A stretch of 64,000 nucleotides of DNA, from assembly GCA_020629635.1 (NCBI GenBank), contig JAHDCX010000013.1, positions 1 to 64,000 on the forward strand, read 5' to 3'. The stretch's first letter is position 1. Each line of letters opens with the position of its first letter. The notes under the pieces were generated by a model, which was not told where the DNA came from, searched no databases, and was given only the letters and a program-made list of their open reading frames with translations. The DNA comes from Acidimicrobiales bacterium (GTDB lineage Bacteria > Actinomycetota > Acidimicrobiia > Acidimicrobiales > SHLQ01). Below are positions 1 through 64,000 of this stretch, piece by piece. Position numbers and translations under genes: made by a program.

Positions 1-7
1 CCAACAT

Positions 8-83
8 GCGGACGTAGCTCAGCTGGTAGAGCATCACCTTGCCAAGGTGAGGGTCGCGGGTTCGAATCTCGTCGTCCGCTCCA
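8..83 (+). tRNA. tRNA-Gly (GCC)
   Basis: Full cloverleaf. The acceptor stem pairs 8-14 with 73-79, the discriminator is T80 and CCA is encoded at 81-83. The anticodon loop at 39-45 carries GCC at 41-43. A strong hairpin follows immediately. Confidence 0.97.
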
Positions 84-86
84 GAA

Positions 87-123
87 AGAAGGCGAGTTCT
101 CCCACTGGGAGGGCTCGCCTTCT
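87..123 (+). terminator. Intrinsic terminator after tRNA-Gly
   Basis: A perfect 10-bp stem pairs 87-96 with 114-123, and an inner 5-bp stem pairs 99-103 with 107-111. A T-rich tract follows (from about 123 to 141). It ends the tRNA-Gly transcript, so tRNA-Cys probably has its own promoter. Confidence 0.85.
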
Positions 124-397
124 GTATTTATTTCACTTTTCGTGGCCGGTCATGACGAACTCGTGACGGGTTCATGTCGAACAGCAGGGGGCGCGGAGAC
201 ATTTGGCCTCGTCCGTCCTACGGTTTCGCCGAGCTGCGGAGCAGGGCCTCGTCCCACCGTTTCGCAGTGGACACCGAGTGTGTGCGCCCGATGTGCGGAG
301 GGGCCATCGGGCGCACACACCGGCTCCGTCCACCGCAACGAACCGTGGGGGCAAGGTACGGACTGCTCTCGTCGACCGGCTACAGTGAGCTGCTCAT
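124..397. other. Non-coding gap with a perfect 16-bp inverted repeat
   Basis: I see no convincing gene between the tRNA-Gly terminator and tRNA-Cys. Positions 278-293 and 305-320 are perfect reverse complements around an 11-nt spacer, and shorter pairings flank them. There is no T-run after it, so it is not an obvious terminator; a structured RNA or protein-binding site is possible. A TACAGT box at 381-386 is a candidate -10 for tRNA-Cys. Confidence 0.45.
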
Positions 398-475
398 GCG
401 CCGGTGCCCGAGCGGCCCAAGGGAACGGCCTGCAAAGCCGTACAGTCGCGGGTTCAAATCCCGCCCGGCGCTCCA
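398..475 (+). tRNA. tRNA-Cys (GCA)
   Basis: The acceptor stem pairs 398-404 with 465-471. U73 (T472) is the discriminator expected for Cys, and CCA is encoded at 473-475. The anticodon stem pairs 425-429 with 437-441 and the anticodon GCA is at 432-434. Confidence 0.95.
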
Positions 476-548
476 CGGTCGCCTCGGGCTGCTCTGCAGC
501 CCGGGCGATCCCGTTCGGACTTGGTCGGGCACGGGGGGCCACGCAGCA

Positions 549-1400
549 ATGAGTGACGTGTTCGAAGGTCCGGGCTGGTGGATGGCCGCCGACTCCAAGT
601 GGTATCCGCCTGACCGTCACCCTGATCCGGCATATCGGTCGCGATTCGACGACGTGCCAAGTCCGCCGCCGGTTCCGACCGTCGAACCCACCCTCGTGGA
701 GGATGGTTTCCCCACAGTCGTCCCCGAACGTCCATCGGAGGCGCCACCAGCACTTCGGGATCTCGCCGACCGGATCCCGGTCGGCGAGTCCACAGCGGAA
801 GACCCCTTGCCGAGCACGACAGCAACACCGGCCACACCCGAGCCCGCGCGGGCCGCGGACCCGCCGCAGCCCTTCCGGGTCGGCTCCACACCGGCGCCGG
901 AGATACCCGAACGTCCCGTCTTCAACATTGCGACGCCGCCATCGGTTGTCGCGGCTCCGTCTCCGGCCGTCGAGGTTCTCGAGGAGACACCATCGCACCC
1001 CGCCGACGCACACACACCGATGCTCCGTGACCGGCTGATCGCTGCGGTGTTGTTCTTTGCCGGAATCACCTGCATCGTCGGGAGCTTCTTCACGTGGAGA
1101 ACGACCGGATCTCTCCCGGAGACGGGCTGGGACCTCGGCGATGGGTACGTGACGGTGCTCGCCGGCCTGCTCGGCGCCTCGACCGCCGGACCAAGTTTCG
1201 TCGGTTTCCGGCACGCCGTCCCGAAGTTCTTGGCAATCGTCGCCGCGATCGCCGCCCTCGTCGTGATTGCCCTGTTCGCCTCAGATCTCGTTGGCGCAAA
1301 CGGGGTCAGCACCGGGTGGGGATTCTGGGCGACGTTGATCGGCGCCGGTGGTCTCGCAGGAGCCGGAATGGCGATCCGCCCAGACGTCCGATTCTCGTGA
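549..1400 (+). CDS. DUF2510-like N-terminus, four-helix membrane protein
   Basis: This 283-residue protein has a short Trp-rich N-terminal motif (GWWMAADSKWYPPD, about residues 8-22) that resembles the DUF2510 repeat of actinobacterial membrane proteins. A Pro/Ala-rich linker follows to about residue 158, then four predicted transmembrane helices in the last 120 residues. I chose ATG 549 because it puts the DUF2510-like motif at the N-terminus; the upstream frame runs through tRNA-Cys and cannot be coding there. The gene lies between tRNA-Cys and tRNA-Val. No enzymatic residues are visible and the function is unknown. Confidence 0.75.
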   Translation: MSDVFEGPGWWMAADSKWYPPDRHPDPAYRSRFDDVPSPPPVPTVEPTLVEDGFPTVVPERPSEAPPALRDLADRIPVGESTAEDPLPSTTATPATPEPARAADPPQPFRVGSTPAPEIPERPVFNIATPPSVVAAPSPAVEVLEETPSHPADAHTPMLRDRLIAAVLFFAGITCIVGSFFTWRTTGSLPETGWDLGDGYVTVLAGLLGASTAGPSFVGFRHAVPKFLAIVAAIAALVVIALFASDLVGANGVSTGWGFWATLIGAGGLAGAGMAIRPDVRFS

Positions 1401-1425
1401 TCGACCTGCTATCGTGATCGCCCCG

Positions 1426-1499
1426 GGGCCGTTAGCTCAGTTGGCTAGAGCACCTGCATGACGCGCAGGGGGTCGGGGGTTCAAATCCCTCACGGCCCA
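1426..1499 (+). tRNA. tRNA-Val (GAC)
   Basis: The acceptor stem pairs 1426-1432 with 1492-1498, with A1499 as discriminator; CCA is not encoded. The anticodon stem CCTGC/GCAGG encloses a seven-base loop with GAC at 1460-1462. Confidence 0.93.
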
Positions 1500-1506
1500 C
1501 GTCGTT

Positions 1507-1558
1507 CGCTTCGCACTTACCGAGTTTCGGCGCCGCCGAAACATCGCAGGGCGAAGCG
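1507..1558. terminator. Nested inverted repeats between tRNA-Val and menB
   Basis: An inner perfect hairpin pairs 1524-1531 with 1535-1542, and an outer 8-bp pair joins 1507-1514 with 1551-1558. It lies between the convergent tRNA-Val and menB genes, so a bidirectional terminator is the likely role. T-runs are poor. Confidence 0.5.
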
Positions 1559-1568
1559 TTCTGCGTTT

Positions 1569-2480
1569 TCAGAAGTAGTACGGGATCCCTGACCAGTCCG
1601 GATCTCGCTTCTCGAGGAACGCGTTGCGCCCCTCAACCGCCTCGTCGGACATGTAGGCGAGACGAGTCGCCTCGCCGGCAAACACCTGTTGGCCAACGAG
1701 ACCATCGTCGACGAGGTTCATGGCGAACTTCGCCATGCGCTGAGCGGTCGGGCTCTTCGCATTGATCGTGGCCGCCCACTCGAGCGCGACGCGCTCCAGG
1801 TCTTCGTGATCGACGACTCGGTTGACCATGCCCATCGCAAACGCTTCCTCGGCCGAATGATCCGCGCCCAGGAAGAAGATCTCCCGCGCCCGCTTCTGAC
1901 CGATCATTCGAGCGAGATAGGCCGACCCGTACCCGCCATCGAAGCTGGCGACATCGGTGTCGGTCTGTTTGAAGATCGCATGCTGACGCGACGCGAGTGT
2001 GAGATCGCAGGTGACATGAAGACTGTGTCCGCCGCCGACCGCCCAACCGGGAACGACGGCGATCACCACCTTCGGCATGAACCGAATCAACCGCTGCACC
2101 TCGAGGATGTGGAGTCGGCCAGCTCGACCGGGATCGACGGACTCCGCCGTCTCGCCATCCGCGTACTGATACCCCGACCGTCCCCGGATGCGTTGGTCGC
2201 CTCCAGAACAAAACGCCCAACCGCCATCTTTGGGGGACGGGCCGTTGCCCGTGAGCAGTACACAGCCAACGTCCGATGACATCCGGGCATGGTCCAGGCA
2301 GCGGTAGAGCTCGTCCACCGTGTGAGGACGAAAGGCATTGCGGACCTCGGGGCGGTCGAAGGCGATCCGCACCGTGCCCTGCGAAGCCGCACGGTGATAG
2401 GTGATGTCGGTCAGGTCCTCGAATCCCTCGACGGCTTTCCAGAGCGATTCGTCAAAGATCTCCGACACACCATCAGTCAT
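1569..2480 (-). CDS. menB: 1,4-dihydroxy-2-naphthoyl-CoA synthase
   Basis: This crotonase-fold enzyme of 303 residues closes the second ring in menaquinone synthesis, converting o-succinylbenzoyl-CoA to DHNA-CoA in the cytosol. It has the MenB-type long insertion (CSGGDQRIRG, about 91-100), the oxyanion-hole segment GWAVGGGHS (145-153) and the active-site stretch KQTDTDVASFDGG (171-183). Asp174 in QTD is, by alignment from memory, the feature of the bicarbonate-independent type seen in Mycobacterium; E. coli has Gly there. A TATCGT box on the minus strand (2487-2492) ends six bases before the ATG, suggesting a leaderless or very short-leader mRNA. The other men genes lie 4 kb away beyond the M15 triplet. 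Confidence 0.93.
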   Translation of the reverse strand: MTDGVSEIFDESLWKAVEGFEDLTDITYHRAASQGTVRIAFDRPEVRNAFRPHTVDELYRCLDHARMSSDVGCVLLTGNGPSPKDGGWAFCSGGDQRIRGRSGYQYADGETAESVDPGRAGRLHILEVQRLIRFMPKVVIAVVPGWAVGGGHSLHVTCDLTLASRQHAIFKQTDTDVASFDGGYGSAYLARMIGQKRAREIFFLGADHSAEEAFAMGMVNRVVDHEDLERVALEWAATINAKSPTAQRMAKFAMNLVDDGLVGQQVFAGEATRLAYMSDEAVEGRNAFLEKRDPDWSGIPYYF

Positions 2481-2576
2481 CTCCGCACGATACGTGCAGA
2501 GACATCAACCACGAGGGACCGAGCATCGCCGCGAGGCCTCTTTGCGTCGACTCCCGATGTTTGGGATCATCGTGGC

Positions 2577-3812
2577 GTGCCACTTCTGCGTTTCGAGCGA
2601 ACCGTTCCTTCGCGCGCGCTGCGCGGACTGGTCGCGCTCTTCGCCGTCGCCGCCGTGTTCTTGGGCGGAGCGGTGGGCGTCGACGCCCAAGAGGACGAAG
2701 AGCGCCTCGAAGAACTCAAAGCCGAGCGCGAGGCGATCCTCGCCGAACAGGCCGCGCAAGCGCTCCAAGTCGATGCCGCGACGGCAGATGTCGACACGGT
2801 CGTCGAGGCGCTCGACGCAATCAACGCTCTCGTCGACCTCCATGAGGCCCGGCTGGCGGAGGCCGAACAGGCCGTATTGTCCGCCGAAGCACTCGTCGAG
2901 GCCGCGGAAATTCGCTCCGCCGAACTCGAACTCGAGCGGGCCGATGTCGCCGAACGGATCAGCCGCCTCGCCGTCGCCGCATTCACCGGCGAAGCCGGCG
3001 AAGGAAGCGGCGATCTGACGGCGTTTCTCGTGAACGAAGACCCGACCGAAGCGGCCCGGCGACGCACCCTCGTCGAATTCCAAACCGGCAGCCTCGCCGA
3101 CGCCGTCGACCGTCTTCGCCAGCTGTCGTCCGAAGCCGAACTCGTCGAGCAGGACCGCCAGCGCGCCGTGGAGGCTGCGGTACGAGGCCGGACCGACGCC
3201 ATCAATCGCCGAGCCGACCTCGCCGATGCTGAAGCCGCCCAGATCGAGATCGTGATCGCGGCCGAGGCACGTCTCGAACGTCGGCTCGCCGAAGCACAGG
3301 CCCTGGACGAACTCGACGCCGCCAAGGCTGCCGAGATCCAGAAGCAAGAGGAAGCAATCGCCCGACGCATTCGCGAGGAAGCAGCTCGCAAGGCAGCTGC
3401 CGAGGCTGCCCGGCGTGCTGCGGCCCAACCGGCGCCGGCTGACGCGGCGGACATGGTGACCATCGAAGGCTTCACCGTGCACGGCGACATCGCCGATGCC
3501 GTGGGTCAGATGATTCGAGCGGCGCGCAGCGATGGTGTCACCCTCACCGGCTACGGATGGCGGTCTTCTCAACGGACGGCCGAGCTCCGGGTGATCAACG
3601 GCTGCCCCGACGTCTACAACGCAAGCCCCAGCAGCTGTCGGATTCCGACTGCTCGACCCGGACAGTCCATGCACGAACGAGGTCTCGCGATCGACTTCCA
3701 GAGCTGTTGGCGCGGCTCGGATTGCTTCACGTGGCTGTCGAACAACGCTGCGGCGTACGGATTCAAGAATCTGCCGAGCGAATCCTGGCACTGGAGCACG
3801 AATGGCCGGTGA
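2577..3812 (+). CDS. Secreted coiled-coil / VanY-type (M15B) peptidase, copy 1
   Basis: 411 residues from GTG 2577. A signal peptide (about 1-36) ends in VDAQ. A long Glu/Ala/Arg-rich coiled coil (about 40-290) resembles the hinge regions of cell-wall hydrolases such as PcsB or RipA. The C-terminal domain is an M15 D-Ala-D-Ala carboxypeptidase: SMHERGLAID gives zinc ligands His366 and Asp373, and SWHW gives His405. The expected role is trimming peptidoglycan stem peptides outside the membrane, with the coiled coil as regulatory or docking part. First of three tandem paralogs; copy 2 starts 29 bp downstream. The GTG was chosen because it directly precedes the signal peptide. Confidence 0.85.
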   Translation: MPLLRFERTVPSRALRGLVALFAVAAVFLGGAVGVDAQEDEERLEELKAEREAILAEQAAQALQVDAATADVDTVVEALDAINALVDLHEARLAEAEQAVLSAEALVEAAEIRSAELELERADVAERISRLAVAAFTGEAGEGSGDLTAFLVNEDPTEAARRRTLVEFQTGSLADAVDRLRQLSSEAELVEQDRQRAVEAAVRGRTDAINRRADLADAEAAQIEIVIAAEARLERRLAEAQALDELDAAKAAEIQKQEEAIARRIREEAARKAAAEAARRAAAQPAPADAADMVTIEGFTVHGDIADAVGQMIRAARSDGVTLTGYGWRSSQRTAELRVINGCPDVYNASPSSCRIPTARPGQSMHERGLAIDFQSCWRGSDCFTWLSNNAAAYGFKNLPSESWHWSTNGR

Positions 3813-3841
3813 GACGCGTCGGCCGACGCGCGTACTAGCGT

Positions 3842-5107
3842 GTGGCCGTGGCCGGAGTCGGGACATTCGCTTTGCGCGCGCGTCGCATGCTCGCCATCGT
3901 CTTCGGGGCCGTCGTCCTGGTCTTGCTCACGAGCCCAGCGTTTGCGCAAGAAGATGTGGAGCAGCTCGAGGAGCTGAAGGCTGAGCGAGAGCGGATTCAA
4001 GCCGAACAGGCCGCCCAGGCACTCCTGCTCGACGCGTCCCAAGCCGATTTCGACGACGTCGCCGCTGCGCTCGACGCCATCAATGGACTGGTCGATCTCC
4101 AGGAGAGCCGTCTCGCCGACGCCGAACAAGCAGTGGCATCCGCCGAGGCACTCGTCACCCAGGCCGAGCTCCGTGAGGCCGAGATTCTGTTGGAGCTGAC
4201 CGAGCTTCGCAGCAACGTGGGCGACCTCGCGATCGCTTCGTTCACGGGAGAAGCAGGAGCGAACGGACAGGACCTGACCGCTCTGCTGTTGAGTAACGAT
4301 CCCTCCCAGGCCGCGAGACGGCGTTCCCTTGTCGAGTTCCAGACCGGTTCGCTTGCCGACTCAATCGACCGGATCCGTGCGCTCCAAGCTGAAGCGTCCC
4401 TCGTCAGTGAGCGACGACGCGCCGCCGCAGACGCCGCTCAGGCGGGTCGGATCGAAGCGGAGCGTCGGCGCGGGGAGCTGGCCGATGCCCAAGCCGCTCA
4501 GCTCGAGATCGTCCAAGCTGCTGAAGCGCGACTCGAACATCGACTTGCCGAGGCGGCGTTCCTCGAAGAGCGAGACGCCGAGGCCGCAGCGGAAATCCGC
4601 AAACAAGAAGAGGCGATCGCCCGACGAATCCGGGCCGAGGCCGCACGGAAGGCAGCCGAAGAAGCCGCACGTCGGGCTGCGGAACAGGCAGCAACCCGGC
4701 CACCCGTCGCGGACGCCGACGACATCGTCAGCGTTCGGGGAATCCAGGTACATGAGAGCATCGCATCGACGGTTGACCAGATGATCGGTGACGCGCTCTC
4801 CGACGGCGTCACACTCGGTGGATGGGGCTATCGAAGCAACGTGAAGCAGATCGAGCTGCGCCAAGCGCACTGCGGAACATCGGACTATGCGGTCTGGGAC
4901 ATGCCTGCGTCGGCCTGTCGGCCGCCGACCGCACGGCCCGGTCAATCCATGCACGAACGCGGGTTGGCGATCGACTTCACATACAACGGCGGGTCGATCA
5001 CCACTCGTTCGAATCCTGGCTTCGTCTGGCTCTCCGAAAACGCCTCTCGGTACGGGTTCGTGAACCTTCCAAGTGAGCCATGGCATTGGAGCACAAACGG
5101 CAACTGA
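3842..5107 (+). CDS. Secreted coiled-coil / VanY-type (M15B) peptidase, copy 2
   Basis: 421 residues from GTG 3842; GTG 3848 is also possible. It has the same build as copy 1: signal peptide ending SPAFAQ (about residue 36), alternating-charge coiled coil, and a VanY domain with SMHERGLAID (His371, Asp378) and PWHW near the end. Copies 1 and 2 share long near-identical stretches, for example VEFQTGSLAD in the coiled coil, so this is a recent duplication. The catalytic domain is slightly longer than in copy 1 around YNGGSITTRSNPGF. The operon is probably shared by all three copies. Confidence 0.85.
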   Translation: MAVAGVGTFALRARRMLAIVFGAVVLVLLTSPAFAQEDVEQLEELKAERERIQAEQAAQALLLDASQADFDDVAAALDAINGLVDLQESRLADAEQAVASAEALVTQAELREAEILLELTELRSNVGDLAIASFTGEAGANGQDLTALLLSNDPSQAARRRSLVEFQTGSLADSIDRIRALQAEASLVSERRRAAADAAQAGRIEAERRRGELADAQAAQLEIVQAAEARLEHRLAEAAFLEERDAEAAAEIRKQEEAIARRIRAEAARKAAEEAARRAAEQAATRPPVADADDIVSVRGIQVHESIASTVDQMIGDALSDGVTLGGWGYRSNVKQIELRQAHCGTSDYAVWDMPASACRPPTARPGQSMHERGLAIDFTYNGGSITTRSNPGFVWLSENASRYGFVNLPSEPWHWSTNGN

Positions 5108-5171
5108 TGGTGCCCTCGGCGCAAACGAACCAAATCGCTCATCTTTCGCCGACGACGGGCGATGGAGGGTC

Positions 5172-6521
5172 GTGACCAGGTTTCTCGTGCGCGGACTCGT
5201 CGCGTGTGCGCTCATTGTCGGTGCCATTCTCTCGACGAGCGCGGCCTCCGGCCAGGACGACGATGACCCAACCACCGAACTCGAAGAACTCGAGCTCGAG
5301 CGTGAAGAACTGATCGACGACAATGTCGAGACGCTCGAGGCCATCGACGTGGCGACCGTCTCGGTCGATCAGGTGACCGAACAGCTCGATGCAATCCGAA
5401 ATCGCGTCCTGCTCCAGGAGAGCCGGCTCCGCGAGGCTGAGGACGTGCTCGCCGAGGCTCGCAGCGCCGTCGACGCCGCCCGGAGTCGACGACAGGAAGT
5501 GCTCGTCGAAATCGACGTTCTTCGCGACCACATCACCAACCTCGCCGTCGCGAGCTTCATCGGCGAAACCAGTGCCCGAGGCGAGGACCTGACCGAACTC
5601 GCCCTCTCGAGCGACCCTGGCGAGGCAGCACGGTTCAAGCACCTGCTCGAGCTCCAAACCGGGTCGCTGACCGACTCGCTGGACCACGTGCGGAGGTTGG
5701 AGATCGAGGCGGACCAGCTGATCGACGTCGAAGCCCAGGCGGTCGCTGAGGCCGAAGAGGTACTCGGATTGGTCGAGACCCGCACCGCCGAGCTGCAATC
5801 CTTGCGAGACGCCCAGGCGAACCTCGTCACGGCCGCCGAGACCCGACTCGAAGCTCGCCTCGCGGAGGCTGCATTCGTCGCTGAACGCGACGAGCAGCTC
5901 GCGACCGAGATCCGGGATCAACAACAAGCGATCAATCAGCGCCTCGCCGGCGTCGCACGCCAGAACGGCATCGAGATTCCGCCTCCCGTCGACCTCGATG
6001 ACATCGTCAGTATCCGCTTCCCCGGCACACTCCTCGACGAGGAGCTTCGGCTCGGTGGAGAGGACGAGGACGGCGACGGTGTGCCCGACGATGGGCGTAT
6101 CTGGGCAGACATCGAGCACCCAAGCGGCGAGGACTACGTCATCGAGGTCCACATCGACATCGCCGACGAGACGCTTGCATTGTTCACCGAAGCGTTTGAG
6201 CAGGGAGTCGAGCTCGCCGGTTGGGGATATCGCCCGATTCAACGTCAGATCGAGCTCCGCGCAGCGCACTGCGGTGGCACGCCTCAAGAGATCTGGCACA
6301 AGCCCGTGTTCGAATGCGCGCCGCCAACGGCCCGTCCAGGGTTCTCCAAACACGAGCAGGGCCGCGCGATCGACTTCACGTTGAACGGAGGCTCGATTTC
6401 CACCGAGGCCTCAGCGGGCTTTGCGTGGCTGTCCGAGCACGCCCCGAAGTACGGGTTCGTCAACCTCCAGGGCGAGCCATGGCATTGGAGCATCGACGAA
6501 GGCCAAGGCGCCTTCGACTGA
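5172..6521 (+). CDS. Secreted coiled-coil / VanY-type (M15B) peptidase, copy 3, with acidic insert
   Basis: 449 residues from GTG 5172, which has GGAGGG at 5164-5169 and puts the signal peptide at the N-terminus; an in-frame ATG at 5073 would overlap copy 2. The coiled coil is more diverged than in copies 1 and 2 (LELQTGSLTD). Between coiled coil and peptidase lies an insert with GEDEDGDGVPDDG (about residues 296-308), like the calcium-binding loops of thrombospondin type-3 repeats. The zinc motifs SKHEQGRAID and PWHW are intact. It ends 15 bp from the convergent menC stop. Confidence 0.84.
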   Translation: MTRFLVRGLVACALIVGAILSTSAASGQDDDDPTTELEELELEREELIDDNVETLEAIDVATVSVDQVTEQLDAIRNRVLLQESRLREAEDVLAEARSAVDAARSRRQEVLVEIDVLRDHITNLAVASFIGETSARGEDLTELALSSDPGEAARFKHLLELQTGSLTDSLDHVRRLEIEADQLIDVEAQAVAEAEEVLGLVETRTAELQSLRDAQANLVTAAETRLEARLAEAAFVAERDEQLATEIRDQQQAINQRLAGVARQNGIEIPPPVDLDDIVSIRFPGTLLDEELRLGGEDEDGDGVPDDGRIWADIEHPSGEDYVIEVHIDIADETLALFTEAFEQGVELAGWGYRPIQRQIELRAAHCGGTPQEIWHKPVFECAPPTARPGFSKHEQGRAIDFTLNGGSISTEASAGFAWLSEHAPKYGFVNLQGEPWHWSIDEGQGAFD

Positions 6522-6536
6522 CGCCCCGTCGTGTCC

Positions 6537-7592
6537 TCAGACGCTCAGGCGCACCGCGGACAACACTCCTGGCGTGGTCGGTACGATGACCCGACCACGT
6601 TCGGGCCAGAGGGACTCATCAACACCTCGCACAAGGGGGCCCGTCGCGAGTCCGTGCGACACGTTGGGGTGGGGAAGCGCTGCCGCAGCGTGCACGGCGG
6701 CGGCCAGGGCGACCGAGTGGTCGATCGACGAGGTGACGACGACGGCTTTCGAAGAATCGAACTGACGGGCAAGCGACACCACACGGTCAACTCCACCGAT
6801 CGCGACGGGTTTCACCACGAGCACCGATGCACCTGAACGCTCTGCGTCGCGTCGAATCTCGTCCGGCGTCGCCGGCACGCAGTCGAGTGCAGTTCGTACG
6901 CCGGTTTCGGCTTCGATGATGGAGAAGTCGTCCAGGTTCTCGGTCGGGTCCTCGATGTAGGAGATCCGGTGTCGCCCGACGCGCCCAACGACGTGTGACG
7001 CGATCTCGCGGCTCCAGCCGCCGTTTGCGTCGAGTCGCAACTCGACCCTGCTCCCGGCTGCTTCGCTCGCGGCGATGATTCTCGTGGCGTCCTGAGCGGC
7101 ATCGAGCGCCCCAACCTTCAGCTTGATCGACCTGAAGCCCGCGTCGACGTGTGTCGAGACCGACTGGTGGACCTCCTTTGGGGTGAGGTCGGTGACCAGC
7201 GCATTCACCGTGACAACCGCAGGCGAGCCCGAGCGCAACCACTGCGCCAGGGGAGTGCCAAGCCGCTGGGTGTGAAGATCCGCCAGCGCTGTATGGGCAG
7301 CAAATCGTGCCTCCGGACCGAGACCAGCAGCATCGAGACCCTCGAGCAAGGACTCGACGTCAGGTCCGCCGATCGATGCCTCGGCCCAGGTCCGAAGCTC
7401 GGCCGCGACCGTCTCGAGCGACCCAGATGAGGCGCCGGGCAGCGGTGCCGTTTCGCCGGTGCCGACCACGCCATCGTCGGCGCGAAGCTGCAGACGAAGT
7501 CCGCTGCGATCGCCGACGGCGCCGGCGGCAGTCGAATACGACGTGTGGAGCCGGATGTCGATTGTGTCGAGGTCGTACTCGGTCAGGGTCAC
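6537..7592 (-). CDS. menC: o-succinylbenzoate synthase
   Basis: An enolase-superfamily dehydratase of 351 residues that turns SHCHC into o-succinylbenzoate in menaquinone synthesis. The catalytic set is visible: SIKLKVG with Lys157 and Lys159, RLDANGGW with Asp188, YIEDP with Glu214, ALD with Asp237 and VVKPVAIGG with Lys261. The reading frame continues upstream into menH, but GTG 7592 has GAGG six bases before it and lies seven bases after the menH stop, so it is the best start. Last gene of the menD-menH-menC run. Confidence 0.9.
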   Translation of the reverse strand: MTLTEYDLDTIDIRLHTSYSTAAGAVGDRSGLRLQLRADDGVVGTGETAPLPGASSGSLETVAAELRTWAEASIGGPDVESLLEGLDAAGLGPEARFAAHTALADLHTQRLGTPLAQWLRSGSPAVVTVNALVTDLTPKEVHQSVSTHVDAGFRSIKLKVGALDAAQDATRIIAASEAAGSRVELRLDANGGWSREIASHVVGRVGRHRISYIEDPTENLDDFSIIEAETGVRTALDCVPATPDEIRRDAERSGASVLVVKPVAIGGVDRVVSLARQFDSSKAVVVTSSIDHSVALAAAVHAAAALPHPNVSHGLATGPLVRGVDESLWPERGRVIVPTTPGVLSAVRLSV

Positions 7593-7599
7593 GATCGCC

Positions 7600-8451
7600 T
7601 CACGAAATTGTCCGCTGCGGCAAGCCTTCCAGAAATTCGACCACGACTCGCGCCACTGCGCCGGGATTCTCGATGTGGGTGACGTGCCCGGCGTCCTCGA
7701 CGACGGCAACCTCGCCCCGATACGAGCGCTCGGCCATCTCGTTCGCCGTTTCGACGTAGGGCACATCCAGCTCACCGGCGACGAAGAGCAGCGGTGACCG
7801 GATTGCGCCGAGTCGGTCCCAGACCGGTGGCATCGCCCCCGTGCCGGTTCCGAGGAGACTGTTGGCGTAGCCGACCGCGGTGCCTCGTTGACGCATGGCG
7901 ATCGACCGAGCGAGCCCATCAGGACCCACGCATGCTCGCCAATGATCGAACAGCGGCAGGGCGACCCAATCGGAAAGGAAGGCGTCGAGACCGTGACGAG
8001 TGAGTTCGTCAGCTCGGGCAGCATCGACTCGTTGGCGCTCCGCCCGGGCCGACGGGTCCTCGATGCCGGGCGATCCACTGATCACGACACCAGACCCAAA
8101 GAACCACGGCGCTCGCGCCAGCATCGACAACACGATGCGTCCACCCATGCTGTACCCCAGGAGATGCGCCGTTCCGACCGGAACGGGACCGATGATCGAC
8201 AGCACCTGATCGACGACGCTCGACATGTGATACGGCTCGAGGTGATCTGGCGCGTCGCTCTCCCCGTGACCGATCACGTCGACGAGAAGCACTCGACGCG
8301 TCAACGCAAGCGCTTCTCCAAGCTCCCGCATCGAGTCCCCATCACCGGTGAAGCCGTGAAGGACGACCACGACCTCGTCGGCATCGCGTGGCCCGAGCGA
8401 GCGCACGGCCAAGACCGTGCCATCGGCGGTTGGCAGTCGTTCGAGCGTCAT
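7600..8451 (-). CDS. menH: SHCHC synthase, alpha/beta hydrolase
   Basis: 283 residues of alpha/beta-hydrolase fold. MenH releases pyruvate from SEPHCHC to form SHCHC. The nucleophile elbow is GYSMGG (Ser101), the oxyanion loop LHGFTGDGDSM (31-41), an acid is likely in AGELDVPYV, and the catalytic His is in GHVTHIENP. It overlaps the menD stop by ATGA, so translation is coupled. The position between menD and menC makes MenH far likelier than another hydrolase. Confidence 0.87.
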   Translation of the reverse strand: MTLERLPTADGTVLAVRSLGPRDADEVVVVLHGFTGDGDSMRELGEALALTRRVLLVDVIGHGESDAPDHLEPYHMSSVVDQVLSIIGPVPVGTAHLLGYSMGGRIVLSMLARAPWFFGSGVVISGSPGIEDPSARAERQRVDAARADELTRHGLDAFLSDWVALPLFDHWRACVGPDGLARSIAMRQRGTAVGYANSLLGTGTGAMPPVWDRLGAIRSPLLFVAGELDVPYVETANEMAERSYRGEVAVVEDAGHVTHIENPGAVARVVVEFLEGLPQRTIS

Positions 8452-10151
8452 GTGCTTCGTGAGAGCTCCTGGCGGAGCGCCCCGTCCGCCGCGGCCCGCC
8501 CTCGACTGTCAACACGACACTCGATGAGGTGAAGTCCATCAACCTCACGACGCAGTGCGGCCTCGAGCCCTTCACGATCGGCAACAGCGTCGTGGGCCAA
8601 ACCGAGCGTCGAGGTCCAGTCGAACGTCGTGCCGTGAGAGGTTCTGAAGGACGCATCGAACTCGTCGTCATCGATTCGGTGGCGGACCGGAAGCATCTCG
8701 AAGATCCCTCCACCGTCGTTGTTGACGACGATGATCGTGAAGGAGGCGTCATGACGTATGGCGTCGAGCACGCTTCCGAGGTCATGGAGGAGCGCGACGT
8801 CACCGATGAGGGCGTACACCCGACGGTTCGGACGGGCCCGAGACACACCCAGGGTCGCTGCGACCGTTCCGTCGATGCCGTTTGCGCCTCGATGCGCAAG
8901 GACCTCGACGTCAGCGCCGATGCGGGCGGCTGAGTCGATGTCTCGGATCGGCATCGAACTCGCAGCGAAGAGCGTGCCGCCCGACGCTGCGTCGAGCACC
9001 GATCGAGCAATGTGATGCTCGGTCAGGCCCGCCCGAGCGGCGAGCCGAGGCTCCACTTGCTCGTCGACTGCGTGGCCGAGCGCTCGCCATTGTGCGATCC
9101 AGTCGGCGTCGGCTCGTGACGTGGCAACAGACTGACGCGCAAGCGCGGCCGGGGCGATCTCCCATCGGTCGACGGCGCAGTGAGAGGGATCCTGAAGCTC
9201 CTGGCTGTGGCCCACGATCACGTGCCGAGTGTCTGCGAGCGTCTCCCACCACAGCCGGAGGTTCTTCGCCGTCGGAGTGTGGCCGAGGTGCAGCACGAGA
9301 TCCGGATCGGGGAGACCAGTATCGGCGATCCAAGATGGGGCCGCGACGAGATGGTCGTGACGGTGGCGCCGCAGACCCGACAAGACGTCGGCGATCACCG
9401 GAGCGCCCAACCGTGCGGCGAACTCCAGTACCGCTTCTGCATCGGCGCGGTCGTGGTACGCCGTGTACGGCCCGGCGATGACCAGGGGGCGCGTCGCTTT
9501 CGCCAGCAGGCGGTCGATCTGAGCCACGGCGGGCGATGACGCATCAGCGGGCGCAACAGCGATCCCCGGTTCGACCTCGACGGGCAGCTCCCAGTCGTCG
9601 GGTGGCTCGAGCGGCAGTCTGAACGGCCAGTTCACATGGATCGGGCCACTTTGGGAGGCGGCTTCGACAGTCACTCGACGACCTGCAGCGACCGCATGGG
9701 CCAGGCCACCTTCTCCGCCGACTGGCATCTCAACCTCGCTGCGAACGTGGCCATGGAACAGACCCCGCTGTCGGATCGTTTGTCCGACTCCCCAGCCCTG
9801 GTGCTCTGGCGGCCGGTCCGCCGTGACTGCGACGACGGGAGCGCCGACGAGGTTCGCCTCAGCAATCGCCGGTGCATAGTGCAAGCCGGCGGTGCCTGAG
9901 GTACACATCAACATGACGGGGCGCTGCGCGGCAAACGCCTCGCCGAGGGCCGCAAACGCGGCCGAGCGTTCGTCGAGATGCATTCGCACGTCGAGATCTC
10001 GCCGACGTGCTGCCGAAAGAATCAGCGGGGTGGAACGCGAGCCGGGCGATGCGTTGATCGATCGCAGTCCAGCGGCGACAGCGCCCGCCAGAAAGCCGTC
10101 GACGGCAGCGTACGTCTCGTGGGCCTGCCGTTGGGCGTCAGACGTGCTCAT
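8448..10151 (-). CDS. menD: SEPHCHC synthase
   Basis: A thiamine-diphosphate enzyme of 567 residues that joins 2-oxoglutarate to isochorismate, the first committed step of menaquinone synthesis. Visible landmarks are the N-terminal ASPGSRSTPL and LDERSAAFAALGEA (the cofactor-activating Glu region), CTSGTAG, and the C-terminal cofactor segment ALIGDVALLHDLG followed by IVVNNDGGGIFEMLP. The length is usual for the family. It lies 19 bp downstream of the M23 peptidase gene and may be cotranscribed with it. Confidence 0.93.
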   Translation of the reverse strand: MSTSDAQRQAHETYAAVDGFLAGAVAAGLRSINASPGSRSTPLILSAARRRDLDVRMHLDERSAAFAALGEAFAAQRPVMLMCTSGTAGLHYAPAIAEANLVGAPVVAVTADRPPEHQGWGVGQTIRQRGLFHGHVRSEVEMPVGGEGGLAHAVAAGRRVTVEAASQSGPIHVNWPFRLPLEPPDDWELPVEVEPGIAVAPADASSPAVAQIDRLLAKATRPLVIAGPYTAYHDRADAEAVLEFAARLGAPVIADVLSGLRRHRHDHLVAAPSWIADTGLPDPDLVLHLGHTPTAKNLRLWWETLADTRHVIVGHSQELQDPSHCAVDRWEIAPAALARQSVATSRADADWIAQWRALGHAVDEQVEPRLAARAGLTEHHIARSVLDAASGGTLFAASSMPIRDIDSAARIGADVEVLAHRGANGIDGTVAATLGVSRARPNRRVYALIGDVALLHDLGSVLDAIRHDASFTIIVVNNDGGGIFEMLPVRHRIDDDEFDASFRTSHGTTFDWTSTLGLAHDAVADREGLEAALRREVDGLHLIECRVDSRGRAAADGALRQELSRST

Positions 10152-10170
10152 GCGCGACTCAGGTTAGAGC

Positions 10171-10977
10171 TCAGCGACGACCGATGAACGGCCCGAGGGA
10201 CTCGTCGGCCGGTGGCGCCCCACCGCCCCACAAGACGTCGAGAACCGGAAACGGGTTCTCCCACGTCTCACCGTCTGACGCCCACTGCAGATGAAGGTGC
10301 GGAGCGCCCCGGGCATTCCCTGTGTCCCCAACGGTGCCAATGACCTCGCCAGCACGAACTCGGTCACCGACTTCGAGGTCCTCACGCACCGAGTCCAGGT
10401 GGGCATAGAACCACGCACTTCCGCTCGCTCCGTCGACCGTGATCGCCAATCCGGCGAGTCCGCCGTTGCCGATCTTGACGATCACCGAATCTTCGATTGC
10501 ACGGAGCGGGGTCCCGATCTGGGCAAGCGTGTCGTTTCCCTGATGGCGTCTTCCCCCGGAACGTGGTTGCCCCCAGTCGTCCCAGAACATCTTTCGCAGT
10601 TCGTCGACGGGAAAAACCGCCACGTCGAGGCCAAACGGTTCGACTTCGCCCCGGTACGCACGGTCATCGAGGTCACCGAGTTCGGTGTTGATCCGACGAT
10701 TCTCCGACCGAAGGACGCCGACGATCCGGGGATCTTCGATCTCACGAAGGGCATCCGCAATGCCGTCTCGACGCTCGAGAAGCGCCAGCCGCTCGAGGGC
10801 GACGTCCAACCGTCCGGCTTCGGGCCGGAACGGAGCACCCGGGTCCGATGGGGCAGTCCACTGTGTCACCGGAGTCGCTGGTTGATTCGCATTTGCGGCG
10901 AGCGGAGAGATCACGGAGGCAACCAGCACGACGCCGACACCCAAAAAGACGCGCAGACGCGACCGATGACCACTCAC
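10171..10977 (-). CDS. Secreted M23 family metallopeptidase
   Basis: 268 residues with an N-terminal signal peptide or anchor (about 8-30). The LytM/M23 domain has HQGND (His145, Asp149), YAHLD (His193) and APHLHLQW (His227, His229), the full zinc and catalytic set. It should cleave peptidoglycan cross-bridges or act as an amidase activator at the cell surface. It lies between an LCP gene upstream and menD downstream on the same strand. Confidence 0.87.
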   Translation of the reverse strand: MSGHRSRLRVFLGVGVVLVASVISPLAANANQPATPVTQWTAPSDPGAPFRPEAGRLDVALERLALLERRDGIADALREIEDPRIVGVLRSENRRINTELGDLDDRAYRGEVEPFGLDVAVFPVDELRKMFWDDWGQPRSGGRRHQGNDTLAQIGTPLRAIEDSVIVKIGNGGLAGLAITVDGASGSAWFYAHLDSVREDLEVGDRVRAGEVIGTVGDTGNARGAPHLHLQWASDGETWENPFPVLDVLWGGGAPPADESLGPFIGRR

Positions 10978-11036
10978 AGCCGATCGAGGTTAGAGCCGCG
11001 ACCCCCTCGTGACAACGCCTTCGGAACCGCTCGCAC

Positions 11037-12272
11037 TCAGCGAAAGTCGACCAGCACCTCATCGGCTCCGTCGCCAAGCAGCAACACCGCCGCACCTCCG
11101 ATGTCCGCCGGGATCGTCGGAAGAACGACTGAAACCGGGCCAGCGCCGCGGATTCGTTGGGCCATCGTCACGGCATCTCCAAGTGACGTGGCGTCGTCGA
11201 GGACGATGGCATCGGTGATCGCTGACACCATGGAGTTCAGGCGTGCCGGATTTCGTTCAGCGCTCACTTCGGCGAAGAGTGCTCGCATGAAGTCCTGCTG
11301 CCGTTGGACTCGTCCGAGGTCGCTCGTCGGGTCGGTGACCTCGCGTCCATCGATGATCTCGGTGTACCGGCGGCTACGAACCCAAGCGAGTGCCGACGCC
11401 GAGTCCAGCGTGACCTCGCCAGCGACCGGTAGATCGAGTCCCGACGCACGGTCGAAAGCCGGATGCGCAATGGTGATCGTCACGCCTCCTACGGCGTCCA
11501 CGAGGTCGATGAACCCGGCCAGATCTACCTGGACGTAGTGATGGACCGGCAGCCCGAGACCGTCCTGCACCGTCCTGATCAGCGCGTCCGGTCCGCTCCC
11601 GATCGCCGTGTTGATCCGTTGCTGACTTCCGCCATCGATCGGAAGCCAAAGATCCCGTGGCAGCGACAGGAACTTCGCCGTTCCATCATCGTTGAGCCGC
11701 AGAAGCATGATGGTGTCCGTCCGGGTGCCGGACGTTCCATCGCCAAGAATGAGCTCAGAGTTGGCGTCGTCGTCGGTGATACCCGTTCGAGAATCGGTCC
11801 CGACGAGCAGCACGTTGCGGCCGGGCGTCCCCGAACCCGGAACGTCCAGCACCTCCGCGACGGGTACGCGTTCGACCGAATCGAAGGACCGCCACGCCAG
11901 GGCGCCGACGGCAACACATCCTGCGAGCAGCCCCAGCGCAAGCACAGCCAGATAGCGCGGCCAACGACGCCGGCGATGCGGATGACCGTCAGCAGGTTCG
12001 ACCGGCGACGGTTCATCCATCACCGGAGGGTGCGGATCGACTGTGCCCCAGACGGGCTTGGTCGGTTTGGCGACGGGAGCGGCGACGCGCCGACGAGAAC
12101 TCTGCTGATCAGCCGTCGGCGGAGGCTCGATGAGCGATGGTGATGGGCCCTGGGGGAGTGTCCACTCGGCCTCGATGGGAGGCGCGTCGTCGACGTGTGG
12201 AATTCGATTCAGCCGATGGCGAAGCGACGGCGGTCGCGTCACGTCTTCGTCGCGGGGGCTTCCCATGGCCAC
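11037..12272 (-). CDS. LytR-CpsA-Psr (LCP) family cell-wall ligase
   Basis: 411 residues. A Pro-rich cytoplasmic segment (1-100) is followed by one transmembrane helix (about 106-126) and an extracellular LCP domain. Typical motifs are NVLLVGTDSR, GTRTDTIMLL, LSLPRDLWLPI, QRINTAIG, VDLAGFIDLVDAVGGV and a late AWVRSRRYTE. LCP proteins transfer lipid-linked glycopolymers onto peptidoglycan, and the Arg/Asp residues of these motifs bind the pyrophosphate. It is divergent from the DivIVA-like gene, so growth-zone and wall-polymer genes share an intergenic region. Confidence 0.9.
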   Translation of the reverse strand: MAMGSPRDEDVTRPPSLRHRLNRIPHVDDAPPIEAEWTLPQGPSPSLIEPPPTADQQSSRRRVAAPVAKPTKPVWGTVDPHPPVMDEPSPVEPADGHPHRRRRWPRYLAVLALGLLAGCVAVGALAWRSFDSVERVPVAEVLDVPGSGTPGRNVLLVGTDSRTGITDDDANSELILGDGTSGTRTDTIMLLRLNDDGTAKFLSLPRDLWLPIDGGSQQRINTAIGSGPDALIRTVQDGLGLPVHHYVQVDLAGFIDLVDAVGGVTITIAHPAFDRASGLDLPVAGEVTLDSASALAWVRSRRYTEIIDGREVTDPTSDLGRVQRQQDFMRALFAEVSAERNPARLNSMVSAITDAIVLDDATSLGDAVTMAQRIRGAGPVSVVLPTIPADIGGAAVLLLGDGADEVLVDFR

Positions 12273-12313
12273 CAGTTCATCACGTCTTCTCTCGATTGCG
12301 GTACCGCAGCGTT

Positions 12314-12343
12314 TTGGGCTGAGGGAGCCGCCTCGAATAGGGT
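12314..12343 (+). promoter_or_regulatory. Candidate promoter of the DivIVA-like gene
   Basis: TTGGGC at 12314-12319 and TAGGGT at 12338-12343 are 18 bp apart, in the divergent region before the start at 12397. Confidence 0.35.
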
Positions 12344-12396
12344 GGGGGCCGTTCCGCTGGGCGGGCGGTTTTGGCTACTCAGGATGTGACGTACAC

Positions 12397-13299
12397 ATGG
12401 CACTCAACGAGCGGCGACTCGCTGGACGCGACGTTCTCGCAAAGACCTTTCAATCACGGACCAAGCGCGGCTACGACCCAGTCGAGGTCGATGCCTACCT
12501 CGAACTCGTCGCGGCGCAGATCGACATGCTCCATGGCGATCTGGAGCACGCCGGAACCGGCGGCGACGAGGCCGAACTCGTCACCCTGCGAAGCGAACGC
12601 GACGAAGCACGGACGCAAGCGGACGCAGCCGCAGCGACACGAGACGAACTCCGGGCTCGGGTCGAGGCGCTCACCAGCGAACGTGACGCCGCACAGACCG
12701 CACTCGCCGAGGCCGAGCAACGCATCTCGGACGCTGATGGCTCCCTCGGCTCACTCCGCGCCGAGAACGAACAGCTCCGACAGGGGCTGAGCGAGCACGA
12801 GGCTGCGCTCGCACAGGTCCGCGCCGAGAACGAGCAGCTTCGGGCTCAGGTCACGGCTGTGGCGCCCCCTCCGCCAGTGACGGCCGCCGCAGCAGTCGCG
12901 ACCCCACCCCCACTCGACGAACGAGCATCCGAGGAGTCCTACGAACTGGTGCTCCGAATGGCCCAGCGCTCGGCCGAGGACGCCATCTCCGAGGCGCACG
13001 GACGCGCCGACGCCATCGTCTCTGAGGCAAACGAGCGGGCAGACCAGATCGCCCGGGAGTCCGACCGCAAGGCGTTCGAGGCCGCCAACCGGGTGCAAGC
13101 AGAGCTCGCCGCCCTCAACGAACAGGTCGAGAACCGAAACGCCGAACTCACCCTGCTCAAGGCACGGACCGAGCAACAGCGCACCGAACTTCGCTCTTTT
13201 GGGCAGCGCATCATCAGCCTCGCCGACGCAGATGCCGTCCGGACCGAAGGTGCAGACGTCCTCGACCTGCGCGGGGCCACCGAATCACCGGTGAACTGA
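12397..13299 (+). CDS. DivIVA-domain coiled-coil protein
   Basis: 300 residues from ATG 12397. Residues about 13-45 (KTFQSRTKRGYDPVEVDAYL) match the DivIVA/Wag31 N-terminal membrane-curvature motif. The rest is coiled coil rich in Glu, Ala and Arg, broken by a Pro-rich hinge (VAPPPPVTAAA, about 152-162). Such proteins scaffold polar growth or septum machinery. It is probably not the main Wag31, which usually sits beside the dcw cluster; here the neighbours are an LCP ligase and nucleoside genes. It may head a transcript with psuK, whose GTG follows five bases after the stop. Confidence 0.83.
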   Translation: MALNERRLAGRDVLAKTFQSRTKRGYDPVEVDAYLELVAAQIDMLHGDLEHAGTGGDEAELVTLRSERDEARTQADAAAATRDELRARVEALTSERDAAQTALAEAEQRISDADGSLGSLRAENEQLRQGLSEHEAALAQVRAENEQLRAQVTAVAPPPPVTAAAAVATPPPLDERASEESYELVLRMAQRSAEDAISEAHGRADAIVSEANERADQIARESDRKAFEAANRVQAELAALNEQVENRNAELTLLKARTEQQRTELRSFGQRIISLADADAVRTEGADVLDLRGATESPVN

Positions 13300-13303
13300 C
13301 TCC

Positions 13304-14176
13304 GTGACGGCGGATCCGCTGGTCGTCACGATCGGCGATCTCGTCGAAGACATCACGGTGCAGGTCGCTCGTGCACCGCGCCGCGGAACCGATACCGCAG
13401 CCCGAATCGGAAGACATCGTGGTGGGAGCGCAGCGAACGTCGCCGCTGGTGTCGCCGCTCTCGGGGTGGCGGCGCGATTCATCGGTGCAGTGGGCGACGA
13501 CGAACTCGGGGATCGTCTCGTCGCAGATCTCGAGTCACATGGTGTCGAGGTGAGAGGATCACGTGCCGGCACGACTGGCTCGATCGTTGCGCTCGTCGAA
13601 CCTGACGGTGAACGATCGTTTCTCTCCGATCGCGGCGCAGCCACCGCGTTGGGACACCTCGACCCTTCCTGGCTCGAGCAGGCGAGTTGGCTGCACGTAC
13701 CGATGTATTCGCTGCACAGCGGCGCCCTTGCGGAGACGACGCTCCGGTTGATCGGCGACGCCATCGAACGGTCGATCCCCGTGTCGATTGCGACATCATC
13801 GGTTGCGGTCCTCGAACAATACGGCCGAGCCGAACTTCGTTCGTTCGTCGAGACGACGTCTCCGGCCTGCGTGTTCGCCAACGCCGATGAGGCGGCGTAC
13901 CTGGGCCTCGACCGAAAGCCGCTTTCTGGTGTGCTGACGCTCATCACCCGAGGCGCCCACCCGACGAGCATCCGATTCGCCGACGGAGCGAGACGTCGGA
14001 TCACACCGCCACCCGCGAACGTTGTCGACACCACCGGCGCCGGAGATGCATTTGCTGCAGGCGTCATCGCGGATCTTGTCCGCAATCGGCCAGTCGAACC
14101 GGCGGTGGCGACGGGTCACTCGCTCGCCCGTCACGTCATCGAACGCGCTGGTGCCTCGATCCAGCTGCCATCATGA
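13304..14176 (+). CDS. psuK: PfkB-family kinase, probable pseudouridine kinase
   Basis: 290 residues from GTG 13304. It has the PfkB signatures: HRGGSAANVAAGVAALG near the N-terminus and the catalytic DTTGAGDAFAAGV near the C-terminus (Asp of GAGD is the base). Sequence alone fits ribokinase-type substrates generally. The assignment to pseudouridine comes from psuG, four bases downstream. Together they would phosphorylate pseudouridine and split pseudouridine 5'-phosphate into uracil and ribose 5-phosphate. Confidence 0.78.
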   Translation: MTADPLVVTIGDLVEDITVQVARAPRRGTDTAARIGRHRGGSAANVAAGVAALGVAARFIGAVGDDELGDRLVADLESHGVEVRGSRAGTTGSIVALVEPDGERSFLSDRGAATALGHLDPSWLEQASWLHVPMYSLHSGALAETTLRLIGDAIERSIPVSIATSSVAVLEQYGRAELRSFVETTSPACVFANADEAAYLGLDRKPLSGVLTLITRGAHPTSIRFADGARRRITPPPANVVDTTGAGDAFAAGVIADLVRNRPVEPAVATGHSLARHVIERAGASIQLPS

Positions 14177-14180
14177 ACGG

Positions 14181-15089
14181 GTGAGCGTTTCTCTCGACCT
14201 CGTGTTCTCCTCAGAAGTCGCTGCGGCCATCGCCGCAGACGGTCCGGTCGTGGCGCTTGAATCGACTGTCACGTCCAACCTTGGACTCCCAGCCCCGGCC
14301 AACGCCGAGGCGTTGCAGCGCTCTCTTGCGGCGGTGAGAGAGGCAGGCGCCGTTCCTGCCGTCACCGCCATTCTCGATGGCCGGATCCACGTCGGCGTCG
14401 ACGAATCGGACGAGGAGAGGCTCCTCGGCACCGCCGCAAAAGTCGCCGAACGCGACATTCCGGTCGCAACGGCACAGTCCTGGACGTTCGGCGCGACGAC
14501 GGTGTCGGCATCGCTGGCGATCGCAGCACACGCTGGCATCTCGGTGTTCGCAACCGGTGGCATCGGTGGCGTCCATAGAGGGGCGGCCGACACCTTCGAC
14601 GTGAGCGCCGATCTCGGCGCCATCGCGCGCCACCCGGTCGCGACCATCTCGGCAGGAGCCAAGTCCTTTCTCGACCTCCCCAAGACGCTCGAACAGCTCG
14701 AGACGCTCGGTGTCCCGGTGATCGGCTGGAACTGCGACGAACTTCCTGCCTTCACCGCCCGCACCTCGCGCCTCCCGCTCACGCACCACACGGACCAGCT
14801 GGACACACTGGTTCGGATCGTTGCCTCGCAACTGGGTTTCGGTCGGGGATTGTTGGTCGCAAATCCGGTTCCTGCCGACGATGCGCTCGACCAGGATGTC
14901 CACGATGACGCCCTCCAACGCGCGCTTGCCGAGGCCGAACGCCGAGGCGTCTCGGGCCCCTCGGTCACTCCACTCGTACTCGGAGCGATTGCTGACGCCA
15001 GTGGGGGAGCATCGGTCTCTGCCAACCTCGCTCTGCTCGAGAACAATGCCGTAGTCGCTGCAGAGCTTGCTGTCGCCCTCCAGAAGTGA
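14181..15089 (+). CDS. psuG: Pseudouridine-5'-phosphate glycosidase
   Basis: 302 residues from GTG 14181. The family motifs are ALESTVTSN (Glu27), TAAKVAERDIP (Lys87), FATGGIGGVHRGA, FDVSADL (Asp144) and SAGAKSFLD (Lys161). These align by eye with the four catalytic residues of the E. coli enzyme (Glu31, Lys93, Asp149, Lys166). The enzyme cleaves the C-C glycosidic bond of pseudouridine 5'-phosphate. It ends 14 bp from the convergent GGDEF-EAL gene. Confidence 0.92.
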   Translation: MSVSLDLVFSSEVAAAIAADGPVVALESTVTSNLGLPAPANAEALQRSLAAVREAGAVPAVTAILDGRIHVGVDESDEERLLGTAAKVAERDIPVATAQSWTFGATTVSASLAIAAHAGISVFATGGIGGVHRGAADTFDVSADLGAIARHPVATISAGAKSFLDLPKTLEQLETLGVPVIGWNCDELPAFTARTSRLPLTHHTDQLDTLVRIVASQLGFGRGLLVANPVPADDALDQDVHDDALQRALAEAERRGVSGPSVTPLVLGAIADASGGASVSANLALLENNAVVAAELAVALQK

Positions 15090-15103
15090 CCGGTGCAGAT
15101 CGG

Positions 15104-17350
15104 TCAGGCTGCCCGCTGACGGCGTTGCGCCTGATTCCGGAGCACCCGCCGGAGCTGATCGGCGTCCAGCGGTTTCGAAAACAAGTATCCCTGCATGTAC
15201 CGACAGCCATGAGACTTCAAGAAGTTCACCTGTGCTCGGGTTTCGACGCCTTCGGCGATGACGTCGAGGTCCAGGCCGCGGGCGAGCGAGATCACCGCCG
15301 TCACGAGCGGGGCGCCACTCTCGCCGATGCGGTTGATGAACGAACGATCGATCTTCAATGTGTCGACCGAAATCCGGTCGAGGTAGTCGAGACCGGTATG
15401 ACCAACGCCGAAATCGTCGATTGCCGTGCGAATGCCCATCGACCGAAATCGTGACAACGTCGCATTGACCTCTTCGGGTTTCTCGAGAGCGAGCGACTCG
15501 GTCAGCTCGAGCTCCAGCCGCTGTGGTTCGAGGCCGGATACCCGAAGCGCAGAGGCGACGTCCTCGGTGAGATGCGTGGCTTTCTGGAACTGACGAGCGG
15601 AGAGATTGACTGCGACGTTGATCGGGGGAAGACCCTCGCGAGGCCAGGTCGCGGCTTCGAGGCACGCCTGCTGCAAGGTCCAACGACCAATGGTGTCGAT
15701 GAGCGCGGACTCTTCGGCCACCGGGACGAACTTCTCCGGACTGATCTGACCAAGACTCGGATGCGCCCAACGAAGGAGCGCCTCGACCGCGAAGATCTCG
15801 CCAGTCGCGATGTCCACCTGCGGTTGATAGAAGAGCCGCATCTCCTCGTTCTCGATCGCCCGATGAAGCGCCGCTTCGATCTCGAGACGATGCGCCCCCG
15901 GAATGCGTTGGTCGGGGCTGTATGCGACGACCATGTTGCGGCCACGGTCCTTCGCTTCGAACATGGCCGTATCGGCGTTCTCGATCAGGGACTCGACCGT
16001 CTCGCCGTCCTTCGGGTACTGCGCCAACCCGATCGACGGCGTGACGTAGATGTCGCGCAGCCCAACATCGAACGGATCGAGAAACTGGTCGAGGAAGAGT
16101 CGGCCGATGGCGTGGGCGTGGCGCTCGTCGTTGACCTGCGGCACCAAAATGGAGAACTCATCGCCGCCGAGGCGGGCGACCGTCACGTCTTCGGAAACCC
16201 GGCGAGATGCCGAGTCGAGACGCCTGGCGACCTGTCGGAGCAGTTCGTCTCCCGCATCGTGACCGAGGGTGTCGTTGACCGCCTTGAAACGGTCGAGATC
16301 GATGAACATCGTGGCGAACTGGACCTCCCGAGTCCGCGCGTTCTCGATGGCGGACTCGAGACGGTTGAAGAAGAGCGGACGGTTCGGCAGGCCCGTCAGG
16401 GGATCGTGCTGCCCCTGGTGTTCGACCGCGCCCCAATGACGGATGAGCTGAAGGAGGTGGAGCGCCATCAGCACCGAAAGCACGCTCGACCCGATCGTGA
16501 TGGCGGCGAGATCAAGACTCCGCGACGTCAACGAGTCGATCCCCACGAGTACCGGGCCGATCAACACGACCGAGAAGGAGGTGATGCTGCGGCCGACGTC
16601 GACCTCGGACGCGGGGATGACCGCCGGGGCGAAGGTGTCGCGGACGGTGGGATGCAGGAAGGCCGCCGCAGAGCACGCGGCTGCTGCGAGCAGCACGAAC
16701 AGCGGGTCGATGCCACTCACCGGCGCAATCAGCAAGCCCAGCGAGAACAGTGCCGCACACTGAGACGCGAGCACGAGGAGGGTCGGAATCGAGAAGGTCG
16801 CCTTGTCGTGACCGATGAACCAGATCAGGTAGGCAAGTCCGAAGAAGCCGATCGACCCCGACATCGTGACCACGAGCTGCTCGATCCCACGCCACTCGTC
16901 GAATCTCGGAATGACCGCAAACACATGAAGGACCAGTCCGAATCCCGCCGCGAGAATCCCGATTTCTCGTTCGGTGATCGCCGGACGATCTCCAAGGCGG
17001 TGTCGTCCGAGCGAGGTCAGGCCGTTTGCAACAACAGCGAACCCTGCACCGGCGATCGAAAACTGGGCGAGCCCCGATCCCAACGAAGAGGCCAGGACCA
17101 CGAGATGGCCAGCAGCCACCACGACAAGGCCGGTAGGACGAGGGTCGTCCGTCGCCGATCGCATGGTGAGGACTCGCCGGAATCCGACCAGCGTGACCAC
17201 GACCCCGGCGGCGATCGCCACCGCGGTCAACCGCGTCATCGACTCATTTCTTGTTGCGACTGCGACGCAGGCGAGCATGACGATGGGCGCAACCCAAAAC
17301 ACGCGGTTCATCCGGAGCGACAACATCTCATTCCCTACGGCAGTCGGCAC
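15104..17350 (-). CDS. Membrane GGDEF-EAL c-di-GMP enzyme
   Basis: 748 residues. Eight or nine hydrophobic segments (about 15-305) form a membrane sensor. A GGDEF domain follows (about 315-480) with DLDRFKAVND and intact GGDEF at 395-399, then an EAL domain (about 490-740) with EAL at 523-525, NLSARQ, ELTES, DDFGVGHTGL and AEGVE. Both domains look catalytically competent, so the protein could make and break c-di-GMP. The nearest Arg-x-x-x-Asp before GGDEF is not spaced as a canonical inhibitory site. It is 63 bp downstream of a degenerate GGDEF-like gene and probably cotranscribed with it. Confidence 0.92.
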   Translation of the reverse strand: MPTAVGNEMLSLRMNRVFWVAPIVMLACVAVATRNESMTRLTAVAIAAGVVVTLVGFRRVLTMRSATDDPRPTGLVVVAAGHLVVLASSLGSGLAQFSIAGAGFAVVANGLTSLGRHRLGDRPAITEREIGILAAGFGLVLHVFAVIPRFDEWRGIEQLVVTMSGSIGFFGLAYLIWFIGHDKATFSIPTLLVLASQCAALFSLGLLIAPVSGIDPLFVLLAAAACSAAAFLHPTVRDTFAPAVIPASEVDVGRSITSFSVVLIGPVLVGIDSLTSRSLDLAAITIGSSVLSVLMALHLLQLIRHWGAVEHQGQHDPLTGLPNRPLFFNRLESAIENARTREVQFATMFIDLDRFKAVNDTLGHDAGDELLRQVARRLDSASRRVSEDVTVARLGGDEFSILVPQVNDERHAHAIGRLFLDQFLDPFDVGLRDIYVTPSIGLAQYPKDGETVESLIENADTAMFEAKDRGRNMVVAYSPDQRIPGAHRLEIEAALHRAIENEEMRLFYQPQVDIATGEIFAVEALLRWAHPSLGQISPEKFVPVAEESALIDTIGRWTLQQACLEAATWPREGLPPINVAVNLSARQFQKATHLTEDVASALRVSGLEPQRLELELTESLALEKPEEVNATLSRFRSMGIRTAIDDFGVGHTGLDYLDRISVDTLKIDRSFINRIGESGAPLVTAVISLARGLDLDVIAEGVETRAQVNFLKSHGCRYMQGYLFSKPLDADQLRRVLRNQAQRRQRAA

Positions 17351-17413
17351 CGCTCATGGCATGGGACCTTCGGCCCATTGGCTGCGAGGGCCCGCATTGA
17401 GGCCTCCGCGTAA

Positions 17414-17923
17414 TCAGCGAATTCGGAGGCCGCCACCGGGATTCTGCATCCGGAAGCGAACTCGATCGGCCTCGGCGTCTGCCCGCGCCCACGTGTCGAC
17501 GAGATCTTCGTCGACACGACGATGCGCAAAGCCCACCGCGACCACAAGGCCGGCCATCTCGAGTTGCACGGCGTGTCGACGTGCACGTCGCTCGAGAGCA
17601 GGCAACGAGTTCAGCGGAGAGCACAGCAGGCTCAGCGACGTTGCCGACGTCGCCGTCAACCGGTCCGACGACGGAATCGAATGGCGAATCAAACGAATCG
17701 ATCGGGAGAGATCCCGTGCTGGGCTCTCCTCGTCGACCATGACCGCACTGATGACGCCGGCGCGTGTACCGGTCATGTCCAAGAGCATCGTCTCCTCAGC
17801 GAGGAAACTACGCCACGCATCCAGCGGGACCAGTACTGACGAAGTGCCCGTCCGTTCGATCTTCTCGAGTTCCACGATCTTCGACCACCCTCGGATGGGG
17901 TGAGTGCGCCGGGTGCGCATCAC
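17414..17923 (-). CDS. Degenerate GGDEF-like protein
   Basis: 169 residues with no recognised family at first glance. The second half follows a GGDEF pattern: SVLVPLDAWR early, IRLIRHSIPSSDRL, then SATSL where GGDEF should be, followed by LSLLCSP, LERRARRHA, VVAVGFA and a final LVDTWARADAEADRVRFR like the usual LL..AD.ALY.AK helix. All signature residues are lost, so it cannot be a cyclase; a c-di-GMP-blind regulator or partner for the GGDEF-EAL protein downstream is an inference. The start is uncertain: GTG 17923, ATG 17920, or a later GTG near 17872. Confidence 0.6.
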   Translation of the reverse strand: MMRTRRTHPIRGWSKIVELEKIERTGTSSVLVPLDAWRSFLAEETMLLDMTGTRAGVISAVMVDEESPARDLSRSIRLIRHSIPSSDRLTATSATSLSLLCSPLNSLPALERRARRHAVQLEMAGLVVAVGFAHRRVDEDLVDTWARADAEADRVRFRMQNPGGGLRIR

Positions 17924-17937
17924 GCCATCGCATGGTC

Positions 17938-17964
17938 CAATCGGCCCGTGTCGTCGGAACCTGA
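17938..17964 (-). promoter_or_regulatory. Candidate sigma-28-type promoter
   Basis: On the minus strand TCAGGTTC (17957-17964), then 11 bases, then GCCGATTG (17938-17945). The FliA/WhiG consensus is TAAAGTTT-N11-GCCGATAA. It points at the degenerate GGDEF gene. Confidence 0.4.
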
Positions 17965-17974
17965 GGAGTCCGCC

Positions 17975-18412
17975 TCACGCTGCCCCCAGCTCCCGAAGTG
18001 GTGCGAACAAACGCCCCACCTCGTCCGATCCGGGAGCCAAGACCTCGAGACGAACCATGCACGACAAGATCGCATGGAGCACCCCAGCACTCGACCCGGG
18101 CATCTCCAGGTCATGGTCCGAACAGAACTCGGCAATGCCGAACCAGAGCAGCGACTCCACGTCCGTGCTCGAAATCCGGAGCGGTTCGTATGAGCGGTCG
18201 ACGTGTGCGGACAAGACGACGGTGACCACGTCGGGATCCACCGGGCTGCCTGCAGCCAATGTCTCGACCAGCACCTCTCGCCTGACCTGACGAAGCAGGG
18301 GAGGGAGATCTGCGACGAGTTCAGCGCGAAGCGCAGGATCGAGAGGCCGGCGGATATCGGTCATCAACATGGCATCCAGTCTGACGATGCCCTGTGACAG
18401 TGTTTTCCGCAT
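17975..18412 (-). CDS. Hypothetical protein
   Basis: I do not recognise this 145-residue protein. It is soluble and mostly helical in look, with RPLDPALRAELVADLPPLLRQVRREVL near the start and a conserved-looking LLWFGIAEFCSDHDLEMPG in the second half. ATG 18412 lies inside a direct repeat; ATG 18370 or 18364 may be the true start and would give MTDIRRPLDP at the N-terminus. It is upstream of the degenerate GGDEF gene on the same strand, but a candidate promoter lies between them. Confidence 0.5.
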   Translation of the reverse strand: MRKTLSQGIVRLDAMLMTDIRRPLDPALRAELVADLPPLLRQVRREVLVETLAAGSPVDPDVVTVVLSAHVDRSYEPLRISSTDVESLLWFGIAEFCSDHDLEMPGSSAGVLHAILSCMVRLEVLAPGSDEVGRLFAPLRELGAA

Positions 18413-18499
18413 CGCTCAAGACCGCCACGCCGGCGACACGACACACAGACGGCCACACACCCTCCGCATCGCTCAGGACCGCCACGCCGGCGACACGAC
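18406..18499. repeat. Two 37-bp direct repeats, period 57
   Basis: Positions 18406-18442 and 18463-18499 match at 36 of 37 bases. They begin TCCGCATCGCTCA and end GGCGACACGAC. They sit between a hypothetical gene and the hppA terminator. No further full copy was noticed in the window. Confidence 0.85.
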
Positions 18500-18513
18500 T
18501 AGACGAAAACGAC

Positions 18514-18541
18514 AATGGGCCCCGCCGAAGCGGGGCCCATT
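18514..18541 (-). terminator. Intrinsic terminator of hppA
   Basis: A perfect 12-bp stem pairs 18514-18525 with 18530-18541. In the minus-strand RNA the loop is UUCG closed by C-G, a very stable tetraloop. It is 24 bp after the hppA stop; the following T-run is short. Confidence 0.85.
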
Positions 18542-18565
18542 GAGCGACGTGTGCGTGACGTCAGA

Positions 18566-20653
18566 TCAGACGAACGCGCTCGCGAACACGAGGCTCACGA
18601 TGGTCATCACCTTCAGCAAGATGTTCATCGCCGGACCCGAGGTGTCCTTGAACGGGTCGCCGACGGTGTCACCAACGACTGCCGCCTTGTGCGGGTCGGA
18701 GCCCTTGCCGCCGTGGTTGCCCTGCTCGATGTACTTCTTTGCGTTGTCCCATGCACCGCCAGCGTTTGCCATGAAGATTGCCAAGGCAAACCCGGTGACG
18801 AGGGCACCAGCGAGAAGTCCACCGAGGGCATTCACCGAGATGAAGCCGACGACGAGCGGCACAACGACCGCCAGTGCACCCGGGATGATCATTTCCTTCA
18901 GCGACGCCTGCGTCGAGATGGCCACGCAACGAGCCGAGTCAGGGTTGACCCCTTCCTTGCCCTCACGGAGGCCGGGGATCTCGCGGAACTGACGACGAAC
19001 TTCCTCGATCATCTCTTGTGCAGCACGACCGACTGCGTCGATCGTCAGGGCGGCAAAAAGGAAGGGAAGTCCGGCACCGATGAACAGACCGGTGAAGACA
19101 TCGACCTCGCCGACGTTGAGGTTCAACGAGCCTCCGGCTTCGTTGACGGCGAACTCGAAGCTCTTGAACAGTGCCAGAGCGGTCAGTGCTGCCGAACCAA
19201 CAGCGAAGCCCTTGGCGACGGCGGCGGTCGTGTTGCCGAGCGAGTCGAGCGCGTCGGTGACGTCGCGGACACTGGGATCGAGCTCAGCCATTTCGGCGAT
19301 ACCGCCGGCGTTGTCGGCGATCGGACCGTAGGCATCGACCGAGACGACCACACCGGTGGTTGCCAGCATGCCGATGGCCGCCACCGCGATGCCGTACAGA
19401 CCACCCTCGAGCGAACCGATCGAGTCGAAGGTCTGCTGACCGCCCCAGTACGCGACGCCAACGCCAGCGAGGATCAAACCGACCGAAGCCGCAACCGACA
19501 CCATGCCGGCGGAGATGCCACCAAGGACGGTGGTCGCAGGGCCGGTCTCGGACTGCTGTGCGATCTTCTTGACGGGACCGAAGTGATCGGAGGTGTAGTA
19601 CTCGGCGGTCTTGCCGAGCGCCCACCCGATGATCAGACCACCGATGACGGAAACCGCAAGGCCCCACGGCTGATCGAACGTGTCGCCGCCGAAGAGCCAG
19701 TACGCCACACCGAGCGTTGCAAACACGGTGATGCCCATGGCGACGTTCGTGCCCATGTGCAGGGCCCGCGAAAGTGCGTGCGAGTCGGTCGAATCGCCAC
19801 CCTTGACGAGAAAGGAGCCGATGATCGACGCAATCATGCCGACGAAAGCGATGGCAATTGGGAACATCAGCAGCGCCAACGCGTCGTCACCGATGTCATC
19901 GGCGGCAAGTGCGGTGGCGAATGCGACCAGCGAGATCGGCGCAATGATCGATCCCGCATACGACTCGAAGAGGTCTGCGCCCATACCAGCAACGTCGCCG
20001 ACGTTGTCACCCACGTTGTCGGCGATGGTGGCCGGGTTGCGAGGGTCATCTTCGGGGATACCTGCTTCGACCTTGCCGACGAGGTCGGCGCCGACGTCGG
20101 CAGCCTTCGTGTAGATGCCACCCCCAACACGGGAGAACAGTGCGATCGTCGACCCGCCCAATCCGTAGGCAGTCACAATCTCGAACGCGGCATCAGCTTC
20201 GAGGATCGTCACGAACAAGATGTACGTGATCATCAAACCGAGTAGCGCGAGGCCGGCCACGGAGAAGCCCATGACCGCGCCGCCACGAAAGGCCACCGGC
20301 AACGCCTTCGCCGGGCCCTCCTTCGCGGCTTCGGTCGTCCGGGCGTTGGCCATCGTGGCCACCGTCATGCCGGCATAGCCAGCACCAGCCGAGAGCACGG
20401 CACCGAGCAAGTAGGCAATGGCGCCGAACGGGTCGATCACGATGGCGATCAGGACAGCCATGACGACGGCGAAAGCCGACACCCATGTGTACTCCTGCTT
20501 CAAGAACGCCTTCGCGCCCGTCGAGATCTCGTTCATCAGGAAGACCATGCGGTCGTTGCCCGGGCTGGCCTTCTTCACGTCATTGAAGAAGAAGAACGCC
20601 AGTCCCAGCGCGGCAACCGCTGAGATCAATGCGAGGTAGGGGATGGATTCCAA
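18566..20653 (-). CDS. hppA: Membrane pyrophosphatase, potassium-dependent type
   Basis: 695 residues with about 16 transmembrane helices. It couples pyrophosphate hydrolysis to pumping of protons or sodium ions. Signatures include DVGADLVGKVEAGIPEDDPR, NVGDNVGDVAGMGADLFESY and the C-terminal GDTVGDPFKDTSGPAMN. GNTTAAVAKG has Ala where potassium-independent enzymes carry Lys, so this should need potassium; whether H+ or Na+ is pumped cannot be told by eye. The start is TTG 20653 (GGAG ten bases upstream). It is divergent from the 5-formyl-THF cyclo-ligase gene and ends at a UUCG-loop terminator. Confidence 0.95.
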   Translation of the reverse strand: MESIPYLALISAVAALGLAFFFFNDVKKASPGNDRMVFLMNEISTGAKAFLKQEYTWVSAFAVVMAVLIAIVIDPFGAIAYLLGAVLSAGAGYAGMTVATMANARTTEAAKEGPAKALPVAFRGGAVMGFSVAGLALLGLMITYILFVTILEADAAFEIVTAYGLGGSTIALFSRVGGGIYTKAADVGADLVGKVEAGIPEDDPRNPATIADNVGDNVGDVAGMGADLFESYAGSIIAPISLVAFATALAADDIGDDALALLMFPIAIAFVGMIASIIGSFLVKGGDSTDSHALSRALHMGTNVAMGITVFATLGVAYWLFGGDTFDQPWGLAVSVIGGLIIGWALGKTAEYYTSDHFGPVKKIAQQSETGPATTVLGGISAGMVSVAASVGLILAGVGVAYWGGQQTFDSIGSLEGGLYGIAVAAIGMLATTGVVVSVDAYGPIADNAGGIAEMAELDPSVRDVTDALDSLGNTTAAVAKGFAVGSAALTALALFKSFEFAVNEAGGSLNLNVGEVDVFTGLFIGAGLPFLFAALTIDAVGRAAQEMIEEVRRQFREIPGLREGKEGVNPDSARCVAISTQASLKEMIIPGALAVVVPLVVGFISVNALGGLLAGALVTGFALAIFMANAGGAWDNAKKYIEQGNHGGKGSDPHKAAVVGDTVGDPFKDTSGPAMNILLKVMTIVSLVFASAFV

Positions 20654-20756
20654 GGTTCTGCGTCTCCGTAGTCAAGGGGTGACCGCTAGGGTTCTGAAGC
20701 GCACGTCAGGTGCGGTCCTGGCCCTTTCAGCCGTTCCCGTCCCCACACGAGGCCGC

Positions 20757-21350
20757 ATGAACGATACCCGACGCGACATTCGGTCCCGCCTGATGGTCGC
20801 CCGCCAAAATCTCGACGTCGCAAGACAGCTCGACGCGGCCTCCGCCATCGTGGCGGCCATCGTCGAACACGCCGAGTCGATCGGCGCCCAGACGATCGCG
20901 GCCTCCTTGCCTCATCGCGGCGAAATCGACCTCCGCCCGACGCTCGAGGCATTGCTTCGTCGAGGGAGACGAATCGCGCTCCCGGTGTGCGGTTCTGCGG
21001 GGTCGATGCACTTCAGCCCCTGGGAGCCCGGCGACCGGCTCATCTCGAATCGTTATGGCATCAACGAACCAATCTCGGAACCCCTGACTCCGCACGACAT
21101 CGACGCCGTCCTCGTCCCGGGAGTGGCATTCTCGCCGAGTGGCGACCGACTCGGCCACGGCGTCGGGTTCTACGACCGATGGTTCGAATCGGCAACGGCA
21201 CGCGGCGCACGCCCGCGCCGGATCGGCGTTGCACATGACTTTCAGGTCCTCGAGTTGCCCACCCCCGAACCCTGGGATGTGCCGATGGACGTCGTGATCA
21301 CACCCGCCCGCTCGATCACGGTTCTCCAACGAGGCGAACCCGGCCGGTAG
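20757..21350 (+). CDS. 5-formyltetrahydrofolate cyclo-ligase family protein
   Basis: 197 residues from ATG 20757. The ATP- and substrate-binding motif PGVAFSPSGDRLGHGVGFYDRWF (about 121-143) is typical of the family, as are SLPHRGEIDLRPTL and the closing DVPMDVVITPA. It converts 5-formyl-THF to 5,10-methenyl-THF. A TAGGGT at 20687-20692 is a possible -10 about 60 bases upstream. trkA begins 12 bp downstream with its own candidate -10. Confidence 0.88.
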   Translation: MNDTRRDIRSRLMVARQNLDVARQLDAASAIVAAIVEHAESIGAQTIAASLPHRGEIDLRPTLEALLRRGRRIALPVCGSAGSMHFSPWEPGDRLISNRYGINEPISEPLTPHDIDAVLVPGVAFSPSGDRLGHGVGFYDRWFESATARGARPRRIGVAHDFQVLELPTPEPWDVPMDVVITPARSITVLQRGEPGR

Positions 21351-21361
21351 GGTCGACATCG

Positions 21362-22705
21362 ATGCGAGTAATCGTCGTCGGTGCAGGAGAGGTCGGCTCG
21401 TACGTCGCGGATCGGCTGAGCCGTGAAGGCGTCGACGTCGTCGTCGTCGAACGAAACGCCAAGCGCGCCTCAGCGCTGTCGGATTCGGCCGACGTCGAAG
21501 TCATCACCGGCAGCGGCACCCACCCGAAGGTGCTCGCTGAAGCTGGCGTGCACTCCGCCGATCTACTTGTCGCCGTCACGAAGAGCGACGAGGTGAACCT
21601 CGTCGCGTCGATGCTGGCGCGCGAGGCCGACGTCCCTCACACCGTGGTCCGCCTCGAAGCCCCCGAGCTCCGTGGCTTCGACGCCGCCGGACTGCGACGC
21701 ACCGCCGATGCCGACCTCTTCATCGATCCCGACGAAGAAACCGCGCAGGAAGTTCTCTCATTGATTGAGATGCCGGGAGCGAGCGAGGTGGCCAAGCTCG
21801 GCAACGGCGAGGTGCTCGTGATCGGCGCTCGTGTTCCGGAGGGCGCGCCGATCGTCGGAAAGTCATTGGTCCAGCTCGGAGTCGAGAACGAACCTGAGTG
21901 GGACTACATCGTCTGCTCAATCCGACGCGGCGACCAGACCGTGATTCCGCGCGGCGACTACGTGATCGAAGCTCATGACCTCGTTCGGATCGTCTGCAAA
22001 CGGTCGGCCCGCCGGTCGGTCGCCAAGCTGGTCGGTCTTGCTCGTGACGTGCCACGGGAGATCCTGCTGCTCGGTGGCGGGCGAACGGCGACCCTGGTGG
22101 CGCAGAAGCTGCACAGCACTGGTGCACGCGTGCAGATGATCGAACGCGACCCAGACCGGGCCCGCGAACTCGCCGAACGGTTGGACGGGGTACGCGTTCT
22201 GCTCGGTGACGTCACCGACAGCGATGTACTCGATGAGGCAGATCTGCCGCGCATCGAGCTCGTGGCTGCGCTCACCGGCGAGGACGATGCAAACGTGCTG
22301 GCGTCGGTCTACGCCAAATCCTCCGGAGTTCCCGAGACCATCGCCGTCGTTCACCGATTGAATTTCCTCGATCTTCTCGACCAGGTCGGCGTCGATGCGG
22401 CGCTGTCGCCACGAACGGCGACGGCCAACGCGGTGCTCCGCTTCGTCCGCCAGGACGTGGCCGCTGTCGCCACCTTCCTCCACGCAGAGGTCGAGATGCT
22501 CGAATTCGAGATTCACTCCGGCGCAGCCGCCGACGGGAAGGCCATCGCCGAACTCGGCCTGCCCCGCGACGTACTGGTCGGCGCGGTCGTGCGGGACGGA
22601 CGCGCCGAGATCGCTCGTGGCCGAACGTCGCTTCGCAAAGGCGACCACGTGATCGTCATTGCCGAACCCGAGTCGGTCGACCGAGTCGCCGATCTACTCG
22701 GCTGA
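21362..22705 (+). CDS. trkA: Trk potassium uptake regulator TrkA
   Basis: 447 residues with two RCK units. The first Rossmann motif is VVGAGEVGSYVADRL (about 5-19), the second LLGGGRTATLVAQKL (about 237-251), each followed by an RCK_C part. TrkA binds NAD(H)/ATP and gates TrkH-type channels at the inner face of the membrane. TAGGGT at 21348-21353 ends eight bases before the ATG, suggesting a leaderless mRNA. Two TrkH-type subunits follow directly, seven bases and then minus eight bases apart. Confidence 0.93.
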   Translation: MRVIVVGAGEVGSYVADRLSREGVDVVVVERNAKRASALSDSADVEVITGSGTHPKVLAEAGVHSADLLVAVTKSDEVNLVASMLAREADVPHTVVRLEAPELRGFDAAGLRRTADADLFIDPDEETAQEVLSLIEMPGASEVAKLGNGEVLVIGARVPEGAPIVGKSLVQLGVENEPEWDYIVCSIRRGDQTVIPRGDYVIEAHDLVRIVCKRSARRSVAKLVGLARDVPREILLLGGGRTATLVAQKLHSTGARVQMIERDPDRARELAERLDGVRVLLGDVTDSDVLDEADLPRIELVAALTGEDDANVLASVYAKSSGVPETIAVVHRLNFLDLLDQVGVDAALSPRTATANAVLRFVRQDVAAVATFLHAEVEMLEFEIHSGAAADGKAIAELGLPRDVLVGAVVRDGRAEIARGRTSLRKGDHVIVIAEPESVDRVADLLG

Positions 22706-22711
22706 TCGGCC

Positions 22712-24196
22712 ATGGCATCGCGCGGGACGATCCGGGTCCTGCCACTTCCGTTCGGCGTCGGACTGGGCACTTCGGGCGTTGCGGTCCTCTTCTCGTCGAT
22801 GACCGGACTCGTGCTCGACGATCGCAGTCATCAGCAGATGCTCGCCCGTCTGACGGTCGTGTCGATTGCGGCGATCGCCATCGGGATCGCGATCGCACGG
22901 CGACAGCACGTCGCGCGGATCACACCCGCGATGGCCATGTCGATGTTCGTCGCGGGCTGGACCGGGGCGACCCTCGTTGCGATCGTCGCCTTTCTGGCGT
23001 CTGGACACCTCGATTCGACCTTCGACAGCCTCTTCGAGGCCGTCAGCGCGACGTCGACGACCGGGCTGACGACGGTCGACGACCCCCAAACACTCCCGCA
23101 CGCCATTCGCCTCATGCGGGTTGCGTTGCCGTGGTGCACGGGCTTCGGTGTTTTGGTCGTGTCGATGGGCGTTCTTCCCGCGGCGGTCGCCGGTGTCGAG
23201 CTCGCACCGGTGAGACGGCTCCACGGTCGAGAAAAGCTTGTGACGACTCCCCGAGAAGCACTCAAGCGCATCTCCGGGCTCTATGCCCTGCTCACCGCCG
23301 TCACGGTGATCGGTTTACGTCTGAGCGGCCTCGGAAGCTTCGATTCGATCAGCTACGGACTGTCGATTGCCTCGACGTCGGGCATGTCGAATCACGCCGA
23401 CTCACTGGGCCATTTCGACTCGTTCGCCGTCGATGCCGTCGCGACCGTTGGAATGCTCGCTGCGGGAGGCAACCTGCTCGTTGTGTGGTGGGCGATTCGG
23501 GGCCACCTCGGCCCCGTTCTGCAGTCCACCGAGCTCCGGTTGTACCTGACGCTCTTCGTTCTCGGCGTCGTCACCGTCTTCGCGGCTGGCGACGGCCTTT
23601 CGATCGAATCCGCTGCCTTCTCCGTGGCGTCAATGCTCTCGACGACGGGGCTGCGATCAGGCGACTGGGCCGCAGCTGGCGGATATCCGCAAGCGGCATT
23701 GATCGTGCTCGGTGGGCTCGGCGCCATGAGTGGATCGCTGGGATCGGGATTTCGGTTGGCACGTGTGGCACGTGTCGCCCTCGAGGTGCGACGTCGGCTC
23801 CAGCAGCTCGTCAACCCTGCTCGGGTGAGTGTGCTCCGGATGGACGGCACTGCGTTGAACGAGGATTCGCTGAAACGAACATTCGGTTACCTGTGGATGC
23901 ATGCGTTCACGCTCGCATTGTTGGCCGTGCTCCTCAACGCCCGGTCTCTCGATGTGATCGGGACCGCCTCCCTTGCGGTCGCCGTAGTGTCCAACAACGC
24001 CACTTATGTGGACGACTCCGCCATCACGACGACCGTTCGGTTGTCGAGCTGGTCAGAAGCTGTCGCCATGTCAGGCATGATGCTCGGTCGTCTCTCGATC
24101 TATCCGGTTCTGCTCACCGTTGCGGGGGTCGGTCGCTGGCTCGCTCGCCAGCGCCCCCACCAGCACGCCGGTATCAGGATGCGCCCTGATGCGTGA
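22712..24196 (+). CDS. Divergent TrkH-like membrane protein
   Basis: 494 residues with about ten hydrophobic segments. Three pore-loop-like repeats are seen: STTGLTTVDD (first), STSGMSNHADS (second) and LSTTGLRSGDW (third). At the place of the fourth, the usual N-x-G-P is replaced by SNNATYVDDS. It is clearly related to the canonical TrkH downstream but poorly conserved. It may be a regulatory or heteromeric partner rather than a pore; that is inference. The stop overlaps the next start by eight bases. Confidence 0.72.
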   Translation: MASRGTIRVLPLPFGVGLGTSGVAVLFSSMTGLVLDDRSHQQMLARLTVVSIAAIAIGIAIARRQHVARITPAMAMSMFVAGWTGATLVAIVAFLASGHLDSTFDSLFEAVSATSTTGLTTVDDPQTLPHAIRLMRVALPWCTGFGVLVVSMGVLPAAVAGVELAPVRRLHGREKLVTTPREALKRISGLYALLTAVTVIGLRLSGLGSFDSISYGLSIASTSGMSNHADSLGHFDSFAVDAVATVGMLAAGGNLLVVWWAIRGHLGPVLQSTELRLYLTLFVLGVVTVFAAGDGLSIESAAFSVASMLSTTGLRSGDWAAAGGYPQAALIVLGGLGAMSGSLGSGFRLARVARVALEVRRRLQQLVNPARVSVLRMDGTALNEDSLKRTFGYLWMHAFTLALLAVLLNARSLDVIGTASLAVAVVSNNATYVDDSAITTTVRLSSWSEAVAMSGMMLGRLSIYPVLLTVAGVGRWLARQRPHQHAGIRMRPDA

Positions 24197-25787
24197 ATGG
24201 CAGTTGCAGGCGCGCCGACCCGACGGCTTTCAGAAGCCGACTCGACGACTCCGATCCACCGTCGCCCATATCAGCGGTCTTGCGCTGCTCGTTGTCGCTC
24301 CCGGCCTGATGGTTTGCGCCGGAGTTGAAGCGTTCGGACGTGGTGACGACACGATTCCGCTGCTCATCTGCGCAGGACTTTTCGGAGGGCTGGGAGCACT
24401 GATGTGGTCCGGCACACGGCTCGGCGACCTCGCTCCGCGGACGGTGTTCGCAGCGGTTGCGTGGTCCTGGCTACTCGTCTCGGTGATGGGAGCCCTTCCC
24501 TACGTCCTGGCCCGGACGTTTGCCCAACCCGGACAAGGGCGGTGGATCGAACTTGCCGACGCCGTCTTCGAATCTGTGTCTGGCTACACCTGCACGGGAT
24601 CCACCGTGCTGACCACGTTGGGAGATCTCGGCGACCCGGATCCCGAAGTCGGCGACGGTGTCCTTTTCTACCGACAACTCACGCAGTGGTACGGCGGTAT
24701 GGGCTTTGTCCAACTGGTGATCACCGTTCTACCGACGCTCGGGGGTCGTGCAATCGGATTCATCGGCGCAGAGGCCACGGGCCCGAACACGGAGCGACTC
24801 TCGCCCCGTGCCACCGATACGGCGCGAATCCTCTGGAAGCTCTACGTCGGAGCCACCGTCGTCATCACCCTGGGCTACGTGGTCGCCGGAATGCGCCCCT
24901 ACGACGCGCTCGCCCACGCATTGACCACCTCAGCAACCGGCGGGTTCTCGATGTACAACGACTCACTTGGCGAGTTCGACTCGTTGCCCATCGAGCTGTG
25001 GGCGATGGCCGCAATGGCATTCGGCGGCTCGAACTGGGCGCTCCACTGGGTCTTCCTCACCCGAGATCGATCGGTCTACGGACGAGACCATGAGTTTCGC
25101 GCCTACATCGGCGTGCTGATCGTCGCCTCTACCGCGCTCACCTTCATGCTCTGGGCAGACGGCGGGTACGGAACTGGCTCGACCGCCTTGCGAGCTGCGA
25201 CATTCAATGCCATCAGCCTCGGCTCGTCGACCGGTTTCGGCAATGCTCAGGGACCCGGTACCGCAGGGGATATCGCCGCATGGGCGGCCAGTCCTCTGCT
25301 CGTGATCCTGCTGTTGATGTTCGTCGGCGGCATGTCGGGATCCACCGCCGGAGGGTCGAAGGTGATCCGCTCGAGAATCCTGCTCGCCATCTCGCATCGG
25401 ACACTCGCCGAAGTCCGTCAGCCCCGAGCCATCGTGCCGGTGAAGCTCGGCCGAGACATCGTCAGCGAAACCGTCGTTGGACGGGTCGCCACGTTCATGA
25501 TGGCGTACCTTGCGCTCATCGTCGGCGGCCTACTTGTGGTGACGCTCCTTGGTGGCGAGATCGAAGCATCTCTCGCCGGGGTCGTCGGCTCGCTCGGCAA
25601 CATGGGACCGGCATTTGGTGAGGCCGGCCCAACATCGACGTTTCAAGCGGCCTTTCCGACCCCCGCTCGGCTCGTCCTCGCGTTCTTGATGTTGGCCGGC
25701 CGCCTGGAGTTGTTCGCGGTGCTGTTGATGTTCGCGGCGCCGCGGCGATCCGTGCGCGCCCTTCGACCGCACAAGCACACGTTCTGA
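24189..25787 (+). CDS. trkH: TrkH family potassium uptake protein
   Basis: 532 residues from ATG 24189. The four filter loops are visible: YTCTGST, TSATGGFSMYND, LGSSTGFGNA and LGNMGPAFGE, plus MSGSTAGGSKVIR before the last repeat. This is the expected pore-forming subunit for TrkA. The operon order trkA-trkH-like-trkH with overlapping ends suggests a complex of all three proteins. Confidence 0.92.
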   Translation: MREWQLQARRPDGFQKPTRRLRSTVAHISGLALLVVAPGLMVCAGVEAFGRGDDTIPLLICAGLFGGLGALMWSGTRLGDLAPRTVFAAVAWSWLLVSVMGALPYVLARTFAQPGQGRWIELADAVFESVSGYTCTGSTVLTTLGDLGDPDPEVGDGVLFYRQLTQWYGGMGFVQLVITVLPTLGGRAIGFIGAEATGPNTERLSPRATDTARILWKLYVGATVVITLGYVVAGMRPYDALAHALTTSATGGFSMYNDSLGEFDSLPIELWAMAAMAFGGSNWALHWVFLTRDRSVYGRDHEFRAYIGVLIVASTALTFMLWADGGYGTGSTALRAATFNAISLGSSTGFGNAQGPGTAGDIAAWAASPLLVILLLMFVGGMSGSTAGGSKVIRSRILLAISHRTLAEVRQPRAIVPVKLGRDIVSETVVGRVATFMMAYLALIVGGLLVVTLLGGEIEASLAGVVGSLGNMGPAFGEAGPTSTFQAAFPTPARLVLAFLMLAGRLELFAVLLMFAAPRRSVRALRPHKHTF

Positions 25788-25798
25788 CGGAGAAGACC

Positions 25799-27079
25799 TC
25801 AGCCGATCATGAGTTCGGCGAGAACGAGCGTGAGGTCCCACGGATCGGACGCACCGCACAACTCACGAGCCGAGTGCATGGCCAGTTGGGGCACGCCGAC
25901 ATCGAGCGCCCGCATGCCTGTCGCCGCGGCCACGGTCGGGCCGATCGTCGAACCACATGGCATGTCGCTGCGGCTCACGAACTGCTGGGTCGAGACCCCG
26001 GCTCGTTCGGCGGCCAGCTCGAAGAGTGCGGCCGAGACGGCGTCGGTCGTGTAGCGCTGGTTCGCGTTGAACTTCAGCGCAGGACCGCCGTTGCAGTGAA
26101 TGACATGGTGCGGGTCGTGCTTGTGGGGCTGGTTGGGATGCGTGGCGTGTGCGTTGTCCGACGAGACGAACAACGAATCGGCGATGGACCGCGCATAGGA
26201 GTCGACATCGCCACCGAGCGATGCGTTGATCGACTGCAATCGCTGCGGTAGTGCTGCGGTTGCCGCCCCCGTAGAGGAGACCGATCCCACTTCCTCGTGG
26301 TCGAACAGGGTGACCACGGAGATCGCGTCGGGTGCTGCTCCGGCAAGGGCGGTGATCGCGGCGTGGCACGACAGCTGGTTGTCGAGTCGCGGGGCAGAAA
26401 GCAGGTCTTCGTCGACGCCGACGAGCGTCGAGGGCACGACGTCGTGCAACATGAGTTCAAAACCGAGAATGTCTGTCCCGGGAACCGCGATCTCGTCGGC
26501 AACGATGTCGAGAATCGATCGATTCGTGCCGTCGTCGATCGCCCACACGGGGGCGAGGTGCTCTTGGCGGTTGAGCGCCAAGCGTTCGTTCACCTCTCGA
26601 TCGAGGTGTATCGCGAGTTGCGGGACGCGCAGGATCGGGCGATCGATCCGCACCAGTTGTTCCCGAACGCCCTCCGGTCCTCGGAGGGTCACTCGCCCCG
26701 AAAGTCCGCAATCTCGGTCGAGCCACGAGTTGAGCAGGACGCCGCCGTAGATCTCGATGCCGAGCCGTCGCCAACCCGCCGCTGGCGCATCGGGATGGGG
26801 CTTGAGTCGCAGGTTTGGCGAATCCGTATGGGCCCCAATCACGCGGAACGGCGTGGAGGCCGTTGCACCATCGGGCACGATCCACGCAATGAGCGAACCT
26901 CCGTCCGCGCGATACCAGCGACCCGACGGCGAGCCATCCGCGTCGTGCCACGCGGTGAATCCTGCCGCCTCCAACATGGCGGTCGCCGTTCGGACCACAT
27001 GAAATGGCGACGGCGATTCGTCGATGAAACGACCAAGCGCGAGTGCATGGGCGCGATGGCTGGGACTCAGGACTGACAT
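25799..27079 (-). CDS. apeB: M18 family aminopeptidase
   Basis: 426 residues. The dinuclear zinc motifs of the M18 family are present: GAHTDSPNLRLKP (about 88-100), SAPRLDNQLSC, FDHEEVGS, DNAHATHPN and PCGSTIGP near the end. The family removes acidic N-terminal residues from peptides in the cytosol. A strong RBS (GAGGAGG) precedes the ATG. It is divergent from gltB and convergent with trkH, 12 bp apart. The gene symbol follows the bacterial aminopeptidase 2 usage. Confidence 0.92.
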   Translation of the reverse strand: MSVLSPSHRAHALALGRFIDESPSPFHVVRTATAMLEAAGFTAWHDADGSPSGRWYRADGGSLIAWIVPDGATASTPFRVIGAHTDSPNLRLKPHPDAPAAGWRRLGIEIYGGVLLNSWLDRDCGLSGRVTLRGPEGVREQLVRIDRPILRVPQLAIHLDREVNERLALNRQEHLAPVWAIDDGTNRSILDIVADEIAVPGTDILGFELMLHDVVPSTLVGVDEDLLSAPRLDNQLSCHAAITALAGAAPDAISVVTLFDHEEVGSVSSTGAATAALPQRLQSINASLGGDVDSYARSIADSLFVSSDNAHATHPNQPHKHDPHHVIHCNGGPALKFNANQRYTTDAVSAALFELAAERAGVSTQQFVSRSDMPCGSTIGPTVAAATGMRALDVGVPQLAMHSARELCGASDPWDLTLVLAELMIG

Positions 27080-27331
27080 CGGTCCTCCTCGATGACGCAG
27101 ACGGTGCCATCATGACAGAGAGCGCCTCAGCGTCGAGGCGAGCGGCACCCGATCTCGACGAGCTGATGGTGTTGTAGCGACCTGTGGAGAACCTGTAGCG
27201 TCGCGGTTCCGGGCCAATGCCGTCCCGTCGTGATCGCACCGAAAATGCGAGACACACGCCCAGACGAAGCGCCCGCGGCGACCTCGGTCGTCGCGCGGTG
27301 TCACGCGACGAGACGACGAAAGGCACGACCG
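27080..27331. other. Divergent intergenic region apeB/gltB
   Basis: I see no gene here. On the plus strand TTGTAG and a TAGCGT downstream of it (about 27170-27205) could be a gltB promoter, but spacing is imperfect. No riboswitch-like fold was recognised. Confidence 0.3.
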
Positions 27332-31921
<4,590 letters not shown>

Positions 31922-31922
31922 C

Positions 31923-33404
31923 ATGGGCGATCCGACCGGCTTCATGAAACACGACCGCGAGACGCCGACCCGTCGGCCCGTCCCGGTTCGTCTTCTCGAT
32001 TGGAACGAGGTCTACGAGCCGTTCCCCGAAGACACGCTTCGCACGCAGGCGTCGCGTTGCATGGACTGCGGCATTCCGTTCTGCAACAGCGGTTGCCCGC
32101 TCGGAAACCTGATACCGGACTTCAACGATCTCGTGTACCGCGGCGATTGGAAAGAAGCATCGGAACGGCTGCACGCCACCAACAACTTTCCGGAGTTCAC
32201 GGGTCGGCTGTGCCCGGCCCCGTGCGAAGGGTCGTGCGTTCTGGGCATCCACGAACCGCCAGTGACCATCAAACAGGTCGAGATCGAAATCGTCGAGCGA
32301 GCGTTCGAAGAGGGCTGGGTGACCCCCGTCCTCCCCGCGACCAAGACCGGCAAGTCCGTGGCCGTCGTCGGGTCTGGCCCTGCGGGACTCGCCGCTGCGC
32401 AGCAGCTGACCCGGGCCGGACATGACGTCACCGTGTATGAGCGGGCCGAACGAATCGGCGGCCTTCTTCGATACGGCATCCCCGAATTCAAGATGGAGAA
32501 GCGGATCATCGACCGACGACTCGAGCAGATGACGGCCGAAGGCACGGTCTTTCGGACGGGCATCGAGGTTGGCGTCGACGTGTCGGTCGCCGAGCTTCGT
32601 TCGAGTCATGACGCAATCGTTTTGTCGGGCGGCGCGACCCAGTGGCGTGATCTCCCGATCCCTGGACGGGACGCAGGAGGCATTCTCCAGGCGATGGAGT
32701 TCCTCCCGCCCGCCAACCGGGTGCAGATGGGCGATCTCGACGAACACCCGGTGTCGGCTGAAGGACTCGACGTGGTGATCATCGGAGGCGGCGACACCGG
32801 GGCCGATTGTCTCGGCACGGTCCTCCGGCACGGTGCACGATCGGTCAAGCAGCTCGAGATCATGCCCGAACCTCCAGGCGAGCGGGGCGACAACAACCCG
32901 TGGCCGACCTGGCCGATGATTCTTCGGACCCCATCGGCGCATGAAGAAGCGATCGAGACCGCTGGAGAAGACATCCGCGAGTATGCGATCAACACGGTCG
33001 AGTTCGAGGCCGACGACGACGGACATGTGGCTGCGCTGCACACCGTTCGGGTCGAACGCGTCATCGAGGACGGCCGGATGCGTTTTGATCCGATCGATGG
33101 GACCCAAGAGCGGTTGCCTGCGCAGCTGGTCCTGCTTGCGATGGGATTCACCGGGCCGGAGCGGTCGCCGCTGCTCGAGGACCTCGACGTCGACCTCACC
33201 GACCGAGGCAACGTCGGTCGAACCGATCAGTGGTCGACGAATGTCGACGGTGTTTTCACCTGTGGAGACATGGGCCGTGGCCAATCGCTCATCGTGTGGG
33301 CGATCGCAGAGGGCCGTTCGTGTGCGGCGTCGGTCGATGCGCATCTCATGGGCTCGACATCGCTGCCCTCGCCAGTCGCACCGACCGATCAGCCGCTGCG
33401 CTGA
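31923..33404 (+). CDS. gltD: Glutamate synthase small subunit
   Basis: 493 residues from ATG 31923, one base after the gltB stop with AGGAGG just upstream. The N-terminal Cys clusters (C46, C49, C54, C58, then CPAPCEGSC) carry 4Fe-4S centres. FAD binds at VVGSGPAGLAAAQQL and NADPH at IIGGGDTGADC. It feeds electrons from NADPH to GltB. A short perfect hairpin follows at 33419-33435, overlapping the next promoter. Confidence 0.96.
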   Translation: MGDPTGFMKHDRETPTRRPVPVRLLDWNEVYEPFPEDTLRTQASRCMDCGIPFCNSGCPLGNLIPDFNDLVYRGDWKEASERLHATNNFPEFTGRLCPAPCEGSCVLGIHEPPVTIKQVEIEIVERAFEEGWVTPVLPATKTGKSVAVVGSGPAGLAAAQQLTRAGHDVTVYERAERIGGLLRYGIPEFKMEKRIIDRRLEQMTAEGTVFRTGIEVGVDVSVAELRSSHDAIVLSGGATQWRDLPIPGRDAGGILQAMEFLPPANRVQMGDLDEHPVSAEGLDVVIIGGGDTGADCLGTVLRHGARSVKQLEIMPEPPGERGDNNPWPTWPMILRTPSAHEEAIETAGEDIREYAINTVEFEADDDGHVAALHTVRVERVIEDGRMRFDPIDGTQERLPAQLVLLAMGFTGPERSPLLEDLDVDLTDRGNVGRTDQWSTNVDGVFTCGDMGRGQSLIVWAIAEGRSCAASVDAHLMGSTSLPSPVAPTDQPLR

Positions 33405-33432
33405 TCAACCACCCTCCGTGAGCCGAGATGGC

Positions 33433-33459
33433 TCAACATTGCCGCTCGCAAACCGATAG
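33433..33459 (+). promoter_or_regulatory. Candidate sigma-28-type promoter of the conservon
   Basis: TCAACATT (33433-33440), an 11-base spacer and ACCGATAG (33452-33459) match the FliA/WhiG layout TAAAGTTT-N11-GCCGATAA. The predicted start site is about 26 bases before the ATG at 33492, leaving room for GAGGA at 33483-33487. Confidence 0.45.
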
Positions 33460-33491
33460 TTCCTCGAACAGGCGCTCGTGTCGAGGAAACC

Positions 33492-36446
33492 ATGCTGAAG
33501 AATGCCTCCCTGCGGAACAAGCTCGTCATCGTGGCGGGAGTCCCGCTATTGATCTTGTTGGTGATCGCCGTCATGACGGCGCTGAACCAGCGATCGACGT
33601 CCACTGATGCGTCGCTCGCCGAGCGACACGCGGAACTGATCGAGCTCAACGGCCTCCTGATCGAGGCCCTGGGGACCGAAGCACTCGAGAATCAGAACGC
33701 GGTCTTCAATGGGACGGAGTCGCTTGCGGCCGCTCAAGAGGCCACACGGTCGATCGAGTCGCAGTGGCTGGCCCGTGCTGGTGACTTCGCAGAGATCGAC
33801 GGCGGGGCGGCCCAAGCGGTCGTCGAAGGCCTCGACGGTCATCGCATCTCGATCGCCACCAGCTTCAACACCGATCCGGCTGGTGCCGCCGAAGTTGCTG
33901 CGCTCGATCGGGCGCTGATCGGCCGACTGGCCGCGCTCGAGCCGCAGTTGATCGACGCGACACGTGGCGACGCACTCGCGTCGCTCCGACGGACCTCTTC
34001 GGCATCGGAGGCGCTCATCCGGAACATCGATGCAGCCATCGTTGGCCTCTCCACGGCACACGCCGGCACGCCGATGTCCGGGCTACAAGCCGCGATTGGT
34101 GCCGCCAACGCGTCTGCCGTCGCACACGACAACATCACGCCGCCGGCCGCGCACGTCGGCGAACCCAGCGGAACCTTCACCACACTGTCCGAGTCCCTCA
34201 CAAGCGGATCGGTCGATCCTGCGGACTGGCAACCGGCCGCGGAGGAACGCATCGGGCAGGCTGCGCAAGCCCACACGATCACGGCTCGCGCCGCCGCAGC
34301 AGACGCAGCCAATCACGCGTCGACCGCATCGGGCACCATGCGAAACGTCGCATTGGCAGCGCTGGCTGCACTCGTGCTCTCTGCGTTGGTCGCCGCGTTC
34401 TTCGCCTCTCGGGCCAAGAAGGACATGCGGGCGCTCGAGGCGCGAGCTCGGACATTCGCCGAGGTGGACATCCCGGCGGCGACAGACTCGCTTCGGACCG
34501 GCAAGGCCCTCGAGAACGCCGATGGCGATCTGTTCGATCCCGATGACCTCGGAGACGAGGACGCACGAGCCGTGGCGAAGCAACTCGAGTCGGCACGCAC
34601 CGCGCTGAGCGGGCTGGGAGCAAGCGCCGGCGAGATTCACGCCGGAGTGTCGCAAACGTTCGTGAGTCTCGCTCGACGCAGTCAAGCGATGGTCGACCGC
34701 CAGCTCGAGGCGATCGATGTCCTCGAGTCCAAGGAGCGTGACGCTGACCGTTTGAGCCTGTTGTATCGAGTTGATCACCTGGCCACTCGGATGCGACGCA
34801 ACGCCGAAAGCCTACTGGTTCTGGCCGGGAGCCAGACTCATCGCCGCAGGGGAGAGGCCGTCCAGCTTCGCGAGGTTCTTCGAGTCGCAATCGGCGAGGT
34901 CGAGGACTACCGCCGGATCATTCCGATCTCGCTCGATGACCAGGTCGTCGCCGGGCACCATGCCCAGGAGCTGGCGCATCTGCTGGCGGAACTGATGGAG
35001 AATGCCGCACAACAGTCGCCGCCGGGAACGGCAGTCGACGTAATGGGTGCCCGAGACTCCGACGGCGTGTATTCGCTGCGAATCATCGACCGGGGAACCG
35101 GTATCGAGCCCACGCAGCTCGAGTCCATCAACGAGATGTTGTCGTCGCCGGAGAATGGTCCGGTCACGCTCGGAAATGCCATTGGCCTTCGGGTTGTCGG
35201 TCGGCTCGCTCATCACCTCGGACTCACCGTGCGGCTTGCCCCAACGAGCGACGGCGGAACGTGTGCAACCGTCCATGTGCCCGCAGCCGTCATCGGAGAG
35301 TGGGATCGGGAGCAGGTCGCCTCGCCGTTGGCGGCTACTCGCCCCGTGGCCGCTCCGACCCCGGCAGTCCAGCCCGAGCCGCAGGTGGCCGAAGCGCCCT
35401 CGATGTTCAGCCCCGAACCCGACGTCGTCGCCATGCCGGACGCCGCAATCGCACCCCCGGTTCACACCGAGGCCGATGCCGCACCGCCATCGATCGATGC
35501 CTCCCTCAGCACTTACGGCGTCGTCGGACTGCAGCAGGACTTTGCCCAACCGGACGAACCGGTCGTGGAGGTCGCCCCGGCCGATCCGATCCCGGCGCCA
35601 CTCGCTTCCGGTGACGGCACGGCACCCGGCGACGTCTTCGACCTGCCGGACGATCTCCGTGAAGCTCCAGGCGACCCGCTCGCTGCCGCAACGGACGCGG
35701 CGCCTGCGACGCCGACGACCTTTGAGGTCGCACCGTCGCCGTTTGAGGCTGAGACGTTCGAACCGGAGCCTTCACCATTCGATGACTCGCCATCGCCCTT
35801 CGAAGCGGCGTCCGCAAGTCCTTCGCCCTTCGACACGATCAGCGTCCCGGAGCCGACCGCGCCGTCGCCATTCGACTCCGCGCCGGATCTCCCCGCATCC
35901 CCTGAACCGCAGGTCCCAGCACCACTTGCGGGCTCCGGAATGACGGCGATTCAGCATCCCGAACCATCACCGGTCGAGCCAGCGGTCCCGGCTGTCCCGG
36001 AGCCGCTGACTCAGCCGATGACGCCTCCGATTGGCCAGGCGCCGGTCGCGGCAACACCCGTTTCCCCGTCCGGGTCACACGCCCCAGCACCAGATTCGTC
36101 TGCTCCGGCTCCGGCCCCAATGCCGGTCCCTTCTGAAGCGGTTGCACCCGCACCCGCTCCTACACCAGCGCCCGCTCCGGCTCCGGCTCCGGCACCGGCG
36201 GCGGCTCCTGCTGGCGCCGTCGCAGCGTCGCTCGGTGGTGCACCCGTCGCAGAAGCACCCCCATCGACAACGGCATCGGGCCTCGTCCGACGGAAGCGAT
36301 CCGACGCCGACGAACCGAATCCTCTCGACGAAACCCGCACTGGACCGTCCCGCAGATCTCCTGATCAGGTCCGATCAATGTTGTCCCGATACAAGACAGG
36401 ACTCGAGCGAGGACGGACCACGACCGATCAGGACGGTACATCGTGA
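33492..36446 (+). CDS. Conservon sensor kinase-like protein (CvnA type)
   Basis: 984 residues. One helix near residues 12-30, an extracytoplasmic helical domain to about 280, a second helix (about 284-306), a linker helix and a HATPase domain with N-box ELMENAAQQSPP (about 499-510) and G-box DRGTGIEP. No phosphorylated H-box His is obvious, as in other CvnA proteins. A very long Pro/Ala/Glu-rich tail (about 610-930) has five SPF[D/E] motifs and an Ala-Pro run. The C-terminus (RRSPDQVRSMLSRYKTGLERG) is the conserved family end. First gene of a four-gene conservon; its stop overlaps cvnB. Confidence 0.88.
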   Translation: MLKNASLRNKLVIVAGVPLLILLVIAVMTALNQRSTSTDASLAERHAELIELNGLLIEALGTEALENQNAVFNGTESLAAAQEATRSIESQWLARAGDFAEIDGGAAQAVVEGLDGHRISIATSFNTDPAGAAEVAALDRALIGRLAALEPQLIDATRGDALASLRRTSSASEALIRNIDAAIVGLSTAHAGTPMSGLQAAIGAANASAVAHDNITPPAAHVGEPSGTFTTLSESLTSGSVDPADWQPAAEERIGQAAQAHTITARAAAADAANHASTASGTMRNVALAALAALVLSALVAAFFASRAKKDMRALEARARTFAEVDIPAATDSLRTGKALENADGDLFDPDDLGDEDARAVAKQLESARTALSGLGASAGEIHAGVSQTFVSLARRSQAMVDRQLEAIDVLESKERDADRLSLLYRVDHLATRMRRNAESLLVLAGSQTHRRRGEAVQLREVLRVAIGEVEDYRRIIPISLDDQVVAGHHAQELAHLLAELMENAAQQSPPGTAVDVMGARDSDGVYSLRIIDRGTGIEPTQLESINEMLSSPENGPVTLGNAIGLRVVGRLAHHLGLTVRLAPTSDGGTCATVHVPAAVIGEWDREQVASPLAATRPVAAPTPAVQPEPQVAEAPSMFSPEPDVVAMPDAAIAPPVHTEADAAPPSIDASLSTYGVVGLQQDFAQPDEPVVEVAPADPIPAPLASGDGTAPGDVFDLPDDLREAPGDPLAAATDAAPATPTTFEVAPSPFEAETFEPEPSPFDDSPSPFEAASASPSPFDTISVPEPTAPSPFDSAPDLPASPEPQVPAPLAGSGMTAIQHPEPSPVEPAVPAVPEPLTQPMTPPIGQAPVAATPVSPSGSHAPAPDSSAPAPAPMPVPSEAVAPAPAPTPAPAPAPAPAPAAAPAGAVAASLGGAPVAEAPPSTTASGLVRRKRSDADEPNPLDETRTGPSRRSPDQVRSMLSRYKTGLERGRTTTDQDGTS

Positions 36447-36868
36447 CCACAGCTGAACACGCACAAAGCCACGACGTGAGCTGGCTCATCACCAGCTTCG
36501 TCGACCAGACACCCGGAGTCGTCGAAGCGATTGTGGTGTCGTCAGACGGATTGCTTATGGCGATGTCCAACGGATTGGATCGAGCAGGGGCGGATCGCTT
36601 CGCCGCGGTCACTTCCGGATTGATCGGGCTCGCCTACGGTGCGGCCGGACGCTTCGGCGGAGGTCGCGTCAACGAAGTGATCGTCGAAATGGACAACGCC
36701 CTGCTCCTCGTGACCGGGATCTCGGACGGTTCCGCGCTCGGAGTCGTCGCCGACGCCAATTGCGACATCGGCTTCATCGGGTACGAAATGGCGGTTCTGG
36801 TCGAGAAGACGGGCCGGGTCCTGACCCCCGAGCTTCGCGCCCAGCTGGTGAGCGCTCTCCCGCAATGA
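36443..36868 (+). CDS. Roadblock/LC7 protein (CvnB type)
   Basis: 141 residues. The fold is a Roadblock/LC7 domain: VSWLITSFVDQTPGVVEAIVVSSDGL near the N-terminus and DANCDIGFIGYEMAVLVEK late. In conservons this protein links the kinase-like membrane protein to the small GTPase. It overlaps cvnA by GTGA and cvnC by ATGA. Confidence 0.9.
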   Translation: MTTAEHAQSHDVSWLITSFVDQTPGVVEAIVVSSDGLLMAMSNGLDRAGADRFAAVTSGLIGLAYGAAGRFGGGRVNEVIVEMDNALLLVTGISDGSALGVVADANCDIGFIGYEMAVLVEKTGRVLTPELRAQLVSALPQ

Positions 36869-37233
36869 GTCCGTCCGATCCGCCGATCCCCGAGTCCGGG
36901 CCGCCATCACGGCTTCGGATCCCTCCCTACGCCGTCACCGGTGGACGGACCCGCGTGGACGTCGACATTCCGTTCGAGGCGTTGGTTCGGACGACCGAGC
37001 GTGGACGCGAGCATCTTCGCCTGGTCGGATTCGAACGCCGCGACATTCTGCAACTCGCGGAGAGCCCCATCGCTGTCGCCGAGATCTCGGCCCATCTTCG
37101 CCTTCCGATCGGAGCCATTCGTGTGCTCGTCGGCGACCTCAGCGTCGAGGGCCACGTTCAGACCAAGGCAATGACGGTCAAGGCCGACACTGCGCTTCTG
37201 GAAAGGGTGCGCGATGGCCTTCGGAGACTCTGA
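36865..37233 (+). CDS. DUF742 protein (CvnC type)
   Basis: 122 residues from ATG 36865. RIPPYAVTGGRTR near the N-terminus and VAEISAHLRLPIGAIRVLVGDLSVEG are the DUF742 hallmarks, a winged-helix-like domain. It belongs to the conservon and probably bridges the Roadblock and GTPase subunits. It overlaps cvnD by 20 bases. Confidence 0.9.
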   Translation: MSPSDPPIPESGPPSRLRIPPYAVTGGRTRVDVDIPFEALVRTTERGREHLRLVGFERRDILQLAESPIAVAEISAHLRLPIGAIRVLVGDLSVEGHVQTKAMTVKADTALLERVRDGLRRL

Positions 37234-37837
37234 TGGAAAGGTGGTGTCGATGACCCCGCAAGACACCGAAGATTCCTCGGTACCGCTTCCGGTGAAGATC
37301 GTCGTCGCCGGCGGCTATGCCGTCGGCAAGACGACGTTCGTTGGGTCGATCTCCGAGATCGAGCCGCTCACGACCGAAGCTGCGCTGACCACGGTCAGTC
37401 GCGGCGTCGACGATGAAGGCGACGCCAACCTGAAGTCGTCGACGACGGTCGCGCTCGACTTCGGACGTGTCGCCCTCGGAAACGAACTGGTCCTCTACTT
37501 GTTCGGTACGCCCGGCCAGGATCGATTCCGATTCATGTGGGACGAGCTGACCCGCGGGGCCATCGGTGCCGTGGTCCTGCTCGACACTCGGCGGTTCGAA
37601 GACAGCTTCGGCGCCGTCGAGTACTTCGAGCGGGCAAAGGTGCCCTTCGTTGTCGCAGTCAACGCGTTCCACGGCCAGTTGCATCACTCCCTCGATGATG
37701 TGCGAGACGGACTCGATCTCGCCCCGGACATCCCGATCGTCGCCACGGACGCGCGCGAGAGAGAACTCACGAAAGCGACGCTGCTCGAGCTCGTCGAATT
37801 CGCGCTCGTACGCGCTAATCACGCCGAGGCTGCCTGA
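37214..37837 (+). CDS. Conservon small GTPase (CvnD type)
   Basis: 207 residues; ATG 37214, or ATG 37250 as alternative. G1 is GGYAVGKTTF, the switch region has SSTTVALDFG, G3 is FGTPGQDRF, and the base-recognition motif is reduced to VAVNAF instead of NKxD, as is common in this family. In Streptomyces the equivalent complex cycles on the membrane like a eukaryotic G-protein unit. It is the last gene of the conservon; a small hairpin (37843-37860) follows at the convergent gene end. Confidence 0.9.
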   Translation: MAFGDSDGKVVSMTPQDTEDSSVPLPVKIVVAGGYAVGKTTFVGSISEIEPLTTEAALTTVSRGVDDEGDANLKSSTTVALDFGRVALGNELVLYLFGTPGQDRFRFMWDELTRGAIGAVVLLDTRRFEDSFGAVEYFERAKVPFVVAVNAFHGQLHHSLDDVRDGLDLAPDIPIVATDARERELTKATLLELVEFALVRANHAEAA

Positions 37838-37840
37838 CGG

Positions 37841-38143
37841 CTACGGTTCCCCGGAACCGTCGTCACGATCGATCGTCGAGGCAAGGTCGCCTCGTTCGAC
37901 ACGATCGATCTCGGGCCGGACCCGGACGGCGTACCAGATCGCCAATGGCACGCCCAGCGGGATGATCGCTGCGCCGCCCAACAGGAGGGCAAGCCACACG
38001 ACCTGTCTGCGGCCGGCGAGCGCCCACACCCATTGTGGGGCTCGGGCGGCGTGCAAGAACATCAGGCCGATGCCGGCCAGCGGAATACCGGCGACCGCGA
38101 TCAACACTGCGGTCCGAAATATCTCGCCGATGCTGAAGATCAC
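37841..38143 (-). CDS. Small membrane protein
   Basis: 100 residues with two or three hydrophobic helices (about 8-30, 46-70) and a charged tail RVRPEIDRVERGD. The second half, ending GVPLAIWYAVRVRPEID, resembles the PLDc_N/DUF2516 type of small membrane proteins. Function unknown. Its stop region contains an 8-bp hairpin that could end both this and the conservon transcript. Confidence 0.6.
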   Translation of the reverse strand: MIFSIGEIFRTAVLIAVAGIPLAGIGLMFLHAARAPQWVWALAGRRQVVWLALLLGGAAIIPLGVPLAIWYAVRVRPEIDRVERGDLASTIDRDDGSGEP

Positions 38144-38234
38144 GGATTTGCCTCGAGAGACGTCTGGCCAGCTCGACGATGGTATCGACCGACGGTCCTG
38201 CGCCGACGACCGTTTGGATACATAAACTCACGAC

Positions 38235-38414
38235 ATGGGTCTTCCGTGTCCGCGATGTGGTCAGTCACTCGAGAGTGAGGAGTACTACGGCGTGTGTTCG
38301 CGGTGTGCAACCGAGCTCCGATCCACCTACTCGGGTGACGCACGGGCCGTCGACGTCGCCGAATACGAACCGAAGATGAACGTCGTTCCGAACGCGATCG
38401 CGTCCAAGGAGTAG
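38235..38414 (+). CDS. 59-residue zinc-ribbon protein
   Basis: A short gene. The translation begins MGLPCPRCGQSLESEEYYG and continues VCSRCATEL, giving two CxxC knuckles at residues 5-8 and 21-24 separated by 12 residues, a clear zinc ribbon. The rest is acidic with KMNVVPNAIASKE at the end. TAAACT at 38223-38228 ends six bases before the ATG, a leaderless layout that supports expression. It is divergent from the small membrane protein and convergent with GDPD. The role is unknown; such ribbons often bind RNA or partner proteins. Confidence 0.7.
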   Translation: MGLPCPRCGQSLESEEYYGVCSRCATELRSTYSGDARAVDVAEYEPKMNVVPNAIASKE

Positions 38415-38419
38415 CCGGA

Positions 38420-39175
38420 TCAGGCCTCGGACGAGGCGAAGTGTTCGAGCTCCTCGAGGAGCAGCGTCGGCGAGTCGGTCATGATTCCGTCGACCCCGAG
38501 TGCGAGAAGACGCCGCATCTCTTCGGGTTCGTCAACCGTCCACGCGTGTACGACGAGCCCATCGCGGTGGGACCGAAGGACGAACCGACGTCCGATCGGC
38601 GACAGCAACAACCACTTCGGGACCTGGTGGGCGACGGTACCTGTGGGACGAGGCAACGGGAGCCCAACCGCCCGAAGAACACCGCGCAGAATCTGTCGCG
38701 GTCCGCTACTGGTCGCGACCCGGGGGCGGATGCTCCGGATCCGCTGCAGACGACGGTCCGAAAACGAGCCAATGCACACGCGTCCATGGGCTCCGAACTC
38801 GTCGATCACGCCAAGAAGAGGAAGGACGACCTCGTCGCTCTTGGCGTCGACGTTGAATCGCGCATCCGGGTAGCGCTCGAGGAGCTCCCGCAGCGTCGGA
38901 ATCGAGCTACCCCCGAGGTCGACCTCCCGAATCTCGTCGAGCGTTCGCTCATCGATTCGCCCGCTTCTGTCGGTGACCCGGCCGAGATCGGCATCGTGGA
39001 ATGCGACGACCGCCCCGTCAGCCGAGACGTGGACGTCAGTCTCAAGACAGGCGATCCCGAGCGAGACCGCGTGGTCGAACGCCGCGAGTGAATTCTCCGG
39101 CCGTTCGTTGGCCCCGCCGCGATGCGCGATCGCGGTTGGGCTCGCCATTCCGAGGTAGCTCCTTCCTGGCTTCAT
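38420..39175 (-). CDS. Glycerophosphodiester phosphodiesterase family protein
   Basis: 251 residues from ATG 39175. AIAHRGGANERPENSLAAF near the N-terminus holds the catalytic His and Glu; LETDVHVSADGAVVAFHD adds the metal Glu/Asp and second His. The end VDGIMTDSP is typical. It hydrolyses glycerophosphodiesters to glycerol 3-phosphate. No signal peptide, so it acts in the cytosol. TACGGT on the minus strand (39184-39189) ends eight bases before this ATG, which favours this start over an upstream GTG at 39247. Confidence 0.88.
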   Translation of the reverse strand: MKPGRSYLGMASPTAIAHRGGANERPENSLAAFDHAVSLGIACLETDVHVSADGAVVAFHDADLGRVTDRSGRIDERTLDEIREVDLGGSSIPTLRELLERYPDARFNVDAKSDEVVLPLLGVIDEFGAHGRVCIGSFSDRRLQRIRSIRPRVATSSGPRQILRGVLRAVGLPLPRPTGTVAHQVPKWLLLSPIGRRFVLRSHRDGLVVHAWTVDEPEEMRRLLALGVDGIMTDSPTLLLEELEHFASSEA

Positions 39176-39286
39176 CACACGAAACCGTAGGGCATCGGCG
39201 ACATCGATCGCTTCCCCGACGGCCATCACCGTTGTGAAGGGGCGCACACAGGGTGCCAGGACTCCAGCCGACTAGGGTTCACCCAC

Positions 39287-40705
39287 ATGCGACGGACCAA
39301 GATCGTGGCGAGCCTCGGACCCGCCACCGACGACGAATCAGTACTGCGCGGCATCATTCGAGCGGGCGTCGACGTCGCTCGGATCAACCTCAGCCACGGA
39401 TCGGTCGACGACGGAATGGATCGCTATGAGGCGGTCCGTCGAATCGCCCGCGAAGAAGGCCGCCACGTCGGGATTCTCGCCGACCTTCCCGGGCCAAAGG
39501 TACGAGTCGCTGCGTTCGCCGAAGAGTCGGTGTTCGACGAGGGAGACCGGGTTCGACTCGTCGTTGGTTCTGAGTCGTCATCGGCCAAGGTGATCGAGGT
39601 CGACTACCCACAGCTCGCCTCCAGCTTCGCCCCCGGAGATCGTGTGGTGATCGGCGATGGCCGTCTCGTTCTCGAGGTCAACGCCGTCGGCGACGATCTC
39701 GATGCCACGGTGATCAATTCCGGCGTCCTCACCGGCTCGCCGGGAGTCCACGTCCCTGCGGACAAGCTGGCCATGTCCACGCCGACACCCCACGACCTGA
39801 AGCTGTTGGACGCAATGGTCGATGTCGGGGTCGACATGGTTGCCGTGTCGTTTGTTCGTTCGGCTCACGACATGCGTCGGGTTGGCACCGAACCGCACCC
39901 CCGTGGACCGCTGCTCGTCGCCAAGGTCGAGACGCGGGCCGCCATCGAGAACCTCGACGGCATCATCGAGGCGTCCGGGGCAATCATGGTCGCTCGAGGC
40001 GACCTCGGAAACGAGCTCCCCATCGAGGACCTCCCGATCACCCAGAAAGAAATCATCCGCCGCTGCATCGCGGGCGGAAAGCCCGTCATCACCGCGACGC
40101 AGATGCTCGAATCGATGATCTCCGCGCCAGCGCCGACGCGTGCCGAAGCCAGCGACGTCGCCAACGCCGTGTGGGACGGCACGTCCGCAGTGATGCTGTC
40201 TGGAGAGACCGCGGTCGGCATCGATCCCGTCAACTGCGTGAGAACGATGGGCCGGATCGCCCGCAAAGCCGACGACGTCTTCGACCACGAGGCGTGGGCT
40301 CGCAACGTCGCCGCATTGCGAATGACCGAGTCGGGATCCGGCACCGAGGTCACCGACGCAATGACCGTGGCCGGGTGGCGCGCCTGTCGTGAGCTCGAAG
40401 TCTCGGCGGTCCTCTGCATCTCCGGCACCGGTTTCACGGTGCGCCAGATGGCCCGCTTCCGTCCGCAGGCGCAGATCCTGGGTCTCAGCACGGACGAGCG
40501 AACACTGCAGCAGCTGACGATGTCGTGGGGGACGACCCCGGTGCTCCTGCCAACGGCGGGGACCCGTGAAGAGATGATGGCGGAAGCGCTCAAGGTCGCC
40601 GCATCTGAAGGCCATGTCCGAAGCGGTGAGCAGGTCGCGCTCCTCGGCGGAGACGGAGTCGGCGCCAAAGTGACCAACAACCTCCGCATCGTGACGGTGC
40701 CGTAG
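39287..40705 (+). CDS. pyk: Pyruvate kinase
   Basis: 472 residues. Landmarks are ARINLSHG, LADLPGPKVR, the catalytic Lys region VAKVETRAAIEN, metal-binding VARGDLGNELP and TATQMLESM. It makes pyruvate and ATP from phosphoenolpyruvate. TAGGGT at 39273-39278 ends eight bases before the ATG. DUF3151 starts on the very next base after the stop. Confidence 0.96.
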   Translation: MRRTKIVASLGPATDDESVLRGIIRAGVDVARINLSHGSVDDGMDRYEAVRRIAREEGRHVGILADLPGPKVRVAAFAEESVFDEGDRVRLVVGSESSSAKVIEVDYPQLASSFAPGDRVVIGDGRLVLEVNAVGDDLDATVINSGVLTGSPGVHVPADKLAMSTPTPHDLKLLDAMVDVGVDMVAVSFVRSAHDMRRVGTEPHPRGPLLVAKVETRAAIENLDGIIEASGAIMVARGDLGNELPIEDLPITQKEIIRRCIAGGKPVITATQMLESMISAPAPTRAEASDVANAVWDGTSAVMLSGETAVGIDPVNCVRTMGRIARKADDVFDHEAWARNVAALRMTESGSGTEVTDAMTVAGWRACRELEVSAVLCISGTGFTVRQMARFRPQAQILGLSTDERTLQQLTMSWGTTPVLLPTAGTREEMMAEALKVAASEGHVRSGEQVALLGGDGVGAKVTNNLRIVTVP

Positions 40706-41146
40706 GTGTCCACTCACGACGTGAAGTTCGGCGGATCCGGGATCCCACAGACCGTGCTCCCGGCCGAACCCGATGCGGTGCTCGCAGATCTCGAGCGGGC
40801 TGGCACGCTCGAGCCGCAGCAACGACGCATCGTGCTTGGCGAGATCGCAGCCGCTGCGCCGCGGACGCTCGGCGTGTGGGCCGCGCTCGGCGACCAGGCA
40901 AGCGACACGATCGAGGCGTACGCCTACTACCGAATCGGCTATCACCGAGGGCTCGACTCGCTCCGTCAGAACGGTTGGCGGGGGAGCGGATTCGTTCGGT
41001 GGGAGCACGAGTCCAACCGCCCGTTTCTCCGCTGCCTCGCCGGCCTCCAACGGATGGCCGCAACGATCGGCGAGACTGACGAGGCCGAACGGTGCGACCT
41101 CTTCCTTCGTCAGCTCGACCCCTCGTGGCCACCGGACGTCCACTGA
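40706..41146 (+). CDS. DUF3151 family protein
   Basis: 146 residues from GTG 40706. TIEAYAYYRIGYHRGLDSL, RQNGWRGSGFVRWEHE and NRPFLRCLAGL match the actinobacterial DUF3151 family (mycobacterial relatives lie near fructose-bisphosphate aldolase). It is helical and soluble, function unknown. Placement directly after pyk supports a link to central carbon metabolism. Confidence 0.85.
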   Translation: MSTHDVKFGGSGIPQTVLPAEPDAVLADLERAGTLEPQQRRIVLGEIAAAAPRTLGVWAALGDQASDTIEAYAYYRIGYHRGLDSLRQNGWRGSGFVRWEHESNRPFLRCLAGLQRMAATIGETDEAERCDLFLRQLDPSWPPDVH

Positions 41147-41748
41147 GCGATCTCACCCCATTCGAGGGGTTCGTGCTCATCGGCGGTGCCAGCCGAAGGA
41201 TGGGACGCGACAAGGCCACCCTCGACGTCGAAGGAGCACCGCTCGCTCGCCGTTCGCAGCGTGCCCTCCTCGATGCGCAACGTGTCACCTATGTCGGTGG
41301 GGACCATCACCCCGACCCACAGGGCGATCGGCCGACCGAATGGCGACGAGACGCCCACCCCGGAGGTGGTCCTCTGCCGGCCATCAAACTCTGCTTGGAC
41401 ACTGCCGATTCGGCGGTCGTCGCGATCCTGGCGTGTGACTTGCCCGGGATCGACGCCGCCGCAGTCCGCACACTCGTCGAACGACTCACCAGATCAGGTG
41501 CCGACGTTGCCGTGCCGATCGTCGGTGGACGTTCTCAGTGGCTGGCTGCCGCCTGGCGGACCTCGCCTGCGCGAGCCGGCGTCGCAGCAGCCCTCGATGT
41601 CGGCTCGCGTGCACCTCGTCAGGCCATGCGCTGGCTCTCCGCCGAGTATGTCATCTTCGCCGACGACGGCACCTTGGACGATGTCGATTCGGTGGAGGAT
41701 CTTGCCCGCTCCGGGCTTCGGTATCGCCTCGACGACCTGGGCCAGTAA
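41125..41748 (+). CDS. mobA: Molybdenum cofactor guanylyltransferase-like protein
   Basis: 207 residues from GTG 41125, overlapping DUF3151 by 22 bases. The nucleotide-binding start is FVLIGGASRRMGRDKATL, followed by ILACDLPGID and DVAVPIVGGRSQWL. MobA attaches GMP to molybdopterin. The family also includes other NTP transferases; no further Moco genes are in the window, so the substrate is inferred. Confidence 0.75.
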   Translation: MATGRPLSDLTPFEGFVLIGGASRRMGRDKATLDVEGAPLARRSQRALLDAQRVTYVGGDHHPDPQGDRPTEWRRDAHPGGGPLPAIKLCLDTADSAVVAILACDLPGIDAAAVRTLVERLTRSGADVAVPIVGGRSQWLAAAWRTSPARAGVAAALDVGSRAPRQAMRWLSAEYVIFADDGTLDDVDSVEDLARSGLRYRLDDLGQ

Positions 41749-41758
41749 CATCGCATGA

Positions 41759-42076
41759 ATGCCTGACCACGAGATCACCGTCGACGAACTCGCAACACTC
41801 GCCGATGTGACGTTGATCGACGTGCGCGAGACCGACGAATACACGAGCGGGCATGTTCCTGGAGCGGTTCATCTCCCGCTCAGTGAGCTCGCTGAGCGTG
41901 CGGGCGATGTCCCGGACGCCGGGACGGTGTACGTGATCTGTGCGGCTGGCGGGCGGTCCGCGCAAGCGATCGACGCGCTGCACGCATCGACTGCGACGCT
42001 CGTCAACGTCGTCGGGGGCACGAACGCCTGGAGAGACCAAGGGCGCCCGCTCGTCGTGGGCGGGAAGCCGGAGTGA
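41759..42076 (+). CDS. Rhodanese-like protein
   Basis: 105 residues, one rhodanese domain. LIDVRETDEYTSGHVPGAVHLP is the N-terminal signature, and the active-site loop is CAAGGRS with the persulfide Cys at about residue 61. It could carry sulfur to acceptors. TAACAT at 41746-41751 (its TAA is the mobA stop) ends seven bases before the ATG. The rnd start overlaps its stop by GTGA. Confidence 0.88.
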   Translation: MPDHEITVDELATLADVTLIDVRETDEYTSGHVPGAVHLPLSELAERAGDVPDAGTVYVICAAGGRSAQAIDALHASTATLVNVVGGTNAWRDQGRPLVVGGKPE

Positions 42077-43254
42077 GTGGCGACGGACACGAGCTGATCA
42101 CCACCGATACCGCGCTTCGTGACTTCCTCGCGAGAGCGACCGAACCGAACCGCTACGCCATCGACACCGAGTTCCATCGAGAACGGTCATATTTTCCGCG
42201 AGTCGCCCTCTTGCAGATCAACACGGGCAACGAGATCGGCCTGATCGACCCGCTCGAGGTCGACCCCGAACCGCTCGCAGAGCTCTTCGCCTCAGAGGCA
42301 ACTGCCGTTCTCCACGCAGCCAGCCAGGACCTCGAGGTCTTCGAGCACTGGGTTGGTTCGGTTCCCCGCCGAATCTTCGATACACAACTCGCGGCCGGTT
42401 TCACCGGACTCTCCACGCCATCGCTCGCCGCGTTGCATGATCGAGTCCTGCACATCTCACTGCCAAAGACGTCGAGGCTGACCGATTGGCTTGCTCGCCC
42501 CCTGAGCGACGACCAACGCGAATACGCCGCCAGCGACGTTGCACATCTGCTCGAGCTGAGCGACCGAATCAGCGATGAACTCCGCGAGCTCGGACGACTC
42601 GAGTGGGCCGAAGCGGAGTGCGAGGTGCTCCGGTCCCAGCCGCGAGGACGACGGGACCCCGACGATGCGTGGCGTCGGATAAAGGCCGTCCGCCAGCTCA
42701 AGGGTGCCTCGCTCGGAGCCGCTCGGGCCCTTGCCGCCTGGCGAGAGCGACAGGCCGCCGAACTCGACCAACCAGTCCGCTTCATCTTGTCCGACCTCGC
42801 CCTTGTCGGAATTGCCCAGCGACGCCCGAAGACGCTCGAACAGATCGGTTCGATCCGCGGGGTCGACGATCGTATGGGCCGAGGCGAGACCGGTGAGATC
42901 ATTCTTCGACTCGTTCGCGAGGGTGCCGAGCTGCCGCCACCCTCGTCGTCGGGGGCGACACGACGCGAGCCGCGTCCGGATCTACGGCCTGCCGTCACCC
43001 TGGTCGCCGCCTGGGTTGCTCAGCTCGCTCGAGAACTTCGACTCGATCCCGCGCTTCTCGGAGCACGAGCCGACATCGAGGCCCTGGTGCGTGGCGATGA
43101 GGACGCCAGGTTGTCCCATGGGTGGCGTGCGGAGATCGCCGGAGAACCGATCAGATCACTGATGAGCGGCGAAGCCGCGCTCGCGTTCGACGGCAACGGT
43201 GGATTGGTGCTCGAGGAACGATCTCGGAGACCGGTTGCCCGCTCCGGTGAGTGA
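42073..43254 (+). CDS. rnd: Ribonuclease D
   Basis: 393 residues. DEDDy exonuclease domain: IDTEF (Asp31, Glu33), AASQDLEVF (Asp) and YAASDVAHLL (Tyr and Asp). One or two HRDC domains follow (about 205-285 and 305-375). It trims tRNA 3' ends and other structured RNA. The start overlaps the rhodanese stop. Confidence 0.92.
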   Translation: MSGDGHELITTDTALRDFLARATEPNRYAIDTEFHRERSYFPRVALLQINTGNEIGLIDPLEVDPEPLAELFASEATAVLHAASQDLEVFEHWVGSVPRRIFDTQLAAGFTGLSTPSLAALHDRVLHISLPKTSRLTDWLARPLSDDQREYAASDVAHLLELSDRISDELRELGRLEWAEAECEVLRSQPRGRRDPDDAWRRIKAVRQLKGASLGAARALAAWRERQAAELDQPVRFILSDLALVGIAQRRPKTLEQIGSIRGVDDRMGRGETGEIILRLVREGAELPPPSSSGATRREPRPDLRPAVTLVAAWVAQLARELRLDPALLGARADIEALVRGDEDARLSHGWRAEIAGEPIRSLMSGEAALAFDGNGGLVLEERSRRPVARSGE

Positions 43255-43318
43255 AGCGAGGTCTTCAGTCGCTAGACTTGCGGTTCTGTATCGGCCGGCG
43301 TTCCCGGAGGTCTGCAGG

Positions 43319-43546
43319 GTGAAGAAGGGTCGACATCGCCGTTTCGAAGAGGCGCGAGCGCTCAAGCGGTCCCAGGACGTGGACCTCGATGATCTGTTCG
43401 ACAGTCTCAACGAGGACGACGCGGATGCGCACAAGCCCGAACACGATGCGTGGGCCGATGTTGCCGCGGAGTGGGAGGCTAAGAACACCGACGACGAGGA
43501 TGGCGTCGCGGACGACGGTGATGGTTCCGCGTCCGAGGAAGAGTAA
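43319..43546 (+). CDS. Small charged protein with acidic tail
   Basis: 75 residues from GTG 43319, with GGAGG at 43306-43310. It starts VKKGRHRRFEEARALKRSQ, strongly basic, and ends in a run of Asp/Glu (DDEDGVADDGDGSASEEE). No known domain is seen. The charge split suggests binding to nucleic acid or to a basic partner; this is speculative. The longer upstream frame overlaps rnd and lacks an RBS. Confidence 0.6.
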   Translation: MKKGRHRRFEEARALKRSQDVDLDDLFDSLNEDDADAHKPEHDAWADVAAEWEAKNTDDEDGVADDGDGSASEEE

Positions 43547-43549
43547 CCG

Positions 43550-44293
43550 TTAGCCCTCGTTCGACGCTCGAACGGGATCGGCCACAGCCACCTCAGGACT
43601 CTCGGTAGCGGCGCACAACGCGTCGGCGACCGCCTCGCCCGCCAACGCCGCGACTTCGGCGCGCAGTGATCGGGCGACGGTCTCCCTGCCGACGTGTGTC
43701 GCCGCCGGGTCGTCGTGGCACCACCAGCCGAGATCCGTCCCAGCGTCTCCCCAGTCGCGTCGTCTCCACTGTCGAACGAAGTGGGTGGCGTGATCGTGAT
43801 CGTCGACGTGATGTTCGACCCGCAACGGGAGCTGCCAACACACCTCAGGTTTCCATTCGAGAGGTTCGATCTCGGCTCGAACGGCCGCGAGATGGAAGGC
43901 ACAGCCAGCCCCTCCAGGAAAATCCGGACGATTGAGGAACACACACGCTCCCTCGTGGACGAGCGTCACCCGGTCTCCGTCGTCGTCGATGGTCGTCAGG
44001 TCATCCACGCAGGTGGATGCGTCTGCGTTGTCTGAACGCAGTCCAGCCCATTGCCAGAGCTCCGACGGAAGTGCTGCCGCCACCGACATGACCCGGCGAA
44101 GGTCGTCCTCGTCCGAGAAATGCGCACCGTAGCTGCAACAACCCCGCTGGCCGGCGGCGTCGCGTTCTTCCTCGATCCCTTGGCACCCAGCGCCCCAGAT
44201 GCAGGTCCAATTGGATGCGAAGAACGAGAGGTCGAAAAGCCACGTGTCGCCGTCAGGCGCCTCGAACGACGCCCAGTGAGTGGGTTCAAGCAT
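43550..44293 (-). CDS. Cysteine-rich protein, possible metal binding
   Basis: 247 residues. The first third has CIWGAGCQGI, GCCSYGAHF and later STCVDD, CVFL, AGCAFH and EVCWQLPL, a spread of about nine Cys that resembles the YkgJ/DUF3109-like Cys-cluster proteins. No transmembrane segment. The role is unknown; iron-sulfur or zinc binding is inferred. It is divergent from the 64-residue gene at 44331, 37 bp away. Confidence 0.6.
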   Translation of the reverse strand: MLEPTHWASFEAPDGDTWLFDLSFFASNWTCIWGAGCQGIEEERDAAGQRGCCSYGAHFSDEDDLRRVMSVAAALPSELWQWAGLRSDNADASTCVDDLTTIDDDGDRVTLVHEGACVFLNRPDFPGGAGCAFHLAAVRAEIEPLEWKPEVCWQLPLRVEHHVDDHDHATHFVRQWRRRDWGDAGTDLGWWCHDDPAATHVGRETVARSLRAEVAALAGEAVADALCAATESPEVAVADPVRASNEG

Positions 44294-44330
44294 CGTGTCT
44301 GCCTACCGGGGCGTCGCTAGCATTCGGCCG

Positions 44331-44525
44331 ATGAGCGAGGAACGCCGCAACGAACTCGCCGACCGACTCGACGGAATCGCGGAGGCCATCGCCGAACTCG
44401 GCATGGAGAACATGCGCTCCCGAATCGACGCCGGCGAAACCGACCGATGGGCCGCCGATGAAGAAAAGCGGCTGGCAAGAGCGAGACGAGCCGTCATCAA
44501 GGCGTCGCTGGAGTTGCGTCGTTGA
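44331..44525 (+). CDS. Short helical hypothetical protein
   Basis: 64 residues from ATG 44331: MSEERRNELADRLDGIAEAI then a basic C-terminal helix (RLARARRAVIKASLELRR). It looks like two helices, one acidic and one basic. TAGCAT at 44318-44323 ends seven bases before the ATG, a leaderless layout. Its 3' end overlaps the end of the convergent LOG gene by 29 bases. No family recognised. Confidence 0.55.
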   Translation: MSEERRNELADRLDGIAEAIAELGMENMRSRIDAGETDRWAADEEKRLARARRAVIKASLELRR

Positions 44526-45546
44526 GCGCGTCGATGAGCTGACGAAGCCGGGCGTAGCCGTGCCGATTGAACCGAAAGGCGATTCGGTCGAGATCCAGGT
44601 TGTCACGATCTCGGACTTCTGACTCCGTGGGCTCGATTCGTTCGATCGCTCCATCTTCGATGATGTCCCCAAACTCGGTCGTGAGCGTCCGAAGCTCGTC
44701 GTCGTCTGGTGACCGTCGAAGACGGAGAACGAGACGCTGGCCGACGGCGCGAGCGGAGTGATACGTGCGGTAGAACCGGACCATCTCATCGGCGGCCTCC
44801 TCGACCGAGTTGGTGAGCAGAAACAGCGACATGTCCGCCGGCGAGATGAGTCCGTCGGCGAGTAGCTCCTTGCTCACGAAGTCCTGCCAACGCTCCCAAT
44901 AGGTCGAGCCCTCTGGATCGAGGAGCACGACGGGTGCAAGGATCGACTTGCCGGTTTGCATCAGCGTCAAGAGCTCGAAGGCTTCGTCCATCGTCCCGAA
45001 GCCGCCCGGCAGAATTGCATAGCCGTGACTTTCCTTCATGAACGTCACCTTGCGAGTGAAGAAGTACCGGAAGTTGATGAGCTTGGGGTCGTCAGCGATG
45101 AACTCGTTCGCCGATGCCTCGAACGGCAGGACGATGTTGATGCCGAACGAATTCTCTGCCCCGGCTCCTTCGAGTCCGGCCGCCATGATCCCGGGGCCTG
45201 CTCCGGTCATGACCATCCAGTCGCGGGCCGCCATGGACGCGCCCAAGTGCTTCGCGCTCTCATACGCGGGATCGCCCGACGTGATTCGGGCCGAGCCGAA
45301 GATCGTGCACTTCTTGATGTCGCGATACGGCGCGAAGACGTGGAACGCGTATCGCAGCTCCTTGAGCGCCGCGTTCACGAGTTTGAGATCGGCCCGGCCG
45401 ACGTCTTCTCGCCCCATGCGGAGCGCAGAGACGACCATCTCGAAGATCAGATCCTGGTCGTCTCGGATTCCGGCATCATCGATGACCGAGGCGATCCGTT
45501 GATCGACCTCTCCGTGACCGGTTCGGTAGCGGGGCAGCTGTTCCAT
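44497..45546 (-). CDS. LOG family protein
   Basis: 349 residues. The Rossmann core has the LOG signature PGGFGTMDEAFELLT and TGAGPGIMAAGLEGA, with IFGSARITSGDP before it. Classic LOG enzymes release adenine-type cytokinin bases from ribotides; bacterial long forms act as nucleotide phosphoribohydrolases. N- and C-terminal extensions of about 80 and 90 residues make it longer than the minimal family. TACGAT on the minus strand (45553-45558) ends six bases before the ATG. Confidence 0.85.
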   Translation of the reverse strand: MEQLPRYRTGHGEVDQRIASVIDDAGIRDDQDLIFEMVVSALRMGREDVGRADLKLVNAALKELRYAFHVFAPYRDIKKCTIFGSARITSGDPAYESAKHLGASMAARDWMVMTGAGPGIMAAGLEGAGAENSFGINIVLPFEASANEFIADDPKLINFRYFFTRKVTFMKESHGYAILPGGFGTMDEAFELLTLMQTGKSILAPVVLLDPEGSTYWERWQDFVSKELLADGLISPADMSLFLLTNSVEEAADEMVRFYRTYHSARAVGQRLVLRLRRSPDDDELRTLTTEFGDIIEDGAIERIEPTESEVRDRDNLDLDRIAFRFNRHGYARLRQLIDALNDATPATP

Positions 45547-45582
45547 CCGCGCATCGTAGCGATACCACGCCGGCCCGAAGGG

Positions 45583-47934
45583 TCAGTCGATGAGGTCGTA
45601 GACGGTGTTTCTTTGCCGCAACGTCCGGCCGAGTGGGGCGACCAGGTCCGCGAAGTCGTCCCTCGTAGCGGCGGTCCCATGGCTTGCTCCGGCGGCCCGG
45701 CTGATGTTCTCGTCGATGAGCGTGCCCCCAAGGTCGTTCACGCCTGCGTGGAGGAGCTGTCCGACGCCGTTCATGCCGATCTTGGGCCACGATGCCTGGA
45801 TGTTGTCAATCGCACCGTGATAGACGATTCGGGCCACTGCGTGCATGAGCAAAGTCTCGCGGAAGGTCGGCCCGCGTCGTGCCCGTCGCCGGAGGTAGAT
45901 CGGCGAGGCCATGTGCACGAATGGCAGTGTGACGAACTCGGTGAACCCGCCTGTTTCGAGCTGAAGTTCGCGGGTCCGAAGCAGGTGACGCGCCCAGTGT
46001 CGTGGTGTCTCGACCGCCCCGAACATGATGGTCACGTTGGAGGTCAGCCCGACTCGGTGCGCCAGGCGATGTGCTTCGAGCCATTCTTCGGTGTTGACCT
46101 TGTCGGGGCAAAGGATCGCCCGCACTTCATCATCGAGAATCTCGGCCGCGGTCCCCGGCAACGATCGCAGGCCGGCGTCTCGGAGGCGTGCGAGGTACTT
46201 CTCGAGCGGTTCGCCGAGACGGCGAGCGCCCTCCGTCACCTCGAGCGCAGTGAAGCCATGGATGTGGATGTCGGGCACTGCTTGGTGGACGGCGTCGATC
46301 ACATCGACGTAGTACTCGCCATCGAAATCGGGGTGAATACCACCTTGCAGGCAGACCTCGGTGGCTCCGAGCTCGGCAGCCTCGGCGACTCGTTCGGCGA
46401 TGTCGTCCAACGTGAGGAGGTACGGGGCGCCGCGGAGATTGAGCGAAAGCGGCCCCTTGCTGAATCCGCAGAACTGGCACTTGAACGTGCAGACGTTGGT
46501 GTAGTTGATGTTCCGATTGGCGACGAAGGTGACCACATCGCCGTTGACGAGCTGACGGAGGCGATCGGCATGCTCGCTCACGGCAGTGACTTCGGCACCG
46601 CGAGCGGAGAACAACGTGACGATCTGGTCTTCGTCGAGGGAGCCGCCTGCGGCCGCGTGATCGAGGACCTCAGCGACGGCGCCGCCGATGCTGGCGAGAG
46701 CAGCGGGGAGCAGTCTCGGGGGAGTGGCATCTGCGCCCGAATACCACGCCGTGGACCGATCGCCGACCAAAACCACCTCGGCCCCATCGCCGACTGCACC
46801 GACTTCCATGGTGCGCTCGGGAAACACGGCACCGGGATCGTCGCGACCGAGACCCTCGGCGTCGGCCCGGTCGCCGACGGCAAAGTGCAACGCAGGATCG
46901 ATCCAGATGTCACGCTCGGCAACGAAGCGAGGATGGACGGTGAGTCGCGGCGCGAGCACATGACCGTCGGGCAACGCCGCGTCGATCGCGTCGACTTGCG
47001 GCCAGGGCTTCTCGGGGTTGACGTGATCGATCGTGACGGGCGAGATGCCACCGAGGTCGTCGATGCCCGCATCGACGAGCGATGCGACGTTCGAGACGAG
47101 GTTCGGGGGTGCCTGTACCGACACTTCCGCGGGAAGGATTTCACGGGCCAGCGCAATCGCTTCGAGATGCTCGGCCTCCGGACAGGGCGGGTGACGATGC
47201 ATCCGGGTGTCACTTTTCGGCAGGAAGTTCTGCACGATCACTTCTTGCACATGTCCATGACGATCATGCGATTCGGCGATCGCTTCGAGGGCTTGGATTC
47301 GATCTGCGCGACTCTCGCCGATCCCGACGAGGATCCCGGTCGTGAAGGGTATGCGCAGCTCTCCCGCGGCCTCCAACGTCGCGAGCCGTCGTTCGGGCGT
47401 CTTGTCCGGCGATCCCTTGTGGCATTCGAGGTCCGCGTTGAGCGACTCGAGCATCATGCCCTGCGAGGGTGACACCGGACGGAGTGATGCGAGCTCGTCG
47501 CGATCGAGCGCACCCGCGTTTGCGTGGGGGAGCAGCCCGGTTTCGGACAGAACCAACGCGGCCGCAGCCCGGAGATAGTCGATGGTGGTCTGGTAGCCGT
47601 TCTCGTCGAGCCATTCTTGCGCGGCGGGGTAGCGGAGCTCTGGGCGTTCGCCCAGTGTGAAGAGTGCCTCATGACAACCCGCCCGGGCCCCGGCTCGGGC
47701 GATCTTGAGTACCTCGGGAAGCGAGAGATACGGCGCCTCCACCCGCGCCGGCGGCTCGGCGAACGTGCAATAGCCGCATCGGTCCTGACAGAGCTTCGTC
47801 AACGGGATGAAGACTTTGGGCGACCAGGTCAGACGTGTTCCGAACTGTTCGTCGCGTCGACGAGCGCTGCGGCGCATCTGATCGGCGATGGGTCCCGGCA
47901 GCTCGAGCTCGGCCTGGACGGGGAGCAGGGTCAC
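45583..47934 (-). CDS. fbiC: F420 precursor synthase, CofG-CofH fusion
   Basis: 783 residues with two radical-SAM domains. The CofG half has CQDRCGYC (C49, C53, C56); the CofH half has CTFKCQFC (C482, C486, C489). Together they make 7,8-didemethyl-8-hydroxy-5-deazariboflavin (FO), the chromophore of F420, from tyrosine and a flavin precursor. The length fits actinobacterial FbiC. The start overlaps the HxlR regulator stop by ATGA, so the two are coupled. FbiA/B are not in the window. Confidence 0.95.
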   Translation of the reverse strand: MTLLPVQAELELPGPIADQMRRSARRRDEQFGTRLTWSPKVFIPLTKLCQDRCGYCTFAEPPARVEAPYLSLPEVLKIARAGARAGCHEALFTLGERPELRYPAAQEWLDENGYQTTIDYLRAAAALVLSETGLLPHANAGALDRDELASLRPVSPSQGMMLESLNADLECHKGSPDKTPERRLATLEAAGELRIPFTTGILVGIGESRADRIQALEAIAESHDRHGHVQEVIVQNFLPKSDTRMHRHPPCPEAEHLEAIALAREILPAEVSVQAPPNLVSNVASLVDAGIDDLGGISPVTIDHVNPEKPWPQVDAIDAALPDGHVLAPRLTVHPRFVAERDIWIDPALHFAVGDRADAEGLGRDDPGAVFPERTMEVGAVGDGAEVVLVGDRSTAWYSGADATPPRLLPAALASIGGAVAEVLDHAAAGGSLDEDQIVTLFSARGAEVTAVSEHADRLRQLVNGDVVTFVANRNINYTNVCTFKCQFCGFSKGPLSLNLRGAPYLLTLDDIAERVAEAAELGATEVCLQGGIHPDFDGEYYVDVIDAVHQAVPDIHIHGFTALEVTEGARRLGEPLEKYLARLRDAGLRSLPGTAAEILDDEVRAILCPDKVNTEEWLEAHRLAHRVGLTSNVTIMFGAVETPRHWARHLLRTRELQLETGGFTEFVTLPFVHMASPIYLRRRARRGPTFRETLLMHAVARIVYHGAIDNIQASWPKIGMNGVGQLLHAGVNDLGGTLIDENISRAAGASHGTAATRDDFADLVAPLGRTLRQRNTVYDLID

Positions 47935-48389
47935 TGGATTGCCTCCGACGTGTGCGTGCGGCGCCGGATCGCCTGAGCCGAGACAACGTCACCGCACGAC
48001 GTGCACACGGTTCGATTCTCAATCGGGCCGCCGCATTCGGCGTGAACGAGCGTGGGGCCCGTCGTCTCGACGCCCCATCGCTCGCCCCACTGCAGGAGCG
48101 ATATCAGGACCGGGGACAACTCGAGGCCCGCCGTCGTCAGGCGGTAGTCGTGACGGACGGGTCGGTCCTGGTACGGCACGCGCTGGACGACACCGTTGTC
48201 GACCAGACGGCCGAGCCGGTTGGTCAACAAGTTGGTCGAGATACCTGTCGCCTCGACGATTTCGGCGAACCGATGGTTGCCGGCGAAGATCGATCGAAGG
48301 ACGAGCAGCGACCAGCGATCACCAATCGCATCGAGCGCGGCGGTGATCGAATCGGTCGATTCGGGGCGGGGGAGCGTAGCGCTGGTCAC
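47931..48389 (-). CDS. HxlR family transcriptional regulator
   Basis: 152 residues from GTG 48389. The winged helix is seen in DRWSLLVLRSIFAGNHRFAEI, GISTNLLTNRLGRLVDNGV and the wing DRPVRHDYRLT. A C-terminal Cys set (AECGG, CTSCGD) may bind a metal or sense thiols. I prefer GTG 48389 to the upstream TTG 48416 because a clear promoter and operator lie just before it. It is coupled to fbiC, so it probably controls FO synthesis; the signal is unknown. Confidence 0.86.
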   Translation of the reverse strand: MTSATLPRPESTDSITAALDAIGDRWSLLVLRSIFAGNHRFAEIVEATGISTNLLTNRLGRLVDNGVVQRVPYQDRPVRHDYRLTTAGLELSPVLISLLQWGERWGVETTGPTLVHAECGGPIENRTVCTSCGDVVSAQAIRRRTHTSEAIQ

Positions 48390-48395
48390 GCACGC

Positions 48396-48429
48396 ACTGT
48401 ACTGGGTTACTTGCAATATGCAAGTAACC
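48396..48429 (-). promoter_or_regulatory. Promoter and palindromic operator of the HxlR-fbiC operon
   Basis: Minus-strand TTGCAT (48418-48423) and TACAGT (48396-48401) are 16 bp apart. The -10 ends six bases before GTG 48389, so the mRNA is probably leaderless. A perfect palindrome with 11-bp arms (48405-48415 and 48419-48429) and a 3-bp centre fills the space between the boxes and covers the -35. It should bind the dimeric regulator and repress. Confidence 0.75.
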
Positions 48430-49527
48430 TCAGGAGAGGCCCTCCGCCTTGGCGGTCAGCGAGGCGAGCAGCGAGTCGAAGCTCTTCTCGAACGCCGCCA
48501 CCCCTTCATCTTCGAGCTGCACCGCGACGACATCGAGATCGACGCCCAGGGCGGCGATGTCGGCCAGCACGGACTGCGCCTCGGCGAGATCTGCGTCGAT
48601 GGTCCGCGCAACCGTTCCGTGGTCGAGGAAGTGGCCGAGCGTCGAATCCGGGATGGTGTTGACCGAGTTCGGGCCGATCAACGAGTCGACGTAGAGCGTG
48701 TCGGGGTAGTCCGGGTTCTTCGTACTCGTCGATGCCCACAGAGGACGTTGAACCTGTGCTCCACGGGCTTCGAGAGCTTCCCAACGCGGGCCACTGAACG
48801 TCTCGAGGAAAGCGGCATAGGCCAACTTCCCGTTGGCGACCGCGGCTTTGCCCCGAAGCGCGAGTGCGGCATCCGTGCCGATCTCGGTGAGTCGAGCATC
48901 GACCTCGACATCCACGCGGCTGATGAAGAACGATGCGACGCTCGAGATCGAGGACAGATCCCCCTCCGCGCGCTCCAAACCGCTGATGTAGGCCTCCATC
49001 ACCTCTCGATACCGATCGACCGAGAACAGCAGGGTCACGTTGATGCTGCGTTTCTCTGAGATCATCTGGCCGATTGCGGGTACCCCTTCCGCCGTCGCCG
49101 GGATCTTCACGTACAGGTTGGGTTCGTCGATCTGGTCCCACAGTGTTCGGGCAGCCGCCTCGGTGCCCGCTTGATCGCGTGCAAGGCCGGGGTCGACTTC
49201 AACCGACACGAAACCATCGAGTCCGTCCGAGGCGTCATAGAGCGGGCGGCACAGGGCGAGCGCGTCCTCGATGTCGGTGGTCACGAGCCCCCAGTAGGCC
49301 TCCTCGACCGACGCACCCGACCGAAGGAGTTCTGCGAACTGCTCGGTGTACTCGTCGGATCCTTCGATCGCCTTCTGGAAGATGCTCGGGTTCGAGGTGA
49401 TGCCCCGGACGCCGCGATCGAGCCAGCGCTGCAGCTCGCCATCGTGAAGCCAGCCGCGGCGAAGGTTGTCCAGCCACGGGCTCTGTTGATGGTCGTTGAA
49501 GAGTTGGTGGAGGGTCGTCTCATCCAT
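48430..49527 (-). CDS. tal: Transaldolase
   Basis: 365 residues. The Schiff-base lysine is Lys141 in NLYVKIPAT; other landmarks are GVRGITSNPSIF and SKRSINVTLLFS-like EKRSINVTLLFS. It moves a three-carbon unit between sugar phosphates in the pentose phosphate pathway. It lies 49 bp downstream of tkt and its stop touches the HxlR operator. Confidence 0.94.
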   Translation of the reverse strand: MDETTLHQLFNDHQQSPWLDNLRRGWLHDGELQRWLDRGVRGITSNPSIFQKAIEGSDEYTEQFAELLRSGASVEEAYWGLVTTDIEDALALCRPLYDASDGLDGFVSVEVDPGLARDQAGTEAAARTLWDQIDEPNLYVKIPATAEGVPAIGQMISEKRSINVTLLFSVDRYREVMEAYISGLERAEGDLSSISSVASFFISRVDVEVDARLTEIGTDAALALRGKAAVANGKLAYAAFLETFSGPRWEALEARGAQVQRPLWASTSTKNPDYPDTLYVDSLIGPNSVNTIPDSTLGHFLDHGTVARTIDADLAEAQSVLADIAALGVDLDVVAVQLEDEGVAAFEKSFDSLLASLTAKAEGLS

Positions 49528-49576
49528 GCGCCGACCCTACCGCCCGACGACTCGACGAACGGGCGCTTTCGGTCGA

Positions 49577-51523
49577 TCAGTCGATCGCTGCTCGTATGGC
49601 ATCGACGACTGCGGTCGAGGTCATGCCCAGATGTTCCATGATCTCGCCGCCCGGGGCCGAGGCTCCGAAACGGTCGATTCCGAGGCACGTATCCGCCCAT
49701 CGGTGCCATCCGTGGGTCGACCCGGCCTCGATCGAAACGGTCGGATGCGTCCGGGGGAGCACTGCGGCGCGGTAGTCGAGGTCCTGCTCGACGAAGACTT
49801 CCCAACAGGGCAACGAGACCACACGGACGAGCACGCCCTGTTCGGCCAACAGGTCGGCGGCCTCGACGGCATGTTGCAACTCCGACCCCGTTGCGACCAC
49901 AGTCGCCACGGCATCGGTGGACTCTCGCAGCACGTACCCGCCCCGGGCGACTCCGGCTGGCGACGTGCCCGAAAGGACAGGAAGGTTCTGGCGCGAGCAG
50001 ATCATGGCCGTCGGATGCGGGCGCTCGAGCGCGGCCGCCCACGCTGCTGCCGTCTCGTTGGCGTCACCGGGACGCCACACGTCAAGCCCTGGCATCGCAC
50101 GAAGCGAGGCGACGTGTTCGACCGGCTGGTGGGTCGGACCGTCCTCGCCGACGCCGATCGAATCGTGGGTCCACGAGAAAATCATCTTGTGATGACCCAG
50201 GGCCGCGAGGCGGACGGCGCCACGCATGTAGTCACTGAACACGAGAAAGGTTCCGCCGACCGGCAGGAGGTGGCCGTGGGCGGCCATCCCAACCATCGCC
50301 GAACCCATGCCGTGCTCCCGTATGCCGAAGTAGATCTGACGACCGCTGCGGTCATCCCCGAAGACGCCATGGCCGGAGATCACGGTCCCGGTGTTGCCTG
50401 TCAGATCAGCACCGCCGCCGACGATTCCTGGATGCACGTCGACGAGGGCTTGCAGGACCGCTCCGGACGCTTTCCGGGTCGCGACGGACTCACCCCTTTC
50501 CCACGTCGGGATGGCGTCCTTGTACCCGTCGGGAAGGACGCCATGAACGAGTGCGTCGAGCGCCGTTCGATCTCCGGAGAACGACTCGACCCGGTCCGAC
50601 CATGCAGACGCCGCATCCGAACCCCGTGCTCCGAGGTCGCGGCAGTATGCGAACACATCGTCGGGCACGTGGAACGTCTCGTCGGCGGGGAGGCCCATCG
50701 CGGTCTTCGTCGCCGCGATCTCGTCGTCCTTGATTGCGTACCCGTGCGCGTGGTGCGTGCCGGCGTGCTCGGTGGCCGGAACTCCGATCGTCGTGTTGAG
50801 GACGATGAGTGAGGGACGCTCGGTCTCAGCCATGCCTTCGCGGATGGCGGCTTCGAGCGCATCGAGGTCTTCGCCGACGTCGCCGGCTTCGACGACGTGC
50901 CAGCCATAGCTCCTGAAGCGCGCGGCCGAGTCGTCACTGAACGACAGATCGGTCGAGCCGTCGATCGAGATCTTGTTGTCGTCGTAGACGAACACGATCT
51001 TGCCCAGCCGGAGGTGGCCGGCAAGCGACGCCGCCTCGTGGCTCACGCCCTCTTGGAGATCGCCGTCGGAGCACAAGCCGAAGATGTAGTGGTCGCAGAT
51101 CTCCGAACCGAGCCGCGCCCGGATGTGCGCCTCTGCGATGGCCATGCCGGTCGCATTGGCGAACCCTTGTCCAAGCGGCCCCGTCGTGACCTCGACACCT
51201 GCCGTGTGCCCCACTTCGGGGTGACCCGGTGTTGCCGAGCCCCACTGGCGAAAGTCACGAAGATCGTCGAGCGTCAGCCCAAAGCCGTACAGGTGAAGCA
51301 GCGAGTACTGAAGGATCGATGCGTGGCCCGGCGAAAGGATGAATCGATCCCGGTCGAACCACTGCGGATTGGCCGCGTCGAAGTTCATGATTCGGCCAAA
51401 CAGCACATGGGCCACGGGCGCAAGCGACATGGCGGTTCCCTGGTGTCCCGACCGGGCGGCGTGTGGCGCATCCATCGACAACCCGCGGATGGTCGAAATG
51501 GTGAGTCGATCGAGTTCGTCCAC
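49577..51523 (-). CDS. tkt: Transketolase
   Basis: 648 residues. Thiamine-diphosphate motif GLCSDGDLQEGVSHEAASLAG with DDNKISID, and the pyrimidine half FGIREHGMGSAMVGMA plus FSWTHDSIGVGEDGPTHQPVEH. It transfers two-carbon units in the pentose phosphate pathway. tkt-tal order is common in Actinomycetota. GTG start with AGGAGC upstream. Confidence 0.95.
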   Translation of the reverse strand: MDELDRLTISTIRGLSMDAPHAARSGHQGTAMSLAPVAHVLFGRIMNFDAANPQWFDRDRFILSPGHASILQYSLLHLYGFGLTLDDLRDFRQWGSATPGHPEVGHTAGVEVTTGPLGQGFANATGMAIAEAHIRARLGSEICDHYIFGLCSDGDLQEGVSHEAASLAGHLRLGKIVFVYDDNKISIDGSTDLSFSDDSAARFRSYGWHVVEAGDVGEDLDALEAAIREGMAETERPSLIVLNTTIGVPATEHAGTHHAHGYAIKDDEIAATKTAMGLPADETFHVPDDVFAYCRDLGARGSDAASAWSDRVESFSGDRTALDALVHGVLPDGYKDAIPTWERGESVATRKASGAVLQALVDVHPGIVGGGADLTGNTGTVISGHGVFGDDRSGRQIYFGIREHGMGSAMVGMAAHGHLLPVGGTFLVFSDYMRGAVRLAALGHHKMIFSWTHDSIGVGEDGPTHQPVEHVASLRAMPGLDVWRPGDANETAAAWAAALERPHPTAMICSRQNLPVLSGTSPAGVARGGYVLRESTDAVATVVATGSELQHAVEAADLLAEQGVLVRVVSLPCWEVFVEQDLDYRAAVLPRTHPTVSIEAGSTHGWHRWADTCLGIDRFGASAPGGEIMEHLGMTSTAVVDAIRAAID

Positions 51524-51559
51524 GTGCTTGCTCCTGGTCCGGCGGCGACGATGCGCACG

Positions 51560-52717
51560 CTAGCAAGGGGTCAGGTCTTTGCTGTCCGAAATGAGGAGCG
51601 TGCTCGCGGTGAATCCGTGGACGTGGTTGCGTCCGCCGATCGGACCGATCTCCCCGGCGCAGAACATACCCGTGAGCGCCGAGGCCCCAGTCAGCTCCAC
51701 AATCGCTGCGGCATCGTGGTCCGGGGAGCCGAAGAGCCGTTTCCCTCTCCCGTTGCAGGTAAAGGCGATCGCGGCGGACGCTGCAGAATCGGCAAGGCGT
51801 CGATGGAGGTCCGCCGTCGCCGTCTCCGCGTCGCGGACATGGAACTGGATCGTCGCTCCGAGCTCGACGGGGGCGCCGATGGCGATCGCCCCCGTGTCAT
51901 GGTCGGCGCCGAGCAGTCCGCGTATCAAGAAGTCCCCGGTCGTGAACTCGTCGGGATTGCCTTCGTCGATCACCAGCCCCACGTGCAGTCCCGACGCCAT
52001 CCGAGCTCGGTCAACCTCGGAGGCCTCGAGGGCGAGCCGGCGAAGCAACGGGAGTGGCGCTTCTGAGGCGAGCTCGGTGACGACGTTGCCGACCGAGCCG
52101 GTGACGGTGAGCGGCTGACCGATGGGACGACAGCCTTGCGAGACGGCCGAATCGAGGGTTGCGCCGCGCAGGCAAACGCCGACCGCTCCAGCGTCGAACA
52201 CAGAGCGGCCGTGGATGAGGCGATTTCCGCCCGGTCCGGAGCCCGCTGACGCAAGCCCTCCATGAAGACGAATCGGTCGGTCGAGCGCGTCGGCGGCCGC
52301 AACGATTTCGCTGACCGGAGACGAGAAAGGGTCGGCGAGCAGGACCAGGTCCCTCGAATCCTCCAAGGCCGGGTCAAGGGCCGCCCATCCGCCGACGGGC
52401 TCAGCCGTGCCCGGCTCGAAGCGAACCAGGCGCGCCTCCAGCCCTCGGAGCGCCATGATCGACAGCGCAGAGGAGTCTTCGACCTCTCGTCGGCCCTCGA
52501 GCACTCCGCAGGCGGTGGCACCGATGACGATGTCGGTCTCGAGCAGCGTACGAAGCGCCGGCGCGATGTCTTCGAGCGCACCGGTCAGGTCCCCGGTCGC
52601 AAAGGCGAAGACGAGATCGGCCCCAGGCCCAATGCGGTCCAGGACGCTGCCGGCGACTTCGCCGACGGCATGTGTCGCGAGCGGGTGCTCGCTGATGGCC
52701 GATGCTGCCTCGATCAC
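51560..52717 (-). CDS. FIST domain sensor protein
   Basis: 385 residues from GTG 52717. A FIST_N part (FAFATGDLTGALEDIAP, VIGATACGVL) is followed by FIST_C (FTCNGRGKRLFG, GMFCAGEIGPIGGRNHVHGFTAS). FIST domains are thought to bind small ligands such as amino acids and usually accompany signalling domains; this one stands alone. It is one base after the stop of an unknown gene that is itself coupled to a fatty-acid desaturase. Confidence 0.88.
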   Translation of the reverse strand: MIEAASAISEHPLATHAVGEVAGSVLDRIGPGADLVFAFATGDLTGALEDIAPALRTLLETDIVIGATACGVLEGRREVEDSSALSIMALRGLEARLVRFEPGTAEPVGGWAALDPALEDSRDLVLLADPFSSPVSEIVAAADALDRPIRLHGGLASAGSGPGGNRLIHGRSVFDAGAVGVCLRGATLDSAVSQGCRPIGQPLTVTGSVGNVVTELASEAPLPLLRRLALEASEVDRARMASGLHVGLVIDEGNPDEFTTGDFLIRGLLGADHDTGAIAIGAPVELGATIQFHVRDAETATADLHRRLADSAASAAIAFTCNGRGKRLFGSPDHDAAAIVELTGASALTGMFCAGEIGPIGGRNHVHGFTASTLLISDSKDLTPC

Positions 52718-52718
52718 G

Positions 52719-53171
52719 TCAGTCGGCGGCCTCGCTGGCGTGATCGAGCACGGTGTAGGGCACGACCATCACCGGCCCTTGGTCCAGTCGGACATGGGCG
52801 TGCACCGTGTACGGCGTCGACGGTATGTCGATCTCGGCGCGTACGAGCCGGTATCCGAATTTGCCGGGATCGACCTGCAGGGGTTGGACGCTGCGGGCGA
52901 CCTGCTCGTCGCCGACGAGGAAGCGGACCTCGAGCACGGCGGCCCCGGCGTGCTCTGCGCCGGCCCGAACCAGAACGACGAGATGAGGGGCCCAGAGATG
53001 CGGCCCCTCCTGCGATGCCGCGCCCGAGAACTGCACGCCGCCGAGATCGATCCGCGTGGCAGGCCCCGCCACTTGGCGAAAGTCGATCTCGTCGATGAAC
53101 AGGGCCGCGAGGATCTCCATCGAGGACTCCGGATCCGGCACCGATTCGTCGGACATCGTCCCCTCGCTCAT
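52719..53171 (-). CDS. Hypothetical beta-rich protein
   Basis: 150 residues from ATG 53171, which overlaps the desaturase stop by ATGA. Sequence such as FSGAASQEGPHLWAPHLVVLV, AAVLEVRFLVGDEQVA and YTVHAHVRLDQGPVMVVPYTV suggests a beta-sandwich of the DUF6941 kind; I am not sure of the family. No catalytic residues seen. It lies between the desaturase and FIST genes in one operon. Confidence 0.55.
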   Translation of the reverse strand: MSEGTMSDESVPDPESSMEILAALFIDEIDFRQVAGPATRIDLGGVQFSGAASQEGPHLWAPHLVVLVRAGAEHAGAAVLEVRFLVGDEQVARSVQPLQVDPGKFGYRLVRAEIDIPSTPYTVHAHVRLDQGPVMVVPYTVLDHASEAAD

Positions 53172-53914
53172 GCGGCGACCTCCGTGGAGACAAAGACGGG
53201 CTGGCGATGCCGCACCTGCGCGAGTCCGACCCGTTCGAAGAGTCGGATCATCCACCAACCGGGATCCACCTGTCCACGCCCGAGCGAGAACCGGGCCGAG
53301 GTGGGTGCAGCGTGATGGTTGTTGTGGAGTCCCTCGCCGCAGGTCAGGAAAGCGAGCCATTGCAGGTTGGTTGCCGAGTTCTGGTACGGACGCTCGCCGA
53401 ACGTGTGAGCGATGGCATTGACTGCGCCGGAGAGCAGGAGATAGCCAACGAAATGCATCGCGGCCGCAAGCACGCCGGCCCACCAGCCGAGTGCCACGAC
53501 CAGGCCGCCGGTGGTGATCGCCAGCCCCACCATCGCATGGTCGAGCAGCCACCGATCGAGGCGGGTCTGGGGGAGATCACGCGCATGGCGGGCGACCTGT
53601 TTGGGGTCCCGGGCGACCGCTCGGTACAGCATCACGTTCGTCAGCTGCACTCGCCGCCAGCCGAGCTGCTTCGGGCTGTGAGGGTCGTCAGCCTCATCGG
53701 TGAATGCGTGATGTTTGCGATGGACCGCCGCCCATTGACGGGGCCGGATGCCCGTCAGAAGCCAGATGACGAACCGGAAGACAAGCGTCAGTGGAGGCGA
53801 CAGGGCAACGGCTCGATGCGCAAGCGCACGATGCAGGTACACCGTCGTCGCGATGTTTGCGATCTGTGTGAACACGACGGCAACGACGATGGCGAGGACG
53901 ATCGTTGAGACCAA
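53168..53914 (-). CDS. Membrane fatty acid desaturase
   Basis: 248 residues with four main hydrophobic helices. The three histidine boxes are HRALAH (28-33), HRKHH (65-69) and HNNHH (about 199-203), the diiron ligands of acyl-CoA/acyl-lipid desaturases. It is shorter than most, lacking extra N-terminal domains. The start is TTG 53914 with GGGAGGG just upstream. It is divergent from dacB. Confidence 0.88.
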   Translation of the reverse strand: MVSTIVLAIVVAVVFTQIANIATTVYLHRALAHRAVALSPPLTLVFRFVIWLLTGIRPRQWAAVHRKHHAFTDEADDPHSPKQLGWRRVQLTNVMLYRAVARDPKQVARHARDLPQTRLDRWLLDHAMVGLAITTGGLVVALGWWAGVLAAAMHFVGYLLLSGAVNAIAHTFGERPYQNSATNLQWLAFLTCGEGLHNNHHAAPTSARFSLGRGQVDPGWWMIRLFERVGLAQVRHRQPVFVSTEVAA

Positions 53915-53977
53915 GGGAACCCTCCCGGAGCCGGACGGATGCGAAACCTACCGCATTGGCTGAGTACAGTTCCCGCC

Positions 53978-55402
53978 ATGCGCCGCTGGATTCTGCCCCT
54001 GGTGCTGCTCGTCGTCGCCGCCGCCGCGGCATGGCAGGCGGTCGAGACCGATCGAAACCTCGCCGAACAGACCGAACAGGCGTCAGGCGAGGCGGCGCCC
54101 GCCGTGCGCACACCGCTGCTGTCGGTGCGGCGCGTACCGGAGTATTTGCGCGCCCCGATCGTTCGGGAGCGTTTCCGGTCAGATCTCGAGACCGTTGCCG
54201 CGACCTTTCCGACCCAGAGTTGCCTCGTCGTGTCGATCGACGGCGAGGTCGTGTTCGAACAGAACCCGACGCTCCCGCTCGTCCCGGCTTCCGCACAGAA
54301 GCTGTTGACCGCATGGGGCGTGTACGAGACTCTCGGAGAGAACTTCACCTACGAAACTCGGGTCGTCACCGACGCTCCGCTGAGCGACGGGGTGCTCGAC
54401 GGCAACCTCTGGCTGATCGGTGACGGCGACCCCTTGATCGCCTCGAGCGCCTACTCGGAGCGCTACGACCAGCAGCCCCACTTCCGAACACCAATCGAAA
54501 CCCTGGCTGATGCGGTCGTTGCCGCCGGCATCCGCGAGATCACGGGATCGGTGATTGGCGACGAGAGCCACTACGACACCGAGCGGTACGTGCCGCAATG
54601 GCCGGAGCGATTCACGAACGTCGCCCAGAATCAGACCGGCCCGCTTTCCGCGCTGGTCATCAACGACGGATTCGTCTCGTTCGATTCCATCAACCCGGCG
54701 AACTCGCTCTCGACCGCCGCCGCGGATCCCGCAGCGCACGCGGCCGCCTTCTTCGATGACGAACTCGAAGCTCGATCGGTCGTCATTCGCCAATCCGCCG
54801 GCTCAGGAGAGGCTCCGGTCGGGGCCCGAACGATCGCCACGCTGACCTCCGAACCGGTTTCGGTGGTCACGAACCAGATGGTCGACATCAGCGACAACAT
54901 GGGCGCCGAGCTCCTCCTCAAGGAAATCGGCGCCGAATCCACCGGTCGAGGCACGACGGTCGACGGCGCTGCGGCACTCGAGGGCCTGCTCCGAAGCCGC
55001 GGCTTCCCGACATCGGAGATCGACGTGGTCGATGGCTCCGGGCTTGCGTCGGACAACCGGCTCACCTGCGCGCTTCTGGTCGAGATCCTCGACGACACGG
55101 TCGGCGGCCCGCTCCACGACGGACTCGCCGTCGCCGGCCAGACGGGCACGTTGCTCGAACGAATGGTCGGTACGCCCGCCGAAGGACGTGTCCGCGCAAA
55201 GACGGGCCGCCTCAACGAGGTCGGGGCACTCGCCGGCACCGCAGAAGCATCCGATGGAACCCTCATCACGTTCGCGTGGGTCGCCAACACGACCGACCTG
55301 TACCCGGTCGAAGAAATGACCGACACCCAGGACGCCATCGCCTTCGAACTGGTCGAATACCCCGAGGGCCCACCCGTCGATGCACTCGCCCCGATTGGAT
55401 GA
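53978..55402 (+). CDS. dacB: D-alanyl-D-alanine carboxypeptidase/endopeptidase (S13)
   Basis: 474 residues from ATG 53978. An N-terminal anchor (about 3-20) is followed by the penicillin-binding domain: SxxK at Ser105-Lys108 in PASAQKL, SDN in ISDNMGAELLLKEIG and KTG in RAKTGRLNEVG. It is a class C PBP that trims peptidoglycan stems in the exterior. TACAGT at 53965-53970 ends seven bases before the ATG. Confidence 0.93.
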   Translation: MRRWILPLVLLVVAAAAAWQAVETDRNLAEQTEQASGEAAPAVRTPLLSVRRVPEYLRAPIVRERFRSDLETVAATFPTQSCLVVSIDGEVVFEQNPTLPLVPASAQKLLTAWGVYETLGENFTYETRVVTDAPLSDGVLDGNLWLIGDGDPLIASSAYSERYDQQPHFRTPIETLADAVVAAGIREITGSVIGDESHYDTERYVPQWPERFTNVAQNQTGPLSALVINDGFVSFDSINPANSLSTAAADPAAHAAAFFDDELEARSVVIRQSAGSGEAPVGARTIATLTSEPVSVVTNQMVDISDNMGAELLLKEIGAESTGRGTTVDGAAALEGLLRSRGFPTSEIDVVDGSGLASDNRLTCALLVEILDDTVGGPLHDGLAVAGQTGTLLERMVGTPAEGRVRAKTGRLNEVGALAGTAEASDGTLITFAWVANTTDLYPVEEMTDTQDAIAFELVEYPEGPPVDALAPIG

Positions 55403-55403
55403 C

Positions 55404-56027
55404 GTGACGAGCGACTCCAACACCGAAATGCCGATGTTCCCTCTCGGGTCGACGGTCTTTCCCGGACAGGTCGTTCCGCTTCACATCTTCGAGGAGCGAT
55501 ATCGCCAGCTCATGGCCGATCTGACACAACGAGACACCCCAGAATTCGGGATCGTTTTGATCGAACGAGGACACGAAGTCGGCGGCGGCGACGCACGCGC
55601 CACCGTGGCGACGCGGGTCGAGGTGGCGCAGTTCGAACGCTACGACGATGGCCGTTGGGGAGTGATCGCCGTCGGCCGAGACCGTCTCGACGTCGTCGAG
55701 TGGCTCGATGACGCTCCCTACCCTCGCGCCATCGTTCGTTCTCGAGCGCGTGTCGACGACGGGGGAGCGCTCGACGACCTCGAGACGGCACTGCGTGCAG
55801 TCCTCACCGAAGCGGTCCGGCGAAGCGGTGGGGAGATACCCGAAGACCTTGCGTTGAGCAACGATCCCCATGAACGTCTGGACCAACTCGCCGCGCTCGC
55901 ACCGACCACGACATTCGATCGTCAGAGAGTGCTCGAGGCCGAGTCGACCTCCGCGCAGATCCGGTTGCTGACCGAGCAGTTGGAGGACCTCAAGGTGATT
56001 CTGGACGCAACCGCCGAAGACACCTGA
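55404..56027 (+). CDS. Lon N-terminal-like (LON substrate-binding) domain protein
   Basis: 207 residues from GTG 55404, one base after the dacB stop; an ATG at 55380 would overlap dacB. MFPLGSTVFPGQVVPLHIFEERYRQL is the hallmark of the LON substrate-binding domain, without the AAA or peptidase parts. The C-terminal half is helical. Such stand-alone forms are common in Actinomycetota and of unknown role, perhaps an adaptor. Confidence 0.85.
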   Translation: MTSDSNTEMPMFPLGSTVFPGQVVPLHIFEERYRQLMADLTQRDTPEFGIVLIERGHEVGGGDARATVATRVEVAQFERYDDGRWGVIAVGRDRLDVVEWLDDAPYPRAIVRSRARVDDGGALDDLETALRAVLTEAVRRSGGEIPEDLALSNDPHERLDQLAALAPTTTFDRQRVLEAESTSAQIRLLTEQLEDLKVILDATAEDT

Positions 56028-56088
56028 GTCCGGGCACCGCGAGCCGCGGCGCAGGACGGTAGGTTTTGGGCTGCCGACGAGTGGAGGT

Positions 56089-56421
56089 ATGCCCGTGGCC
56101 GACGGTCCGAAGACGCCGCAGGAGAACGCCCAAGAGGTCTTCGACCTCGTGAAGGGGTACGCGATCCAAGAGACTGCCGAGCCGCTCAAGGGACTCGGCG
56201 ACTACCTCAAGTGGGGTCTCCTGGGTTCGGTCTGCCTCGCAATCGGGTTCTTTTTCCTGATCCTCGCCCTCCTGCGCGGACTCCAGCAGATCGAGTTCTT
56301 CTCGGGTGGGGACGACGGGTTCGGTTGGCAGATCGCCATTCCGTACGTCATCGTCGTGGCGGTCGTCGGGGTCGTCGTCGCCTTCCTCGGTTCCAGAATC
56401 ACGAAAGGGCTTGACGCATGA
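56089..56421 (+). CDS. Two-helix membrane protein
   Basis: 110 residues with TGGAGGT just upstream. An amphipathic N-terminus (NAQEVFDLVKGYAIQETAEPLKG) is followed by two helices (about 41-63 and 80-103). It resembles the actinobacterial phage-holin-like or DUF-type small membrane proteins, but no firm family. First gene of a six-gene unit without gaps; overlaps the next by ATGA. Confidence 0.65.
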   Translation: MPVADGPKTPQENAQEVFDLVKGYAIQETAEPLKGLGDYLKWGLLGSVCLAIGFFFLILALLRGLQQIEFFSGGDDGFGWQIAIPYVIVVAVVGVVVAFLGSRITKGLDA

Positions 56422-56630
56422 CCACCGAACAAGCACCGATCTCGCGAGACGATCTCGAAGCCAAGTTTCGTGAGATCAAGGACGAAGTCGACAACGTGAC
56501 GAGCTCGGCGAAGAACCGAGCCGTCCCTGCGGCTGCTGTCGGGGGAGTCTTGGTGCTGATCATCATGTTCCTCCTCGGCCGTCGGGTGGGCTCCAAGCGG
56601 TCTGCGGTGGTGGAGATCCGCCGAATCTGA
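56418..56630 (+). CDS. Single-pass small membrane protein
   Basis: 70 residues: a charged helix (SRDDLEAKFREIKDEVDNVTSSAKN) and one transmembrane segment (AAAVGGVLVLIIMFLLGRRVG). A membrane anchor of unknown role. Its stop shares a base with the start of the next gene. Confidence 0.65.
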   Translation: MTTEQAPISRDDLEAKFREIKDEVDNVTSSAKNRAVPAAAVGGVLVLIIMFLLGRRVGSKRSAVVEIRRI

Positions 56631-57313
56631 TGTTTCCGTTTCTGCGGCGCGCCTATCTGAAGCGCCTCATTTCGATGAATGCGGTCCGCAAAGGCCTGCT
56701 GGGCGGCTCGCCCTTGTGGCGCGGCGTCTGGTTGGTCCTCACGGCTCGACGTCTCTGGGCCCGCGTTTCGAAGAAGGGCGAGGCGCCAATCGCGTTGTCC
56801 GAGCCGCTGCCAGAGGGAGACGCATGGACCATGGTCCACGTTCCGGAGCAGTCAAAACGTGGACGCGGCGAAGGGCGCAAGTACGTGGTCGGCCCGAAGC
56901 GTCGCGCCCCGCGTGCGAGCGCGCTCGCTCCTGCTGCCCTGGCCGCGGCCGGTGCAAAGATCCTCGAAGCGCCCGATGCAGACCGCATCAACGAGATCCT
57001 CGGTGCCCGTGTCGTCGAGGATCCTCCACCGAGTCGTGCGAAGCGTCGTGCAGCCAAGCGCGACGAACGCCGGACCCGAACGGCCACCAAGAAGGACGCA
57101 GCCGCCCTCGAGAAGGCGGCCAAGGCGGATGCGAAAACCGCAGCTCGACAAGCCAAAGCCGACGCCAAAACCGCAGCCCGACAAGCCAAAGCCGACGCCA
57201 AAACCGCAGCCCGACAAGCCAAAGCCGACGCCAAAACCGCATCTCGACAGGCCAAAGCCGAGCGCAAGGGTCTCGACCGCGGCGTCGAGGCCGTCTCCGA
57301 TCCGACTCCATGA
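56630..57313 (+). CDS. Basic protein with Lys/Ala tandem-repeat tail
   Basis: 227 residues. The first 70 are amphipathic and Arg/Trp rich (RAYLKRLISMNAVRKGLLGG, PLWRGVWLVLTARRLWARV) and end in WTMVHVPEQ, similar to small actinobacterial membrane-associated proteins. Next come linker residues and a tail with four 11-residue repeats of the KADAKTAARQA type, resembling the basic tails of HupB or histone H1-like proteins. Role unknown; nucleic-acid or membrane binding is inference. Its stop overlaps ttuB by ATGA. Confidence 0.6.
   Translation: MFPFLRRAYLKRLISMNAVRKGLLGGSPLWRGVWLVLTARRLWARVSKKGEAPIALSEPLPEGDAWTMVHVPEQSKRGRGEGRKYVVGPKRRAPRASALAPAALAAAGAKILEAPDADRINEILGARVVEDPPPSRAKRRAAKRDERRTRTATKKDAAALEKAAKADAKTAARQAKADAKTAARQAKADAKTAARQAKADAKTASRQAKAERKGLDRGVEAVSDPTP
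57122..57253 (+). repeat. Four 33-bp tandem repeats
   Basis: Units at 57122-57154, 57155-57187, 57188-57220 and 57221-57253 encode KADAKTA[A/S]RQA. Units 2 and 3 are identical at the DNA level, so copy number may vary between strains. Confidence 0.95.
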
Positions 57314-57510
57314 AGGTGCTGCTCCGCAGCCCCCGACAGGAGCTCGACGTCGAAGGCCCGACACGGGTCGGCGATCTGGTCACCTCCCTCGGTTTCCACC
57401 GTGATGCCGTCCTCGTCATTGTCGATGGGCGCCTCGTGACCGACGATGTTCGCCTTCCCGACGATGCAACGGTGGAGATTCGCCGCGTGATCTCTGGCGG
57501 AGCGGTCTGA
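57310..57510 (+). CDS. ttuB: Ubiquitin-like sulfur carrier, TtuB/MoaD/ThiS type
   Basis: 66 residues from ATG 57310. It starts MKVLLRSPRQELDVEG and has the beta-grasp pattern VDGRLVTDDVRLPDDATVEI typical of ThiS/MoaD. The end is RRVISGGAV: two residues follow the Gly-Gly that must become the C-terminal thiocarboxylate, so a protease must remove them or the GG is not the active end. The next gene, on the following base, is a TtuA-like thiolase, which is the main reason for the TtuB call over MoaD or ThiS. In Thermus TtuB both donates sulfur to tRNA and is conjugated to proteins. Confidence 0.75.
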   Translation: MKVLLRSPRQELDVEGPTRVGDLVTSLGFHRDAVLVIVDGRLVTDDVRLPDDATVEIRRVISGGAV

Positions 57511-58461
57511 GTGGCCCGCCGCTGCCGGGTGTGCAAGGGCGCACCGGTCATCGACCTCCGCCAACACAACGCTGCGTTCTGCGAGGAGCACTTCCTCCGG
57601 TTTTGCCGAACACAGGTCTCGAAGACCATCGAGAAGCACACGATGTTCGACCACGACGATCGGCTACTCGTCGCCGTCTCCGGTGGCAAGGACAGCCTCG
57701 CGCTCTGGGACATTCTCCTCGAGCTCGGGTACAACACCGAGGGCCTGGTCATCGGCTTGGGGATCGGTGACTACTCGTCGCAGTCAACCCAAACGGCTCG
57801 GCGCTTCGCCCGCGAGCGTCGGCTCGTCCTTCACGAGGTCGACCTCGAAGCCGAGCACGGATTCACCATTCCTGGTGCGGTCGCCGGGAGCAGCCGCGTT
57901 CCGTGCAGCGCGTGCGGGCTGTCGAAGCGCCACCTCTTCGATCGGGTCGCCCGAGAACACGGCTTCGACGTGGTCGTCACCGGACACAACCTCGATGACG
58001 AGGCCGCGGTGCTGTTCGGCAACGTTTTGCGATGGCAGACCGACTACCTCGCACGACAACAGCCGGTCCTACCAGCCGGAGATGGCTTTCCGCGCAAGGC
58101 CAAACCACTCGTTCGTCTCGGAGAGCGCGAGACCGCAGCCTGGTGCGTGCTTCGAGGGATCGACTACGTGCTCGACGAATGCCCGATGGCCGAGGGCAAC
58201 AACCACCTCGCCTTCAAGGACGCGCTGAACGCGCTCGAGGAACGTACACCCGGGACGAAACAGGACTTCTACCTCGGCTTTCTCCGCCAGGGCTTCGAAC
58301 ACTTCGCTCCGCCAGACGCTGAGGTGTCGGCACGGGCGGCGCTGGCCGCATGCACGTCGTGTGGCGCTCCGACCGCAGGCGAGCGGTGCCCGTTCTGTCG
58401 ACTACGCGACAACGCCGCACGTGAATCGACGCCGATCGAACTCGGCCGGAAGGACCACTGA
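57511..58461 (+). CDS. ttuA: tRNA 2-thiolation protein, TtuA/Ctu1 type
   Basis: 316 residues from GTG 57511. N-terminal zinc finger (C5, C8, C24, H27), PP-loop SGGKDS (57-62), the 4Fe-4S cysteines C132, C135 and C224 matching the TtuA trio, and a C-terminal zinc finger (C281, C284, C293, C296). It would adenylate U54 of tRNA and replace oxygen by sulfur from TtuB-COSH. The two zinc fingers distinguish it from TtcA and TilS. Coupled to ttuB and to trmI. Confidence 0.85.
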   Translation: MARRCRVCKGAPVIDLRQHNAAFCEEHFLRFCRTQVSKTIEKHTMFDHDDRLLVAVSGGKDSLALWDILLELGYNTEGLVIGLGIGDYSSQSTQTARRFARERRLVLHEVDLEAEHGFTIPGAVAGSSRVPCSACGLSKRHLFDRVAREHGFDVVVTGHNLDDEAAVLFGNVLRWQTDYLARQQPVLPAGDGFPRKAKPLVRLGERETAAWCVLRGIDYVLDECPMAEGNNHLAFKDALNALEERTPGTKQDFYLGFLRQGFEHFAPPDAEVSARAALAACTSCGAPTAGERCPFCRLRDNAARESTPIELGRKDH

Positions 58462-59240
58462 TGCATACCGGAGATCTTCACGAAGGCGAGATCGTCCAGT
58501 TCGTCGACACCAAGGACCGTCGGTATCTCGTCACGCTCAAGCCGGGAGGAGAGTTCCACAGCCACGCCGGTCTCGTGCCTCACGATGACGTGATTGGCCA
58601 GCCGGAGGGCCGTTTCGTCCAATCGACACGAGGCGGCTCGTACCTCGTCGTTCGTCCAACGCTCGCCGAGTTCATCTTGAAGATGCCTCGTGGAGCGCAG
58701 GTCATCTACCCGAAAGACCTCGGTCCGCTGCTGATGATCGCCGACATCTTTCCGGGTGTTCGAGTGCTCGAGAGCGGCGTCGGGTCGGGTGCGCTCTCGA
58801 TGACGATGCTCCGAGCGGGCGCCGACATCGTCGGCTACGAACTGCGTGAGGACTTTGCCTCCCGAGCCCGCAAGAACGTCGGAGAGCTCTTGGGCGCGGC
58901 TGCCCTCGATCGCTACCGAGTGGAGCTGAGAGACGCCTACGACGGCATCGACGAGACCGACCTCGATCGGGTGGTGCTCGATCTTCCGGAGCCATGGCAA
59001 GTGGTCCCGCACGCGGCGACGGCGTTGAGGACGGGCGGCATCATCGTGGCCTACACCCCGAGCATCATTCAGGTGGGCCGGTTCCGTGACGCGCTACGCG
59101 ACCACGGATTTGCGATGGCCGAGACGGTCGAGGTCATGAACCGAGGTTGGCATGTCGAAGGTCACGCCGTCCGACCCGACCATCGAATGGTCGGCCACAC
59201 CGGCTTCTTGACCTCCGCGCGGCTGCTCGAACGGGCGTGA
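58461..59240 (+). CDS. trmI: tRNA m1A58 methyltransferase
   Basis: 259 residues; its ATG shares the A of the ttuA stop. S-adenosylmethionine loop LESGVGSGALSMTM, catalytic Asp region DLDRVVLDLPEPWQV and an N-terminal beta domain (about 1-70). TrmI methylates A58 in the T-loop, which in Thermus favours thiolation of base 54. In Actinomycetota trmI regularly neighbours the proteasome operon. Confidence 0.93.
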   Translation: MHTGDLHEGEIVQFVDTKDRRYLVTLKPGGEFHSHAGLVPHDDVIGQPEGRFVQSTRGGSYLVVRPTLAEFILKMPRGAQVIYPKDLGPLLMIADIFPGVRVLESGVGSGALSMTMLRAGADIVGYELREDFASRARKNVGELLGAAALDRYRVELRDAYDGIDETDLDRVVLDLPEPWQVVPHAATALRTGGIIVAYTPSIIQVGRFRDALRDHGFAMAETVEVMNRGWHVEGHAVRPDHRMVGHTGFLTSARLLERA

Positions 59241-59248
59241 CGTCGCCG

Positions 59249-59788
59249 TCAGCCCAGACCGGGGAGCCCGTCGATGGACTGTGCATTTCGTTCGACGTGA
59301 TAGGTCTCGATCTCGTCCGCCGTCTTCGCCGACCAGTGGTCGTTGAGGCGGGTGCGTGGCTCGACGAAATCCATGAACGGAACCGAGTAGCCACAGCTCG
59401 TTGACGTGCGATCGATGTCCGCGACGACTACGGACCGCAATCCCGGGTGACGCCCGACATGCTCGAGCAGGGCCTCGAACTCGTCGTCGCCCTCCACGAC
59501 GACGCGTCCCGTTCCCTGAAAACGCACGATGTTTGGCGGACCGCTGAAGGCGCAGAACATGAAGGTGATTCGCCCGTCGTCGCGAAGGTGCGCAATCGTT
59601 TCGACCCCGCTCCCGGTGATGTCGGCGTACGCAACCGTGTGGTCGTCGATGATCGAGAAGGTGTCGTACCCCTTCGGTGAGAGGTTGACCCGACCGCCGT
59701 GGCTTGGCGCGGTCGCCACGAAAAACACCGGAGACGCGGCAACGAGGCGCCGCATCGGCTCCGTGATATGCGTGAACGCCTTACCCAC
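59249..59788 (-). CDS. Pyridoxamine 5'-phosphate oxidase family protein
   Basis: 179 residues from GTG 59788. Motifs [49 protein letters not shown] and GYSVPFMDF fit a PNPOx-like split-barrel subfamily that binds FMN or F420; the substrate is unknown. MGKAFTHI is the usual family start, so the GTG is likely right although it lies in the loop of a strong hairpin (59769-59801). Convergent with trmI. Confidence 0.85.
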
Positions 59789-59852
59789 CGGCGTTCACGC
59801 AGAACCCACCGGCGTTCACGCAGAACCCACCGGCGTTCACGCAGCACCCACC
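59769..59852 (-). promoter_or_regulatory. Start-codon hairpin with three 21-bp tandem repeats
   Basis: Three 21-bp units run 59790-59810, 59811-59831 and 59832-59852. The first 12 bases (59790-59801) are the perfect reverse complement of 59769-59780, leaving a 9-base loop that contains the GTG start at 59786-59788. In the minus strand each unit itself contains GTG GGT TCT/GCT GCG TGA, a five-codon miniature reading frame in phase with the gene. Confidence 0.7.
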
Positions 59853-59859
59853 AGCGTCG

Positions 59860-60093
59860 TCAGACCTCGATGAAGATGCACTCACCCGGGCACTCTTCGG
59901 CCGACTCGATCACGCCGTCTTCTTTGCCCGAGGGCACGGCGGCCAGCCCATTGACCCCGCCCGGCTCCGACAAAATCGCATCGCCGTCCTTGACGTAGGC
60001 GAGCCCATCGTCGAGCAGTGCGAACACATCCGGAGCGATTTCGACGCAAATGCCGTCGCCGGTGCAGAGATCCTGATCAATCCAGACCTTCAT
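59860..60093 (-). CDS. Ferredoxin with Cys-x2-Asp-x2-Cys cluster motif
   Basis: 77 residues from ATG 60093. The cluster residues are C10, D13, C16 and the Cys of ECPGEC near the end, so the second usual Cys is Asp. This fits a [3Fe-4S] or Asp-ligated [4Fe-4S] monocluster ferredoxin, the type often serving P450s. AGTGTA on the plus strand (60101-60106), a minus-strand TACACT, ends seven bases before the ATG. Partner enzymes are not in the window; it is divergent from the proteasomal ATPase gene. Confidence 0.85.
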
Positions 60094-60180
60094 GGCCCTG
60101 AGTGTATCGACCCCAGCCGGGGCCGGTTGACTCCTTCCGCAAGTCGACCGATGGCAGTATGGTCCGGGTTGGGAGGCCCC

Positions 60181-61932
60181 GTGAACGAACCCACACCCCG
60201 CGAACTCGAAGCTGCACTCGCCGCCGAACGGCGACAGGTCGACGTGCTCCGCGACGAAGTGGATGCACTGCGAAACCGACTCGAAGATGCGCCACGGCGA
60301 GTTCGCACGCTCGAGGAACGCCTGCTCGAAACCAAAGGCCAACTCGCCAAGGCGGTCAGCCGCAACGAGAAACTCACGTTCACCCTGCGAGAGGCGAGAG
60401 ACAGCATCGCAACGCTGCGCGCCGAAGTGGACAAACTGACCCAGGCGCCGGCGACGTACGGAACGTTCCTGCGGTTCAACGACGAGGACGGCACCGCCGA
60501 TGTCCACGCCGGCGGCCGAAAGGTACGCGTCGCCATCTCCCCAGAACTCGAAGACGAGCTCTGCGTCGGCCATGAAGTCGTACTCAACGACAGCCTGAAC
60601 ATCGTGCTCGCCCGCGGAAACGACATCACTGGCGAGATCGCGAGCATCCGCGAGTTGCTCGACGAGAGCCGAGCGATGATCGTCGGCCGTGCGGATGAGG
60701 AGCGAGTCGCCGAGATCGCCGAATCGCTGCGCGGGGGAGCGTTGCAGTCGGGGGACAGCGTGCTCATCGACCCTCGATCCAACCTCGTCCTCGAGAAGCT
60801 GCCGCGTGCCGGCGTCGAGGATCTCGTCCTCGAAGAGGTTCCCGACGTCAGCTACGCCGACATCGGCGGACTCGACGAACAGATCGAACAGATCACAGAC
60901 GCGATCGAGTTGCCATTCGTTCATGCTGATCTCTTCGCGGACTTCAGGCTTCCCTCGCCGAAGGGAATCCTGCTGTATGGGCCGCCCGGCTGCGGAAAGA
61001 CCCTGATTGCGAAGGCCGTCGCCAACTCGCTCGCGCGTCGGGTTGCAGAAATGAGCGAGGACGAGACCGCACGATCGTTCTTCATCAACATCAAGGGCCC
61101 CGAGCTGCTCAACAAGTATGTGGGCGAGACCGAGCGCCAGATTCGCCTTGTGTTTCAACGGGCACGCGAGAAGGCCCAGGAAGGCTGGCCCGTCATCGTC
61201 TTCTTCGACGAGATGGAGTCGCTGTTCCGCACCCGAGGCTCGGGTATCAGCTCCGACATCGAGTCGACGATCGTCCCGCAGCTACTCGCGGAGATCGACG
61301 GCGTCGAGGCGCTGCGCAATGTCATCGTGATCGGCGCATCGAATCGTGAAGACCTCATCGACCCGGCGATTCTGCGACCGGGCCGCCTCGACGTGAAGAT
61401 TCGCATCGAACGCCCCGACGAGCTCTCGGCCGCCTCGATCTTCTCGCAGTACCTCACGCCAGATCTACCGATCGACCAAACGATGATCGATACCGTCGGC
61501 GGCGGAGACCGCAACAAGGCAGTCGCCGCAATGGTGGACGACGCCGTGGCCGAAATGTACCGCCAGGACGCGACGAGTGAGTTCCTCGAGGTCACCTACC
61601 AGAATGGTGACAAGGAAGTCATGTACTTCAAGGATTTTGCCTCTGGAGCGATGATCGAGAACATCGTTCGTCGGGCAAAGCAACTCGCCATCAAGCGAGT
61701 CATCAATGGCGGCCAACGCGGAATCCGCACGGAGGACCTCATCGCGGCGACCGAACGCGAGTTCCGTGAACACGAGGACCTCCCGAACACGACGAATCCC
61801 GACGACTGGGCGAAGATCTCCGGCAAGAAAGGGGAGCGGATCGTGTACATCCGCACCCTTGTCGGACGCGACGAGGACTCGGCGACCGGAGGGCGTGAAG
61901 TCCAACGCGTCGGCACCGGCCAGTATCTGTAG
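60181..61932 (+). CDS. arc: Proteasome-activating AAA ATPase ARC/Mpa
   Basis: 583 residues from GTG 60181, with GGAGG at 60171-60175. Coiled coil (about 5-88) that captures Pup, an OB domain (about 90-210), then AAA core with Walker A GPPGCGKT (267-274) and Walker B VFFDEMES. It ends GQYL, the C-terminal tyrosine motif that docks on the 20S core. It unfolds pupylated proteins. First gene of the arc-dop-pup-prcB operon; stop and the dop start share a base. Confidence 0.97.
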
Positions 61933-63431
61933 TGGCCGTCCCAAAGACTCTGGGCGTCGAAACCGAATACGGAATCGTCCTCCGCGGAACCGACGATCCG
62001 AATCCCATCTCGGCATCATCGATGCTCATCACCGCGTACTTGTCGTCGATCGACCCCGTGCGCCACCCCCGCGTGTCATGGGATTTCGACGACGAGTCAC
62101 CCGCCCGTGACGCACGCGGCGAAACGCCGCTCTCCGCAATGCCCCCCGAGATCGAGACCCACCTCGTGAATGCCGTCCTGACCAACGGCGCCCGGTACTA
62201 CGTCGACCACGCGCACCCCGAGTATTCGACGCCCGAATGCGCCGACGCCCGCTCCGTGGTGGTCCACGACACGGCAGGCGAGGCGATCCTCGCCGACTCG
62301 ATGGTCGCCGTCGATGCGATGCTCCCGCCGGGCCAGGAAATCGTCGTCTACAAGAACAATTGCGACGGCAAAGGAAACTCGTACGGGACTCATGAGAACT
62401 ATCTCATGGACCGCTCGACGCCGTTCGGGAGGATCGTGCACCACGGCACGGCCCACCTCGTCACCCGTCAGATTTTCACCGGAGCGGGCAAGGTGGGCAC
62501 GGAGATGCCCGGTCTGTCTCGGAACGAGGTCGACTTCCAACTCACGCAACGCGCCGACTTCTTCGAAGAAGAGGTCGGGCTCGAGACCACGCTGAAGCGG
62601 CCGATCATCAACACGCGAGACGAGCCGCACGCCGACGCCCGAAAGTACCGGCGACTCCATGTCATCGCCGGCGACGCCAACATGAGCGAGTTTGCGACCT
62701 ACCTGAAGGTCGGCACGACCGCGATCGTGCTCGGCATGATCGAGCACGATTCGATCAGTCGACGATGGATCTTCGCCGATCCGGTCCGAGCGATGCAGCA
62801 GGTCAGCTTTGACGTGTCACTGAAACGCCCCATCGAGCTCGATGACGGCGGCCGAATCCATGCCGTCGATGTGCAGGAGGCCTTGGTCGACGACGCACGT
62901 CGCCACATCGAACGCCACGGCACTGAAACGATTGGGGGTGAGGTGGCGCTCGACGTGTTGAACGAGTGGGAACAGACCCTCGACGCCCTCCGCCGTGACC
63001 CGATGGAACTCGCGGATCGCCTCGATTGGGTCGCCAAGTTCCGGCTGCTCGACGCCTACCGGCAACGCCACGGCCTGGACTGGTCGGATGCACGCATTCA
63101 GGCGATGGACATCCAGTATCACGATGTCCGCCCGGACCGGTCGCTGGCTCGTCGACTCAACCTGCGCCGCATCTCCTCCGATGACGAGGTCGAAAAGGCC
63201 AAGACGCATCCTCCCGAGGACACCCGGGCCTATTTCCGGGGCGAATGTCTGCGCCGATGGGGCGGCCAAGTCGTCGCCGCCAACTGGGACTCCATCGTCT
63301 TCGACGTGGGCACCGACCCGTTGCGTCGTATCCCCATGATGGAGCCGACGCGAGGGACGCGGGCCCACGTCGGTACCGTGTTGGACACGAGTGAGAACCC
63401 ACTGCAACTGCTCGAGAATCTGCGAAGCTGA
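61932..63431 (+). CDS. dop: Pup deamidase/depupylase
   Basis: 499 residues from GTG 61932. VETEYGI starts the glutamine-synthetase-like fold, WDFDDESP holds the catalytic Asp, and YKNNCDGKGNSYGTHENY is the ATP/metal loop. Dop turns the C-terminal Gln of Pup to Glu and removes Pup from targets. Order arc-dop-pup-prcB matches other Actinomycetota. Confidence 0.96.
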   Translation: MAVPKTLGVETEYGIVLRGTDDPNPISASSMLITAYLSSIDPVRHPRVSWDFDDESPARDARGETPLSAMPPEIETHLVNAVLTNGARYYVDHAHPEYSTPECADARSVVVHDTAGEAILADSMVAVDAMLPPGQEIVVYKNNCDGKGNSYGTHENYLMDRSTPFGRIVHHGTAHLVTRQIFTGAGKVGTEMPGLSRNEVDFQLTQRADFFEEEVGLETTLKRPIINTRDEPHADARKYRRLHVIAGDANMSEFATYLKVGTTAIVLGMIEHDSISRRWIFADPVRAMQQVSFDVSLKRPIELDDGGRIHAVDVQEALVDDARRHIERHGTETIGGEVALDVLNEWEQTLDALRRDPMELADRLDWVAKFRLLDAYRQRHGLDWSDARIQAMDIQYHDVRPDRSLARRLNLRRISSDDEVEKAKTHPPEDTRAYFRGECLRRWGGQVVAANWDSIVFDVGTDPLRRIPMMEPTRGTRAHVGTVLDTSENPLQLLENLRS

Positions 63432-63478
63432 CCACCGAGGTGCCCGAACCCTGGGCATCGAACCGCCAGGAGGAGACG

Positions 63479-63670
63479 ATGGCCGAACGTGAACAACGCC
63501 GCAAGGCTGCCCCGTCGGAGCAGGAAGAGGTCGAGGACCTTCCGGCGAGCAGCGAATCGGGCGAGAAGCTCAAGGCGGACATGGACGACCTCCTCGACGA
63601 GATCGACGAGGTCCTGGAGACCAACGCCGAGGACTTCGTGAAGAGCTACATCCAGAAGGGCGGCCAGTGA
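63479..63670 (+). CDS. pup: Prokaryotic ubiquitin-like protein Pup
   Basis: 63 residues from ATG 63479 with AGGAGG upstream. Highly acidic, mostly helical, ending VKSYIQKGGQ; the final Gln must be deamidated by Dop before ligation to substrate lysines. The central helix DMDDLLDEIDEVLE binds the ARC coiled coil. Overlaps prcB by GTGA. Confidence 0.97.
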   Translation: MAEREQRRKAAPSEQEEVEDLPASSESGEKLKADMDDLLDEIDEVLETNAEDFVKSYIQKGGQ

Positions 63671-64000
63671 GTCTTCCGCAATTCCCCTCCATGGCAGACC
63701 CCGGGTCGGACTTCTCGGCCCTTCTGCGCAAGAGCGGGACCGAACCCTTCCCGGTCCCGGCGGCTCCGCAGTCTCCCGACACGATCACCCACGGCACGAC
63801 CTGTGTCGCGGTTCGATATGTCGACGGCGTCGTGATGGCGGGCGACCGCCGCGCAACCGCGGGCAACCTGATTTCGCATCGATCGATCGAGAAAGTGTTC
63901 CCGGCCGATCGGCACAGCGCCGTTGCCATTGCGGGCGCCGCAGGCCCTGCGGTCGAGATGGTGCGGTTGTTCCAACTCCAACTCGAGCACTACGAGAAGG
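63667..64000 (+). CDS. prcB: Proteasome subunit beta, 5' part
   Basis: Cut by the window edge after 111 residues. It begins MSLPQFPSMADPGSDFS from GTG 63667. A propeptide of 43 residues ends in ITHG; Thr44 (TTCVAVRYVDGVVMAGDRRA) is the catalytic N-terminal Thr after autocleavage. It follows pup in the proteasome operon, and prcA is expected next. Confidence 0.95.
   Translation, partial: MSLPQFPSMADPGSDFSALLRKSGTEPFPVPAAPQSPDTITHGTTCVAVRYVDGVVMAGDRRATAGNLISHRSIEKVFPADRHSAVAIAGAAGPAVEMVRLFQLQLEHYEK

Follow-up and report, generated by a model that had tools for sequence, protein, structure and literature searches.

What controls the synthesis of coenzyme F420 in bacteria? The product of fbiC carries out the first dedicated step of the pathway, and F420 itself is important to redox chemistry, to the biosynthesis of antibiotics and to the activation of prodrugs. 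How bacteria set their F420 level is nonetheless essentially undescribed in the open-access literature searched here. A locus from the Acidimicrobiales, an order of mostly uncultured actinobacteria, raises the question directly. On the minus strand of the 64,000-nucleotide stretch of DNA analysed (the window), a regulator gene, hxlR, lies immediately before fbiC, and a perfect palindrome lies over their presumed promoter. The anatomy, conservation, uniqueness and linkage of these elements were read from sequence, and binding, repression, the transcription start and the signal are inferred. Taken together, they make it probable that HxlR is an autogenous repressor dedicated to FO synthase, with the palindrome as its operator controlling hxlR-fbiC.

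The regulator gene (48389-47931, minus strand) encodes a winged-helix protein of 152 amino acids belonging to the HxlR/DUF24 family, as an earlier sequence-only reading of the locus had proposed. Residues 22-106 match PF01638 (4e-24; 84.6 bits against a cut-off of 20.8), and the predicted fold matches the structures of HypR, YodB, QsrR and HxlR. Scores against the more specific models for RrpB (NF047364, 52.4 bits, cut-off 175) and RrpA (NF047367, 26.5 bits, cut-off 185) fall below their cut-offs. The coupling of hxlR to fbiC that had been described is visible as a 4-bp GTGA stop/start overlap (47931-47934, minus strand), and the same -4 overlap is possible in most relatives. The second gene, fbiC (47934-45583, minus strand), encodes a bifunctional FO synthase of 783 amino acids in which CofG and CofH are fused (TIGR03550, 464.6 bits, cut-off 213; TIGR03551, 495.9 bits, cut-off 374); the full-length model PRK09234 scores 993.5, just below its cut-off of 1018. 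Transketolase (tkt) and transaldolase (tal) genes, co-directional with hxlR, lie just 5' of the palindrome (window positions 48430-51523), and tal itself (49527-48430, minus strand) ends directly before it. Downstream of fbiC, the same strand carries a gene (44497-45546) for a LOG-like Rossmann-fold protein (Lysine_decarbox), whose TIGR00730 score is slightly below the cut-off.

The palindrome between tal and hxlR is a predicted HxlR-type operator, GGTTACTTGCA-n3-TGCAAGTAACC, at 48405-48429 with no strand assigned. Its two 11-bp arms (48405-48415 and 48419-48429) are 100% complementary around a central ATA, and its overlap with a TTGCAT/TACAGT promoter of 16-bp spacer was borne out as first described. 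Dinucleotide shuffling of the window gives an expectation of 0 matches. A scan of the genome for the palindrome, suggested earlier as a way to define a regulon, returned this single site in 4.45 Mb at up to 3 mismatches. With a looser pattern, the hxlR promoter site was by far the best in its own genome and just two other places matched with 3 mismatches, the same number as for a control pattern; these regulon searches are pattern-based, and weaker sites could escape them. A palindromic motif model built on 57 distinct upstream regions of relatives converged on AGTnAGTTGCAAnTTGCAACTnACT with 25.3 bits, compared with 6.1 (maximum 6.7) for shuffled upstream regions. Of 147 genomes, 20 contain the exact consensus, and comparison of coordinates places it each time at the promoter of this hxlR. 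At one mirrored pair, the dyad in the window has C/G in its arms where the consensus has G/C, and it is still perfect. Mirror positions 3, 4 and 5 are complementary more often than under permutation (p = 0.013, 0.035 and 0.020, uncorrected for relatedness or number of tests).

A perfect inverted repeat could also act in RNA or terminate tal instead of binding a protein, and the minus-strand RNA does fold into a strong 11-bp hairpin (z -4.5). This explanation is very improbable, as there is no T-run after the stem, and at many orthologous sites the half-sites GT..GTT and AAC..AC are kept although pairing in the centre is imperfect, as would be the case for DNA recognition. The dyad should also lie outside the main transcript, because the 5' end predicted from the -10 element falls downstream of it. 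The hairpin and terminator reading was rejected.

The promoter itself reads, on the minus strand, TTGCAT (-35 element, 48423-48418, within the operator), a 16-bp spacer, TACAGT (-10 element, 48401-48396, 3 nt past the operator), GCGTGC, and then the GTG start codon at 48389. A scan with the E. coli sigma-70 consensus did not call this promoter, and TTGCAT agrees with TTGACA at 3 of 6 positions; the call is based instead on the TAnnnT and the spacing that are conserved across species. Of 56 orthologous sites, 50 have a TAnnnT 0-5 nt past the dyad, and 48 of these also place the TTGCA-type hexamer of the dyad at a distance of 15-18 nt upstream of the -10 element. The distance of six bases between the -10 element and GTG 48389, noted in the sequence-only reading, is correct and within the range of about 6-9 nt expected of a leaderless start. 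The first in-frame start codon is found 5-10 nt past the -10 element in 42 of the 50 sites (median 7), and this rises to 46 of 50 if, at sites whose first candidate abuts the -10 element, the next one is taken instead. The leaderless layout is therefore conserved, and transcripts appear, from this spacing, to begin at the start codon. An alternative TTG start at 48416, giving an open reading frame of 161 amino acids, was discarded; it falls within the operator, upstream of the point at which similarity to relatives sets in.

Members of the HxlR/MarR-DUF24 family bind dyads, and the 25-bp dyad would serve as operator for the HxlR whose gene follows it directly. By occupying this site, a dimer would cover both the -35 element and the spacer in the one promoter recognisable for hxlR-fbiC and would block RNA polymerase, so that hxlR would repress itself; cotranscription and the 4-bp translational coupling would extend the repression to FO synthase. 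Upon release of HxlR, transcription would start at GTG 48389, give or take one or two bases, and yield a leaderless mRNA. Repression is the most likely sign of regulation because the dyad covers the -35 element and the spacer, and autoregulation follows from this. Activator sites usually lie upstream of -35. The same protein could instead act from the same operator as an activator, bound at or near -35 and recruiting polymerase on a signal, comparable to the action of B. subtilis HxlR on hxlAB. The family does include activators (PMC7835342), and a weak match to the E. coli -35 consensus, as seen here, can be a sign of an activated promoter. An activator is nevertheless unlikely here, as in dozens of species the dyad overlaps both the -35 element and the spacer and leaves only 0-5 nt to the -10 element, a position from which a bound protein should occlude polymerase.

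The association of hxlR with fbiC was examined by searching for HxlR relatives in 147 genomes of the same order and comparing their positions with fbiC of the same genomes. hxlR adjoins fbiC in 42 of the 78 genomes tabulated, upstream and co-directional in 39 and divergent in 3; two genomes (G123 and G110) are tabulated as having none only since a single listed fbiC segment was used per genome. All of the 29 best-scoring relatives (about 47-61% identity) adjoin fbiC except one (L010), where the contig ends first. Those relatives that do not adjoin fbiC are mostly more distant HxlRs, and fbiC stands without an adjoining hxlR in some genomes of the order. In a tree of 117 HxlRs, built with a quick method and having moderate support, fbiC-adjacent and non-adjacent proteins separate with 2 label changes, compared with about 39 in shuffles, and seven divergent HxlRs cluster together. 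A scan of named-species genomes added further adjacent cases, nearly all labelled Acidimicrobiales, Acidimicrobiia or Actinomycetota; the few under other labels are metagenome-assembled genomes that group with the Acidimicrobiales-type cases. In the same scan, the HxlRs of Proteobacteria, Actinomadura, Streptomyces and Micromonospora do not adjoin fbiC, and among the 30 best loci of a phylum-wide sample fbiC was found beside HxlR in the same order only. Where the two genes are divergent (L159-L161, L047, L054 and L062), a dyad of GTTC...GAAC type mostly lies between them. In three genomes of one family (G057, G103 and G136; loci L142, L158 and L174), fbiC has no hxlR neighbour, yet its -10 element and start codon are themselves overlapped by an HxlR-type dyad, with AGTCCGTTTCATGACAGGACTTACT / GGTCCGTTCTGTGACAGAACTGACT as the dyads.

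These arrangements bear on whether fbiC is a target of HxlR or a passenger. HxlR might control only itself, with fbiC levels set by constitutive readthrough from tal. No terminator was found on searching the gap between tal, which ends at 48430, and the operator directly after it, and because tal ends at the operator with no intervening terminator, readthrough into hxlR-fbiC is possible. It is rather improbable, however, that fbiC is a mere passenger: hxlR-fbiC and the operator persist across species even though what lies upstream of them differs, the divergent arrangement still keeps fbiC beside a dyad, and in the three genomes with no adjoining hxlR a similar dyad lies directly on the start of fbiC. 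The remainder of the pathway also informs the scope of the proposed repressor circuit. Genes fbiA (C31:58515-59432) and fbiB (C31:57760-58443) are present in the genome, and the F420 pathway is therefore present; they lie on a different contig from hxlR-fbiC. Pattern searches of the genome found no dyad at fbiA or fbiB, and their separate location and lack of the dyad point to a circuit dedicated to FO synthesis. The dedicated link to FO synthesis that had been suggested from this locus thus holds in two respects, with an adjacency that is conserved and an operator that occurs at this locus only.

The dyad motif itself is not exclusive to the control of FbiC. Paralogous HxlRs that have no link to fbiC, across the order and the phylum, carry the same AGTnnGTT-n9-AACnnACT upstream, sometimes twice, and exclusivity was rejected because the paralogues share this architecture phylum-wide. 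Tandem dyads of the same architecture are frequent upstream of such unlinked paralogues (L165, L166, L169, L171 and L173). Since paralogues share the dyad layout, the operator type is a property of this HxlR subfamily, and for the same reason another HxlR might bind the dyad. The new element, judged from these comparisons, is the lineage-wide attachment of an HxlR subfamily operator to FO synthase.

The cysteines of the protein bear on the signal to which it may respond. Its C-terminal tail carries a zinc-ribbon-like H116-x2-C119-x9-C129-x2-C132 motif (47994-48044, minus strand), whose four residues are invariant in 30 fbiC-linked orthologues. The C-terminal cysteines had been read as pointing to redox or metal sensing, and this proposal did not survive comparison: an HxxC-CxxC-type tail is equally found in 52 of 56 relatives with no fbiC link, and the tail was rejected as specific evidence for redox or zinc sensing because these relatives share it. 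The simplest and more likely reading of HxxC-x9-CxxC is a structural zinc site, although the structure model (core pLDDT 90-96) does not allow such a site to be judged because its tail reaches only 63-84. At the position of the classic N-terminal sensor cysteine of DUF24 proteins (aligned position 13), this protein and sampled genus mates have aspartate. A cysteine at the strict position is found in 33 of 53 co-directional relatives and in 0 of 7 divergent ones. As it is missing here, in genus mates and in divergent members, a thiol switch is not general to the circuit. Tentatively, the signal may relate to demand for FO or F420 rather than to thiol oxidation, with feedback by FO or F420 as the preferred guess. 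A more specific version, which should be regarded as speculative, is that HxlR directly senses FO, reduced F420 or a pathway precursor and that hxlR-fbiC forms an order-wide feedback loop on F420 supply; HxlR would then be a deazaflavin-responsive transcription factor. A regulator locked to FO synthase throughout an order, with a single operator in the genome, offers a small and directly testable circuit, and the ligand of HxlR would reveal what F420 synthesis responds to.

The expectation that control of FO synthesis by an HxlR protein is undescribed agrees with the open-access literature, in which no such case was found. Searches for HxlR with fbiC and for HxlR operators returned nothing relevant there, subscription journals being outside the coverage. 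HxlR and F420 are mentioned together only in two papers, which by title and abstract deal with a haloarchaeal genome and a methanogen isolation. In a large 2021 F420 review, none of the few passages that use "regulat", "repressor" or "operon" treats transcriptional control of F420 synthesis, and a term search of a 2026 review likewise found no such passage.

Mycobacterial and streptomycete fbiC encode the same bifunctional FO synthase as the gene studied here, and what sets the present locus apart is the linkage to HxlR, which, among the 30 best phylum-wide matches, appeared in this order alone. The closest solved structures by both sequence and fold are PA1607 (2f2e) and PA1374 (4gcv) of Pseudomonas aeruginosa, which are likewise long HxlR proteins with a C-terminal extension, but their aligned tails are devoid of the four zinc-type residues. 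B. subtilis HxlR, a formaldehyde sensor (PDB 7bzg), is an activator that responds via Cys11-Lys13 crosslinking (PMC7835342); it shares its fold with the present protein, and both are regulators with a neighbouring metabolic target, whereas the equivalent of Cys11 is missing here. The HxlR/MarR-DUF24 redox regulators YodB, CatR and HypR of B. subtilis and QsrR of S. aureus belong to the same winged-helix family as the present protein. In YodB, HypR and HxlR the N-terminal cysteine serves electrophile or aldehyde sensing, and the sensor cysteine conserved in YodB, CatR, HypR and QsrR is replaced by aspartate in the present protein, which carries in addition the C-terminal HxxC-CxxC extension that these four lack. 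These redox regulators act on detoxification, whereas the target of this HxlR would be an enzyme of cofactor biosynthesis.
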